This document shows, piece after piece, positions 1-42,308 of a stretch of DNA of 42,308 bases; position 1 is the stretch's first letter, and every line of letters starts with the position of its first letter. The stretch is from contig JAJQAN010000028.1 in assembly GCA_021203765.1 (NCBI GenBank), positions 1 to 42,308 on the forward strand. Reading direction: 5' to 3'. Below the pieces are notes generated by a model. That model was not told the origin of the DNA, did not search any database, and saw nothing but the letters and a program-made list of their open reading frames with translations. This DNA comes from Coriobacteriaceae bacterium (lineage in GTDB: Bacteria; Actinomycetota; Coriobacteriia; Coriobacteriales; QAMH01). The position numbers were made by a program, and so were the translations under genes.

Positions 1-1260
1 GTCATCAACGCCTCCGGCGTCATCGTCCACACCAACCTCGGCCGCAGCGTCCTGGCCGACACGGCCGTCGATGCGGCCTGCGAAGCCGCCCGCAACTACT
101 CGACGCTCGAATACGACACCGAGGCCCTCACGCGCGGCAGCCGCCACGTCCACTACGAGCAGCTCATCTGCAGCCTGACCGGCGCGGAGGCCGCCCTGGC
201 CGTCAACAACAACGCCGCCGCCGTCATGATGGTCCTGTCCGAATTCGCCGCCGGCCGCGAGGCGATCGTCTCGCGTGGCGAACTCGTCGAGATCGGCGGG
301 TCCTTCCGCATCCCCGACATCATGGCGCTCTCGCAGGCCCGGATGGTCGAGGTCGGCACGACGAACAAGACCCGTCTGAGCGACTACGAGAAGGCACTCG
401 GTCCCGAGGTCGCCATGCTCTTGAAAGTACACCCGTCCAACTACCGCCTCGTCGGCTTCACCGAGACGGTCAACACCCACGACCTGCGCAAACTCGCCGA
501 TGAAGAGATCGCCCGCCGCAAGGCCGCAGACGAGGCGGACGCAGGCGAGCTGCTCGTCTACGAGGACCAGGGATCGGGCACGCTCATCCATCTCGACTGC
601 TTCGGCGACGCCGCCGAGCCGACGGTCACCGACTCGCTGCGTGCGGGCTGCGACCTCGTCTCGTTTTCGGGCGATAAGCTCCTCGGCGGTCCACAGGCCG
701 GCATCATCGTCGGCAAGAAATGCTACATCGACCGCCTCAAGGAAAACCCGCTCGCGCGGGCGCTGCGCCTCGACAAGATGACGATCGCCGCCCTCGAGGC
801 CACGCTGCGTCTCTACCTCGATCCGGACGAGGTCCTCAAGACGGTCCCCACGCTGTCCATGCTCTCGACCCCGGCCGCAGACCTCAAGCCCCGCGCCGAG
901 GCCCTGGCATCTGCCATCAAGGAGGCCATCCCCCAACGCTCCGCCAAGGTCTCCGTCGTCGACGAAGTCGCGCGCTGCGGCGGCGGTGCGCTTCCCACCT
1001 GCGACATCGCAAGCTTCGCCGTCTGCGTCGAGTTCAACAAGGGCGATGCCCTCGACTGCGAGCGCTTCATAGTCAACCAGCGCGAGGTCCCCGTCATCGG
1101 CCGCATCAAAAACGAAACGCTGCTCTTCGACGTCCGCACGCTCGTCGCCGATGAAGACTGCGACGAGATCGCCCAGGCGCTGGCCACCTATTTCGACAGC
1201 CTGAAGCGCTCGACCCAATCGAAGACATCCCAAGAGAAACAGAAGGAAGCAGACGCATGA
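1..1260 (+). CDS. selA: L-seryl-tRNA(Sec) selenium transferase SelA (5' truncated by window edge)
   Basis: Frame 1 is open from base 1 (VINASGVIVHTNLGRSVLAD...) into the listed ORF. SelA hallmarks: NNNAAAV, SRGELVEIGGSFRIPDI, VGTTNKT, SFSGDKLLGGPQAGIIVGK, RALRLDKMTIAALEATLRLYL. Stop overlaps the selB start. Confidence 0.97.
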   Translation, partial: VINASGVIVHTNLGRSVLADTAVDAACEAARNYSTLEYDTEALTRGSRHVHYEQLICSLTGAEAALAVNNNAAAVMMVLSEFAAGREAIVSRGELVEIGGSFRIPDIMALSQARMVEVGTTNKTRLSDYEKALGPEVAMLLKVHPSNYRLVGFTETVNTHDLRKLADEEIARRKAADEADAGELLVYEDQGSGTLIHLDCFGDAAEPTVTDSLRAGCDLVSFSGDKLLGGPQAGIIVGKKCYIDRLKENPLARALRLDKMTIAALEATLRLYLDPDEVLKTVPTLSMLSTPAADLKPRAEALASAIKEAIPQRSAKVSVVDEVARCGGGALPTCDIASFAVCVEFNKGDALDCERFIVNQREVPVIGRIKNETLLFDVRTLVADEDCDEIAQALATYFDSLKRSTQSKTSQEKQKEADA

Positions 1261-3182
1261 GCGAGAGTGCCCCTTCGCTCGTCCTCGGTACCGCCGGACA
1301 CATCGATCACGGAAAGTCCGCCCTGGTCAAAGCCTTGACCGGGGTCGACCCGGACCGTTTGGACGCCGAAAAGCAACGCGGCATCACCATCGAGCTCGGA
1401 TTCGCCCGTCTCGATCTGGGCGACGGCCTTTCGGTGGGCGTCGTCGACGTCCCCGGACACGAGCGCTTCGTCCGCCAGATGATCGCCGGGGCGAGCGGCA
1501 TCGACCTCGCCCTGCTCTGCATCGCCGCCGACGACGGCATCATGCCCCAGACGCGCGAGCACCTCGCCGTGCTCGAACTGCTCGGCATCGACCGCTGCGT
1601 GGTCGCCCTCACCAAGGCCGACCTCGTCGACGACGACTGGCTCAAACTCGTCAAAAACGACGTGGCCGCATGCCTGGCCACCACCCCGTATAAGGACGCT
1701 CCCATCGTCGCCGTCTCGTCGGTGACCGGCCAAGGCCTCGACGAGTTGAAAGACGTCCTGGCCGATGCCGTCGAAAAAACCACCCGCCGGACGCGCCGCG
1801 GAGATATCCGCCTGCCGGTCGACCGCGTCTTCACCATCAAGGGAGCCGGCACCGTCGTCACCGGCACCCTCTGGAGCGGTATCGCCGCAGCCGGCGAGGA
1901 GATCAAGGTCCTGCCAGGCGGAAAGCGCAGCCGTATCCGCAGCGTCCAGGTCCACGGCGAGGAGGTAGAGGCCGCACAGCCCGGCCACCGCGTCGCCTTG
2001 AACCTCAACCAGATCGGCACCGACGAGATCTCGCCCGGCGACTTCATCGCCGCACCCGACGCACCGGAGGCGAGCGATCGCTTCGATGCCTACCTCACCT
2101 ACCTCGGCGCCCCCGAATGGGACCGCCCGCTCGAAAGCGGTATGCGGGTCCATGTGGCCCACGGAACGCGGGAGGTCATCGGCCGTGTCCTGCTCATGAA
2201 CCGCCAAAAGACGCTGGAGAGGGGCCAGGGCGCCTACGCCCAGATCCGCCTCGACGAGGACCTGCCGATCGCCTGGCAGGACCGTTTCGTCATCCGCTCC
2301 TTCTCGCCCGTCCACGTCATCGGCGGCGGCACGGTCCTACGCGCGCATCCCCGGCGCACGACCAACCTCACCGACTCCGACAAGGCCCTGCTCGACGCCC
2401 TGCGCGCAGGGGACGAGGCGAACGTCGCCCGTGCCGCCTTCGAGCTTGCCACCCTCCCCGTCGACGCTCCGCGCCTCGCAGCCCTTTCGGGACTGGACGA
2501 GGCAAGCGCCACACGGGAACTGGAGGCCCTGCAACAAGACGGCGTCGCCAAACCTTTGCCGGAATCCAACTACTACACGAGCGCCTCCTTCATACAGAAG
2601 GCGGACGCGCGGATCGAACGCGCGCTTTTGGACTTCCACGAAGCCGAGCCGACCGAGGTCGGCATCACCAAGGAGGCCCTGCGGCGACGCTGCTTCCCCC
2701 AGGCCGATGCCGCCTGCTTCGACGCCCTCGTCGCCCAGGCGGCCTCCGACGGCAAGGCGACCGTCACGGCACGCGGCCTCATCAGCCACCCCTCGGCATC
2801 CGGTGCCACCCAACAGCTCGAGGCCGAGGCCGTCGACAAGCTGGCCGCCATTTTAAGCGAGGCGGGTGTCACGCCCCCGATGACCGAAGACCTGATCGGC
2901 GAGAGCGGCCTGGACAGCTCGCTGGCCTACCGTGCCCTCGGCCACCTCGAAGACGAAGGCCGTATACAGCAGATCGGCCAGAGCTTCTACATCGACTGCA
3001 CGGCACTTGCGCAGCTTGAAGCGGCGGTGCGCGCACGTCTGGCAGACGGGGCGACGGCTAGCGCCGCCGAGCTCAAAGAGGCGATGCAGACGAGCAGGAA
3101 GTATGCGATTCCGCTTTTGGAGTACTTCGATGGCAGGCAGATCACGCGCCGCGAAGGCGACCTGCGTCGTTTGAATTCCTAA
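1257..3182 (+). CDS. selB: Selenocysteine-specific translation elongation factor SelB
   Basis: 641 aa; GTPase motifs GTAGHIDHGKSALVKALTG, DVPGHERFV, TKADLVDDDW, followed by EF-Tu-like and C-terminal winged-helix regions; ATGA overlap with selA. Confidence 0.97.
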   Translation: MSESAPSLVLGTAGHIDHGKSALVKALTGVDPDRLDAEKQRGITIELGFARLDLGDGLSVGVVDVPGHERFVRQMIAGASGIDLALLCIAADDGIMPQTREHLAVLELLGIDRCVVALTKADLVDDDWLKLVKNDVAACLATTPYKDAPIVAVSSVTGQGLDELKDVLADAVEKTTRRTRRGDIRLPVDRVFTIKGAGTVVTGTLWSGIAAAGEEIKVLPGGKRSRIRSVQVHGEEVEAAQPGHRVALNLNQIGTDEISPGDFIAAPDAPEASDRFDAYLTYLGAPEWDRPLESGMRVHVAHGTREVIGRVLLMNRQKTLERGQGAYAQIRLDEDLPIAWQDRFVIRSFSPVHVIGGGTVLRAHPRRTTNLTDSDKALLDALRAGDEANVARAAFELATLPVDAPRLAALSGLDEASATRELEALQQDGVAKPLPESNYYTSASFIQKADARIERALLDFHEAEPTEVGITKEALRRRCFPQADAACFDALVAQAASDGKATVTARGLISHPSASGATQQLEAEAVDKLAAILSEAGVTPPMTEDLIGESGLDSSLAYRALGHLEDEGRIQQIGQSFYIDCTALAQLEAAVRARLADGATASAAELKEAMQTSRKYAIPLLEYFDGRQITRREGDLRRLNS

Positions 3183-3212
3183 GGGATACAAGAAAAGAAG
3201 CTGGGTGAAAAT

Positions 3213-3309
3213 TGGCGGAGATGCGTGCGAATCGAACACACCCAAGACGTTCTGCGCGCCTCACAGCGGCTTTGAAGGCCGTGGGGTCCACCAGGGCCCA
3301 TCCATCTCC
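3213..3309 (-). tRNA. selC: tRNA-Sec (UCA anticodon)
   Basis: Reverse complement GGAGATGGATGGGCCCTGGTGGACCCCACGGCCTTCAAAGCCGCTGTGAGGCGCGCAGAACGTCTTGGGTGTGTTCGATTCGCACGCATCTCCGCCA. 97 nt; anticodon loop CTTCAAA (TCA), long variable arm (GAGGCG/CGTCTT), TTCGATT T-loop, encoded CCA. Adjacent to selAB. Confidence 0.93.
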
Positions 3310-3386
3310 ATGCCAGCCCCCCAATACAGGCGGTATTATACGCTACAATTACGCATTACGACCAGCGTATATGACATAAATGGAGA

Positions 3387-3989
3387 ATGAACATCATGGC
3401 CTATCTCCCACAAGCACAAAACACCCCCTGGCAGCAAAGCAGCGACATCGACTGGTCTCAGACCGCCGTCCTCGTCATCGACATCCTGGGCGGAAGCGAA
3501 GGCGTCACGCCCGGCCTGGAGGACATGGCCGAGGCCGCCGTACGCCTCGTCAAAGCGGCACGCGCCAAGCAGGTGCCCGTCTTCTTCTGCGACGACGCCC
3601 ACCTACCGGGCTGCGACCGTGAGTTGGAGCTGTGGGGAGACCACGGCATCAAGGGTACCGAGGCGGCCCAACCGCTTGCCGCCTTCGAGGTCTGTGACAG
3701 CGACTACGTCGTCCCCAAGCGCCGCTACGACGCCTTCTTTGACACCGACCTCGAGCTGACCCTGCACGAACTCGACATCACCACCCTGGTAGTCTGCGGC
3801 TGCGACACCAACATCTGCGTGCTGCAGACCCTGGCCGGCGCCTACTACCGCGGCTTCAAGACGATCGTCGCCGGTGATGCCTGCGGCACCTTCCTCATCG
3901 GCACGCAGGAAGACGGCCTCGACTACTTCACCCGCTGCTTCGACAGCCGCGTCGTCGACACCCAAAGCATCCTGGACGCGCTGGCCTAA
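3387..3989 (+). CDS. Isochorismatase-family cysteine hydrolase
   Basis: 200 aa; AVLVIDILGG N-terminal motif, VVPKRRYDAFFDTDLELTLHELDITTLVVCGCDTNICVLQTL with the nucleophile-Cys region. Start may be 3396. Confidence 0.85.
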   Translation: MNIMAYLPQAQNTPWQQSSDIDWSQTAVLVIDILGGSEGVTPGLEDMAEAAVRLVKAARAKQVPVFFCDDAHLPGCDRELELWGDHGIKGTEAAQPLAAFEVCDSDYVVPKRRYDAFFDTDLELTLHELDITTLVVCGCDTNICVLQTLAGAYYRGFKTIVAGDACGTFLIGTQEDGLDYFTRCFDSRVVDTQSILDALA

Positions 3990-4000
3990 GGAAGCCCGGA

Positions 4001-5145
4001 TGATCTACTTCGACAACGCCGCAACGACCTGCCCGAAGCCGCCGCAGGTGGCCGAGGCGATCTCTGCCGCGCTCGACAGCTTCGGCGGGGTCGGCCGCGG
4101 GGTGCATGGCGCGTCGCTTGCGGCCGGCATGGGCGTCTACGAGGCGCGATCGGCCGTCGCCGACCTCTTCAACGCGCCTTCCGCCTCGCGCGTCGCCTTC
4201 ACCTCCAACATCACCGAGGCCCTCAACATCGCCATCTCCGGGCTGCTCGGTGCCGGCCAGCATGCCGTCACCACCGCCGCCTCGCACAACTCGGTACTCC
4301 GCCCGCTCTATCGCGCACAGGCCGACGGCGCCGAACTCGACATCGCCCCCATCCGTGCGGACGGCTCGCTCGATACAGACGCCTTCGAAGCGCTCCTGCG
4401 TCCCGACACGCGCCTCGTCGTCCTGACGCACGCCTCCAACCTCACCGGTGACATCTACGACGTCGCAACGCTGACAGCCCTCGCCCACGAGCGAGGTGCC
4501 CTCGTCGTCCTCGACACGGCACAGACCGCCGGCTTCATGGCTATCGACCAGGCCGCCCTCGGCATCGACGTCTTGACCTTCACCGGGCACAAGAGCCTCT
4601 TCGGCCCCCAGGGAACCGGCGGGCTCTGTGTCGCCGAGGGCGTCGAAATCCCGCCGTTCAAGGTCGGCGGCACGGGCGTGCACAGCTTCGACAAAGAACA
4701 GCCCGCCTTCATGCCCGAACGCCTGGAGGCCGGCACCCTCAACGGGCACGGGATCGCCGGGCTCGCCGCCGGCATCACCTTCATCCAGGACACGGGAATC
4801 GAGGCCATCGCCGAGCACGATCGCGACTTGGCGGATCGCTTCAGGGAAGGCATCGCCGACCTCGACGGTCTGCGCATCCTCGGCGGCGGCAGCGCTGCCG
4901 GGCAGACCCCTATCGTCGCCATCGACGTCGACGACGTGGACGCCGGCCTCATCAGCGACCGTCTGAACACCGAATGGGAGATCTGCACCCGGGCGGGTGC
5001 ACACTGCGCGCCCCTCATGCACGAGGCGCTCGGCACGGCGGATCAGGGCGCCGTACGATTCAGTTTCTCGTATTTCAATACCGCCGACGAGATCGACGTC
5101 GCCATCGACGCGATGACGCGGATCGTCGGCGAGCTGCGGAGCTAA
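4001..5145 (+). CDS. Class-V aminotransferase / cysteine desulfurase family protein (selenium-associated TIGR01977-like)
   Basis: Starts MIYFDNAATTCPKPPQV at ATG 4001 (listed ORF start is upstream). PLP-Lys region FTGHKSLFGPQGTGGL, C-terminal Cys region CTRAGAHCAPLMHEALGT. Confidence 0.9.
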
Positions 5146-5154
5146 CCCGCAGGT

Positions 5155-5433
5155 CTAAACCTCGCAGAGCGTCCGCTCGCAGTAGTCGATCTCGGGATCT
5201 TCCAGCAGCTCCATCACGGTTTTACGCGCCGTCAGAGGTGCGGACCAGACCTGCCCGCAACCGGCCGTCAGATTGCTCGGGATGGGCATCATATGCCCGG
5301 GGATGTCGCGCTCCTCGCAGATCTCCTTGAACGCCATCGCATCGGTCGTCGTACAAAAGGTAACGATGATGCGGATCTCCTTGTTGATGTCGCCTAAAGA
5401 CGCCGCGTCGGCTGTCTCATCTGTATCGTACAT
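5155..5433 (-). CDS. DUF3343 (putative Se/S carrier-like) protein
   Basis: Small protein with IIVTFCTTTDAMAFKEICEERDIPGHMMPIPSNLTAGCGQVW; single conserved Cys near the PIP...AGCG motif. Start at 5433 (MYDTD) is preceded by GGAG; ORF can extend to 5454. Confidence 0.8.
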   Translation of the reverse strand: MYDTDETADAASLGDINKEIRIIVTFCTTTDAMAFKEICEERDIPGHMMPIPSNLTAGCGQVWSAPLTARKTVMELLEDPEIDYCERTLCEV

Positions 5434-5459
5434 ATCGTCTCCATCCTCCCCCACGTCGA

Positions 5460-6644
5460 TTATACTCTGGAAAAATAATCCTGCAGGACGGCTAGGAAGC
5501 CGTCCACGTCGCCCTCGGTGCTCTGCTGGGAGAACGAGACGCGGAACGTCGAGGTGACGAGCTCTTCTTTGACTCCCGCGAGTTGCACGACGAGCGGATG
5601 CTTCTTGCGCCAGTCCTCCGGCGGCACGCCCGGATGCAGCGACTCGCAGGCCGAGGTCTTCGACAGGAAGACGTCACGCTCGCTCAGGTATGCCAGCGCG
5701 TCGTCGCTGTTGATGTCGGGAAGGGAGAAGTTGAACAGGTAGGGCGAGCCGTCCTCGCGTGAGTTGACGACCACGTCCGAACGTAGAGCGCGTATGCCCT
5801 CCTCGAGGCGGCGCCTGAGACCCGCGACCTCGCGTTCCTTTTCCGCACGGCGTCCACAGGAGATCTCGACCGCCTTGGCAAAACCGATGATGAGCGGCAG
5901 CGCCTCGGTGCCGCTGCGCAGGCCCTGTTCCTGTCCGCCGCCGAAGGCGGTCGTGAACATCGACGTGTCCTTCTTGACGAACAGGGCGCCGATGCCCTGC
6001 GGTCCTCCAATCTTGTGGCCGCTCAGGCTCGCCAGGTCGACCCCGAGCTCATGCGGAAAGAACGCGACCTTGCCGAAGGCCTGCACCGCATCCGTATGGA
6101 CGAGCGCCTGCGGGGCATAGCGGTCGCGATAGTCGACGATCTGTTCCAACGGAAAGATGTAGCCGAGCTCGTTTTGTACATACATACAGGTGATGAGGGC
6201 GGTGTTCTCGTCGAGGGAGGAGGCCAGGACGTCGAAATCGTAGTCGCCGTGCGGGACGCGTACGTAGCTTACCGGCCAGCCTTCGCGCCTGAGCCCCCGC
6301 ACCGTCTTGGTGACCGAGGGGTGTTCGAGCGTCGAGCAGACGATGCCGTCGCGTTCCTCGCGACAGCAGCGGCAGGAGCCGACGATGGCGAGGTTGTTCG
6401 ACTCCGTTCCGCCGGATGTGAAGTAGACCTCCTCGGGTTCGACCCCGAGCGCATCGGCCAGGACCGCACGGCTCTCCTCAAGGCGTTCACGCGCGTGCCG
6501 ACCCCGCTTGTACAGCGTCGAAGCGTTTCCGAAGCCGTCTTCCATCGCTGCGGTGACCGCCTCGACGACCTCGGGATACGGCTTCGTCGTCGCCGCATTG
6601 TCCAGGTACACTTCCTGCATCCTGCTCTCCGTTCCGTTCGTCAC
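5460..6644 (-). CDS. Cysteine desulfurase, NifS/IscS type
   Basis: VYLDNAATTKPYPEV, FTSGGTESNNLAIVG, LSGHKIGGPQGIGALF, SKTSACESLHPG. Likely start is the internal Met at 6620; operon-like with DUF3343 downstream. Confidence 0.92.
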   Translation of the reverse strand: MTNGTESRMQEVYLDNAATTKPYPEVVEAVTAAMEDGFGNASTLYKRGRHARERLEESRAVLADALGVEPEEVYFTSGGTESNNLAIVGSCRCCREERDGIVCSTLEHPSVTKTVRGLRREGWPVSYVRVPHGDYDFDVLASSLDENTALITCMYVQNELGYIFPLEQIVDYRDRYAPQALVHTDAVQAFGKVAFFPHELGVDLASLSGHKIGGPQGIGALFVKKDTSMFTTAFGGGQEQGLRSGTEALPLIIGFAKAVEISCGRRAEKEREVAGLRRRLEEGIRALRSDVVVNSREDGSPYLFNFSLPDINSDDALAYLSERDVFLSKTSACESLHPGVPPEDWRKKHPLVVQLAGVKEELVTSTFRVSFSQQSTEGDVDGFLAVLQDYFSRV

Positions 6645-6680
6645 ACAATCTTTCCGACCTGTCTTGTCTATTTCCTCATC

Positions 6681-6718
6681 TTGTCAAAAAAGGGTGCGAT
6701 CGATTGTATTACAATCGA
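6681..6718 (+). promoter_or_regulatory. Promoter/operator of the toxin-antitoxin pair, with a perfect 19-bp palindrome
   Basis: TTGTCA (6681) and TCGATTGTA-T-TACAATCGA (6700-6718), placed over the predicted -10 region, ~30 bp upstream of the antitoxin ATG. Confidence 0.6.
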
Positions 6719-6747
6719 GATGTGTTCGAGGCAACGAGGAGGCACCC

Positions 6748-7035
6748 ATGAGTAAAGATGCGATTCTGCACGTGCGGGTCGATCCCGAGGAAAAGGAGCT
6801 GGCAGAGCAGATCTACCGCAACGCCGGCACCAGCCTTTCTGAGGCCGTCCGGGTTTTCATCAACCAAAGCATCAAATACAACGGCCTGCCGTTTCACAGC
6901 ATCAGTTCGGCGAGCAAGGGACATATGAAGGCGAAGGGTCTTCTTCATGCCTACGCCCACAAGGAACTGCGTGAGACGGAACGCGAGGCCTGGATTCGTT
7001 CGCTGAGTGATAAATATGCAGACCTTAATAGATGA
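6748..7035 (+). CDS. RelB/DinJ-family antitoxin
   Basis: MSKDAILHVRVDPEEKELAEQIYRNAGTSLSEAVRVFINQSIKYNGLPF is a ribbon-helix-helix RelB/DinJ signature; ATG follows GAGGAGG. Confidence 0.85.
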   Translation: MSKDAILHVRVDPEEKELAEQIYRNAGTSLSEAVRVFINQSIKYNGLPFHSISSASKGHMKAKGLLHAYAHKELRETEREAWIRSLSDKYADLNR

Positions 7036-7387
7036 AACCGTCATCCTGCGCTACCTGCTCGAGGACGAGCCACGTACCTTCCAGCAGGCCTGCTCCGTCA
7101 TCGAATCAGGCGAGGCCTACACCTACCCGGAGATCTTCGCCCGCTGCGCCGTCACGCTCCGTGACGTCTACCGCGTGCCACGCAGCCAGATCGGCGCTGT
7201 CCTCAACGAGGTCCTCGACGACATCTACGTCGTCGAAGACGACACGGTCCGCTACGCCAACAACCTCTTCGGCACGAGCATGCTCGACTACGTCGATTGC
7301 CTCTTCGTCGCCCGTAACACCCTCAAAAAAGAGCACGTCATGAGCTTCGACAAGCCGCTCATGAAACGCACCCTGCCGTATCCGTAG
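7016..7387 (+). CDS. PIN-domain toxin (putative ribonuclease)
   Basis: MQTLIDETVILRYLLEDEP, TYPEIFARCAVTLRDVY, SMLDYVDCLFVAR, SFDKPLMKR: PIN acidic-residue pattern. Overlaps the antitoxin 3' end by 20 bp. Confidence 0.8.
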   Translation: MQTLIDETVILRYLLEDEPRTFQQACSVIESGEAYTYPEIFARCAVTLRDVYRVPRSQIGAVLNEVLDDIYVVEDDTVRYANNLFGTSMLDYVDCLFVARNTLKKEHVMSFDKPLMKRTLPYP

Positions 7388-7410
7388 TGCTCAAATCCCG
7401 CCAATAGCAA

Positions 7411-7442
7411 CAGGCACCGACGACCGAAGTCGCCGGTGCCTG
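7411..7442. terminator. Strong inverted repeat between convergent PIN toxin and focA (possible bidirectional terminator)
   Basis: CAGGCACCGaCGAC-cgaa-GTCGcCGGTGCCTG; no clear T-tract. Confidence 0.5.
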
Positions 7443-7515
7443 AGCCTCCATAGCCGCGCGCATTCACATGTGAGTGAGGGAGTTCAGCGCGGGTTACGAC
7501 TTGTTCGGGCGTATC

Positions 7516-8382
7516 CTACCCCTCGTTCTGCTCCTGCTTCTTCTCCTGCTTCTTGTGGTAGATGAACCAGTAGGCAAGACCGACGACGACGGCGCCGCCG
7601 ACGATGTTGCCGAGCGTTGCAGCACTGAGATTGTAGAAAATCGATCCGATGTTGAGCGCATCGACGTTCGCCACATCTGCACCGTAGCCCATCAGCTTGA
7701 GAACGAAGCCGTTGGGCAGGAAGAACATGTTGGCAACACAGTGCTCGAAGCCACAGGCAACGAAGGCTGAGATCGGTAAGAGGATGCCGAGAACCTTGTC
7801 GGCGATGGTGCGTCCTGCAAAGCCGATCCACACGGCCAGGCAGACGAGGATGTTGCACATGATGCCTTTGCCGAAGAGTGTGACCCAACTCGGGGTCACC
7901 TTGCTCACGGCCACACTGACCATCGTATCGCCGACCGCACCGCTGTTCATGGCGCAGACCTGCGCAAGCGTGATCAGCGCGACGGCGACCAGTGCGCCGC
8001 AGAAGTTACCGACAAAGACGATGCCCCAGTTCTTGAAGACCTTGCCCCAGCTGACCTGACGCGACATCGCGCCGCAGACCATGAGGCAGTTGCCGGTGAA
8101 CAGTTCGGCGCCGCAGCACAGGACCAGTTCGAGACCGAGACAGAAGCACAAGCCTCCGACCAGACGCTGCACCGCAAAGGGCATAGTCGAATCGCCCAAA
8201 AACAGCATGAAGAAGGTCGCGCCAAGCGCGATGAAGAAACCGGCCAGCATCGCCGACACGAAGCACCTTCCCGCCTTCATGTTGCCCTTGTTGACGGCCG
8301 TCGCCTCCGCTTTCGCTTCGGTTGCTGCCGGTGCCAACGCATCGGGGGCGAGCCCTGCTAAATCTTCCTTTTCTACTGCCAT
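7516..8382 (-). CDS. focA: Formate/nitrite transporter, FocA family
   Basis: MAVEKEDLAG... with AMLAGFFIALGATF, AELFTGNCLMVCGAMSR, NFCGALV, GFEHCVANMFFLPNG typical of FNT channels; last gene of the FHL operon. Confidence 0.92.
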   Translation of the reverse strand: MAVEKEDLAGLAPDALAPAATEAKAEATAVNKGNMKAGRCFVSAMLAGFFIALGATFFMLFLGDSTMPFAVQRLVGGLCFCLGLELVLCCGAELFTGNCLMVCGAMSRQVSWGKVFKNWGIVFVGNFCGALVAVALITLAQVCAMNSGAVGDTMVSVAVSKVTPSWVTLFGKGIMCNILVCLAVWIGFAGRTIADKVLGILLPISAFVACGFEHCVANMFFLPNGFVLKLMGYGADVANVDALNIGSIFYNLSAATLGNIVGGAVVVGLAYWFIYHKKQEKKQEQNEG

Positions 8383-8393
8383 ATCGTACCTCC

Positions 8394-8921
8394 TCACTCC
8401 GCTTCTTCGAGCTCCGGCTCTTCTTCCGGAAGCGGCTCTTCCTCTGCAGCAAGCGGATTGACCGAACACTCACCGGTGTAGAGAAACTCGCTTCCTGCTT
8501 TTAACCAATCATAGATGCGATGGACCGCCGCATCGACCTCCGGTGTCAGGGCGCCCATGAATTCGGTCTGTGCCGGCTGTATGCCCAAAAAGACGACCCT
8601 GCCGCAGCAGCTTTCCAACTCGTCGAGCAAGAACGTGATGGGGAGCGAATGGGTCGTGATCATGAAGTCGGTTGACACCGCATTGCGGTCCACCGTCTTG
8701 ATGGTTCCCGGCTCTTCGCCCATGTCGGCGGCATCCACCAGCAGCAATATATCGGGTTCTTTGCGGCGGATGACCGAGAGTTCGTCTTCGGGCGTCTGCC
8801 CGCCGTCGATGACGTCCCAACCCTCGATCGGATCGTCCTCCATCAGTTTGGCCAACAACGCTCCTCCAGCGTCATCGCCACGCAACACCGCCCCCACGGT
8901 AAATACCAGTTTGCCACTCAT
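8394..8921 (-). CDS. hycI: Hydrogenase 3 maturation endopeptidase HycI
   Basis: VGAVLRGDDAGGALLAKLMED, WDVIDGGQTPEDELSVIRR, LLVDAADMGEEPGTI, MITTHSLPITFLLDEL, VFLGIQPAQTEF; acidic C-terminal tail. Confidence 0.93.
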   Translation of the reverse strand: MSGKLVFTVGAVLRGDDAGGALLAKLMEDDPIEGWDVIDGGQTPEDELSVIRRKEPDILLLVDAADMGEEPGTIKTVDRNAVSTDFMITTHSLPITFLLDELESCCGRVVFLGIQPAQTEFMGALTPEVDAAVHRIYDWLKAGSEFLYTGECSVNPLAAEEEPLPEEEPELEEAE

Positions 8922-9418
8922 TTCTCACGCATCCTTCCCATCACGTAAGCGGCACTGTCTTGTGCAAGAAGGTCGAGCATCTCGTGAAACGTCCTGATCC
9001 AGGCACGCTCCTCCGCATGCCCCTCCTGCTCCGCATCCAGCTTTTCCTCGACCTCGTCGATAGCGGGAAGCAGGGTCTCCAGATGCTGCTTGTCGATCTG
9101 TATCTCACCGCTCCGCAGGATGCCTTCGAGCTTATAGCGGGCATCGCTGCCTTCCTCGAAGCATTCGACGACACGCTCGAAGGTCGCCTTCGGACAGCGC
9201 AGCTTTTCCTCGAAGCAGTCGATGACACCGGTGTGGTGTCCCACCGAAAGCGCGTAGTAGAACACCTCTTGGGAGGCCTCGGGGATGGAGTCGCTGTCGT
9301 CGACGAACTTCTTCGTCAGCTGATAGAAGACGACCTCCGCTTCGTCCTGCTCGCAGTCGTGCTCCGATACAGGCGCGTTGCCCCGATAGGCTGTCGGTGT
9401 CTTGCTACTTGAGGGCAT
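8918..9418 (-). CDS. hycH: Formate hydrogenlyase maturation protein HycH-like
   Basis: VVFYQLTKKFVDDSDSIPEASQEVFYYALSVGHHTGVIDCFEEKL; position between the hycG-like gene and hycI. Start set at MPSSSKTPT (9418), overlapping the hycG end. Confidence 0.8.
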   Translation of the reverse strand: MPSSSKTPTAYRGNAPVSEHDCEQDEAEVVFYQLTKKFVDDSDSIPEASQEVFYYALSVGHHTGVIDCFEEKLRCPKATFERVVECFEEGSDARYKLEGILRSGEIQIDKQHLETLLPAIDEVEEKLDAEQEGHAEERAWIRTFHEMLDLLAQDSAAYVMGRMREK

Positions 9419-10325
9419 CGCCGAGAGAGGCCTCCTGCAGAATGGACAGGGCCGGATTCTCCTCGTCGGTCGGCTGTTCGCCCAGACCTTCGGCACCGAC
9501 GACCTTGGACAGCCCACGCATCAGGAGCTCCTGCTCCTGCTCCGGGCCGACCACCATCTCCTGCAGACGCTTGCGCAGGTCCGTGTAGATCTCGACACGG
9601 CGCGGGTCGGTCTGCTGGGAGATGAGGTTCGAGATGTTGGCGTAGACATCGGCGTCCTCGCCCTCGAGCGCCTCCAAGAACTCGTCGGCGATGTCCCGGC
9701 CGTAGCGATAGCCCGACATCAGGCGCGCCTCACGCTCGATTGCGGTGCGCACCTTGTAGGGGATGTCCGCAAAGCGCAGCGGTGCCTGCTCGCCTTCCTC
9801 CTCCATGGTTTCGGTGTGGTGGAGTTTCTGCCCGAGCAGACCGAGCGCGATGGCAAAGCCGTAGACGGTCTGCGCCGGAGAGGGCGGGCAGCCCGGGATG
9901 TAGACGTCGACCGGGAAGAGCTTGTCGGCGCCGCCCCAAACGCAGTAGTTGTCGTGGAAGACGCCGCCGGTGCAGCCGCAAGCGCCGTAGGCCACGACGA
10001 GCTTGGGATCGGGGGCGCCTTCGTAAGCACGGATGGCCGGCATACGCATGGTGCGCGTGACGGCACCGGTGTAGACGAGGATGTCGGCATGACGGGGGCT
10101 CGGCGTGTTCAGGATGCCGAAGCGTTCGGCATCGAAGACCGGCGTGATGGTCGAGAAGATCTCGATCTCGCAGCCGTTGCAGCCACCGCAGTCGATGCGG
10201 TAGAGGTAGATCGAACGTTTGATGTCGTTGAGCAGGGCGAGCTTCGCATTGGTCACAGCCTCGTCGAGCACCTTGGGTTCCAGCTGATACTGGAGATTCT
10301 CGGGAACTTCATGATCGATAATCAT
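9405..10325 (-). CDS. hycG: Hydrogenase small subunit / NuoB-like (HycG/HyfI)
   Basis: YRIDCGGCNGCEIEIFSTI, GACGCTGGVF, YIPGCPPSPAQTVYG: 4Fe-4S small-subunit cysteines. Confidence 0.94.
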   Translation of the reverse strand: MIIDHEVPENLQYQLEPKVLDEAVTNAKLALLNDIKRSIYLYRIDCGGCNGCEIEIFSTITPVFDAERFGILNTPSPRHADILVYTGAVTRTMRMPAIRAYEGAPDPKLVVAYGACGCTGGVFHDNYCVWGGADKLFPVDVYIPGCPPSPAQTVYGFAIALGLLGQKLHHTETMEEEGEQAPLRFADIPYKVRTAIEREARLMSGYRYGRDIADEFLEALEGEDADVYANISNLISQQTDPRRVEIYTDLRKRLQEMVVGPEQEQELLMRGLSKVVGAEGLGEQPTDEENPALSILQEASLGDALK

Positions 10326-10888
10326 CCAGGCTCACCTCCCGAAGTAATCGGTTTTCGGTAGCGCATCGTCTCGTCGCGCCGTTTGGCGCGATACGCGTCG
10401 GCCTTCTGCTTGCAGGCCGGACAATAGCCGGTCAGGTCCGCAGCCTGCTGAGCTTCGAGGCCTCCATTGTTCTGTGAGAGAAGGCGCGTCGCGTAGTCGA
10501 CCTCCTTGGCGGTCGCATAGTAGCGTCCGCATTCGGCACAGGCCTGCAGCTTGTAGGTGGAGGTCTCCTCGAGGTCGTTCTTGTCCATGACGGCGAGCTC
10601 GAACTCCTTGCTGAGCGTGATCGCGCCAAGCGGGCAGATCTCCTCACAGCGTCCGCAGTAGACGCAGCGTCCGTAGTTGATCGACCAGGTCGTCGTGCCG
10701 GCCTCGACATCGATCTTCATCTGGATGGCGTTGGGCGGACAGGCGACCGCACAGGCCGCACAACCGATGCAGGCGACCGGATCGTGCTCGGGCTTGCCAC
10801 GCGCGTCCGTCGGGCGTTCGAGCGGCTCGAAGGGATAGCCAGCGGTGGCGTTGCCCGTTCGCAGGATCTCTCTGAGTGTTTTTAACAT
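10322..10888 (-). CDS. hycF: 4Fe-4S ferredoxin subunit (HycF/HyfH, NuoI-like)
   Basis: CIGCAACAVACPPNAIQ and CVYCGRCEEICPLGAI, plus CAECGRYY and CPACKQK C-terminal CxxC pairs. Start MLKTLREILRTGNAT at 10888. Confidence 0.93.
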   Translation of the reverse strand: MLKTLREILRTGNATAGYPFEPLERPTDARGKPEHDPVACIGCAACAVACPPNAIQMKIDVEAGTTTWSINYGRCVYCGRCEEICPLGAITLSKEFELAVMDKNDLEETSTYKLQACAECGRYYATAKEVDYATRLLSQNNGGLEAQQAADLTGYCPACKQKADAYRAKRRDETMRYRKPITSGGEPG

Positions 10889-10898
10889 CACAACCTCC

Positions 10899-12635
10899 TC
10901 AGATTTCCAGCGGGCTGTGTCTGCGATCACAGCAGTAATCTTCGAGTTGCTGTCTGGTCAGCGTCTGTTCCTTGTTCTTCTTGACATCGACGACGGTCAC
11001 CCGTTCGGTGCAGGAATAGCACGGATCGAGGCTGCCAACGATGAGGGCCGCATCCGACAGGGTGTTCCCTCTGAACATACTGCGTAGGACCGGCCAGTTG
11101 CTGTAGGTCGAGGCTTTGGCACGCCAGCGGTAGCACTTCTGGTTGTCGCCGATCATCGACCAGTGCATGTCCTCGCCACGCGGTGCCTCGGTCGCCGCGA
11201 GCGCATAGCGATGCGGCACGTAGGTCCACCGGTCGTTTAAGATCGGACCTTCGGGCAGATCGGTTTCGAGGAGTTCCTGGATGATGTGGATGCTGTCGGT
11301 GAACTCGCCGATGCGCACGAGGGTGCGGCCGAGCACATCGCAGGAATCCTGCGTGATCGGCTCATGTTTGTCGGCGATGGACTTGTAGCCGGCAAACGGG
11401 TGGACCCAGCGCACATCACGGGCGAAGCCGCTGCCGCGGACCGTCGGGCCGACGGGGCTGTAGTCGCGTGCGACCTTCGGGTCGAGGATGCCGATGCCCT
11501 TGGCACGGTTGATGAAGTTGGGCGTCGAAACGAGTTCGTCCACCAGGCGTTGCGCGTCGGCAGCCAGATTGTCGAGATACTTGAGTGTCTCGAGCTTCTG
11601 CTCGGCCAAGATGTCACGACGCACGCCGCCGATGAGGTTGAGGCCGTAGGTCTTGCGGGCGCCCGTCAGCATCTCGGCCAGGTCCATGGACTGCTCACGT
11701 ACCCGGAAGAAATGCTGGAAACCCGTGTCAAAGCCGGAGAAGTGGCAGACCAGACCGAGGTTGAGCAGATGCGAGTGCAGACGTTCGGTCTCGAGGATGA
11801 TCGCGCGGATGACCTGAGCGCGCAGCGGGACCTCGATGCCCTGCGCCGCCTCGATGGACTGCGCATAGGCCGTGGAATGCGCAAAGCCGCAGATGCCGCA
11901 GATGCGCTCGGCCAGGAACGGAACCGAATCGTAGTTCATGCGCGATTCGGCGCATTTCTCCATACCACGATGGACGAAGAACATGCGGTAGTCGGCGTCG
12001 ATGATATTCTCGCCTTCGACATAGAGACGGAAGTGGCCTGGCTCGTCGGAGGTGATGTGGAGGGGCCCCATCGGGACGGTGGTCGTCTCGTGGTCGCCCG
12101 TGTCCTTTAAGAACTCGTAATCTTCGAGCTCACGCGTCGGCATCGGACGATAGCGGTAGTCCATCGAATCCTTGCGCAGCGGATGCACATCCATCGGCCA
12201 GTCATCGGGCAGACAGAGGTTGCGATCGTCGATGATGCCGACGGCCTTCAGGCCGAACATGTCTTGGACTTCGCGCTCGCTCCAGACCGCCGCCGGGACC
12301 TTGGGAGAGACCGCCTTGAACTCGCCGGTCTCGCGTTCGACCTCCACACGCACGTGGATGTAGCCGGGATCCTCCTCTTCCATCGAAAGCAGGTAGTAGA
12401 GGGCGAAGTGTCCGTTCAGCTGGCGTTCGTCGTTGCCAGCCATGAACGGCATCCAGCCGCCGCGCTCGTAGTAGAGAAACGCGATGATATCGGGAGCCGA
12501 ATCTCCGTCAACCGTGATGCAGACCTGGTCCTCGCTGACCCACTGTGTCTCCTTGATCTGGTAGGGGAACTTCTCCTGTACGGCCAGGACGTGCGTTTCG
12601 CAGGTGCGAAGTTTTGAATCTATAGCCATATGCAC
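10899..12635 (-). CDS. hycE: [NiFe] hydrogenase large subunit, NuoCD-like (HycE/HyfG)
   Basis: N-terminal NuoC-like domain fused to the large subunit; L1 motif ERICGICGFAHS, L2 motif DPCYSC followed by TERVTVVDV... C-terminal extension (HycI processing site type). Confidence 0.95.
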   Translation of the reverse strand: MHMAIDSKLRTCETHVLAVQEKFPYQIKETQWVSEDQVCITVDGDSAPDIIAFLYYERGGWMPFMAGNDERQLNGHFALYYLLSMEEEDPGYIHVRVEVERETGEFKAVSPKVPAAVWSEREVQDMFGLKAVGIIDDRNLCLPDDWPMDVHPLRKDSMDYRYRPMPTRELEDYEFLKDTGDHETTTVPMGPLHITSDEPGHFRLYVEGENIIDADYRMFFVHRGMEKCAESRMNYDSVPFLAERICGICGFAHSTAYAQSIEAAQGIEVPLRAQVIRAIILETERLHSHLLNLGLVCHFSGFDTGFQHFFRVREQSMDLAEMLTGARKTYGLNLIGGVRRDILAEQKLETLKYLDNLAADAQRLVDELVSTPNFINRAKGIGILDPKVARDYSPVGPTVRGSGFARDVRWVHPFAGYKSIADKHEPITQDSCDVLGRTLVRIGEFTDSIHIIQELLETDLPEGPILNDRWTYVPHRYALAATEAPRGEDMHWSMIGDNQKCYRWRAKASTYSNWPVLRSMFRGNTLSDAALIVGSLDPCYSCTERVTVVDVKKNKEQTLTRQQLEDYCCDRRHSPLEI

Positions 12636-12647
12636 ATCACGCTCCTT

Positions 12648-14234
12648 CTACTGCCGGATCTCATCTGTGGACGAACCACCGCTGTGCCCGAATATGTCCT
12701 CGAACAAGGGCGTGTCGTACATCTCTTCGGTATCGTCGACCTGCATGACGATGGAAGTCGCCTCCTCGACGCCGCTGATGATCGGCTGCGGCATCGCGAC
12801 ACCGAACCAGATGACGACGCAGGCCATGATGATTTCAGGAATCAGGGCAGCAGGACCCACATCCTTCTTCTCGAGCTTGCTGTCCTCGGAAGGTTTGCTG
12901 AGGATCGAGCCGGTCGCAACCCGGACGAAGGCGGCGATGACGACCGTCAGGACGATGCCCATGATAATGACGACCCACAGATAGCCCGTCACGACGCCGG
13001 AGATGAACGCCAGCACTTCGGAGACGAACATCGCAAACGGCGGGAAGGCCGAGATGGCGAGCAGGCCGATGATGAAGAGCACGGCCGTCGCCGGCGCGAC
13101 CTGGATGACGCCGCGGATCTTGCGCAGATCACGCGTGCCGTACTTCATGAGCAGGTTGCCGGACAGGCAGAAGAGGAAGGACTTGGTAATGCCGTGCAGG
13201 ATGCAGTGCAGGAGCGCGGCTGCGATGCCGAGCGGTCCGCCGAAGCCGAGGCAGAGGGCGACAACGCCGATGTTCTCACAGGAACTGTAAGCCAGCTTGC
13301 GCTTGATGTCGTCCTGAGAGAACACACCGAAGACCGCCACCACGATCGAAGCGATGCCCAGTATCAGCATGATGAGCTGCGGGAAAAACGTCCCGATGGT
13401 CTGGATCGCCAGAATGTAGAAGCGGATGACGACGAGGATGGCGCACTTGAGCAACACGCCGGAAAGCAGACCGGAGACCGGGCTCGGTGCTTCGGAGTGC
13501 GCATCCGGCAACCAGGTGTGCATCGGGAAGAGTCCTGCCTTGGTGCCGAAGCCGACCGCCGCGAATACGAAGGCGATCTGTATGAGCATCGCGTCGAAGC
13601 TGCTCGCGTTCGGCAGCAACTCGGTCCAAAACACCGCTTGGGTCGGATCGGGCATGACCGCCGCGGCGTTCGCATAGACGAGTACCGTGCCGTACAGGCC
13701 GAAGGCGACGCCGCAGGTGCAAACGATGATGTACTTCCAGGCAGCTTCGAGCGCTGTCTTCGTGTCGTAGGCACCGACGAGGAAGACGGTCGCCAGAGTC
13801 GTCGCCTCGATGGAGGCCCACATCATGATGATGTTGTTGGACAGCGCCGCAAGAAGCATCGTGAAGATGAAGAGATTGAAGAACACGTAATAGCGCTTGA
13901 CCTGGCCGGGCGTCATCTTGCCCTCCGCCACATCGTGACGGATGTAGGAAAGCGAGTACCAGCCGGTCAGGAAGCCGACGACGCCGATGAGGGCGACGAA
14001 GATACTCCCGAGCGAATCGAGGCGGAACCAGTTTCCGAGCGCCATCACCGCGTTGCCGGACGTCATGACGATGACGACGAGGTACACGGCCAAAAGGGCG
14101 ACCGCCAGCACCGACAGGAAATGCACCGTCTCATAAAACGCCTGCGGTATGTGCTTTGACGGGAAGCATGCCATAAACACGCCCGCAAACAACGGTATGA
14201 TCATCAGGAGGATGATAAGGGTTGAAGCTTCCAT
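12648..14234 (-). CDS. hyfF: Hydrogenase membrane subunit HyfF (NuoL/M/N, Mrp antiporter-like)
   Basis: 528 aa polytopic; KAGLFPMHTWLPDAHSEAPSPVSGLLSGVLLK, HGITKSFLFCLSG. Confidence 0.9.
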   Translation of the reverse strand: MEASTLIILLMIIPLFAGVFMACFPSKHIPQAFYETVHFLSVLAVALLAVYLVVIVMTSGNAVMALGNWFRLDSLGSIFVALIGVVGFLTGWYSLSYIRHDVAEGKMTPGQVKRYYVFFNLFIFTMLLAALSNNIIMMWASIEATTLATVFLVGAYDTKTALEAAWKYIIVCTCGVAFGLYGTVLVYANAAAVMPDPTQAVFWTELLPNASSFDAMLIQIAFVFAAVGFGTKAGLFPMHTWLPDAHSEAPSPVSGLLSGVLLKCAILVVIRFYILAIQTIGTFFPQLIMLILGIASIVVAVFGVFSQDDIKRKLAYSSCENIGVVALCLGFGGPLGIAAALLHCILHGITKSFLFCLSGNLLMKYGTRDLRKIRGVIQVAPATAVLFIIGLLAISAFPPFAMFVSEVLAFISGVVTGYLWVVIIMGIVLTVVIAAFVRVATGSILSKPSEDSKLEKKDVGPAALIPEIIMACVVIWFGVAMPQPIISGVEEATSIVMQVDDTEEMYDTPLFEDIFGHSGGSSTDEIRQ

Positions 14235-14244
14235 GATCGTCCTC

Positions 14245-14907
14245 CTAACCCTTTAATTCTTTCAAGTCGTCGGAATCCAACGACTTGGTCGTCTTGTAGA
14301 TGCGGTATGCCAGGAACGCCATGATGACGACGGCGAAGATGGCATCGGTCGCAACGCCGATCTCGACCAGTTCGGGCGCGGTCGGCGCCAGCAGGGCGAG
14401 GGTCAGGTGCGAGCCGTTTTCCATGAGGCAGTACCCGAAGATCTGCTTGAAGATGTTGCGCTGCGAGACGATGCACGTCAGGCCGATGAAGAAGTGGGCC
14501 AGCGATATCGCCAGGGCCGGCCTGACGGCCTCTGCCGTCGGCAGGTTGATGCCCCACACCGCCGCGAAGCAGATCAGCAACTCGACGGCGGCCAGGATGA
14601 TGGCCGTCATCGGCCGGATCGACGCCGGAGGCTCTTCAGGCGGCTTGCCGAGCTTCAAGAGCCGGGAATAGGCGAAGAGCATCACGCCCGGCACCAGGAT
14701 CACCTTGGTGATGAACGCGGTCCCCGCCCAGGTGAACAGCTCGGTCGAAGACGTCGTGAAGCCCAGCGTCACGAAGATGCAGACTAAGATGAACGCCTGT
14801 ATGCCGTAGATGATGGCAGTCCTTCTGAGGCCATGGAGCAGCACGACCAACAAACTGCTGATGATAAGCAGGGCCCCGAGAATGTTGACTATTGTATATC
14901 CGTCCAT
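14245..14907 (-). CDS. hyfE: Hydrogenase membrane subunit HyfE
   Basis: 220 aa, ~7 TM; order between hyfD and hyfF; MTAIILAAVELLICF, AHFFIGLTCIVSQRNIFKQIFGYCLMENG. Confidence 0.87.
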   Translation of the reverse strand: MDGYTIVNILGALLIISSLLVVLLHGLRRTAIIYGIQAFILVCIFVTLGFTTSSTELFTWAGTAFITKVILVPGVMLFAYSRLLKLGKPPEEPPASIRPMTAIILAAVELLICFAAVWGINLPTAEAVRPALAISLAHFFIGLTCIVSQRNIFKQIFGYCLMENGSHLTLALLAPTAPELVEIGVATDAIFAVVIMAFLAYRIYKTTKSLDSDDLKELKG

Positions 14908-14917
14908 GACATGCCTC

Positions 14918-16378
14918 CTAAGCCATCCACGAGGCGGCGAGGAAACTCGAGCACACCGTCATGACAATCAATACGACAAAGACTGCGACCATCGACTTGG
15001 GGATCGCCTGGCCTTTGGCAACTTCCGTAGAAGGATTGCCGGGGACGACGGATCCGATCCATCTGAGGAACCAGATGAAGCAGGCCGCCGTTTCGACCAA
15101 CCCGACTATGACTATGAGCAGCAACAGCCAGTTGCCGTCTGCCGCCGCGAAGCTTCCCGCGAAGATCTGGAACTTCGAGAAGAAGCCGCTGAAGGGCGGA
15201 CAGCCGGCGATGGCAAGTGCACCGCAGACGAAGGCGACCGCCAATATCGGATACTTTTTCAGCACGCCTTTTATCTTCGGCAGCATCCTCGTGCCGATGG
15301 CGAAGCTGAACGCGCCGGCGACAAGGAAGAGCAGCGTCTTGGCAAACGCGTGGTTGAAGATGTGCTGTATGCCGCCGGATAGGGCAAGGTCGCTGCCGAA
15401 CACGAAGAAGCCGAACGCCAAGAAGATATAGGACAGCTGCGAGATCGTCGAGAAGGCGAGCAGCCGCTTCATATCGCGCTGTGGCAGATACATGAAGAAG
15501 CTGAAGAGCATCGTGGCGATGGCGCCGATGATGATGACCCAGCCGACCGGCTCGGGTATGGCCCCGGCTGATACGAGCGCACGGGCCAGGATGGCAACGC
15601 CGACCTTGACCATGGATGCACCATGCAGGTAGGCCGAGACCGGCGTCGGCGCCTCCATCGCCGATGGCAGCCACATGTAAAACGGCAGCTGTGCCGATTT
15701 GCCCCAAGCTGCGACTATGATGCAGATGAGGACGACGATCTTCCAGAGGTTGCTCAGATCCGCCAGCGCCTCGGTCGCAAAGGTTCCGGTCTGCCAGAAG
15801 AGGAGGCCGGCGCCGATGTAGAGACCGAGCGAAGCGATGTGGGTGACGATGAGCGCCTTGGTCGCCGCCTTCTGTGCGGTCTCCGTCCCGTAGTAGCTGA
15901 TGAGGCCCCACGAGCAAGCGCCGGTGATCTCGAAGAAGAGCAACTGCGCGATGAGCGTGTCGGAATAGACCAGGCCGGCCATCGCGCCGATGAAAGCCGC
16001 GAAGTACGCATAGAAGCGACGGCGCGGCTCGTCGGGATGCTCGCGGTTGGCCGCATTGAGATACCCGACCGAATAGATCGAAATCAAAAGGCCGATGGCG
16101 ACGAAGGCGGCCGCCAGCATCACGCTCATCTTGTCGAAGACGAGGGTTATGACCGCCGTCTGACCGAAGGAGACAAGGTCGAGATAGACGGTCGTTCCAT
16201 CGCCTGCGACGGCAAGCAGGATCCAGACGACGATGGTGGCCGCCGTCGAGATGGCCGCCGCCGTGATGCAGATGGCACGTCCGGCGACCCGCGGAAGAAC
16301 CGCAATGAACAGTGCCCCTACAAACGGGATGATGATGGCCGTTAGAGCAAGTATGGAAATGGGTCCCATATTACACAC
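14918..16378 (-). CDS. hyfD: Hydrogenase membrane subunit HyfD (NuoL-like)
   Basis: 486 aa; GKSAQLPFYMWLPSAMEAPTPVSAYLHGASMVKVGVAIL, NHAFAKTLLFLVAG. Likely start MGPISIL at 16369. Confidence 0.9.
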   Translation of the reverse strand: MCNMGPISILALTAIIIPFVGALFIAVLPRVAGRAICITAAAISTAATIVVWILLAVAGDGTTVYLDLVSFGQTAVITLVFDKMSVMLAAAFVAIGLLISIYSVGYLNAANREHPDEPRRRFYAYFAAFIGAMAGLVYSDTLIAQLLFFEITGACSWGLISYYGTETAQKAATKALIVTHIASLGLYIGAGLLFWQTGTFATEALADLSNLWKIVVLICIIVAAWGKSAQLPFYMWLPSAMEAPTPVSAYLHGASMVKVGVAILARALVSAGAIPEPVGWVIIIGAIATMLFSFFMYLPQRDMKRLLAFSTISQLSYIFLAFGFFVFGSDLALSGGIQHIFNHAFAKTLLFLVAGAFSFAIGTRMLPKIKGVLKKYPILAVAFVCGALAIAGCPPFSGFFSKFQIFAGSFAAADGNWLLLLIVIVGLVETAACFIWFLRWIGSVVPGNPSTEVAKGQAIPKSMVAVFVVLIVMTVCSSFLAASWMA

Positions 16379-16384
16379 CTCCTC

Positions 16385-17311
16385 CTATAGGCCTATCAGG
16401 CAGAACACCAAAGCGACGGCGGCGATGCCGACGAACGCCCAGGTCTGATGTCCCGCAAGCTTGAAGCGGACACGTGCGACGAGGTTTTCTACGATCGAAA
16501 CGATAAAGAAGATCACGAATATCTTGACGAGCCAGAACACCAGGCCGAGCAGCAGCGGAAGGGCTGCGATCGTAGCTGCGCTGCCCCACGGGATGAAGAC
16601 CGCGCACAGCCAGGAAACCATGATGATCTGTTTCATCGACATCGACATCTTCAGCATGCCGAGCGAAGGTCCGGAATATTCGGAGAGCGGACCTTCCATG
16701 AGTTCCTGCTCTGCTTCGGCCAGGTCGAACGGCAACTTACCGAGTTCGACGTAGACGGAGCACAGGAATGCGATGCCGGCGATGACGATCGCGACGATGA
16801 CGGTCACATTGCCGCTGGCAATGGCCGCTCCCATGTCGCCGACGTTCGTTGTGCCGGTTGCAAGGGCGACCACGAACAGCGAGAGCATCATGGCTGGTTC
16901 GACGAGGACGCCGAGAACCAGCTCACGCGCGCCGCCGATACCTGAGTACGAAGCGCCGGAGTCGACCGACGCAAGGCTGAAGAAGAAGCGCGGCAGGGCC
17001 AACAGATAGATGATCAGAATCATGTCCCCGATAAGCGGCACCGGGCACAGACGCGTGACCATCGGCATGCCGGCTGCCAGCACGAGCATGCAGCCCATGT
17101 ACAGCGGCGGCATTATCCGGTGGATGAGGCTCGAGTCGCTTGTGTGCACATCCTGGCGCTTGAAGAGCTTGCCGATGTCGTAGTAGTCCTGCAGCAGCGG
17201 CGGCCCTTGGCGGGTGTGCATCTTGGCGCGGATCTTGCGCGACATGCCCGAGATCAACGGTGCAAGCAGGAGGACGAGCAGGGCTTGAACGATTGCAATG
17301 ACGATTTCCAT
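16385..17311 (-). CDS. hyfC: Hydrogenase membrane subunit HycD/HyfC (NuoH-like)
   Basis: 308 aa; RKIRAKMHTRQGPPLLQDYYDIGKLFKRQ, ELGKLPFDLAEAEQELMEGPLSEYSGP. Confidence 0.94.
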   Translation of the reverse strand: MEIVIAIVQALLVLLLAPLISGMSRKIRAKMHTRQGPPLLQDYYDIGKLFKRQDVHTSDSSLIHRIMPPLYMGCMLVLAAGMPMVTRLCPVPLIGDMILIIYLLALPRFFFSLASVDSGASYSGIGGARELVLGVLVEPAMMLSLFVVALATGTTNVGDMGAAIASGNVTVIVAIVIAGIAFLCSVYVELGKLPFDLAEAEQELMEGPLSEYSGPSLGMLKMSMSMKQIIMVSWLCAVFIPWGSAATIAALPLLLGLVFWLVKIFVIFFIVSIVENLVARVRFKLAGHQTWAFVGIAAVALVFCLIGL

Positions 17312-17324
17312 AGCTCACACCTCC

Positions 17325-19328
17325 TTACAGCAAGACGGCCAGGATGAGGAAGATGACCAGCGCTCCTACGATGTAGAGAATGTAGACGCGGTGGTTGCCT
17401 CCTTCGATCCTGGCAACCGCACGGGACGTAAGCGAGACAAGTGCCGCAATCGGGTCGACCAAGAACCGATCGCCCCAAGACTGCGCTTTGTCCGTACCTC
17501 GTACCGTCTTCTGGAATGCGGCGCTGAATCCTGCCGATGTCGAGACGATGGCATCACGCGCCGTATAGAGCGGCGAGAGGAACATCTTGACGTCCGAGCC
17601 GAAAGTCGTCGCGATGACCGGCATGTCGGCGGTGGGCAGGTAGCCGCACGCCCACGGATCGCGATCGCGTGCCATGCCACCCGAGCGGAAGGCCGCTCGG
17701 AACGCCAGCGGGAGCAGTATGCAGACGATGAGCAAGCACGCCAGCAACGGCGTTGAAATAGCCGACCCCAAAGCCGGGTTGACGCTTTCGACGGCGCCGG
17801 CGACCACGATGGGAGCACCCTGGGTCACCGATGTCGCGATGCCCTCGATGTAGGGGGTGATCCACGGTGCCCCGACGCCGAGGCAGACGCAGACGACAGC
17901 CAGAACGATCATGCTCACCAACATCGAGCCGGGCACCTCGCGAGCCTTACGCGCACCTTCGGAACGCGGTGCGCCGAGGAAGGTGACGCCGTAGGCTTTG
18001 ACGAAGCAGGTGACCGCCAGGGCACCCGTGATAGCAAGCGCGACGGCCGCGATGGCGCAGAACACGATGATGAGCGGACCGTTGTCCATCGCCGCTGTGA
18101 ACAGCGACTGATAGGTGAACCATTCGGAGACGAAGCCGTTCAGCGGCGGGATGGCCGAGATGGCCAGACTGCCGATCAGGAAGCAGACGCTCGTCACCGG
18201 CATGACCTTCGTAAGGCCGCCCAGGATATTCATGTTGCGCGTACCGGTGCTGTAGAGCACCGAGCCGGCGCCGAGGAAGAGCAGCCCCTTGAACATCGCG
18301 TGGTTGACCAGGTGGAACAGGCCGGCCATCATGCCGAGGCCCGCCAGTACCGGCTGGTCGATGGCGACGCCTATGAAGCCGATACCGACGCCCAGCAAGA
18401 TAATGCCGATGTTTTCGACAGAGTGGTAGGCGAGTAGTTTTTTGATGTCATGCTCGTCCAAGGCGTAGGCGACGCCGAGGACGGACGAGATCGCACCGAT
18501 CGTCAGGATGGTCAGACCCCACCACAGCTGGCAGTCGCATGAACCGAGCAGGTCGAGACCGACCAGGATCATACCAAAGACGCCGATCTTGATCATGCCG
18601 CCTGACATGAGCGACGAGACGTTGGACGGCGCTGCCGGATGTGCCTGCGGCAACCATGAATGGAAGGGAAACATGCCGGCTTTGCAGCCGAAGCCCGCAA
18701 AGCCCAGCAGGAAGACGATCGAGGCGATGGCCGGGGAGAATTCGGTGTTGCGGAACACCTCGAATTCGAAGCTGCCCGTAGTGGCAGCCATGATCAGGAA
18801 GGCGATCATGATCATCAAGAAGCCGACGTGCGCCATGACAAGGTAGAGGAAGCCACCATGCACCGACTGCTTGTTCTGCTCGGTGATGACCAGGAAGTAC
18901 GAGGTGAGCGACATCAACTCGAAGAACACGAGGAACCAGAACGCGTTGTCGACGGTCAGGACCATGTTCATCGAGATGATGAAGAAGTTCATGAACATCC
19001 CGATGGCGCCGACGCCGCGCTTTTTGTATTCGTCGAAGTAGGACAGCCCGTAGATCCAGGCCATGAGCGCCAACACGTTGATGACGATGAGCAGCAACCC
19101 GGAAAGCGGGGCGATCCTCAGCGAGAAGCTCGCGAACGCAAACGGCGTGGCCACGCTCATGCTTTGCGCTCCGGTGATGCCGACGATGCCTGCCCCGATG
19201 GCGGCACAGGCAGCTAGGATGCCGAAAATGCAGCCGAAGAACTTTGCGACGTTTGCGGCCTTGTACGTGCAGATGGCAAGGACCGCGCCGACAATGGAGA
19301 AGACGGCCGAGATCAGGAGAAGATTCAT
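17325..19328 (-). CDS. hyfB: Hydrogenase membrane subunit HycC/HyfB (NuoL-like)
   Basis: 667 aa polytopic; GCKAGMFPFHSWLPQAHPAAPSNVSSLMSGGMIKIGVFGM, NHAMFKGLLFLGAGSVL, C-terminal CGYLPTADMPVIATTF. Confidence 0.93.
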   Translation of the reverse strand: MNLLLISAVFSIVGAVLAICTYKAANVAKFFGCIFGILAACAAIGAGIVGITGAQSMSVATPFAFASFSLRIAPLSGLLLIVINVLALMAWIYGLSYFDEYKKRGVGAIGMFMNFFIISMNMVLTVDNAFWFLVFFELMSLTSYFLVITEQNKQSVHGGFLYLVMAHVGFLMIMIAFLIMAATTGSFEFEVFRNTEFSPAIASIVFLLGFAGFGCKAGMFPFHSWLPQAHPAAPSNVSSLMSGGMIKIGVFGMILVGLDLLGSCDCQLWWGLTILTIGAISSVLGVAYALDEHDIKKLLAYHSVENIGIILLGVGIGFIGVAIDQPVLAGLGMMAGLFHLVNHAMFKGLLFLGAGSVLYSTGTRNMNILGGLTKVMPVTSVCFLIGSLAISAIPPLNGFVSEWFTYQSLFTAAMDNGPLIIVFCAIAAVALAITGALAVTCFVKAYGVTFLGAPRSEGARKAREVPGSMLVSMIVLAVVCVCLGVGAPWITPYIEGIATSVTQGAPIVVAGAVESVNPALGSAISTPLLACLLIVCILLPLAFRAAFRSGGMARDRDPWACGYLPTADMPVIATTFGSDVKMFLSPLYTARDAIVSTSAGFSAAFQKTVRGTDKAQSWGDRFLVDPIAALVSLTSRAVARIEGGNHRVYILYIVGALVIFLILAVLL

Positions 19329-19960
19329 GCCTCATCACCTCCCTCTTGGTTTTCCTCCGGGTTGTCTTCCGAGCCTTCCGGATCGAAATCCTCCAGCATG
19401 ACAAGTCCGGCTTCGAGCGCGCGGCTGCGCTTTTCGTAGGTCTCGTCGTCGCTGAGTTCCTCATCGGCTTCGACCAAGCGCAACGCTTCGGTTATGCAGG
19501 CGCGCACGCAGTGTGGCTGACAGTTGTCATAGGCGCAGAGGTCGCATTTGACCGCTGCGGAGTAGACGCCCACCTCCCACTGCAGAATCGGATCGAGTGA
19601 AGCAGGGAAGGTCGGCGTCGAATATTCGACACCGGCGACGCCGGCGACGGGCGTCCCTGCCATGTGGATGGCGCCGAACGGACACGATACGGCGCAGAGC
19701 TTGCAACCGATGCAGTGTGCTTCGTCTATCCGGACGCAGCCGTCCGGATCGTGCCGTATGGCATTGACCGGACAGGCCAACAGACACGGCGCGCCTTCGC
19801 AGTGATGGCACGTCAGGGACGCGACCACGTCACGGCTTTCGTACAGCGCCAGACGCGGTTCCTTTTGCAGCCCTGCACGCTTGTGCCCTTCGCTGCAAGC
19901 GGCCCGACACGTGCCACAGGCGACACAACGGCTCGGTTGTATTGCTATGAAGCGGTTCAT
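19325..19960 (-). CDS. hycB: 4Fe-4S electron-transfer protein, HycB/HyfA-like
   Basis: MNRFIAIQPSRCVACGTCRAACSEGHKRAG, CHHCEGAPCLLACPVNAI, CIGCKLCAVSCPFGAI, CDLCAYDNCQPHCVRAC; acidic C-terminal tail. Confidence 0.9.
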   Translation of the reverse strand: MNRFIAIQPSRCVACGTCRAACSEGHKRAGLQKEPRLALYESRDVVASLTCHHCEGAPCLLACPVNAIRHDPDGCVRIDEAHCIGCKLCAVSCPFGAIHMAGTPVAGVAGVEYSTPTFPASLDPILQWEVGVYSAAVKCDLCAYDNCQPHCVRACITEALRLVEADEELSDDETYEKRSRALEAGLVMLEDFDPEGSEDNPEENQEGGDEA

Positions 19961-20015
19961 CCACACTCCTTTCTCTTAGACGAAACGGCCATTTCAAGGA
20001 TGGGCCCTTCGTGCC

Positions 20016-22199
20016 TTACGCAAGGTCCATCTCATACTCATATTGGGCGCCGGCTTCGTCGGCCAGGCGCTGCTTCAGTCTCATGTACAGTTCCTCAGCA
20101 TGCTGTTCAGCCCAGGTCTGGTCGTCGACGAGCTCGACGTCGACGGCACAGAACTTGTCCTCCGGGGTGTGCGAGCGTGAGTCGACCCGGTGGATGGTGA
20201 GATCGTTGCATTTACCGACCCACCACTGATAGGTCATGTAGACCGCGCCCTCGTTGGCTCGGTCGTCCACGAACGCACGGGTGATGATCTTCCCGCGGCG
20301 GGAGTAGACCCACACGAGATCGTCGTTGTTGATCCCGCGCTTCAAGGCATCGTCCGGGTTGATGTGTACGAACCCGGGCTCCTCGGCCAGGTTGGACAGC
20401 TGGTCGCAGTTGCCGGTCATCGAACGGCAGGAATAATGTCCGACCTCGCGCACCGTGCACAGGACGAGCGGATACTCGTCGTCGGGCATCTCGGACGGAT
20501 CCTCGTAGTCGTGGGCGATCAGATGGGCTTTGCCTTCCGGCGTGGTGAACGCGCCGTTCAAGAACAGATCGGGCGTCCCGGGATGGTCGAGCGTCGGGCA
20601 AGGCCACTGGGCATGGCCGACACCTTCCATCTTCTCGTAGGTCGCGCCGTAGGCGCCGCTCCACATCTCGCGGCATTCCTTGTCCCAGATCTCCTGCGTG
20701 TTCTCGTAGTGCATGTCATAACCCATGCGCTGGGCCAGCTCGCAGATGATCTGCCAGTCATGCTTGCATTCTCCTTTGGGCGGGACCGCCGCCGTGAAGC
20801 GTTGGAAGGTGCGGTCGCAGGCGGTAAAGACGCCTTCGTGTTCGCCCCAGCTGGTAGCCGGTAAGATCACATCGGCCTTCTCGCAGCTCTGCGTCATGAA
20901 GATGTCCTGGCAGACAAAGAGATCGAGTTTGCTGAACTGTTCCTCGAGGTGCTTGGCATCCGGCTCCGTCTGGAGCGGGTCCTCGCCGAAGTTGTAGAAG
21001 GCGTGTACCTTGCCCTCGTCGATGAGGTGCCCCACGTCGGAGACCTTGAAGCCGACCTCGCCGGAGAGCTGTTCGACCGGGACGTTCCAGTTGTCGGCGA
21101 ACTTCTGGCGAACGTCCGGATCGGTGACCTTCTGGTAGCCGGGGAAGAAGTTCGGCAGCGCGCCCATGTCGCAGGCGCCCTGCACGTTGTTCTGTCCGCG
21201 GACCGGGGCCACGCCGGAGTTCGGCTTGCCGATTTGATGCGTGACGCAGGCGATGGCCGCGCAGGTGTGGACCGCCTCGACGTTTTGGCGATGCTGGCAC
21301 ACACCCATGCCCCAGCAGATAATGGACGACGGCTCGGCCGTCGCATACATGTGGGCTGCTTCGCGCATCATGCCCGGGTCGATACCCGTGATGGACTGTG
21401 TGCTTTCGGGAGTGTACTTCTCAATCGTCTGCCACCATTCATCGAAGCCGAGCGTATGCTCGTTGATGAAGTCCTCATCGATGAGACCTTCGTTGACGAT
21501 GGTGTTGGCAAATGAATTGAGAAATGCGACGTTTGTGCCGTTGCGCAGCGGCATGTACAGGTCGGCGATGCGGGCAGTCTCGATGAATCGTGGATCGGCC
21601 ACGATGATCTTGGCTCCCTTCTCCTTCGCCTTTACCACACGGCGCGCAACCAGCGGATGTGATGTGTTCGGGTTGTACCCGAACAAGAAGAGACACCCGG
21701 CATCCTCCATACCAGGTACCCCGCAACTCATTGAACCAGACCCGAGTGTGTCAATCAGACCGACGACAGTAGGGCCGTGTCAAGTTCGTGCACAGTTGTC
21801 AATGTTGTTCGTACCGATGCAGGCTCGTGCGAAGCGCTGCATCACCAAGTTGGATTCGTTGCCTGTTCCACGTGACGAACCCGTTGTCATAATGGCGTCG
21901 GGACCGTACTTCTCTTTGACCTCCAGCAGCTTTTTTGCCACGAAATCAAGAGCTTCGTCCCAGGTAACACGTTTGAGCGGTTTGTCTTTCGATTCGCGCA
22001 TCATCGGATGCAGGATGCGTGGTGTCAGAATCCTCGTGTCGTTGATGAAGTCGTAGCCGAACCAGCCCTTCAAACAAAGGAAACCTTCATTCGTCAGACC
22101 GTTGAGCGGCTCCGCTCCGACGACCAGATCGTTTTCGACCAGGAGGTTGAACTTGCATCCCGTCCCGCAGTAAGGACATACAACCATATGTTTTTCCAT
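20016..22199 (-). CDS. fdhF: Formate dehydrogenase H, selenocysteine-containing (FdhF); UGA at 21780-21782 read as Sec
   Basis: ORFs 21780..22199 and 20016..21731 are the same frame joined across TGA: ...NNIDNCART-U-HGPTVVGLIDTLGSGSMSCGVPGMEDAG... The CARTUHGP active site, single in-frame UGA, SECIS-like element and selA/B/C in this window support 727 aa. Confidence 0.97.
21735..21782 (-). promoter_or_regulatory. SECIS element for fdhF UGA decoding
   Basis: mRNA: UGA CACGGCCCUAC UGUC GUC GGUCU GAU U GACA. Stem with bulged U and GGUCU loop; loop begins 18 nt after UGA, the same offset as I recall for E. coli fdhF (UGA CACGGCCCAUC GGUUGCA GGUCU GCACC). Confidence 0.8.
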
Positions 22200-22248
22200 G
22201 CGCTCCTCCTCTCTCGACTAAGAGGTACCGAGTTCCGCCTTCAGAACC

Positions 22249-22764
22249 TCACTGCGCTAATGAGGCGGCATCCTCCGACCGACGCTTCTTCTGGCTTGCC
22301 TCGATCTCGTCTTGGTCGACGAGACGGATCGCCAGCGAAGTGCAGGCCTCGACGCAACAAGGTCCTAGTTCGCGGTCGTAGCAGCGGTCGCATTTGATGA
22401 CGGCTGCCTTCGGGCTCGCGCCGACGGTCAAATCCCCCACGGCCGCCGAATCGTAGCGCTCGACCACGTTGACCGCACCGTACGGACACGCAACAACGCA
22501 GCTGCGACAACCAATGCAGCGCTGTATGCGCACGCCGACACGGTCCCCATCAATGTACAGGGCACCGGTGGGACACGAAGCTGCACACGGGGCGTTTTCA
22601 CAGTGGTGGCAAACGATCGGTGCAGTTCGGTCGCCGGCGCGGACCACGTTCAGACGCGCAATCGGCACATCGCCAGGTACATAATGCTTGACAAGACAGG
22701 CAGCCATGCACGCTCTGCAGCCGACGCACTTACGCGGGTCCGCTATGACAAACTTGCTTCCCAT
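22249..22764 (-). CDS. hydN: 4Fe-4S electron-transfer protein, HydN-like
   Basis: FVIADPRKCVGCRACMAACLVKH, CHHCENAPCAASCPTGALY, CIGCRSCVVACPYGAV, CDRCYDRELGPCCVEAC; first gene of the FHL operon. Confidence 0.88.
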   Translation of the reverse strand: MGSKFVIADPRKCVGCRACMAACLVKHYVPGDVPIARLNVVRAGDRTAPIVCHHCENAPCAASCPTGALYIDGDRVGVRIQRCIGCRSCVVACPYGAVNVVERYDSAAVGDLTVGASPKAAVIKCDRCYDRELGPCCVEACTSLAIRLVDQDEIEASQKKRRSEDAASLAQ

Positions 22765-23080
22765 AGGCTCTCCTTCCTCTTACAATGACTCATCTGCTTA
22801 CGAGCGCAGGCCTTGGAATAGGAGGTGCCGTAAGATGGCTAAAGCGCCTGCATCGCTATGCAGATAGATTCACAATATGTTCAAATCTGTTTTCCCTCCA
22901 CCGTGAACGGAGCCTCTAGAAATTCACATCATCATGATATGCACATTATCTAGAATTTCTCAATATCCTTTTTGCTTTTTTTCCGTAGAACTGACAAAAT
23001 GCCAGTTAAACGCGTTGATTGTTGTGAAATCGTCCTGCGGAAAGGATGATGTTTGACGCTTGAGGATTTCTATAAATTTG

Positions 23081-23204
23081 TATCACTATTGTAATCATAT
23101 ATAGAAAAGCGGCTTACATTTCCGTATCACTTTTGTGACAGCATGAAAATCGGTAGGCGAAGCTTCCTGTCAGCTTCGGAGAAAATCGTGTCACGCTTGT
23201 GCTC
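23081..23204. promoter_or_regulatory. Three copies of a TRTCAC-N4-GTRA-like motif upstream of the FHL operon
   Basis: tatcactattgtaatc (23081), tatcacttttgtgaca (23125), tgtcacgcttgtgctc (23189); the middle copy contains a perfect TCAC-N4-GTGA palindrome. Confidence 0.5.
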
Positions 23205-23231
23205 ACGGAGCTGAGCAGCAGGTCAAGGCAA

Positions 23232-23266
23232 TAAAAAACGCGCCGACTCGTCTGTCGGCGCGTTTC
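23232..23266 (-). terminator. Rho-independent terminator downstream of the Phd-like gene
   Basis: Minus strand: AAACGCGCCGAC-agacga-GTCGGCGCGTTTTTTATT; 12-bp GC-rich stem plus T-tract. Confidence 0.9.
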
Positions 23267-23331
23267 AGGGTATGACAGGAATCCGGTTTTGTCAGGCTCG
23301 CCGTCTGAGACCGAGCCGGATACGGGCGACC

Positions 23332-23631
23332 TTAGGCCTTTTTCTTCGTCTTCTTGGCCGTTTCCTTCTTTTTAGCCTTGGCTTCCTCTTCGGCAGCTGC
23401 GATCGCCGCTTGCATGGCGAGGTCCGTCGGCCTGCCAGACGTATCGTCCGTGTAGATCCTCATGAATTCGTTGAGGGCCTGCACCTGCGTGAGATAGACG
23501 TCGGCATCAAGCAGCAGAACGCTTGCCGTTCCCTTTTGGTCGATGTAGGTGGGCGTCCTGGTGGAACGCACTTCGTCGAGTATAGCCTCGGGATGTGCCT
23601 TGAGCTCCTCGACGGTACACGTCGTAGCCAT
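23332..23631 (-). CDS. Phd/YefM-family antitoxin-like protein with Lys-rich C-terminal tail (no adjacent toxin)
   Basis: MATTCTVEELKAHPEAILDEVRSTRTPTYIDQKGTASVLLLDADVYL resembles Phd/YefM; tail AAIAAAEEEAKAKKKETAKKTKKKA. Confidence 0.65.
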   Translation of the reverse strand: MATTCTVEELKAHPEAILDEVRSTRTPTYIDQKGTASVLLLDADVYLTQVQALNEFMRIYTDDTSGRPTDLAMQAAIAAAEEEAKAKKKETAKKTKKKA

Positions 23632-23739
23632 AAGCTCCTCCAACGCTGTTGTCGTGCGGCACGTCCTATTCCATGGGGGATTATAGCATTGCGCCGACAC
23701 ATGTGTTCAAGAGTCTTGGTTTTCGGATTTTGATATCGT

Positions 23740-24861
23740 TCAGCGAGCGTGTCGTGAGCGCATCTGCCCTGCGTTCATCAACTCAAGTACCTGGGCATCC
23801 CGCTTGAAGAGCACGCAGCCACCGCCATCTTCGTTCGTCAGCAACCCGCCCTCGCGCAGCGCACGGAACAGTTCCGATTGCAAGGCACCTGCCACCCCGA
23901 CCTCTTGCACGTTAATACCGGAGTGAGGAGAAAACGGACAGGGCTCGGCATCCCCACGGGAGTTTATGTGGATGAAACCCCGCCCGCCAGCCAGACATCC
24001 TCCGGCCACCTTCTCCTCACCTGGAAACGCGAGAAAAATCATGTCTTCGAACGTCGCACGCAGACTATCAAGGCGCTCTTCCAGATACAGCCGATCATCA
24101 GCATCGGGAGCCAGATATTCCGTGCCCTCCGAGGGAGCCATATATTCGACGAGGATCAGGATGCGACAACCCTGTGCATACAGCTCTTCAACGAAGGCCT
24201 CGGACAACGCTTCGTGGATGTTCTGGGTCGTCACCGTCACAAAGGCGCCGAAGAGGATGCCGAGCTCCTTCATCTGCCGCATCGTGATGTCCAGGCGCTG
24301 ATGGACATCACCATCGCCTCGAGATCCCGTCGAAACCTGAGGAGACATCAGACTGAGGATAGGAACCAGATTCCTGTTCTGATCGAATATCTGCAGGTAC
24401 TCGTCCGAGAACAAGGATCCATCGGTGATGACAGGAAACACCACATCAGGAAATGAAGCCGCCTGTAAAAGAACGTCCCGACGCAAAAGCGGCTCTCCTC
24501 CCGCCAAGACGATGAAGCCGATCCCCAGGGAAGCGGATTCCTGAAAGATCGTGCCCCACGCCTCATCACTCAAGTTGTCTGCAGGAGGGCAGTCGTTACA
24601 GAAATCGATGACCGTGGAGTAGCGACCGACACGGGGTAGATTGCAGCTGCTGGTGATGCTGGCGATCAAAAACGCCGGAACATGCACGCCTTGCGCCTCC
24701 TGCTTCTGGCGCAGACGGGCAAAACGTCTGCTTGCAAGCGCATAGGCAGCTAGAAAGGCGCTTTCCTTGGCATTGGGAAGCGTGGCTCTCAGGGCCCGCT
24801 TGACGATGTCTTCCACGCCTTCGTTCAGATATGCCACTAGATTGAATTCCTCGTCGGCCAT
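23740..24861 (-). CDS. Radical-SAM-like protein with degenerate CX3CX2C motif
   Basis: IASITSSCNLPRVGRYSTVIDFCNDC, LAGGEPLLRRDVLL, C-terminal GGCLAGGRGFIHINSRGDAEPCPFSPHS. Start MADEEFN at 24861. Confidence 0.8.
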   Translation of the reverse strand: MADEEFNLVAYLNEGVEDIVKRALRATLPNAKESAFLAAYALASRRFARLRQKQEAQGVHVPAFLIASITSSCNLPRVGRYSTVIDFCNDCPPADNLSDEAWGTIFQESASLGIGFIVLAGGEPLLRRDVLLQAASFPDVVFPVITDGSLFSDEYLQIFDQNRNLVPILSLMSPQVSTGSRGDGDVHQRLDITMRQMKELGILFGAFVTVTTQNIHEALSEAFVEELYAQGCRILILVEYMAPSEGTEYLAPDADDRLYLEERLDSLRATFEDMIFLAFPGEEKVAGGCLAGGRGFIHINSRGDAEPCPFSPHSGINVQEVGVAGALQSELFRALREGGLLTNEDGGGCVLFKRDAQVLELMNAGQMRSRHAR

Positions 24862-24995
24862 GAAACCGCTCTCCAGGGGTTGCACTCTTATTTTTGTATC
24901 TGGTACAGTTATAAGTGCGCAAAGGCTCCGCGTCAATGACGCAGTATTAGTAGACCAGGTACGCAAAAGTTGACCTGTTCGAAAGAAGGCTCGAC

Positions 24996-25325
24996 ATGGC
25001 TAACGAACATGTATGCCCGTGCACCGCAGGCTGTCCGCTCCAGAATGTGATGAACGCACTCGGCGGCAAATGGAAGATGTCCATCCTCTGCTCGGTCTTG
25101 AACGACGGACCGGTGCGCTACAACGATTTGAAGCGCAAGATGGAGGGGATTTCGAACACGATGCTTTCGAAGTCCTTGAAAGAATTGGAAGAAGATGGGC
25201 TTGTGGAGCGGAACGAGTACCTGGAGATACCGGTCCGCGTCGAATACGAGGCAACAGACAAGACGCGGTCTTTGACGCCGATCCTGTCCGAGCTTGCCGT
25301 GTGGAGCGGCGAGAACATGAACTAG
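24996..25325 (+). CDS. HxlR-family winged-helix transcriptional regulator
   Basis: CPLQNVMNALGGKWKMSILCSVLNDGPVRYNDLKRKMEGISNTMLSKSLKELEEDGLVERNEY; divergent from the radical-SAM gene; Cys-rich N-terminus (CPCTAGCP). Confidence 0.92.
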   Translation: MANEHVCPCTAGCPLQNVMNALGGKWKMSILCSVLNDGPVRYNDLKRKMEGISNTMLSKSLKELEEDGLVERNEYLEIPVRVEYEATDKTRSLTPILSELAVWSGENMN

Positions 25326-25347
25326 CAACGACCGAACACACGCTTAC

Positions 25348-25379
25348 AAAAAGAGCCGGCTTCACGCCGGCTCTTTTTT
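25348..25379. terminator. Bidirectional Rho-independent terminator between HxlR gene and rplL
   Basis: AAAAAGAGCCGGC-ttcac-GCCGGCTCTTTTTT. Confidence 0.93.
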
Positions 25380-25430
25380 CTTTCCCCTTTTTAAGAGGAT
25401 GCCCAGACCAGGCGCACCCCCTTAAGCAAC

Positions 25431-25811
25431 TTACTTCAGAGAGACAGTCGCGCCTGCCTCTTCGAACTGGCTCTGGGCATCCTCGGCGTCTTCCTTCTTG
25501 GCACCTTCCAGGATCGTGGTCGGGGCACCCTCGACCATCTCCTTGGCCTCCTTCAGCCCGAGGTTGGTGAGATCGCGGACGACCTTGATGACGGCGATCT
25601 TGTTCTCGCCGAAGCCTTCGAGGACGACGTCGAATTCGCTCTTGTCGTCGGCAGGGGCGCCGGCATCTCCACCGGCAGCCGGAGCGGCGGCAACGGCCGC
25701 AACCGGGGCGGCTGCGGAAACGCCGAAGGTCTCCTCCAGATCGGAGACGAGTTCGGACAGTTCAAGTGCGGACAGACCTTTGATACCTTCGAGAATTTCA
25801 TCCTTCGTCAT
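25431..25811 (-). CDS. rplL: 50S ribosomal protein L7/L12
   Basis: [33 protein letters not shown]... Ala-rich hinge ...[39 protein letters not shown]. Confidence 0.98.
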
Positions 25812-25877
25812 AACTAAAACCTTTCTCCACAAAGCAGCATCCCTGCTGCACTCACGAACAAACCTGGGTGACAGCGC

Positions 25878-26405
25878 TTACGCTGCCTCGTCTTGCTTTT
25901 GGTCGGCGATTGCCTTGACGGCGCGCGCAAAGGATTCGACCGGCCCGTTGCAGACACGCGCGATACCGGTGAGCGGTGCCTGTAGCGTGCTGAGCAGCTG
26001 CGCGACCAGAACCTCCTTGGGTGGCAGATCCGCGATGCGCAGCGCCTCGTCCTTGCTGACCGGCTCGCCATCGACCAGGCCGGCCTTCATTTCGAGGGCT
26101 TCGTGATCTTCGGCGAACTTCTTGATCACCCGCGCCGGCGCAGAGATGTCGTCGTCACAAAAGACGAACGCCGTCGGCCCGACCAAGACGTCTGCCATGG
26201 CGGGCAGCTTGAGCTCTGCGAGCGCACGGGCGGCCAGGCGGTTCTTGTACACGTGCATGTGTCCGCCGGCCTGGCGTATGTCGCCGCGGAGTTGCTGGAC
26301 TTCCTTGACGGTCAGTCCGCGTGAATTGATGAACCAGCAGCCGGCACTGTCCTTGAACTGCTCGGAGATCTCTTCGACCTGCTGTTCCTTTTCTGCAGTT
26401 GCCAT
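25878..26405 (-). CDS. rplJ: 50S ribosomal protein L10
   Basis: EQFKDSAGCWFINSRGLTVKEVQQLRGDIRQAGGHMHVYKNRLAARAL; upstream of rplL. Start MATAEKEQ at 26405. Confidence 0.96.
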   Translation of the reverse strand: MATAEKEQQVEEISEQFKDSAGCWFINSRGLTVKEVQQLRGDIRQAGGHMHVYKNRLAARALAELKLPAMADVLVGPTAFVFCDDDISAPARVIKKFAEDHEALEMKAGLVDGEPVSKDEALRIADLPPKEVLVAQLLSTLQAPLTGIARVCNGPVESFARAVKAIADQKQDEAA

Positions 26406-26428
26406 ACACACCTCCTCTCTATACAAAA

Positions 26429-26580
26429 CGACCCCCGCTGCAAAAACAGTGAGGGTCGAGGAAGTGTGCACTCAAAAACGTGCGACTTGCTGTCGACCAC
26501 CTCGGCGGGCGGGACATCGTGCGTCCCCTTCGGCCCTTGCGGACACCGGCTGTCTTTGGTAGCGGGTAAACCTTCTATCT
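26429..26580 (-). ncRNA. Ribosomal L10 leader (rplJL 5' UTR regulatory RNA) with attenuator-like hairpin
   Basis: Structured ~150-nt region between rplA and rplJ (CTACCAAAGACAGCCGGTGTCCGCAAGGGCCGAAGGGGACGC...) ending in hairpin CGACCCTCACTG-TTTTTG-CAGCGGGGGTCGTTTT (26429-26458). Boundaries approximate. Confidence 0.75.
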
Positions 26581-26662
26581 GAACCACTCGAAAACGAGCG
26601 GACAGATTGTAGCGCGACGGAAACCTGAATGCAAACAGGGTCCGTGCGGCACCTGAACGGGG

Positions 26663-27373
26663 CTAGGCCTCGTCGTAGCGCCGCGTGATTTCCGGGTTGA
26701 TGGAGATGCCCGGGCCCATCGTCGTGCTCGTCGAGATGGACTTGACGTAGCGTCCTTTCGCCGAAGAGGGCTTGGCGCGCAGAATCTCATCGTAGAGCGT
26801 TCCGTAGTTCTGCGCGAGCTGCTCGGCCGTAAAGGAGACCTTGCCGCAGACGACATGGCAGATACCGAAGCGGTCGGCGCGGTATTCGACCTTGCCTCCC
26901 TTGACCTCGGCGACGGCCTTGGCCACATCCGTTGTGACGGTACCGAGTTTGGGGTTCGGCATGAGGGAGCGCGGGCCTAGGATCTTGCCGAGCTTGCCGA
27001 CCTTGGACATCATGTCCGGCGTGGCGATTGCGGCGTCGAAATCGAGCATGCCGCCCTGGACGTCTTGGACCAGGTCGTCGCCACCGACGATGTCGGCACC
27101 GGCATCCTGGGCTTCCTTAGCCTTGTCGCCTTCGGCGAAGACGGCGACGCGGACGCTGCGGCCGGTGCCGTTTGGCAGGGATACCGAGCCACGGATCTGC
27201 TGGTCGGCCTGGCGGGTATCGATGTTCAGGCGGAAATTGACCTCCACCGTCTCATCGAACTTGGCCTCGGTCAGCTCCTTAGCCAAGGTGAAGGCCTCGA
27301 GCGGGGTGTAGAGCTTGTCCTGCTCGATCTTTTCGTAGTTTTCCTTGTACTTCTTGCCGTGTCGTTTTGCCAT
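26663..27373 (-). CDS. rplA: 50S ribosomal protein L1
   Basis: [60 protein letters not shown]. Confidence 0.98.
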
Positions 27374-27498
27374 GTTCTCTCTCCTCCTCGTGGTCGTAGC
27401 GGGCCTGGCCGACCCTTCCACTTGCCGCAGGCCCATCGAGAGCCGGCGGTCAATCCACACCCGCAACCCGACAGGTGCCGGGCACGGATGCTTGCAAC

Positions 27499-27939
27499 CT
27501 AGTCGAGCGCACCTTCCTCGATCTCGACGCCCATCGAGCGGGCGGTGCCCGCGACGATCTTCATGGCCGCCTTGATGTCGTTGGCGTTGAGGTCGGGCAT
27601 CTTGGTCTCGGCGATGGACTGCAGTTGCTCCTTGGTGAGCGTGCCGACCTTGACGTCCTGCGGGACACCGGAGCCCTTGTCGATCTTGAGGGCTTCGCGG
27701 ATGAGAACGGCCGCCGGCGGTGTCTTGCAGATAAAGTCGAAGGACTTGTCCTCGTAGACCGTGATCTCGACCGGAATGATGGTGTTGCCCTTGTCCTGCG
27801 TCTCGGCGTTGAAGGCCTGGCAGAACTGCATGATGTTGACGCCGTGGGCGCCCAAGGCAGGACCGACGGGCGGGGCCGGGTTGGCCTGTCCTGCCGGAAT
27901 CTGCAGCTTGATGAATCCTGAGACTGGTTTGTCAGCCAT
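27499..27939 (-). CDS. rplK: 50S ribosomal protein L11
   Basis: [39 protein letters not shown]. Confidence 0.98.
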
Positions 27940-28000
27940 CGTGCTTCCTTACTCACAAGTACCCGGCATGCGGGTACGCTTTTTGCTCTATCGCGAAAAC

Positions 28001-28046
28001 AGCGCTACGGTGAGAAGCTCCCCGTCCACATCGGGGCACCGTCGCT
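28001..28046 (-). promoter_or_regulatory. Candidate L1-binding autoregulatory structure in the rplK-rplA leader
   Basis: Minus strand AGCG-ACGGTG-CCCCG-atgtgga-CGGGG-agcttct-CACCGT-ag-CGCT: nested stems with an asymmetric internal loop between nusG and rplK. Confidence 0.55.
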
Positions 28047-28060
28047 GAGTTCTTACCTCT

Positions 28061-28591
28061 CTAAATGCGCGCGACCTGTTCGAAACTCAGCTCGACCGGC
28101 GTCTCGCGGCCGAAGATCGAAACCATGACCTTGACCTTGCCGGATTCCACGTTGACCTCGGAGATGGTGCCGTCGAAGTCCGCCAGCGGTCCGCTGACGA
28201 CCTGCACGGCCATGCCCGTCTCCAAGTCGGTGGAGGTCTTCTTGGGAGCATCCGCCGGGGTGCGCTTGGTGATCTTGCCGATCTCCTCGCGCGTGAGCGC
28301 TGCCGGCTTTCCGCCGCTGCCGACGAAGCCGGTGACGCCCGGCGTACTGCGAAGCGTGCCCCAGACCTGGTCGTCCAGGTCCGCATGGACGATGACGTAG
28401 CCGGGGAAGACCTTCTTGTCCGTGGTAACGCGCTTGCCGCCTTCTTTGATCTCGGTGACCTCTTCGGTGGGAATCAAGACGTCAGTGATGCGGTCCTGAA
28501 GGCCCTGCGTCTCGATGCTATGCTCAATGTTTGCTTTGACCCGCTTTTCGTACCCGGAATAGGTATGCAGGACGTACCATTTCCTCGCCAT
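28061..28591 (-). CDS. nusG: Transcription termination/antitermination protein NusG
   Basis: [55 protein letters not shown] region at C-terminus. Confidence 0.98.
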
Positions 28592-28594
28592 GTG

Positions 28595-28900
28595 CTAACT
28601 CCCGAGATCGGCGATCCAGTCGAGCGGGATGATGATGATGTTGTCGATGATGGCGATGATCACGCCGAAAAAGACCAAGGCGCCGACGACGACGAGGCTC
28701 GCGTTGATGAGCTCCCGACGGGTCGGCCAGACGACGCGCTGCATCTCGCTGCGCACGCCCCGAAGATAGTTGACGAAGCGCGTCCACAGACTCGGTTTGG
28801 CCGCTTTGCCGCCCTTGCCCTTGGCAGGCTGCTTGGCTTTGGCCTTGACCGGGGCCTTCTGCGACGAGTTCTTCTTCTGTGTCTGCTTCTTCTGTGCCAT
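28595..28900 (-). CDS. secE: Preprotein translocase subunit SecE
   Basis: Lys/Ala-rich N-terminus then SLWTRFVNYLRGVRSEMQRVVWPTRRELINASLVVVGALVFFGVIIAIIDNII. Confidence 0.95.
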   Translation of the reverse strand: MAQKKQTQKKNSSQKAPVKAKAKQPAKGKGGKAAKPSLWTRFVNYLRGVRSEMQRVVWPTRRELINASLVVVGALVFFGVIIAIIDNIIIIPLDWIADLGS

Positions 28901-28976
28901 AGCCTTCCGTCCAATATCAGGGGATGCAATCTACATCCCCGTCGAAGTGCCGCCCGATGAGGCGGCTTTTTGTTTC

Positions 28977-29053
28977 TGGCACCCCAGGGAGGACTCGAAC
29001 CCCCAACATCCGGTTTTGGAGACCGGCGCTCTACCAATTGGAGCTACTGGGGT
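28977..29053 (-). tRNA. tRNA-Trp (CCA)
   Basis: Reverse complement ACCCCAGTAGCTCCAATTGGTAGAGCGCCGGTCTCCAAAACCGGATGTTGGGGGTTCGAGTCCTCCCTGGGGTGCCA; anticodon CCA. Confidence 0.97.
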
Positions 29054-29085
29054 GTGCAAAAGCACCGTGCGTACTCGTGAGGATA

Positions 29086-29235
29086 CTAGCGGGTCTCCTT
29101 GTGCAGCGTGTGATGACCGCACCACTTGCAGTATTTCATGTATTCGACACGATCGGGGCTGCTCTGTTTGTTCTTGGTGGTCGTGTAGTTACGACGCTTG
29201 CAATCGGAGCAGGCCAAGGTAACCATCGTACGCAT
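29086..29235 (-). CDS. rpmG: 50S ribosomal protein L33 (zinc-binding CxxC type)
   Basis: [49 protein letters not shown]. Confidence 0.97.
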
Positions 29236-29255
29236 GAAAACCCTCCTCTGTACGC

Positions 29256-29294
29256 ACAAAAAGCCTGGCAACTTTCAAGCAAGCTGCCAGGCCG
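29256..29294 (-). terminator. Terminator downstream of tuf
   Basis: Minus strand GCCTGGCA-gcttgcttgaaagt-TGCCAGGCTTTTTG. Confidence 0.8.
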
Positions 29295-29324
29295 TTATGC
29301 GCGTTTAAATAGTTCCGGTAGGTA

Positions 29325-30527
29325 CTAGTCGAGAATCTTGGTGACCTTGCCGGAGCCGACCGTACGTCCGCCTTCGCGGATAGCGAACTTGAGCCCTTCC
29401 TCCATGGCGACCGGATGGATGAGCTCGCCGGTGATGGTGACGTTGTCGCCAGGCATAACCATTTCCGTGCCCTCCGGCAGCGTGACCGTGCCGGTGATGT
29501 CGGTGGTACGGAAGTAGAACTGCGGGCGATAGTTCGTGAAGAACGGCGTGTGACGTCCGCCTTCGTCCTTGGTGAGGACGTAGACCTGGCCCTCGAACTT
29601 GGCATGCGGTGTGACCGAACCGGGCTTGCAGACGACCTGACCGCGCTCGATGTCTTCGCGCTTGGTGCCGCGCAGCAGAAGCCCGATGTTGTCGCCGGCC
29701 TCGGCGGAGTCCAGGATCTTGCGGAACATCTCGACGCCGGTGACGACGGTGCTCTGCGTGTCGCGGATGCCGACGATGTCGACCTCGTCGTTCATGCTGA
29801 TGGTGCCGCGCTCGACACGGCCGGTGGCGACGGTGCCACGACCGGTGATGGTGAAGACATCCTCGATGGCCATGAGGAACGGCTTGTCGACGTCGCGCTC
29901 GGGGGTCGGGATGTTCTCGTCGACCGCATCCATGAGCGTCCAGATGGTCTCCTGCTCCTTGGGGTCGCCTTCAAGCGCCTTGAGGGCGGAGCCGCGGATG
30001 ACCGGGATCTCGTCGCCGGGGAAATCGTAGGAGGTAAGCAGGTCGCGGACCTCCATCTCGATGAGCTCGAGCAGCTCCTCGTCGTCGACCATGTCGCATT
30101 TGTTCAGGTAGACGATGATGTAGGGCACACCGACCTGACGGGCGAGTAGGATGTGCTCACGGGTCTGGGCCATCGGGCCGTCATCTGCGGCGATGACAAG
30201 GATCGCACCGTCCATCTGAGCCGCGCCGGTGATCATGTTCTTGACATAGTCGGCATGGCCCGGGCAGTCGACGTGTGCATAATGGCGCTTGTCGGTTTCG
30301 TACTCGATGTGGGCGATGGAGATCGTGATGCCGCGTTCACGTTCTTCCGGTGCCTTGTCGATGTCCTCAAACGGGGTGAAGTCCGCCTTGGCGGTGCCGT
30401 GAGAACCGTCGTTTTCAGACAGGGTCTTGGAGATCGCAGCAGTCAGCGTGGTCTTGCCATGGTCGACATGACCGATGGTGCCGATGTTGACATGCGGCTT
30501 TGTGCGTTCGAACTTTTCTTTAGACAT
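29325..30527 (-). CDS. tuf: Elongation factor Tu
   Basis: [80 protein letters not shown]; 400 aa. Confidence 0.99.
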
Positions 30528-30618
30528 CTTATCCTCCTCGATATCTTGCTCGCGCCCTGCCCTGCAGGACGATGACGGCCTAAACTCTATCTCGTGCGCT
30601 TGTCGCGCATCCGTACCT

Positions 30619-30695
30619 TGGTAGCGGTGACTGGATTCGAACCAGTGACATCACGGGTATGAACCGTGTGCTCTAGCCAACTGAGCTACACCGCC
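30619..30695 (-). tRNA. tRNA-Met (CAT, elongator-like)
   Basis: GGCGGTGTAGCTCAGTTGGCTAGAGCACACGGTTCATACCCGTGATGTCACTGGTTCGAATCCAGTCACCGCTACCA. Confidence 0.95.
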
Positions 30696-30707
30696 AGATA
30701 AAGCAAG

Positions 30708-30782
30708 TGGTGCCTGTGACCGGATTTGAACCGGTGGCCTCTTCCTTACCAAGGAAGTGCTCTACCCCTGAGCTACACAGGC
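30708..30782 (-). tRNA. tRNA-Thr (GGT)
   Basis: GCCTGTGTAGCTCAGGGGTAGAGCACTTCCTTGGTAAGGAAGAGGCCACCGGTTCAAATCCGGTCACAGGCACCA. Confidence 0.95.
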
Positions 30783-30784
30783 AA

Positions 30785-30869
30785 TGGTGGGCGCGCTTGG
30801 ATTCGAACCAAGGTAGGCATAGCCAACGGGTTTACAGCCCGTCCCCTTTAACCACTCGGGCACACGCCC
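30785..30869 (-). tRNA. tRNA-Tyr (GTA)
   Basis: GGGCGTGTGCCCGAGTGGTTAAAGGGGACGGGCTGTAAACCCGTTGGCTATGCCTACCTTGGTTCGAATCCAAGCGCGCCCACCA; long variable arm. Confidence 0.95.
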
Positions 30870-31025
30870 ATGAAGCTGTTTATGCGCATCGCTGCGCCTT
30901 TCAAGTTGCGTGCTTGCCAACGGGAAAAACCCGCAGAGCGGCTGAAAATACTACGCTGAACCAATGCGCATGTCAACGAATTTATACGAAAGCCACGCCG
31001 CCGGGCGTAACCATGAACCTGCAGG

Positions 31026-31101
31026 TGGTGCCAGTGGAGGGACTCGAACCCCCAACCGTCTGCTTACAAGGCAGCTGCTCTACCATTGGAGCTACACTGG
31101 C
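31026..31101 (-). tRNA. tRNA-Thr (TGT)
   Basis: GCCAGTGTAGCTCCAATGGTAGAGCAGCTGCCTTGTAAGGCAGACGGTTGGGGGTTCGAGTCCCTCCACTGGCACCA. Confidence 0.95.
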
Positions 31102-31136
31102 AGTCCAGGCGTGCTAGGCAGTGTAACACACCGTAT

Positions 31137-31679
31137 TCAGTCGTCACGGACCATCCGGGAGAGTCGTTCTGCGACTTCGGGGTCGATGCGGTCGGCCAAC
31201 GTGCGCTTGCCGTGCAGGTTGGCATCGCTATCCTGCTGCTCTTCGTAGGTCTGGTTGGTCGAACGAGCGAAGTCGGAGGCGGACATGCGGGTGACTCCCC
31301 CGCCGAACACGGTGCTCTGTATGGCGAAGTCCGAGGACACGACGACGGCCTCGAAGCCGGAGTCGCGGGCGTCGTGGGCGAGCTTTTCGATGACCGAGTC
31401 GGCGCTGACCCCGGTGGGCGAGAAGATGACCTCGATGCCCGCCTTGTGCTCCGGGGCGCCGTCCGAGGAGGGGTTGCCAGCCCCGTCGAAGACGACCGTG
31501 CAGCGCTCGTAGTCGCCACGGGCGAAGGTCGCCGCGTCGCTTATCAGCGTCTCACGTGCCGCGTTCCAACCCTCCCCGCCGTCGAAGTCGTCTCCGAGCG
31601 AACGGTAGCGGTCGTTGTTGCGTATGACGTTGTAGCCGTCCACGATGAGCATCAGGTGGCGTTGCATTGTCTCATCCAT
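31137..31679 (-). CDS. YacP/Rae1-like NYN-domain protein
   Basis: HLMLIVDGYNVIRNNDRYRSL, CTVVFDGAGNPSS, VSSDFAIQSTVFGGGVTRMSASDF; downstream of rlmB as in YacP loci. Confidence 0.88.
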   Translation of the reverse strand: MDETMQRHLMLIVDGYNVIRNNDRYRSLGDDFDGGEGWNAARETLISDAATFARGDYERCTVVFDGAGNPSSDGAPEHKAGIEVIFSPTGVSADSVIEKLAHDARDSGFEAVVVSSDFAIQSTVFGGGVTRMSASDFARSTNQTYEEQQDSDANLHGKRTLADRIDPEVAERLSRMVRDD

Positions 31680-32392
31680 TCATACGCGATAGCCGTAGTG
31701 GCCTGGGCGACGTTGAGGGAGGCGATCTTGCCGACCTGGGGCAGCGAGACGAGCAAGTCGCAGGTCTCCTCGCAGAGGCGGCTTAAGCCCTCCCCTTCCG
31801 AGCCAACGACCAGGACGATACGTCCGGAAAGCGAGGCCTCCCAGACGTTTTGGGGCGCCTTCTCGCTTGCACCGACGATCCAGAAGCCCTCCTTCTTGAG
31901 GGATTCGAGGCTGCGCACAAGGTTGGCCTCGCGGGCGATCGGCAGATGCGCGACAGCCCCGGCCGAGGTCTTGTAGGCGGCCGCGTTGATCTGGGCGTTG
32001 CGCTTGTTGGGAATGAGAAGCCCACACGCACCGACGGCCTCGGCGCTGCGGGCAATCGCCCCGAAGTTGCCGGCATCGGTGACGTGGTCGGTGGCAATGA
32101 TGAGGGCGTTTTCGGCACCGACGGCCGCCTGCACCAGATCGGGAAGACCGGCGTATTCGTAGGGTGCCATCTCCGCGACAATCCCCTGGTGAGCACCGCG
32201 GACAGAACGGGCGTCCAGCTCGTGTTTGGATACACGCTCGATGTCGATGCCCTGCTGGCGCGCCTGATCGAGCAGCGGCGCACAGCGCTTGTCGGCTGCG
32301 ACCTGGCCGCTGACATATATCTTGTGGAGCGGGGTGTGGGCCGCAAGCGCCTCGGTAAGCGCATGCTTGCCTTCGAGATACTCAGCTTCCAT
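31652..32392 (-). CDS. rlmB: 23S rRNA 2'-O-methyltransferase RlmB (TrmH/SpoU family)
   Basis: MEAEYLEGKHALTEAL start at 32392; ATDHVTDAGNFGAIARSAEAVGACGLLIP, VLVVGSEGEGLSRL, LPQVGKIASLNVAQATTAIAYEWMRQ. Confidence 0.92.
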   Translation of the reverse strand: MEAEYLEGKHALTEALAAHTPLHKIYVSGQVAADKRCAPLLDQARQQGIDIERVSKHELDARSVRGAHQGIVAEMAPYEYAGLPDLVQAAVGAENALIIATDHVTDAGNFGAIARSAEAVGACGLLIPNKRNAQINAAAYKTSAGAVAHLPIAREANLVRSLESLKKEGFWIVGASEKAPQNVWEASLSGRIVLVVGSEGEGLSRLCEETCDLLVSLPQVGKIASLNVAQATTAIAYEWMRQCNAT

Positions 32393-33857
32393 GGCTGACA
32401 CGCGCCCCCATCGCTGTGTCCTCGATGGTGAAGTCAAGTTCGGCAAGGCCGTCGCGGATTCCGTCGGCGACATCGAAACGACGCTCCGCACGGGCCGCAT
32501 CGCGGGCAGCGAGCAGCGCGTCGAGCGCCTCGTGGGCATCACTGCCCTCGTAGCCCGCAAAGCGTTTGGCCAGATCCACCAGCTCGGGCGGCCAGTCTTC
32601 GGCCGCCTCGTCCGTCGGCAGGGTGATGCCGAGCACGCCGAGGAGCTCTCCAATCGTCGCCGCGGCGCTGCGCACGACATCGCGGGCCTCCTCGCTCAAG
32701 CCGGGATTGTCGGTGAGGAAGGTGTTGGCCGCGGTGACGAGTTCGAAGACGGCCGCCAGGGCGCCGGCGGTATTGAAGTCGTCGTCCATCTGCTCGACGA
32801 AGACCCGGCGCGCATCGGCGACCGCCGCGACAAGTGCCGAGACGTCGCAGCCTGCGGCATCCGGGGCGTTGCCGGCTGCCCAGTCGAGATTGCGGACGAC
32901 GTTGGCGATACGGTCGTAGGAGGTCGCCGCCTCGGCCAGGCGCTCGTCTGAGAAGTCGAGCGGGCTGCGGTAGGCCGTCTGCAGCATCAGCAGGCGCAAA
33001 ACGGCCGGGTCACAGGTGTCGAGCACGTCCTTGAGCAGCAGGAAGTTGCCGAGCGACTTGGACATCTTTTCGGAATTGATGCGCAGCATACCGACGTGGA
33101 CCCACAGATTCGCAAAGGTCGTACCCCAGGCCGCCTCGGCCTGTGCGGTCTCGTTTTCGTGATGCGGGAAGACCAGGTCGCTGCCGCCGCCGTGTATGTC
33201 GAGCGGCAGGCCGAGATACTTGTGCGCCATGGCCGAACATTCGAGATGCCAGCCCGGACGGCCCGGCCCCCACGGCGAATCCCAGGACGGCTCGCCGGGC
33301 TTGGCGGCCTTCCACATGGCGAAGTCGAGCGGGTCGCGCTTGCGTTCGTCGACATCCACCCGAGCACCTGCCTGCAATTCGTCGATGTCACGGCCGGACA
33401 GCTTGCAGTAATCGGGATCCGAGCGCACCGAGAAATAGACGTCGCCGTCCGCCTCGTAGGCATGGCCGCGCTCGATAAGAAGCTCGATGAGCTCGATCAT
33501 CGAGGGGATCTCCTCGGTGGCTTTGGGACGGATGTCGGGATCGGCGATCCCGAAGCGGTGCATGACGTCGATGAAGGCCTCCGTATACTTTTCGGCGATC
33601 TGCGCCGGGGTGCAGCCTTCCTCGTGCGCCCGGTTGATGATCTTGTCGTCGACGTCGGTGATGTTCTGCACGAAGGTGACCTCGTAGCCGCTGTAGGAAA
33701 GGTAGCGACGGATGACGTCGAAGATGAGAAAGGTGCGGGCGTTGCCGATGTGGATGTGGTTGTAGACCGTCGGGCCGCAGGCATACATGGCTACCTTGCC
33801 CGGTTCGCGTACGTGCAGCTCCTCCTTGGTGCGGGTTTCGGTGTTGTAGATGCGCAC
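32382..33857 (-). CDS. cysS: Cysteinyl-tRNA synthetase
   Basis: YACGPTVYNHIHIGNARTFLIFDVIRRYL, HGGGSDLVFPHHENETAQAEA, KMSKSLGNFLLLKD. Confidence 0.98.
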   Translation of the reverse strand: MRIYNTETRTKEELHVREPGKVAMYACGPTVYNHIHIGNARTFLIFDVIRRYLSYSGYEVTFVQNITDVDDKIINRAHEEGCTPAQIAEKYTEAFIDVMHRFGIADPDIRPKATEEIPSMIELIELLIERGHAYEADGDVYFSVRSDPDYCKLSGRDIDELQAGARVDVDERKRDPLDFAMWKAAKPGEPSWDSPWGPGRPGWHLECSAMAHKYLGLPLDIHGGGSDLVFPHHENETAQAEAAWGTTFANLWVHVGMLRINSEKMSKSLGNFLLLKDVLDTCDPAVLRLLMLQTAYRSPLDFSDERLAEAATSYDRIANVVRNLDWAAGNAPDAAGCDVSALVAAVADARRVFVEQMDDDFNTAGALAAVFELVTAANTFLTDNPGLSEEARDVVRSAAATIGELLGVLGITLPTDEAAEDWPPELVDLAKRFAGYEGSDAHEALDALLAARDAARAERRFDVADGIRDGLAELDFTIEDTAMGARVSHGS

Positions 33858-33866
33858 GGTGGCCCC

Positions 33867-34367
33867 CTACCCGTTGGAGACGAGTGGGGAGGCTCCACCG
33901 TCAAGTAAGGCGACGGCCTGTGCGGCGACGCCTTCGCCCCGCCCGGTAAAGCCGAGCTGCTCGGTCGTCGTCGCCTTGACGCCGACGGCTTCCATCGGAA
34001 GATCCAAGGCATCTGCGATGCGCTTCCGCATCTCGTCACGGTGCGGGGAGATCTTGGGCTCCTCGATCATGAGCACTGAGTCGATGTCCACGATGGAAAA
34101 GCCCTCCCGCAGCAGCAACCTGCCGACCTGCCGCAGAAGCTCGATGGAGTCGGCGTCCTGGTATGCCGGATCGGTGTCGGGGAAGAGCTTGCCGATGTCC
34201 CCCAGACGGGCGGCGCCGAGGAGCGCATCCATGATGGCATGCGTGAGCACGTCGGCGTCGGAGTGGCCGGTCAGGCCCTTTTCGTACGGGATCTGCACGC
34301 CGCCGAGGATGAGCGGGCGGTCGGAGACGAATGCGTGGACGTCGTAGCCGATACCGATGCGCTGCAT
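33867..34367 (-). CDS. ispF: 2-C-methyl-D-erythritol 2,4-cyclodiphosphate synthase
   Basis: [67 protein letters not shown]. Confidence 0.97.
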
Positions 34368-34368
34368 G

Positions 34369-35241
34369 TCAGTTCGACCTCGAGCGGACGCGGGATTCGA
34401 GCGCGGCGACGACCGGCCCCACGTCTTCGGGAACGGTCACCTTTATATTGTCGCGCGGGCCGTTGACCATGAGCACCTTTCCGCCCATCCGCTCGATGAG
34501 GGAGGAATCGTCGGTGCCGACGAAGCCTTCGAACATGGCGGCGGAAAACGCACGGCGGCAGAAGTCGGCGCGGAAGATCTGCGGGGTCTGGGCGACCCAG
34601 AACAGGCGGCGGTCGGGCGTACCGACGATGTAGCGCTCGTCCTCATCGACGACCTTGAGGGTGTCGATGGCCTGATGCCCGACGACGACTCCGTCCGCCT
34701 CGATGTTGCCCTTGAGCTCGTTCAAAGTGTGGACGATGAGCTCGGGTGTGACGAGCGGACGTGCACCGTCGTGGATGATGACGTACTCGTACTGCGAGGG
34801 AACCTCGTCAAGGCCACTCATCGCCGATTCCTGGCGGATCGCGCCGGATGAGGCGAAGACGATCGGGGTGACGAACGGGTATGGGTCGATGGCGACGCGG
34901 CAGTACTCGTCGCGGCGTTCCTCGGGGCAGACGATGACGATGAGACCGACCTCGGGGACGGCGTCGAAAGCCTCGGCCGACCAGGTGAGCGCCGGACGGC
35001 CGAGCAGTTCGTAGAGTTGCTTGCCGTCCTCGTTGCCGAAGCGCTCGCCGCTACCGCCGGCCAGCACGACCGCCGCCGCCGACGCATGCGAAGAAACACG
35101 TCCTTCGAGCGCAGCGAACGTCTCGGTCGTGCCGCCGGGTTCTTGGTCGGTCAGGGTGATGGGAGGCGCGGCGGCAGAAAGCGTCGAGCCGGATTCGGCC
35201 TTGGCCTGCTGCGTCTGCTTGTCCTGCATGGCGTCCTCCAT
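34369..35241 (-). CDS. ispD: 2-C-methyl-D-erythritol 4-phosphate cytidylyltransferase with N-terminal extension
   Basis: [58 protein letters not shown]; ~50-aa low-complexity extension before the core, so start uncertain. Confidence 0.95.
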
Positions 35242-35296
35242 CGATCAGAGTGGTGCTCCGAACATCTTAGCACGCGCCATGCCGGCTTTGTGCTGG

Positions 35297-37870
35297 TTAA
35301 TCAACCGATGCGCTGTCGAGCGCCGGGTCTCCCTTGCTCGTTGGAGCGGCGGGTGGCAACTCGTAGGTTGCGGCTTCCTGCTCCTTGAGACGCTTTTGGC
35401 GACGGGCCGAAAGCGGAACCTCGCCCTGACCCTTGATGAACTTGATGTTGCCGCCTTTGACGATGGCTTTGATGACGGTGCCTTCCTGCCATTTGCCTTC
35501 GAGCAGCTCCTCGGAAAGCGGGTCTTCCAGCAGACGCTGGACGGCACGGCGCAGGGGTCGGGCACCGTAGGCGGGATCGGTCCCTTCGCGGGCGATGTAG
35601 GCACGCGCCTCTTCGGACAGATCGAGGCTCAAGCCCTGCTCGATCAAACGTTCACGCAGGTCGGACACCATCAGGTCGACAATCTGCTTGATGTCCTCTT
35701 CGGTGAGCGACTTGAAGACGATGGTGTCGTCGACGCGGTTGAGGAACTCCGGCCGGAAGAGCTTTTTCAGCTCGGACATGACCGAGGAGTTGATCTCCTT
35801 GTCGGTGAGCGCCGCGTTGTTGGTCGTGGAGAAGCCGAGCGGAGCCTCCTTGGTGATCTCACGCGCACCGACGTTGGACGTCATGATGACGATCGTGTTG
35901 CGGAAGTCGACCTTGCGTCCCTGCGCATCGGTCAAGCGGCCTTCTTCGAGGATCTGCAGCAGGATGTTGAAGACATCCGGATGGGCCTTTTCGATCTCGT
36001 CGAAGAGGACGACCGAGTACGGACGCTGGCGCACCGCCTTGGTGAGCTGTCCGCCCTCGTCGTAGCCGACGTAGCCCGGAGGCGAGCCGACCAGACGGCT
36101 GACCGTGTGCTTTTCCATGTACTCGGACATGTCGATGGAGATGAGCGCATCCTCGGTGTCGAAGAGGAACTCAGCCAGCGTCTTGGACAGCTCGGTTTTG
36201 CCCACGCCGCTGGGACCCAAAAAGATGAACGAGCCCATGGGGCGGTTGGGGTCTTTTAAACCGGCGCGCGAACGGCGGATGGCCTTGGAGACCGCCGTGA
36301 CGGCCTCGTCCTGACCGATGACCCGCTCGTGCAGGGCATCTTCCATGCGCAACAGCCGGGAGGTTTCCTCCTCGGTGAGGTTTGAGACCGGGATGCCGGT
36401 GGCGACCGAGACGACGTCGGCGATGTTGTCGGGGTCGATCGTGGCGACGTTGAGCGCCGCCTCTTCGCGCCACTTCGTTTCGAGATCCTCGCGCTCGCGC
36501 ATGAGCGACTTTTCGTTGTCACGCAGGTCGGCGGCCTTCTCGAACTCCTGATGGGCGATGGCCTCGTCCTTCTTCTGACGGACCTCCTTGAGCTTGTCGG
36601 ATATGGCCGCGACGTCCGCCGGAACGGTCATGTTCTTGATGCGCATGCGCGCACCGGCCTCGTCCATGAGGTCGATGGCCTTGTCGGGCAGGAAGCGGTC
36701 TTGGACGTAGCGGTTGGAAAGAGCGACGGCCGATTCGAGCGCCTCGTCGGTGAAGTGCACGCGATGATGCGCCTCGTAGTGGTCGCGCAGGCCGGCGAGT
36801 ATCTGCTCGGACTGTTCGAGCGTCGGCTCGTTGACCATGACCGTCTGGAAGCGACGGCACAGCGCCGAGTCCTTTTCGATGTGCTTGCGGTATTCGTCGG
36901 TGGTCGTGGCGCCGATGACCTGGATTTCGCCGCGGGACAGCGGCGGCTTAAGGATGGCGGCCGCATCGATTGAGCCTTCGGCCGAGCCGGCACCGATGAG
37001 GGTATGCAGCTCGTCGATGAACATGATGATGTCGCCGGCCTCTTCGACCTCCTTGATGACCTGCTTGAGACGCTCCTCGAATTCGCCGCGATACTTGGAT
37101 CCGGCAACCAGGGCGGACAGGTCGAGCGTGTAGATGCGCTTGTCGCGCAGGACATCGGGGACCTGGCCGTCGGCGATCATCTGGGCGAGGCCTTCGACCA
37201 CGGCCGTCTTGCCGACGCCCGGCTCGCCGATGAGCAGGGGGTTGTTCTTGGTGCGGCGCGAGAGGATCTGCATGACGCGTTCCGTCTCGGTTTCGCGCCC
37301 GATGACCGGATCGAGTTCGCCCCGGGAGGCCTGCGTCGTCAGATCGACGCCGAACTCCTGCAGCATGGAGTCTTCGCGGCTGCTGGAACGGCTGGGATGC
37401 GGTGCCTGCTCTTCTTCGACGCCGAACGGCACCGGCGAGGTCTTGATCAACTCGCCCACGGCGTCGCGGATCATGTCGCCGTCGACACCGAGTTGGAGCA
37501 GGGCCTGCATGGCGACCCCGTTGCCTTCACGGACGATGCCGAGCAGCAGATGCTCGGTCGAGATATAGTTCTGCCCGAGTTGGAGCGTTTCGCGCAGGGC
37601 TCCCTCGAGCACGCGCTTGGCGCGCGGGGTAAACGGTATATGCCCGGCGGCTGCCGGCATATCCTGCTCGGTGATTCCCTTTATCTGTTCGAGGACGGCG
37701 TCGTAGGTGACGTTCAGGCGGCGCAGCGCCTGGGCTGCGATGCCTTCTCCCTCGCGGATAAGACCAAGTAGGAGCTGCTCGGTGCCGACATAGGGCTTTT
37801 CGAGCGTACGGGCCTCTTCCTGCGCCAGAACGAGGACCTTACGCGCCTTGTCGGTAAACTTTTCAAACAT
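35297..37870 (-). CDS. clpC: ATP-dependent Clp protease ATP-binding subunit ClpC
   Basis: [23 protein letters not shown]; two AAA modules [16 protein letters not shown] and [19 protein letters not shown]; Clp-N repeats and UVR region. Confidence 0.97.
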
Positions 37871-37885
37871 GATAAACACCTCCTC

Positions 37886-37952
37886 GACTTTTGGTGCATA
37901 CGCCCAAAAGTCCTAAAATGAAGTATAGCTTTAGCTGCGATGTATGTGTCAA
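37886..37952 (-). promoter_or_regulatory. clpC promoter with 5'-UTR inverted repeat
   Basis: Minus strand TTGACA (37952-37947), 19 nt, TATACT (37927-37922), then GACTTTTGG-gcgtatgca-CCAAAAGTC (37912-37886) directly before the Shine-Dalgarno GAGGAGG. Confidence 0.5.
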
Positions 37953-38007
37953 CCGTTCGGTGACGCTTACACTGCAGTATCATGACCGTTTCACAAGGAG
38001 GAATCGT

Positions 38008-38574
38008 ATGCTCCCTCATCGTAGCGTCGGCATCATCGCCGGCGCCCTCATCCTGATCCTCGGCTGCGTCATATTCTTCATGCCAGCCCTGAGTACCACG
38101 TTCCTGACCATCTTCACCGGCGTGGTCATCCTGGTCGTCAGCGTCAGTTCCATCATCGCCTGGATCGCGCGCTATCGAAAGGAAGGCGCCGGAGTCGCGG
38201 TGCTCGTCCTCGCCATCGTCGGCGCCGTCGTCGGCGTCGTCTGCCTGCTCCACCCGCTTGCGATGGCCCAAGCCTTCATCTGGATTATCGCCTTGTGCAT
38301 CATCGTCCTGGCAGTCGCGCAGCTCATCAGCGCGTTCTTTCTGCCGTCGTTTTTGCTGAGCATCATCTCGATCATCGCGGCGGCGGTCACCTTCATCATC
38401 GGTGTCTGCTCCCTGTTCTGGCCGATGCTCGTCGTCAGCTTCGTCGGCGCGGCCTTCATCGTCGAAGGACTCATGCAGCTCCTGCTCGGCATCGCCGCTC
38501 CATCTGGAAGAACAGAGACGGTCAAGGTCGAGGAGGCTCCCAAGCCTCCTGCGAATTCCTCAGACGAGGACTGA
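38008..38574 (+). CDS. HdeD-family membrane protein
   Basis: MLPHRSVGIIAGALILILGCVIFFMPALSTTFLTIFTGVVILVVS; repeated TM helices; AAGGAGG RBS before ATG 38008. Confidence 0.75.
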   Translation: MLPHRSVGIIAGALILILGCVIFFMPALSTTFLTIFTGVVILVVSVSSIIAWIARYRKEGAGVAVLVLAIVGAVVGVVCLLHPLAMAQAFIWIIALCIIVLAVAQLISAFFLPSFLLSIISIIAAAVTFIIGVCSLFWPMLVVSFVGAAFIVEGLMQLLLGIAAPSGRTETVKVEEAPKPPANSSDED

Positions 38575-38591
38575 ACAGCGTACAGACAGCG

Positions 38592-40112
38592 TTACTGGTT
38601 GTCGGATGATTCCTGCCGCATGTGCGGGAAGAGCAGCACGTCGCGTATGGAGGGGTTGTCGGTCAGCAGCATGACCAGACGGTCGATGCCGATCCCGATG
38701 CCCCCGGCCGGCGGCATGCCGTATTCGAGGGCGCGGATGTAGTCGGCGTCGTAGTCCATCGCCTCGTCGTCCCCGGCCCCCTTCTGGCGGATCTGCTCGG
38801 CGAAGCGCTCCTCCTGGTCGACCGGGTCGTTAAGCTCGGAGAAGGCGTTAGCGTATTCCTGCCCGCAGATGAGCAGTTCGAAGCGCTCGGTCAGCTCCGG
38901 GTTGTCGGCCTTCTTCTTGGCAAGCGGCGACACCTCGAGCGGAAAATCGGTGACGAAGCACGGCTGGACGATCGTGTCCTCGACCTTCTCGTCGAAGATC
39001 TCGGCGATGATCTTGCCCTTGCCCCATGCGTCCTTGACATCGATGCCCTGCTTGCGGGCGATCCCGCGCAGCTCGTCGAGCTCCAAATCGAAGGAGACCT
39101 CCTCACCGAGGACTTCGCCTATCAGCTCGAGCATGGTCGCGCGCCGAAACTCACCGGAAAAGTCGAGCTCGGTGCCCTGATAGGTGCAGGTCAGCGAGCC
39201 GCAGGCTGCCTCGGTGGCGGCGCGCACGATGCCCTCGCAAAGATCCATCATGCCCGACAGGTCGGTGTAGGCGCAGTAGGCCTCGAGCGTCGTGAACTCG
39301 GGGTTGTGCGCCAGATCCATACCTTCGTTGCGGAAGCAGCGGTTGATCTCGAAGACGCGCTCGAAGCCACCGACCAACAACCGCTTGAGGTAGAGCTCAG
39401 GAGCGATACGCAGGTAGAAATCACGGTCGAGTGCGTTGTGATGGGTGGTAAAGGGCTTGGCGGTGGCACCTCCCTGGATGGGATGGAGCATGGGCGTCTC
39501 CACCTCGAGGTAGCCCTCGTCCTCGCAGTAGCGGCGGATGGCCGAGATGATGCGGAAACGCGCCTTGAAGGTGTCGGAGACCTCGGGGTTGACGACCAGG
39601 TCGACGTAGCGCTGACGGTAGCGTGTCTCCTTGTCGGCCAGACCGTGGAACTTCTCCGGCAGGGGTCGCAACGACTTGGACAGCAGCACGATATCGCTCG
39701 GAGCCACCGAAAGCTGGCCGCGGCGCGTGCGCAAAACGGTGCCTTCCGCACCAACGAAATCTCCCACATCCAGATCCTTGACCCGCTCGTAGGCCTCTTC
39801 GCCGATGTTGTCGATGCGCACGAAGAGCTGCAGGTCGTCAGTGGCGTCGCGGATGACGATGAAGCAAATCTTGCCCTGGTCGCGCTTGGCGACGATGCGC
39901 CCGGCGACCCGCACCACGTCCTCAGTGGAATCCCCGTCGGCGAGGTCGGCGTAGCGCTCGATCAGGTCGGCGGCGTGGTCGGTGTAGTCGTAGCGGTTGA
40001 CGTAGGGCGTGATGCCGGCATCGATGAGCGCCTGGCGCTTGGCACGGCGCACCTCGACCGGGTCGTCGACGACCTCATCCGGTTCTGCATTCGTATCGGT
40101 GGTGTCGCTCAT
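38592..40112 (-). CDS. lysS: Lysyl-tRNA synthetase (class II)
   Basis: RYRQRYVDLVVNPEVSDTFKARFRIISAIRRY, YLEVETPMLHPIQGGATAKPFTTHHNALDRDFYLRIAPELYLKRLLVGGFERVFEI, GIGIGIDRLVMLLTDNPSIRDVLLFP. Confidence 0.98.
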   Translation of the reverse strand: MSDTTDTNAEPDEVVDDPVEVRRAKRQALIDAGITPYVNRYDYTDHAADLIERYADLADGDSTEDVVRVAGRIVAKRDQGKICFIVIRDATDDLQLFVRIDNIGEEAYERVKDLDVGDFVGAEGTVLRTRRGQLSVAPSDIVLLSKSLRPLPEKFHGLADKETRYRQRYVDLVVNPEVSDTFKARFRIISAIRRYCEDEGYLEVETPMLHPIQGGATAKPFTTHHNALDRDFYLRIAPELYLKRLLVGGFERVFEINRCFRNEGMDLAHNPEFTTLEAYCAYTDLSGMMDLCEGIVRAATEAACGSLTCTYQGTELDFSGEFRRATMLELIGEVLGEEVSFDLELDELRGIARKQGIDVKDAWGKGKIIAEIFDEKVEDTIVQPCFVTDFPLEVSPLAKKKADNPELTERFELLICGQEYANAFSELNDPVDQEERFAEQIRQKGAGDDEAMDYDADYIRALEYGMPPAGGIGIGIDRLVMLLTDNPSIRDVLLFPHMRQESSDNQ

Positions 40113-40121
40113 ACCGCGTGT

Positions 40122-40601
40122 CTAGTGCTGGATCTTGGTGAGAGTGAACTTCATCTTGCGGCCGGTCGGACCTTCGTATTCGACCTCGTCGCCCTTCTTC
40201 TTGCCCAAGACGGCGCGGCCGACCGGGGATTCGTTTGAGACCTTGCCGTTGGCGGAATCGGCCTCGGCGGCTCCGACGACGGTGAAGACCCGTTCCTTGC
40301 CCTTGGCATCTTCGAGCGTAACCGTGCAACCGATGACGACCTTGGTGCCCCGCTTGGGAGAATCGACGATCTTGGCGTTGGCCAGGATGTCGTTGATCTC
40401 GGTGATGCGGTTTTCCAAAAACGCCTGCTCGTTCTTCGCGTCGTCGTATTCGGAGTTTTCCGATATGTCGCCGAATTCACGGGCGACGCGGATGCGTTCG
40501 CCGATCTCGTCACGCTTGACGGTTTCGAGCTCGTGCAGCTCGTCTTCGAGCTTTTCCTTGCCCTCGCTGGTCAGAATGATTTCGTTGTCGTTTGCTGCCA
40601 T
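40122..40601 (-). CDS. greA: Transcription elongation factor GreA
   Basis: ILTSEGKEKLEDELHELETVKRDEIGERIRVAREFGDISENSEYDDAKNEQAFLENRI. Confidence 0.98.
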   Translation of the reverse strand: MAANDNEIILTSEGKEKLEDELHELETVKRDEIGERIRVAREFGDISENSEYDDAKNEQAFLENRITEINDILANAKIVDSPKRGTKVVIGCTVTLEDAKGKERVFTVVGAAEADSANGKVSNESPVGRAVLGKKKGDEVEYEGPTGRKMKFTLTKIQH

Positions 40602-40636
40602 GCCGTACCTTTCTTAAAAACGCTCCACTAAACGAG

Positions 40637-40662
40637 ACGGCGCATGCAGATGCATACGCCGT
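40637..40662. repeat. Strong inverted repeat between greA and tatA
   Basis: ACGGCGcATGC-agat-GCATaCGCCGT; TTTT follows on the + strand only. Confidence 0.6.
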
Positions 40663-40700
40663 TTTCAAACGCTATCCATGTGTATGAACTAAAGGTGAAA

Positions 40701-40970
40701 CTAGTTTGCGGCCTCAGCCTGGGCTTCTTTTTCGACCGGGACCTCCTCAGCCTGGACGGTTTCTTCAGCAGCAGCCTCGTCCGTGGCCTCGACGGTTTCT
40801 TCGCCTTCGTCCTTCTTCTTGTCGCCGTCCTCCATGCCGGAGCGCAGATTTTTGACCGTGCGCCCGATGGCATTGCCAAGCTTTGGCAGGTTCCTCGGCC
40901 CGAAGATAAGAAGGATGACAACCAAGATGATGATGAGCTCCGGGAGCCCCATACCTAAGATCTTTGGCAT
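40701..40970 (-). CDS. tatA: Sec-independent translocase protein TatA/TatE family
   Basis: MGLPELIIILVVILLIFGPRNLPKLGNAIGRTVKNLRSGM plus acidic tail. Confidence 0.93.
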   Translation of the reverse strand: MPKILGMGLPELIIILVVILLIFGPRNLPKLGNAIGRTVKNLRSGMEDGDKKKDEGEETVEATDEAAAEETVQAEEVPVEKEAQAEAAN

Positions 40971-41104
40971 CTCTCGCGTCCTCCTAACTTAAGGATGTAT
41001 GGATACTGTTGGGACAGCGCTAGAAAGCGTACCAAAAGAGCGGTGAAAAAAATAGTGCTTCATTAAAAAATAAGAGCTTGCGTTGACAGAGCGTCACCAA
41101 AAAG

Positions 41105-41131
41105 AAAAGGCCCCGTAAAGGAGCCTTTTGA
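41105..41131 (-). terminator. Terminator downstream of tRNA-Pro
   Basis: Minus strand AAAAGGC-tcctttacggg-GCCTTTTCTTTTT. Confidence 0.75.
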
Positions 41132-41140
41132 ACGGTCAGA

Positions 41141-41217
41141 TGGTCGGGATGACAGGATTTGAACCTGCGACCCCTCGCTCCCGAAGCGAGTGCGCTACCA
41201 AACTGCGCCACATCCCG
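41141..41217 (-). tRNA. tRNA-Pro (CGG)
   Basis: CGGGATGTGGCGCAGTTTGGTAGCGCACTCGCTTCGGGAGCGAGGGGTCGCAGGTTCAAATCCTGTCATCCCGACCA. Confidence 0.96.
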
Positions 41218-41244
41218 TTAGACACGAACACGAATTGTAGCAAA

Positions 41245-42308
41245 CTAGAAGCGCAGTGCGCAGGAGAAACTGCCGATGCCGCTTGCCTCGCAGACCGTTG
41301 CGCCGCTGTGAGGGGCATGGATGTAGGTGTCGCCGCCCGACTTGAGCGAAACGTGACCCGAGCGGTACAGGACGTCGCCGACGGCGCCGGCCGAAACGGA
41401 CATACGGGCCTTGGCGCAGGAATACTGCGATTCCGTGTAGTGCGGCAGGCCGATGCCGATCTGGGCGTAGCACCACATGGTGAGACCCGAGCAGTCGAAG
41501 GTGTCCGGACCAGAGGCGCCCCAGACATACGGGCAGCCGATGCGCGAGTACGCGTAGTCGATGACGTCGCCGTTGCTGGGGATGCTCGACGCTGCGCTGC
41601 TGCCGCCCGAAGAGCCTTCGTCATCGTCGCCACCGCCGCCGCCGGAAGAGCCGCTCGAGGTTGACGACGGGGTTGGCGAGTACGCGGCCGACGCTGCGGT
41701 TGCGGCACGGGCCGCCGCCTCTTCCTCTTCTTGCAGGAGCTGCTTGTATTCGGCGCTGAGCGAGTTGTACTCGGACTCGTAGTTGTCTGCCTGGGATTGG
41801 ATGGACGCCTTGTAGGAGTTGGCGGTTTCGAGTGCTTCCTCGGCCTCGGCCTGGTTGTCCTTCAAGGACTGCTTGGCCTCTTCGAGCTCGGCACGGGCGA
41901 CCTTTGCCTCCGACACGAGGTCGGCGTCACTTTCGTTCAGGCTATTGAGCGTGTCCCAGACCGTTGCGAACTCGCCGAAGCTGCCGACGCCCAAAAGGAC
42001 GTCGAGATATGACATGGAGCCGGAGCGGTACATGGAGGTGGCACGCGTGGACAGGCGCTCTTGGAGCTTGTCGATCTTGGCCTGGGTCTTTTCGATCTTC
42101 TCTTTGCATTCCTCGACCTTGGCCGTTGCCGCGTCGTAGGTGTCCTGCGCCTTGTTGTATTCGTCGACGGCGGAGTCGAGTTCGGCAAGCATATCGTCGA
42201 GCTTGGCCTTTACGCTTTGGACCTCGGCCTTCTTTTCGGCCGAGGTGACACCAAACGCCTGCGTCGGGCTGACCGAGCACAGTGCGCCGAACGTAAGGGC
42301 GGTGCCGA
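41245..42308 (-). CDS. Secreted coiled-coil NlpC/P60 peptidoglycan hydrolase (N-terminus beyond window)
   Basis: C-terminal NlpC/P60: DYAYSRIGCPYVWGASGPDTFDCSGLTMWCYAQIG...GHVSLKSGGDTYIHAPHSG. N-terminal coiled coil; the frame stays open to the window edge with signal-peptide-like TALTFGALCSVSPTQAFGVTSAEKKAEV. Confidence 0.93.
   Translation of the reverse strand, partial: GTALTFGALCSVSPTQAFGVTSAEKKAEVQSVKAKLDDMLAELDSAVDEYNKAQDTYDAATAKVEECKEKIEKTQAKIDKLQERLSTRATSMYRSGSMSYLDVLLGVGSFGEFATVWDTLNSLNESDADLVSEAKVARAELEEAKQSLKDNQAEAEEALETANSYKASIQSQADNYESEYNSLSAEYKQLLQEEEEAAARAATAASAAYSPTPSSTSSGSSGGGGGDDDEGSSGGSSAASSIPSNGDVIDYAYSRIGCPYVWGASGPDTFDCSGLTMWCYAQIGIGLPHYTESQYSCAKARMSVSAGAVGDVLYRSGHVSLKSGGDTYIHAPHSGATVCEASGIGSFSCALRF

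Follow-up and report, generated by a model that had tools for sequence, protein, structure and literature searches.

A candidate radical-SAM pseudoenzyme with an altered cluster and AdoMet site in a Coriobacteriia-type actinobacterium

The gene and its surroundings

We examined a window of 42,308 nucleotides (contig JAJQAN010000028.1, assembly GCA_021203765.1) from an uncultured Coriobacteriia-type actinobacterium with a small genome of 1.2 Mb, the assembly of which is fragmented (62 contigs) and 90% complete. The placement in the Coriobacteriia was read from the genes of the window and their neighbours. On its minus strand the window carries an open reading frame for a protein of 373 amino acids (hereafter P0001), running from an ATG at 24861 to a stop codon that ends at 23740 with no internal stops, as the initial annotation had described it. 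The features of this gene, and those found upstream of it, are collected in Table 1.

The start codon is preceded by a Shine-Dalgarno-like sequence and by a promoter-like element, and a divergently oriented gene for an HxlR-family regulator lies 134 bp from the P0001 gene. Between the two genes we observed a direct repeat, GTRCGCAAA (24915-24923 and 24959-24967), that could possibly represent an operator or, being short, could be a product of chance. No HxlR neighbour was present near any orthologue locus fetched; the neighbours there included a MarR regulator accompanied by a glutathione-peroxidase-like gene (GSHPx) or a nitroreductase, or a TetR regulator, with no fixed partner. The recurrence of a one-component, sometimes redox-linked regulator beside members of the family suggests a possible stress-related role, and we speculate that the divergent HxlR protein might control P0001.

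Two further loci in the window deserve mention. Just downstream of the P0001 gene (23332-23634, minus strand) is a small Phd/YefM-like protein with a Lys-rich tail, matching PF02604 weakly and below the cut-off, with no obvious toxin partner. A formate dehydrogenase H-like gene (20016-22199, minus strand) appears as two ORFs on account of one in-frame TGA within NNIDNCART*HGPTVVG, which is the position expected for selenocysteine, and a tRNA-Sec gene is found in the same window (3217-3309, minus strand).

Table 1. Coordinates, in the numbering of the window, of the P0001 gene, its altered and retained sites, and the upstream features
Feature	Position	Strand	Basis
Radical-SAM-fold protein P0001, 373 aa	23740..24861	-	open ORF, weak NCBIfam hits, AF2, Foldseek
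Cys73, first cluster Cys, kept	24643..24645	-	Cys in 62/62 relatives
Arg77 (cgt) at second cluster Cys	24631..24633	-	61/62 relatives Cys, 1 Ser
Arg80 (cgc) at third cluster Cys	24622..24624	-	Cys in 62/62 relatives
Cys88-Asn-Asp-Cys91, proposed new pair	24589..24600	-	Cys88 and Cys91 each seen singly in canonical relatives
FTNG to ITDG (F145I, N147D)	24418..24429	-	N147 in 62/62 relatives
SIEG altered (E172M, G173S)	24343..24348	-	alignments with relatives
TDxRRGxGV to TGSRGDGDV (D179G, R182G, G183D, G185D, ungapped)	24307..24327	-	R182, G183 and G185 in 62/62 relatives
S207F, invariant Ser of strand 5	24241..24243	-	Ser in 62/62 relatives
EYVPV to EYMAP (V241M, P242A, V243P)	24133..24141	-	P242 in 62/62 relatives
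Cys289, kept, putative auxiliary cluster ligand	23995..23997	-	62/62 relatives; at or beside a SkfB Cys in alignment
Cys308 in EPCPFSP, kept	23938..23940	-	62/62 relatives; aligns with PC of SkfB
Cys349 in GGCVLF, kept	23815..23817	-	62/62 relatives
Shine-Dalgarno-like GGAGA, 8 nt before ATG	24870..24874	-	read from sequence
Promoter-like TTGACG-N17-TATAAC (10/12), ~50 bp upstream	24908..24936	-	read from sequence; missed by a stricter scan rule, suggestive
Divergent HxlR-family regulator	24996..25325	+	PF01638 E 2.3e-27; NCBIfam RrpA-like redox MarR/HxlR below cut-off

Fold, relatives and altered sites of P0001

The AF2 model of P0001 (pTM 0.84, pLDDT 78.5) was comparable to that of a canonical homologue (0.84 and 79.4), with parts of its pocket modelled at low confidence (residues 83-91, at pLDDT below 50, and 176-182). 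The top Foldseek match of the model was SkfB (6efn, E 1.7e-13), with PqqE and SuiB also recovered, and as modelled the protein appears to adopt the partial TIM-barrel fold of radical-SAM proteins. At the level of sequence profiles P0001 gave no match to the Pfam Radical_SAM domain (PF04055) at threshold, while the canonical homologue L032 does match (2.2e-11); its NCBIfam hits were weak radical-SAM ones, the best (AhbD, 5e-11) falling far below the cut-off.

We searched the genome of the host itself, 399 genomes of its order, 400 of its class, 300 of the phylum of locus L002, GTDB contigs, and plasmids, and recovered a family of ∼370-residue proteins from Coriobacteriia, Bacillota and a rumen Methanosphaera plasmid, with identities to P0001 of at most 50%, together with longer paralogues. 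Viral contigs yielded two distant relatives of the family and no more. The plasmid-borne member (L078, on pNP174 of the rumen archaeon Methanosphaera sp. ISO3-F5) is canonical and adjoins a TetR regulator; its location suggests transfer between domains. The initial annotation had raised the possibility that the strain also carries a canonical paralogue, P0001 being a decaying duplicate. That origin was rejected, as the 90% complete host assembly contains no second copy of the family; nine other Pfam radical-SAM domains are present in it, and none match P0001.

The segment from 24589 to 24645 (minus strand) corresponds exactly to Cys73 through Cys91. The cluster site of P0001 is SSCNLPRVGRYS, in which the usual motif is replaced by C73-N-L-P-R77-V-G-R80-Y, i.e. 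CX3RX2R, and not the [4Fe-4S]-ligating CX3CX2C (or known variant) required for a catalytic member of the radical-SAM group (PF04055). The coding strand reads tgc aat cta ccc CGT gtc ggt CGC tac tcc ... ttc TGT aac gac TGC, confirming that each of the two Arg codons is a single T-to-C step away from a Cys codon, as initially annotated. The same source proposed aligning homologues in order to ask whether the paired arginines are common to them; in our alignment of 63 sequences P0001 is the sole member that has lost both the second and the third cluster cysteines. A longer, distant radical-SAM paralogue in another genome (L014, G025:C316) has CNVHSTGCW, with Ser at the second position, which is either an error or another partial loss that arose separately.

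The initial annotation also regarded the rest of the protein as intact, which holds for GGEP and for the C-terminal cysteines but not for eight further superfamily-conserved core residues. The AdoMet-pocket motifs FTNG, SIEG, RRGxG, S207 and VPV are altered as well. Of the 40 superfamily-conserved columns in the 63-sequence alignment, P0001 deviates at 10 and none of the 62 others at more than three; the loss of the site thus exceeds chance variation in the family. The ten departures (C77, C80, N147, G173, D179, R182, G183, G185, S207 and P242) all fall in the barrel core, at positions that we take to surround the cluster and AdoMet, on the basis of their strand-end placement in the predicted secondary structure and general knowledge of radical-SAM proteins. 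In a 17-member set of close relatives, 19 of the 83 strictly conserved columns differ in P0001, compared to 0-4 in each of the remaining 16 members, and E172 and the VPV motif are additional changes by that set; one of the 19 (L118V) is also found in the Methanosphaera homologue and is not meaningful alone. Aligning residues 178-186 with gaps (one Arg codon lost, one Asp gained) gives slightly fewer departures and the same conclusion, and a compensating codon loss and gain within this segment is possible. A double frameshift as the source of NLPRVGRYSTVID was rejected, since the ungapped reading needs point changes alone.

The residues that P0001 keeps include C73, N164, S170, R181, the GGE motif of strand 2 (as AGGEP) and all superfamily-conserved C-terminal residues; by the close set, nearly all other C-terminal invariants are also retained. 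C289, C308 and C349 are invariant in 63/63 sequences, a number in keeping with twitch domains, in which one auxiliary cluster is coordinated by three or four cysteines (PMC10452713).

Selection, decay and other explanations

The losses are distributed unevenly, affecting 16 of 48 conserved columns in the core versus 2 of 31 in the C-terminal part (Fisher P 0.006). Neutral simulations from three canonical homologues, which rest on assumed values of kappa, GC and indel rates, accumulated a mean of 1.4-4.8 stops by the time 10-19 conserved residues had been lost. At 15-19 losses the count was 2-5 stops, with a probability of no stop of 1.5-16% before indels and of at most 0.3% with an assumed indel rate of 5%. 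Only one of 66 all-hydrophobic columns has turned polar in P0001, against a neutral expectation of 5-7 (P 0.008-0.05), and none of 1000 neutral runs kept the frame open while also conserving the C-terminus. Because P0001 has no stops, has lost a single hydrophobic column and shows this imbalance between core and C-terminus, simple neutral decay is disfavoured, to the extent that the assumptions of the simulation hold. The branch leading to P0001 is approximately twice as long as those of its neighbours in both parts of the protein (partitions did not separate the acceleration), and some relaxation is therefore likely. Selection on P0001 was judged from one fragmented assembly and from orthologues that are all at most 50% identical to it.

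We believe that P0001 is probably a selected radical-SAM pseudoenzyme, in preference to a gene in decay or an enzyme built on a novel cluster motif: the catalytic site is lost, and the ORF, the putative C-terminal ligands and the predicted fold are retained. The initial annotation had listed a dead protein, a repurposed one and a non-canonical motif as options, of which the first two appear to apply together (dead, and apparently still selected) and the third fares poorly. A less probable explanation, although one to be taken seriously, is that the gene is under relaxed selection or in early decay, with catalysis gone and the reading frame surviving by chance or weak constraint. The long branch in both domains would fit such a history, as would a GC3 of 0.65 that is below that of most window genes tested (0.68-0.84, with the N-terminal part of fdhF an exception at 0.63) and the restriction of P0001 to a single genome, with no orthologue in six other genomes of the host's family; the absence of stops and frameshifts, the intact hydrophobic core, the concentration of losses on the catalytic side and the preserved codon-position GC pattern all argue against it.

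It is very unlikely that P0001 is a working radical-SAM or Fe-S enzyme using a non-canonical C73-X14-C88-X2-C91 motif. The appropriate region does contain three cysteines, and radical-SAM motifs other than CX3CX2C are known in other families. The FCNDC pair, however, which was put forward initially as new and as the source of a possible CX14CX2C cluster, has its precedents: Cys88 is already present in four relatives (L002, L032, L050 and the Methanosphaera plasmid homologue) and Cys91 in one (L003), all of which carry a normal CX3CX2C, such that the pair in P0001 appears to be a combination of cysteines found at these positions in relatives. In addition, residues 83-91 are the ones predicted at a pLDDT below 50, and a working cluster is unlikely because SAM-binding residues (N147, E172, G173, R182 and S207) have been lost along with the cluster cysteines. 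At least as doubtful is the idea that Cys73, Cys88 and Cys91 form a replacement metal site that, with the retained C-terminal cluster, supports a SAM-independent redox or sensing reaction. Least credible is a sequencing or assembly error behind the Arg codons; the sequence was judged from an assembly of 62 contigs, but there are numerous changes, all of them in frame, that affect six distinct active-site motifs and not other parts, a choice of sites that random error would not make.

In our preferred reading, the selected pseudoenzyme would descend from a ∼370-residue SkfB/AhbD-like radical-SAM family that has a C-terminal three-cysteine (twitch-like) domain, and its barrel fold and C-terminal domain would have been maintained under selection. 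With its [4Fe-4S]/AdoMet site rewritten, P0001 would not be expected to bind the radical cluster or to cleave SAM. It might, more speculatively, act through the twitch-like domain as a non-catalytic binding or redox-sensing (auxiliary Fe-S) protein. The apparent selection on the fold and the auxiliary-cluster cysteines, in a protein that has lost the cluster and SAM pocket, would make a C-terminal function testable apart from radical chemistry, and annotation of P0001 by homology as a ‘radical SAM enzyme’ would be incorrect.

Comparison with known radical-SAM proteins

Term searches of the open-access literature found no paper centred on a radical-SAM pseudoenzyme, and such proteins seem to be rarely documented. 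A precedent exists in the NCBIfam family TIGR04347 (‘pseudo-SAM/SPASM’), whose name implies a relative of radical-SAM/SPASM proteins that is regarded as lacking a functional SAM site. This model matches the canonical homologue L032 at 8e-18, whereas P0001 does not match at 1e-3, and nothing in the host genome exceeds its curated cut-off of 525 bits; the loss in P0001 is presumably independent, in a separate lineage.

The structural matches SkfB (6efn), PqqE (6c8v) and SuiB (5v1q) resemble P0001 in fold (Foldseek E 1.7e-13 to 4.5e-11) and align with it at 15-20% identity, but all three are catalytic members of the radical-SAM group that carry the canonical motif. The AhbD heme synthase (TIGR04545), the best NCBIfam match over residues 68-238, has a similar C-terminal auxiliary cluster domain; P0001 scores 42 bits where the cut-off is 500, and so is not a member of that family. 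AhbD keeps both CX3CX2C and a C-terminal CX2CX5CX20-38C (PMC10452713).

The closest comparison is with the ∼370-residue family itself (L002, L003, L032, L046-L048 and L078), for which we found no family name. Its members are homologous to P0001 over their full length (the nearest being 45-50% identical) and share its C-terminal GGC...EPCPFSP...GGC cysteines, but they carry CNLxCxGCY and an intact SAM pocket, whereas P0001 has neither.
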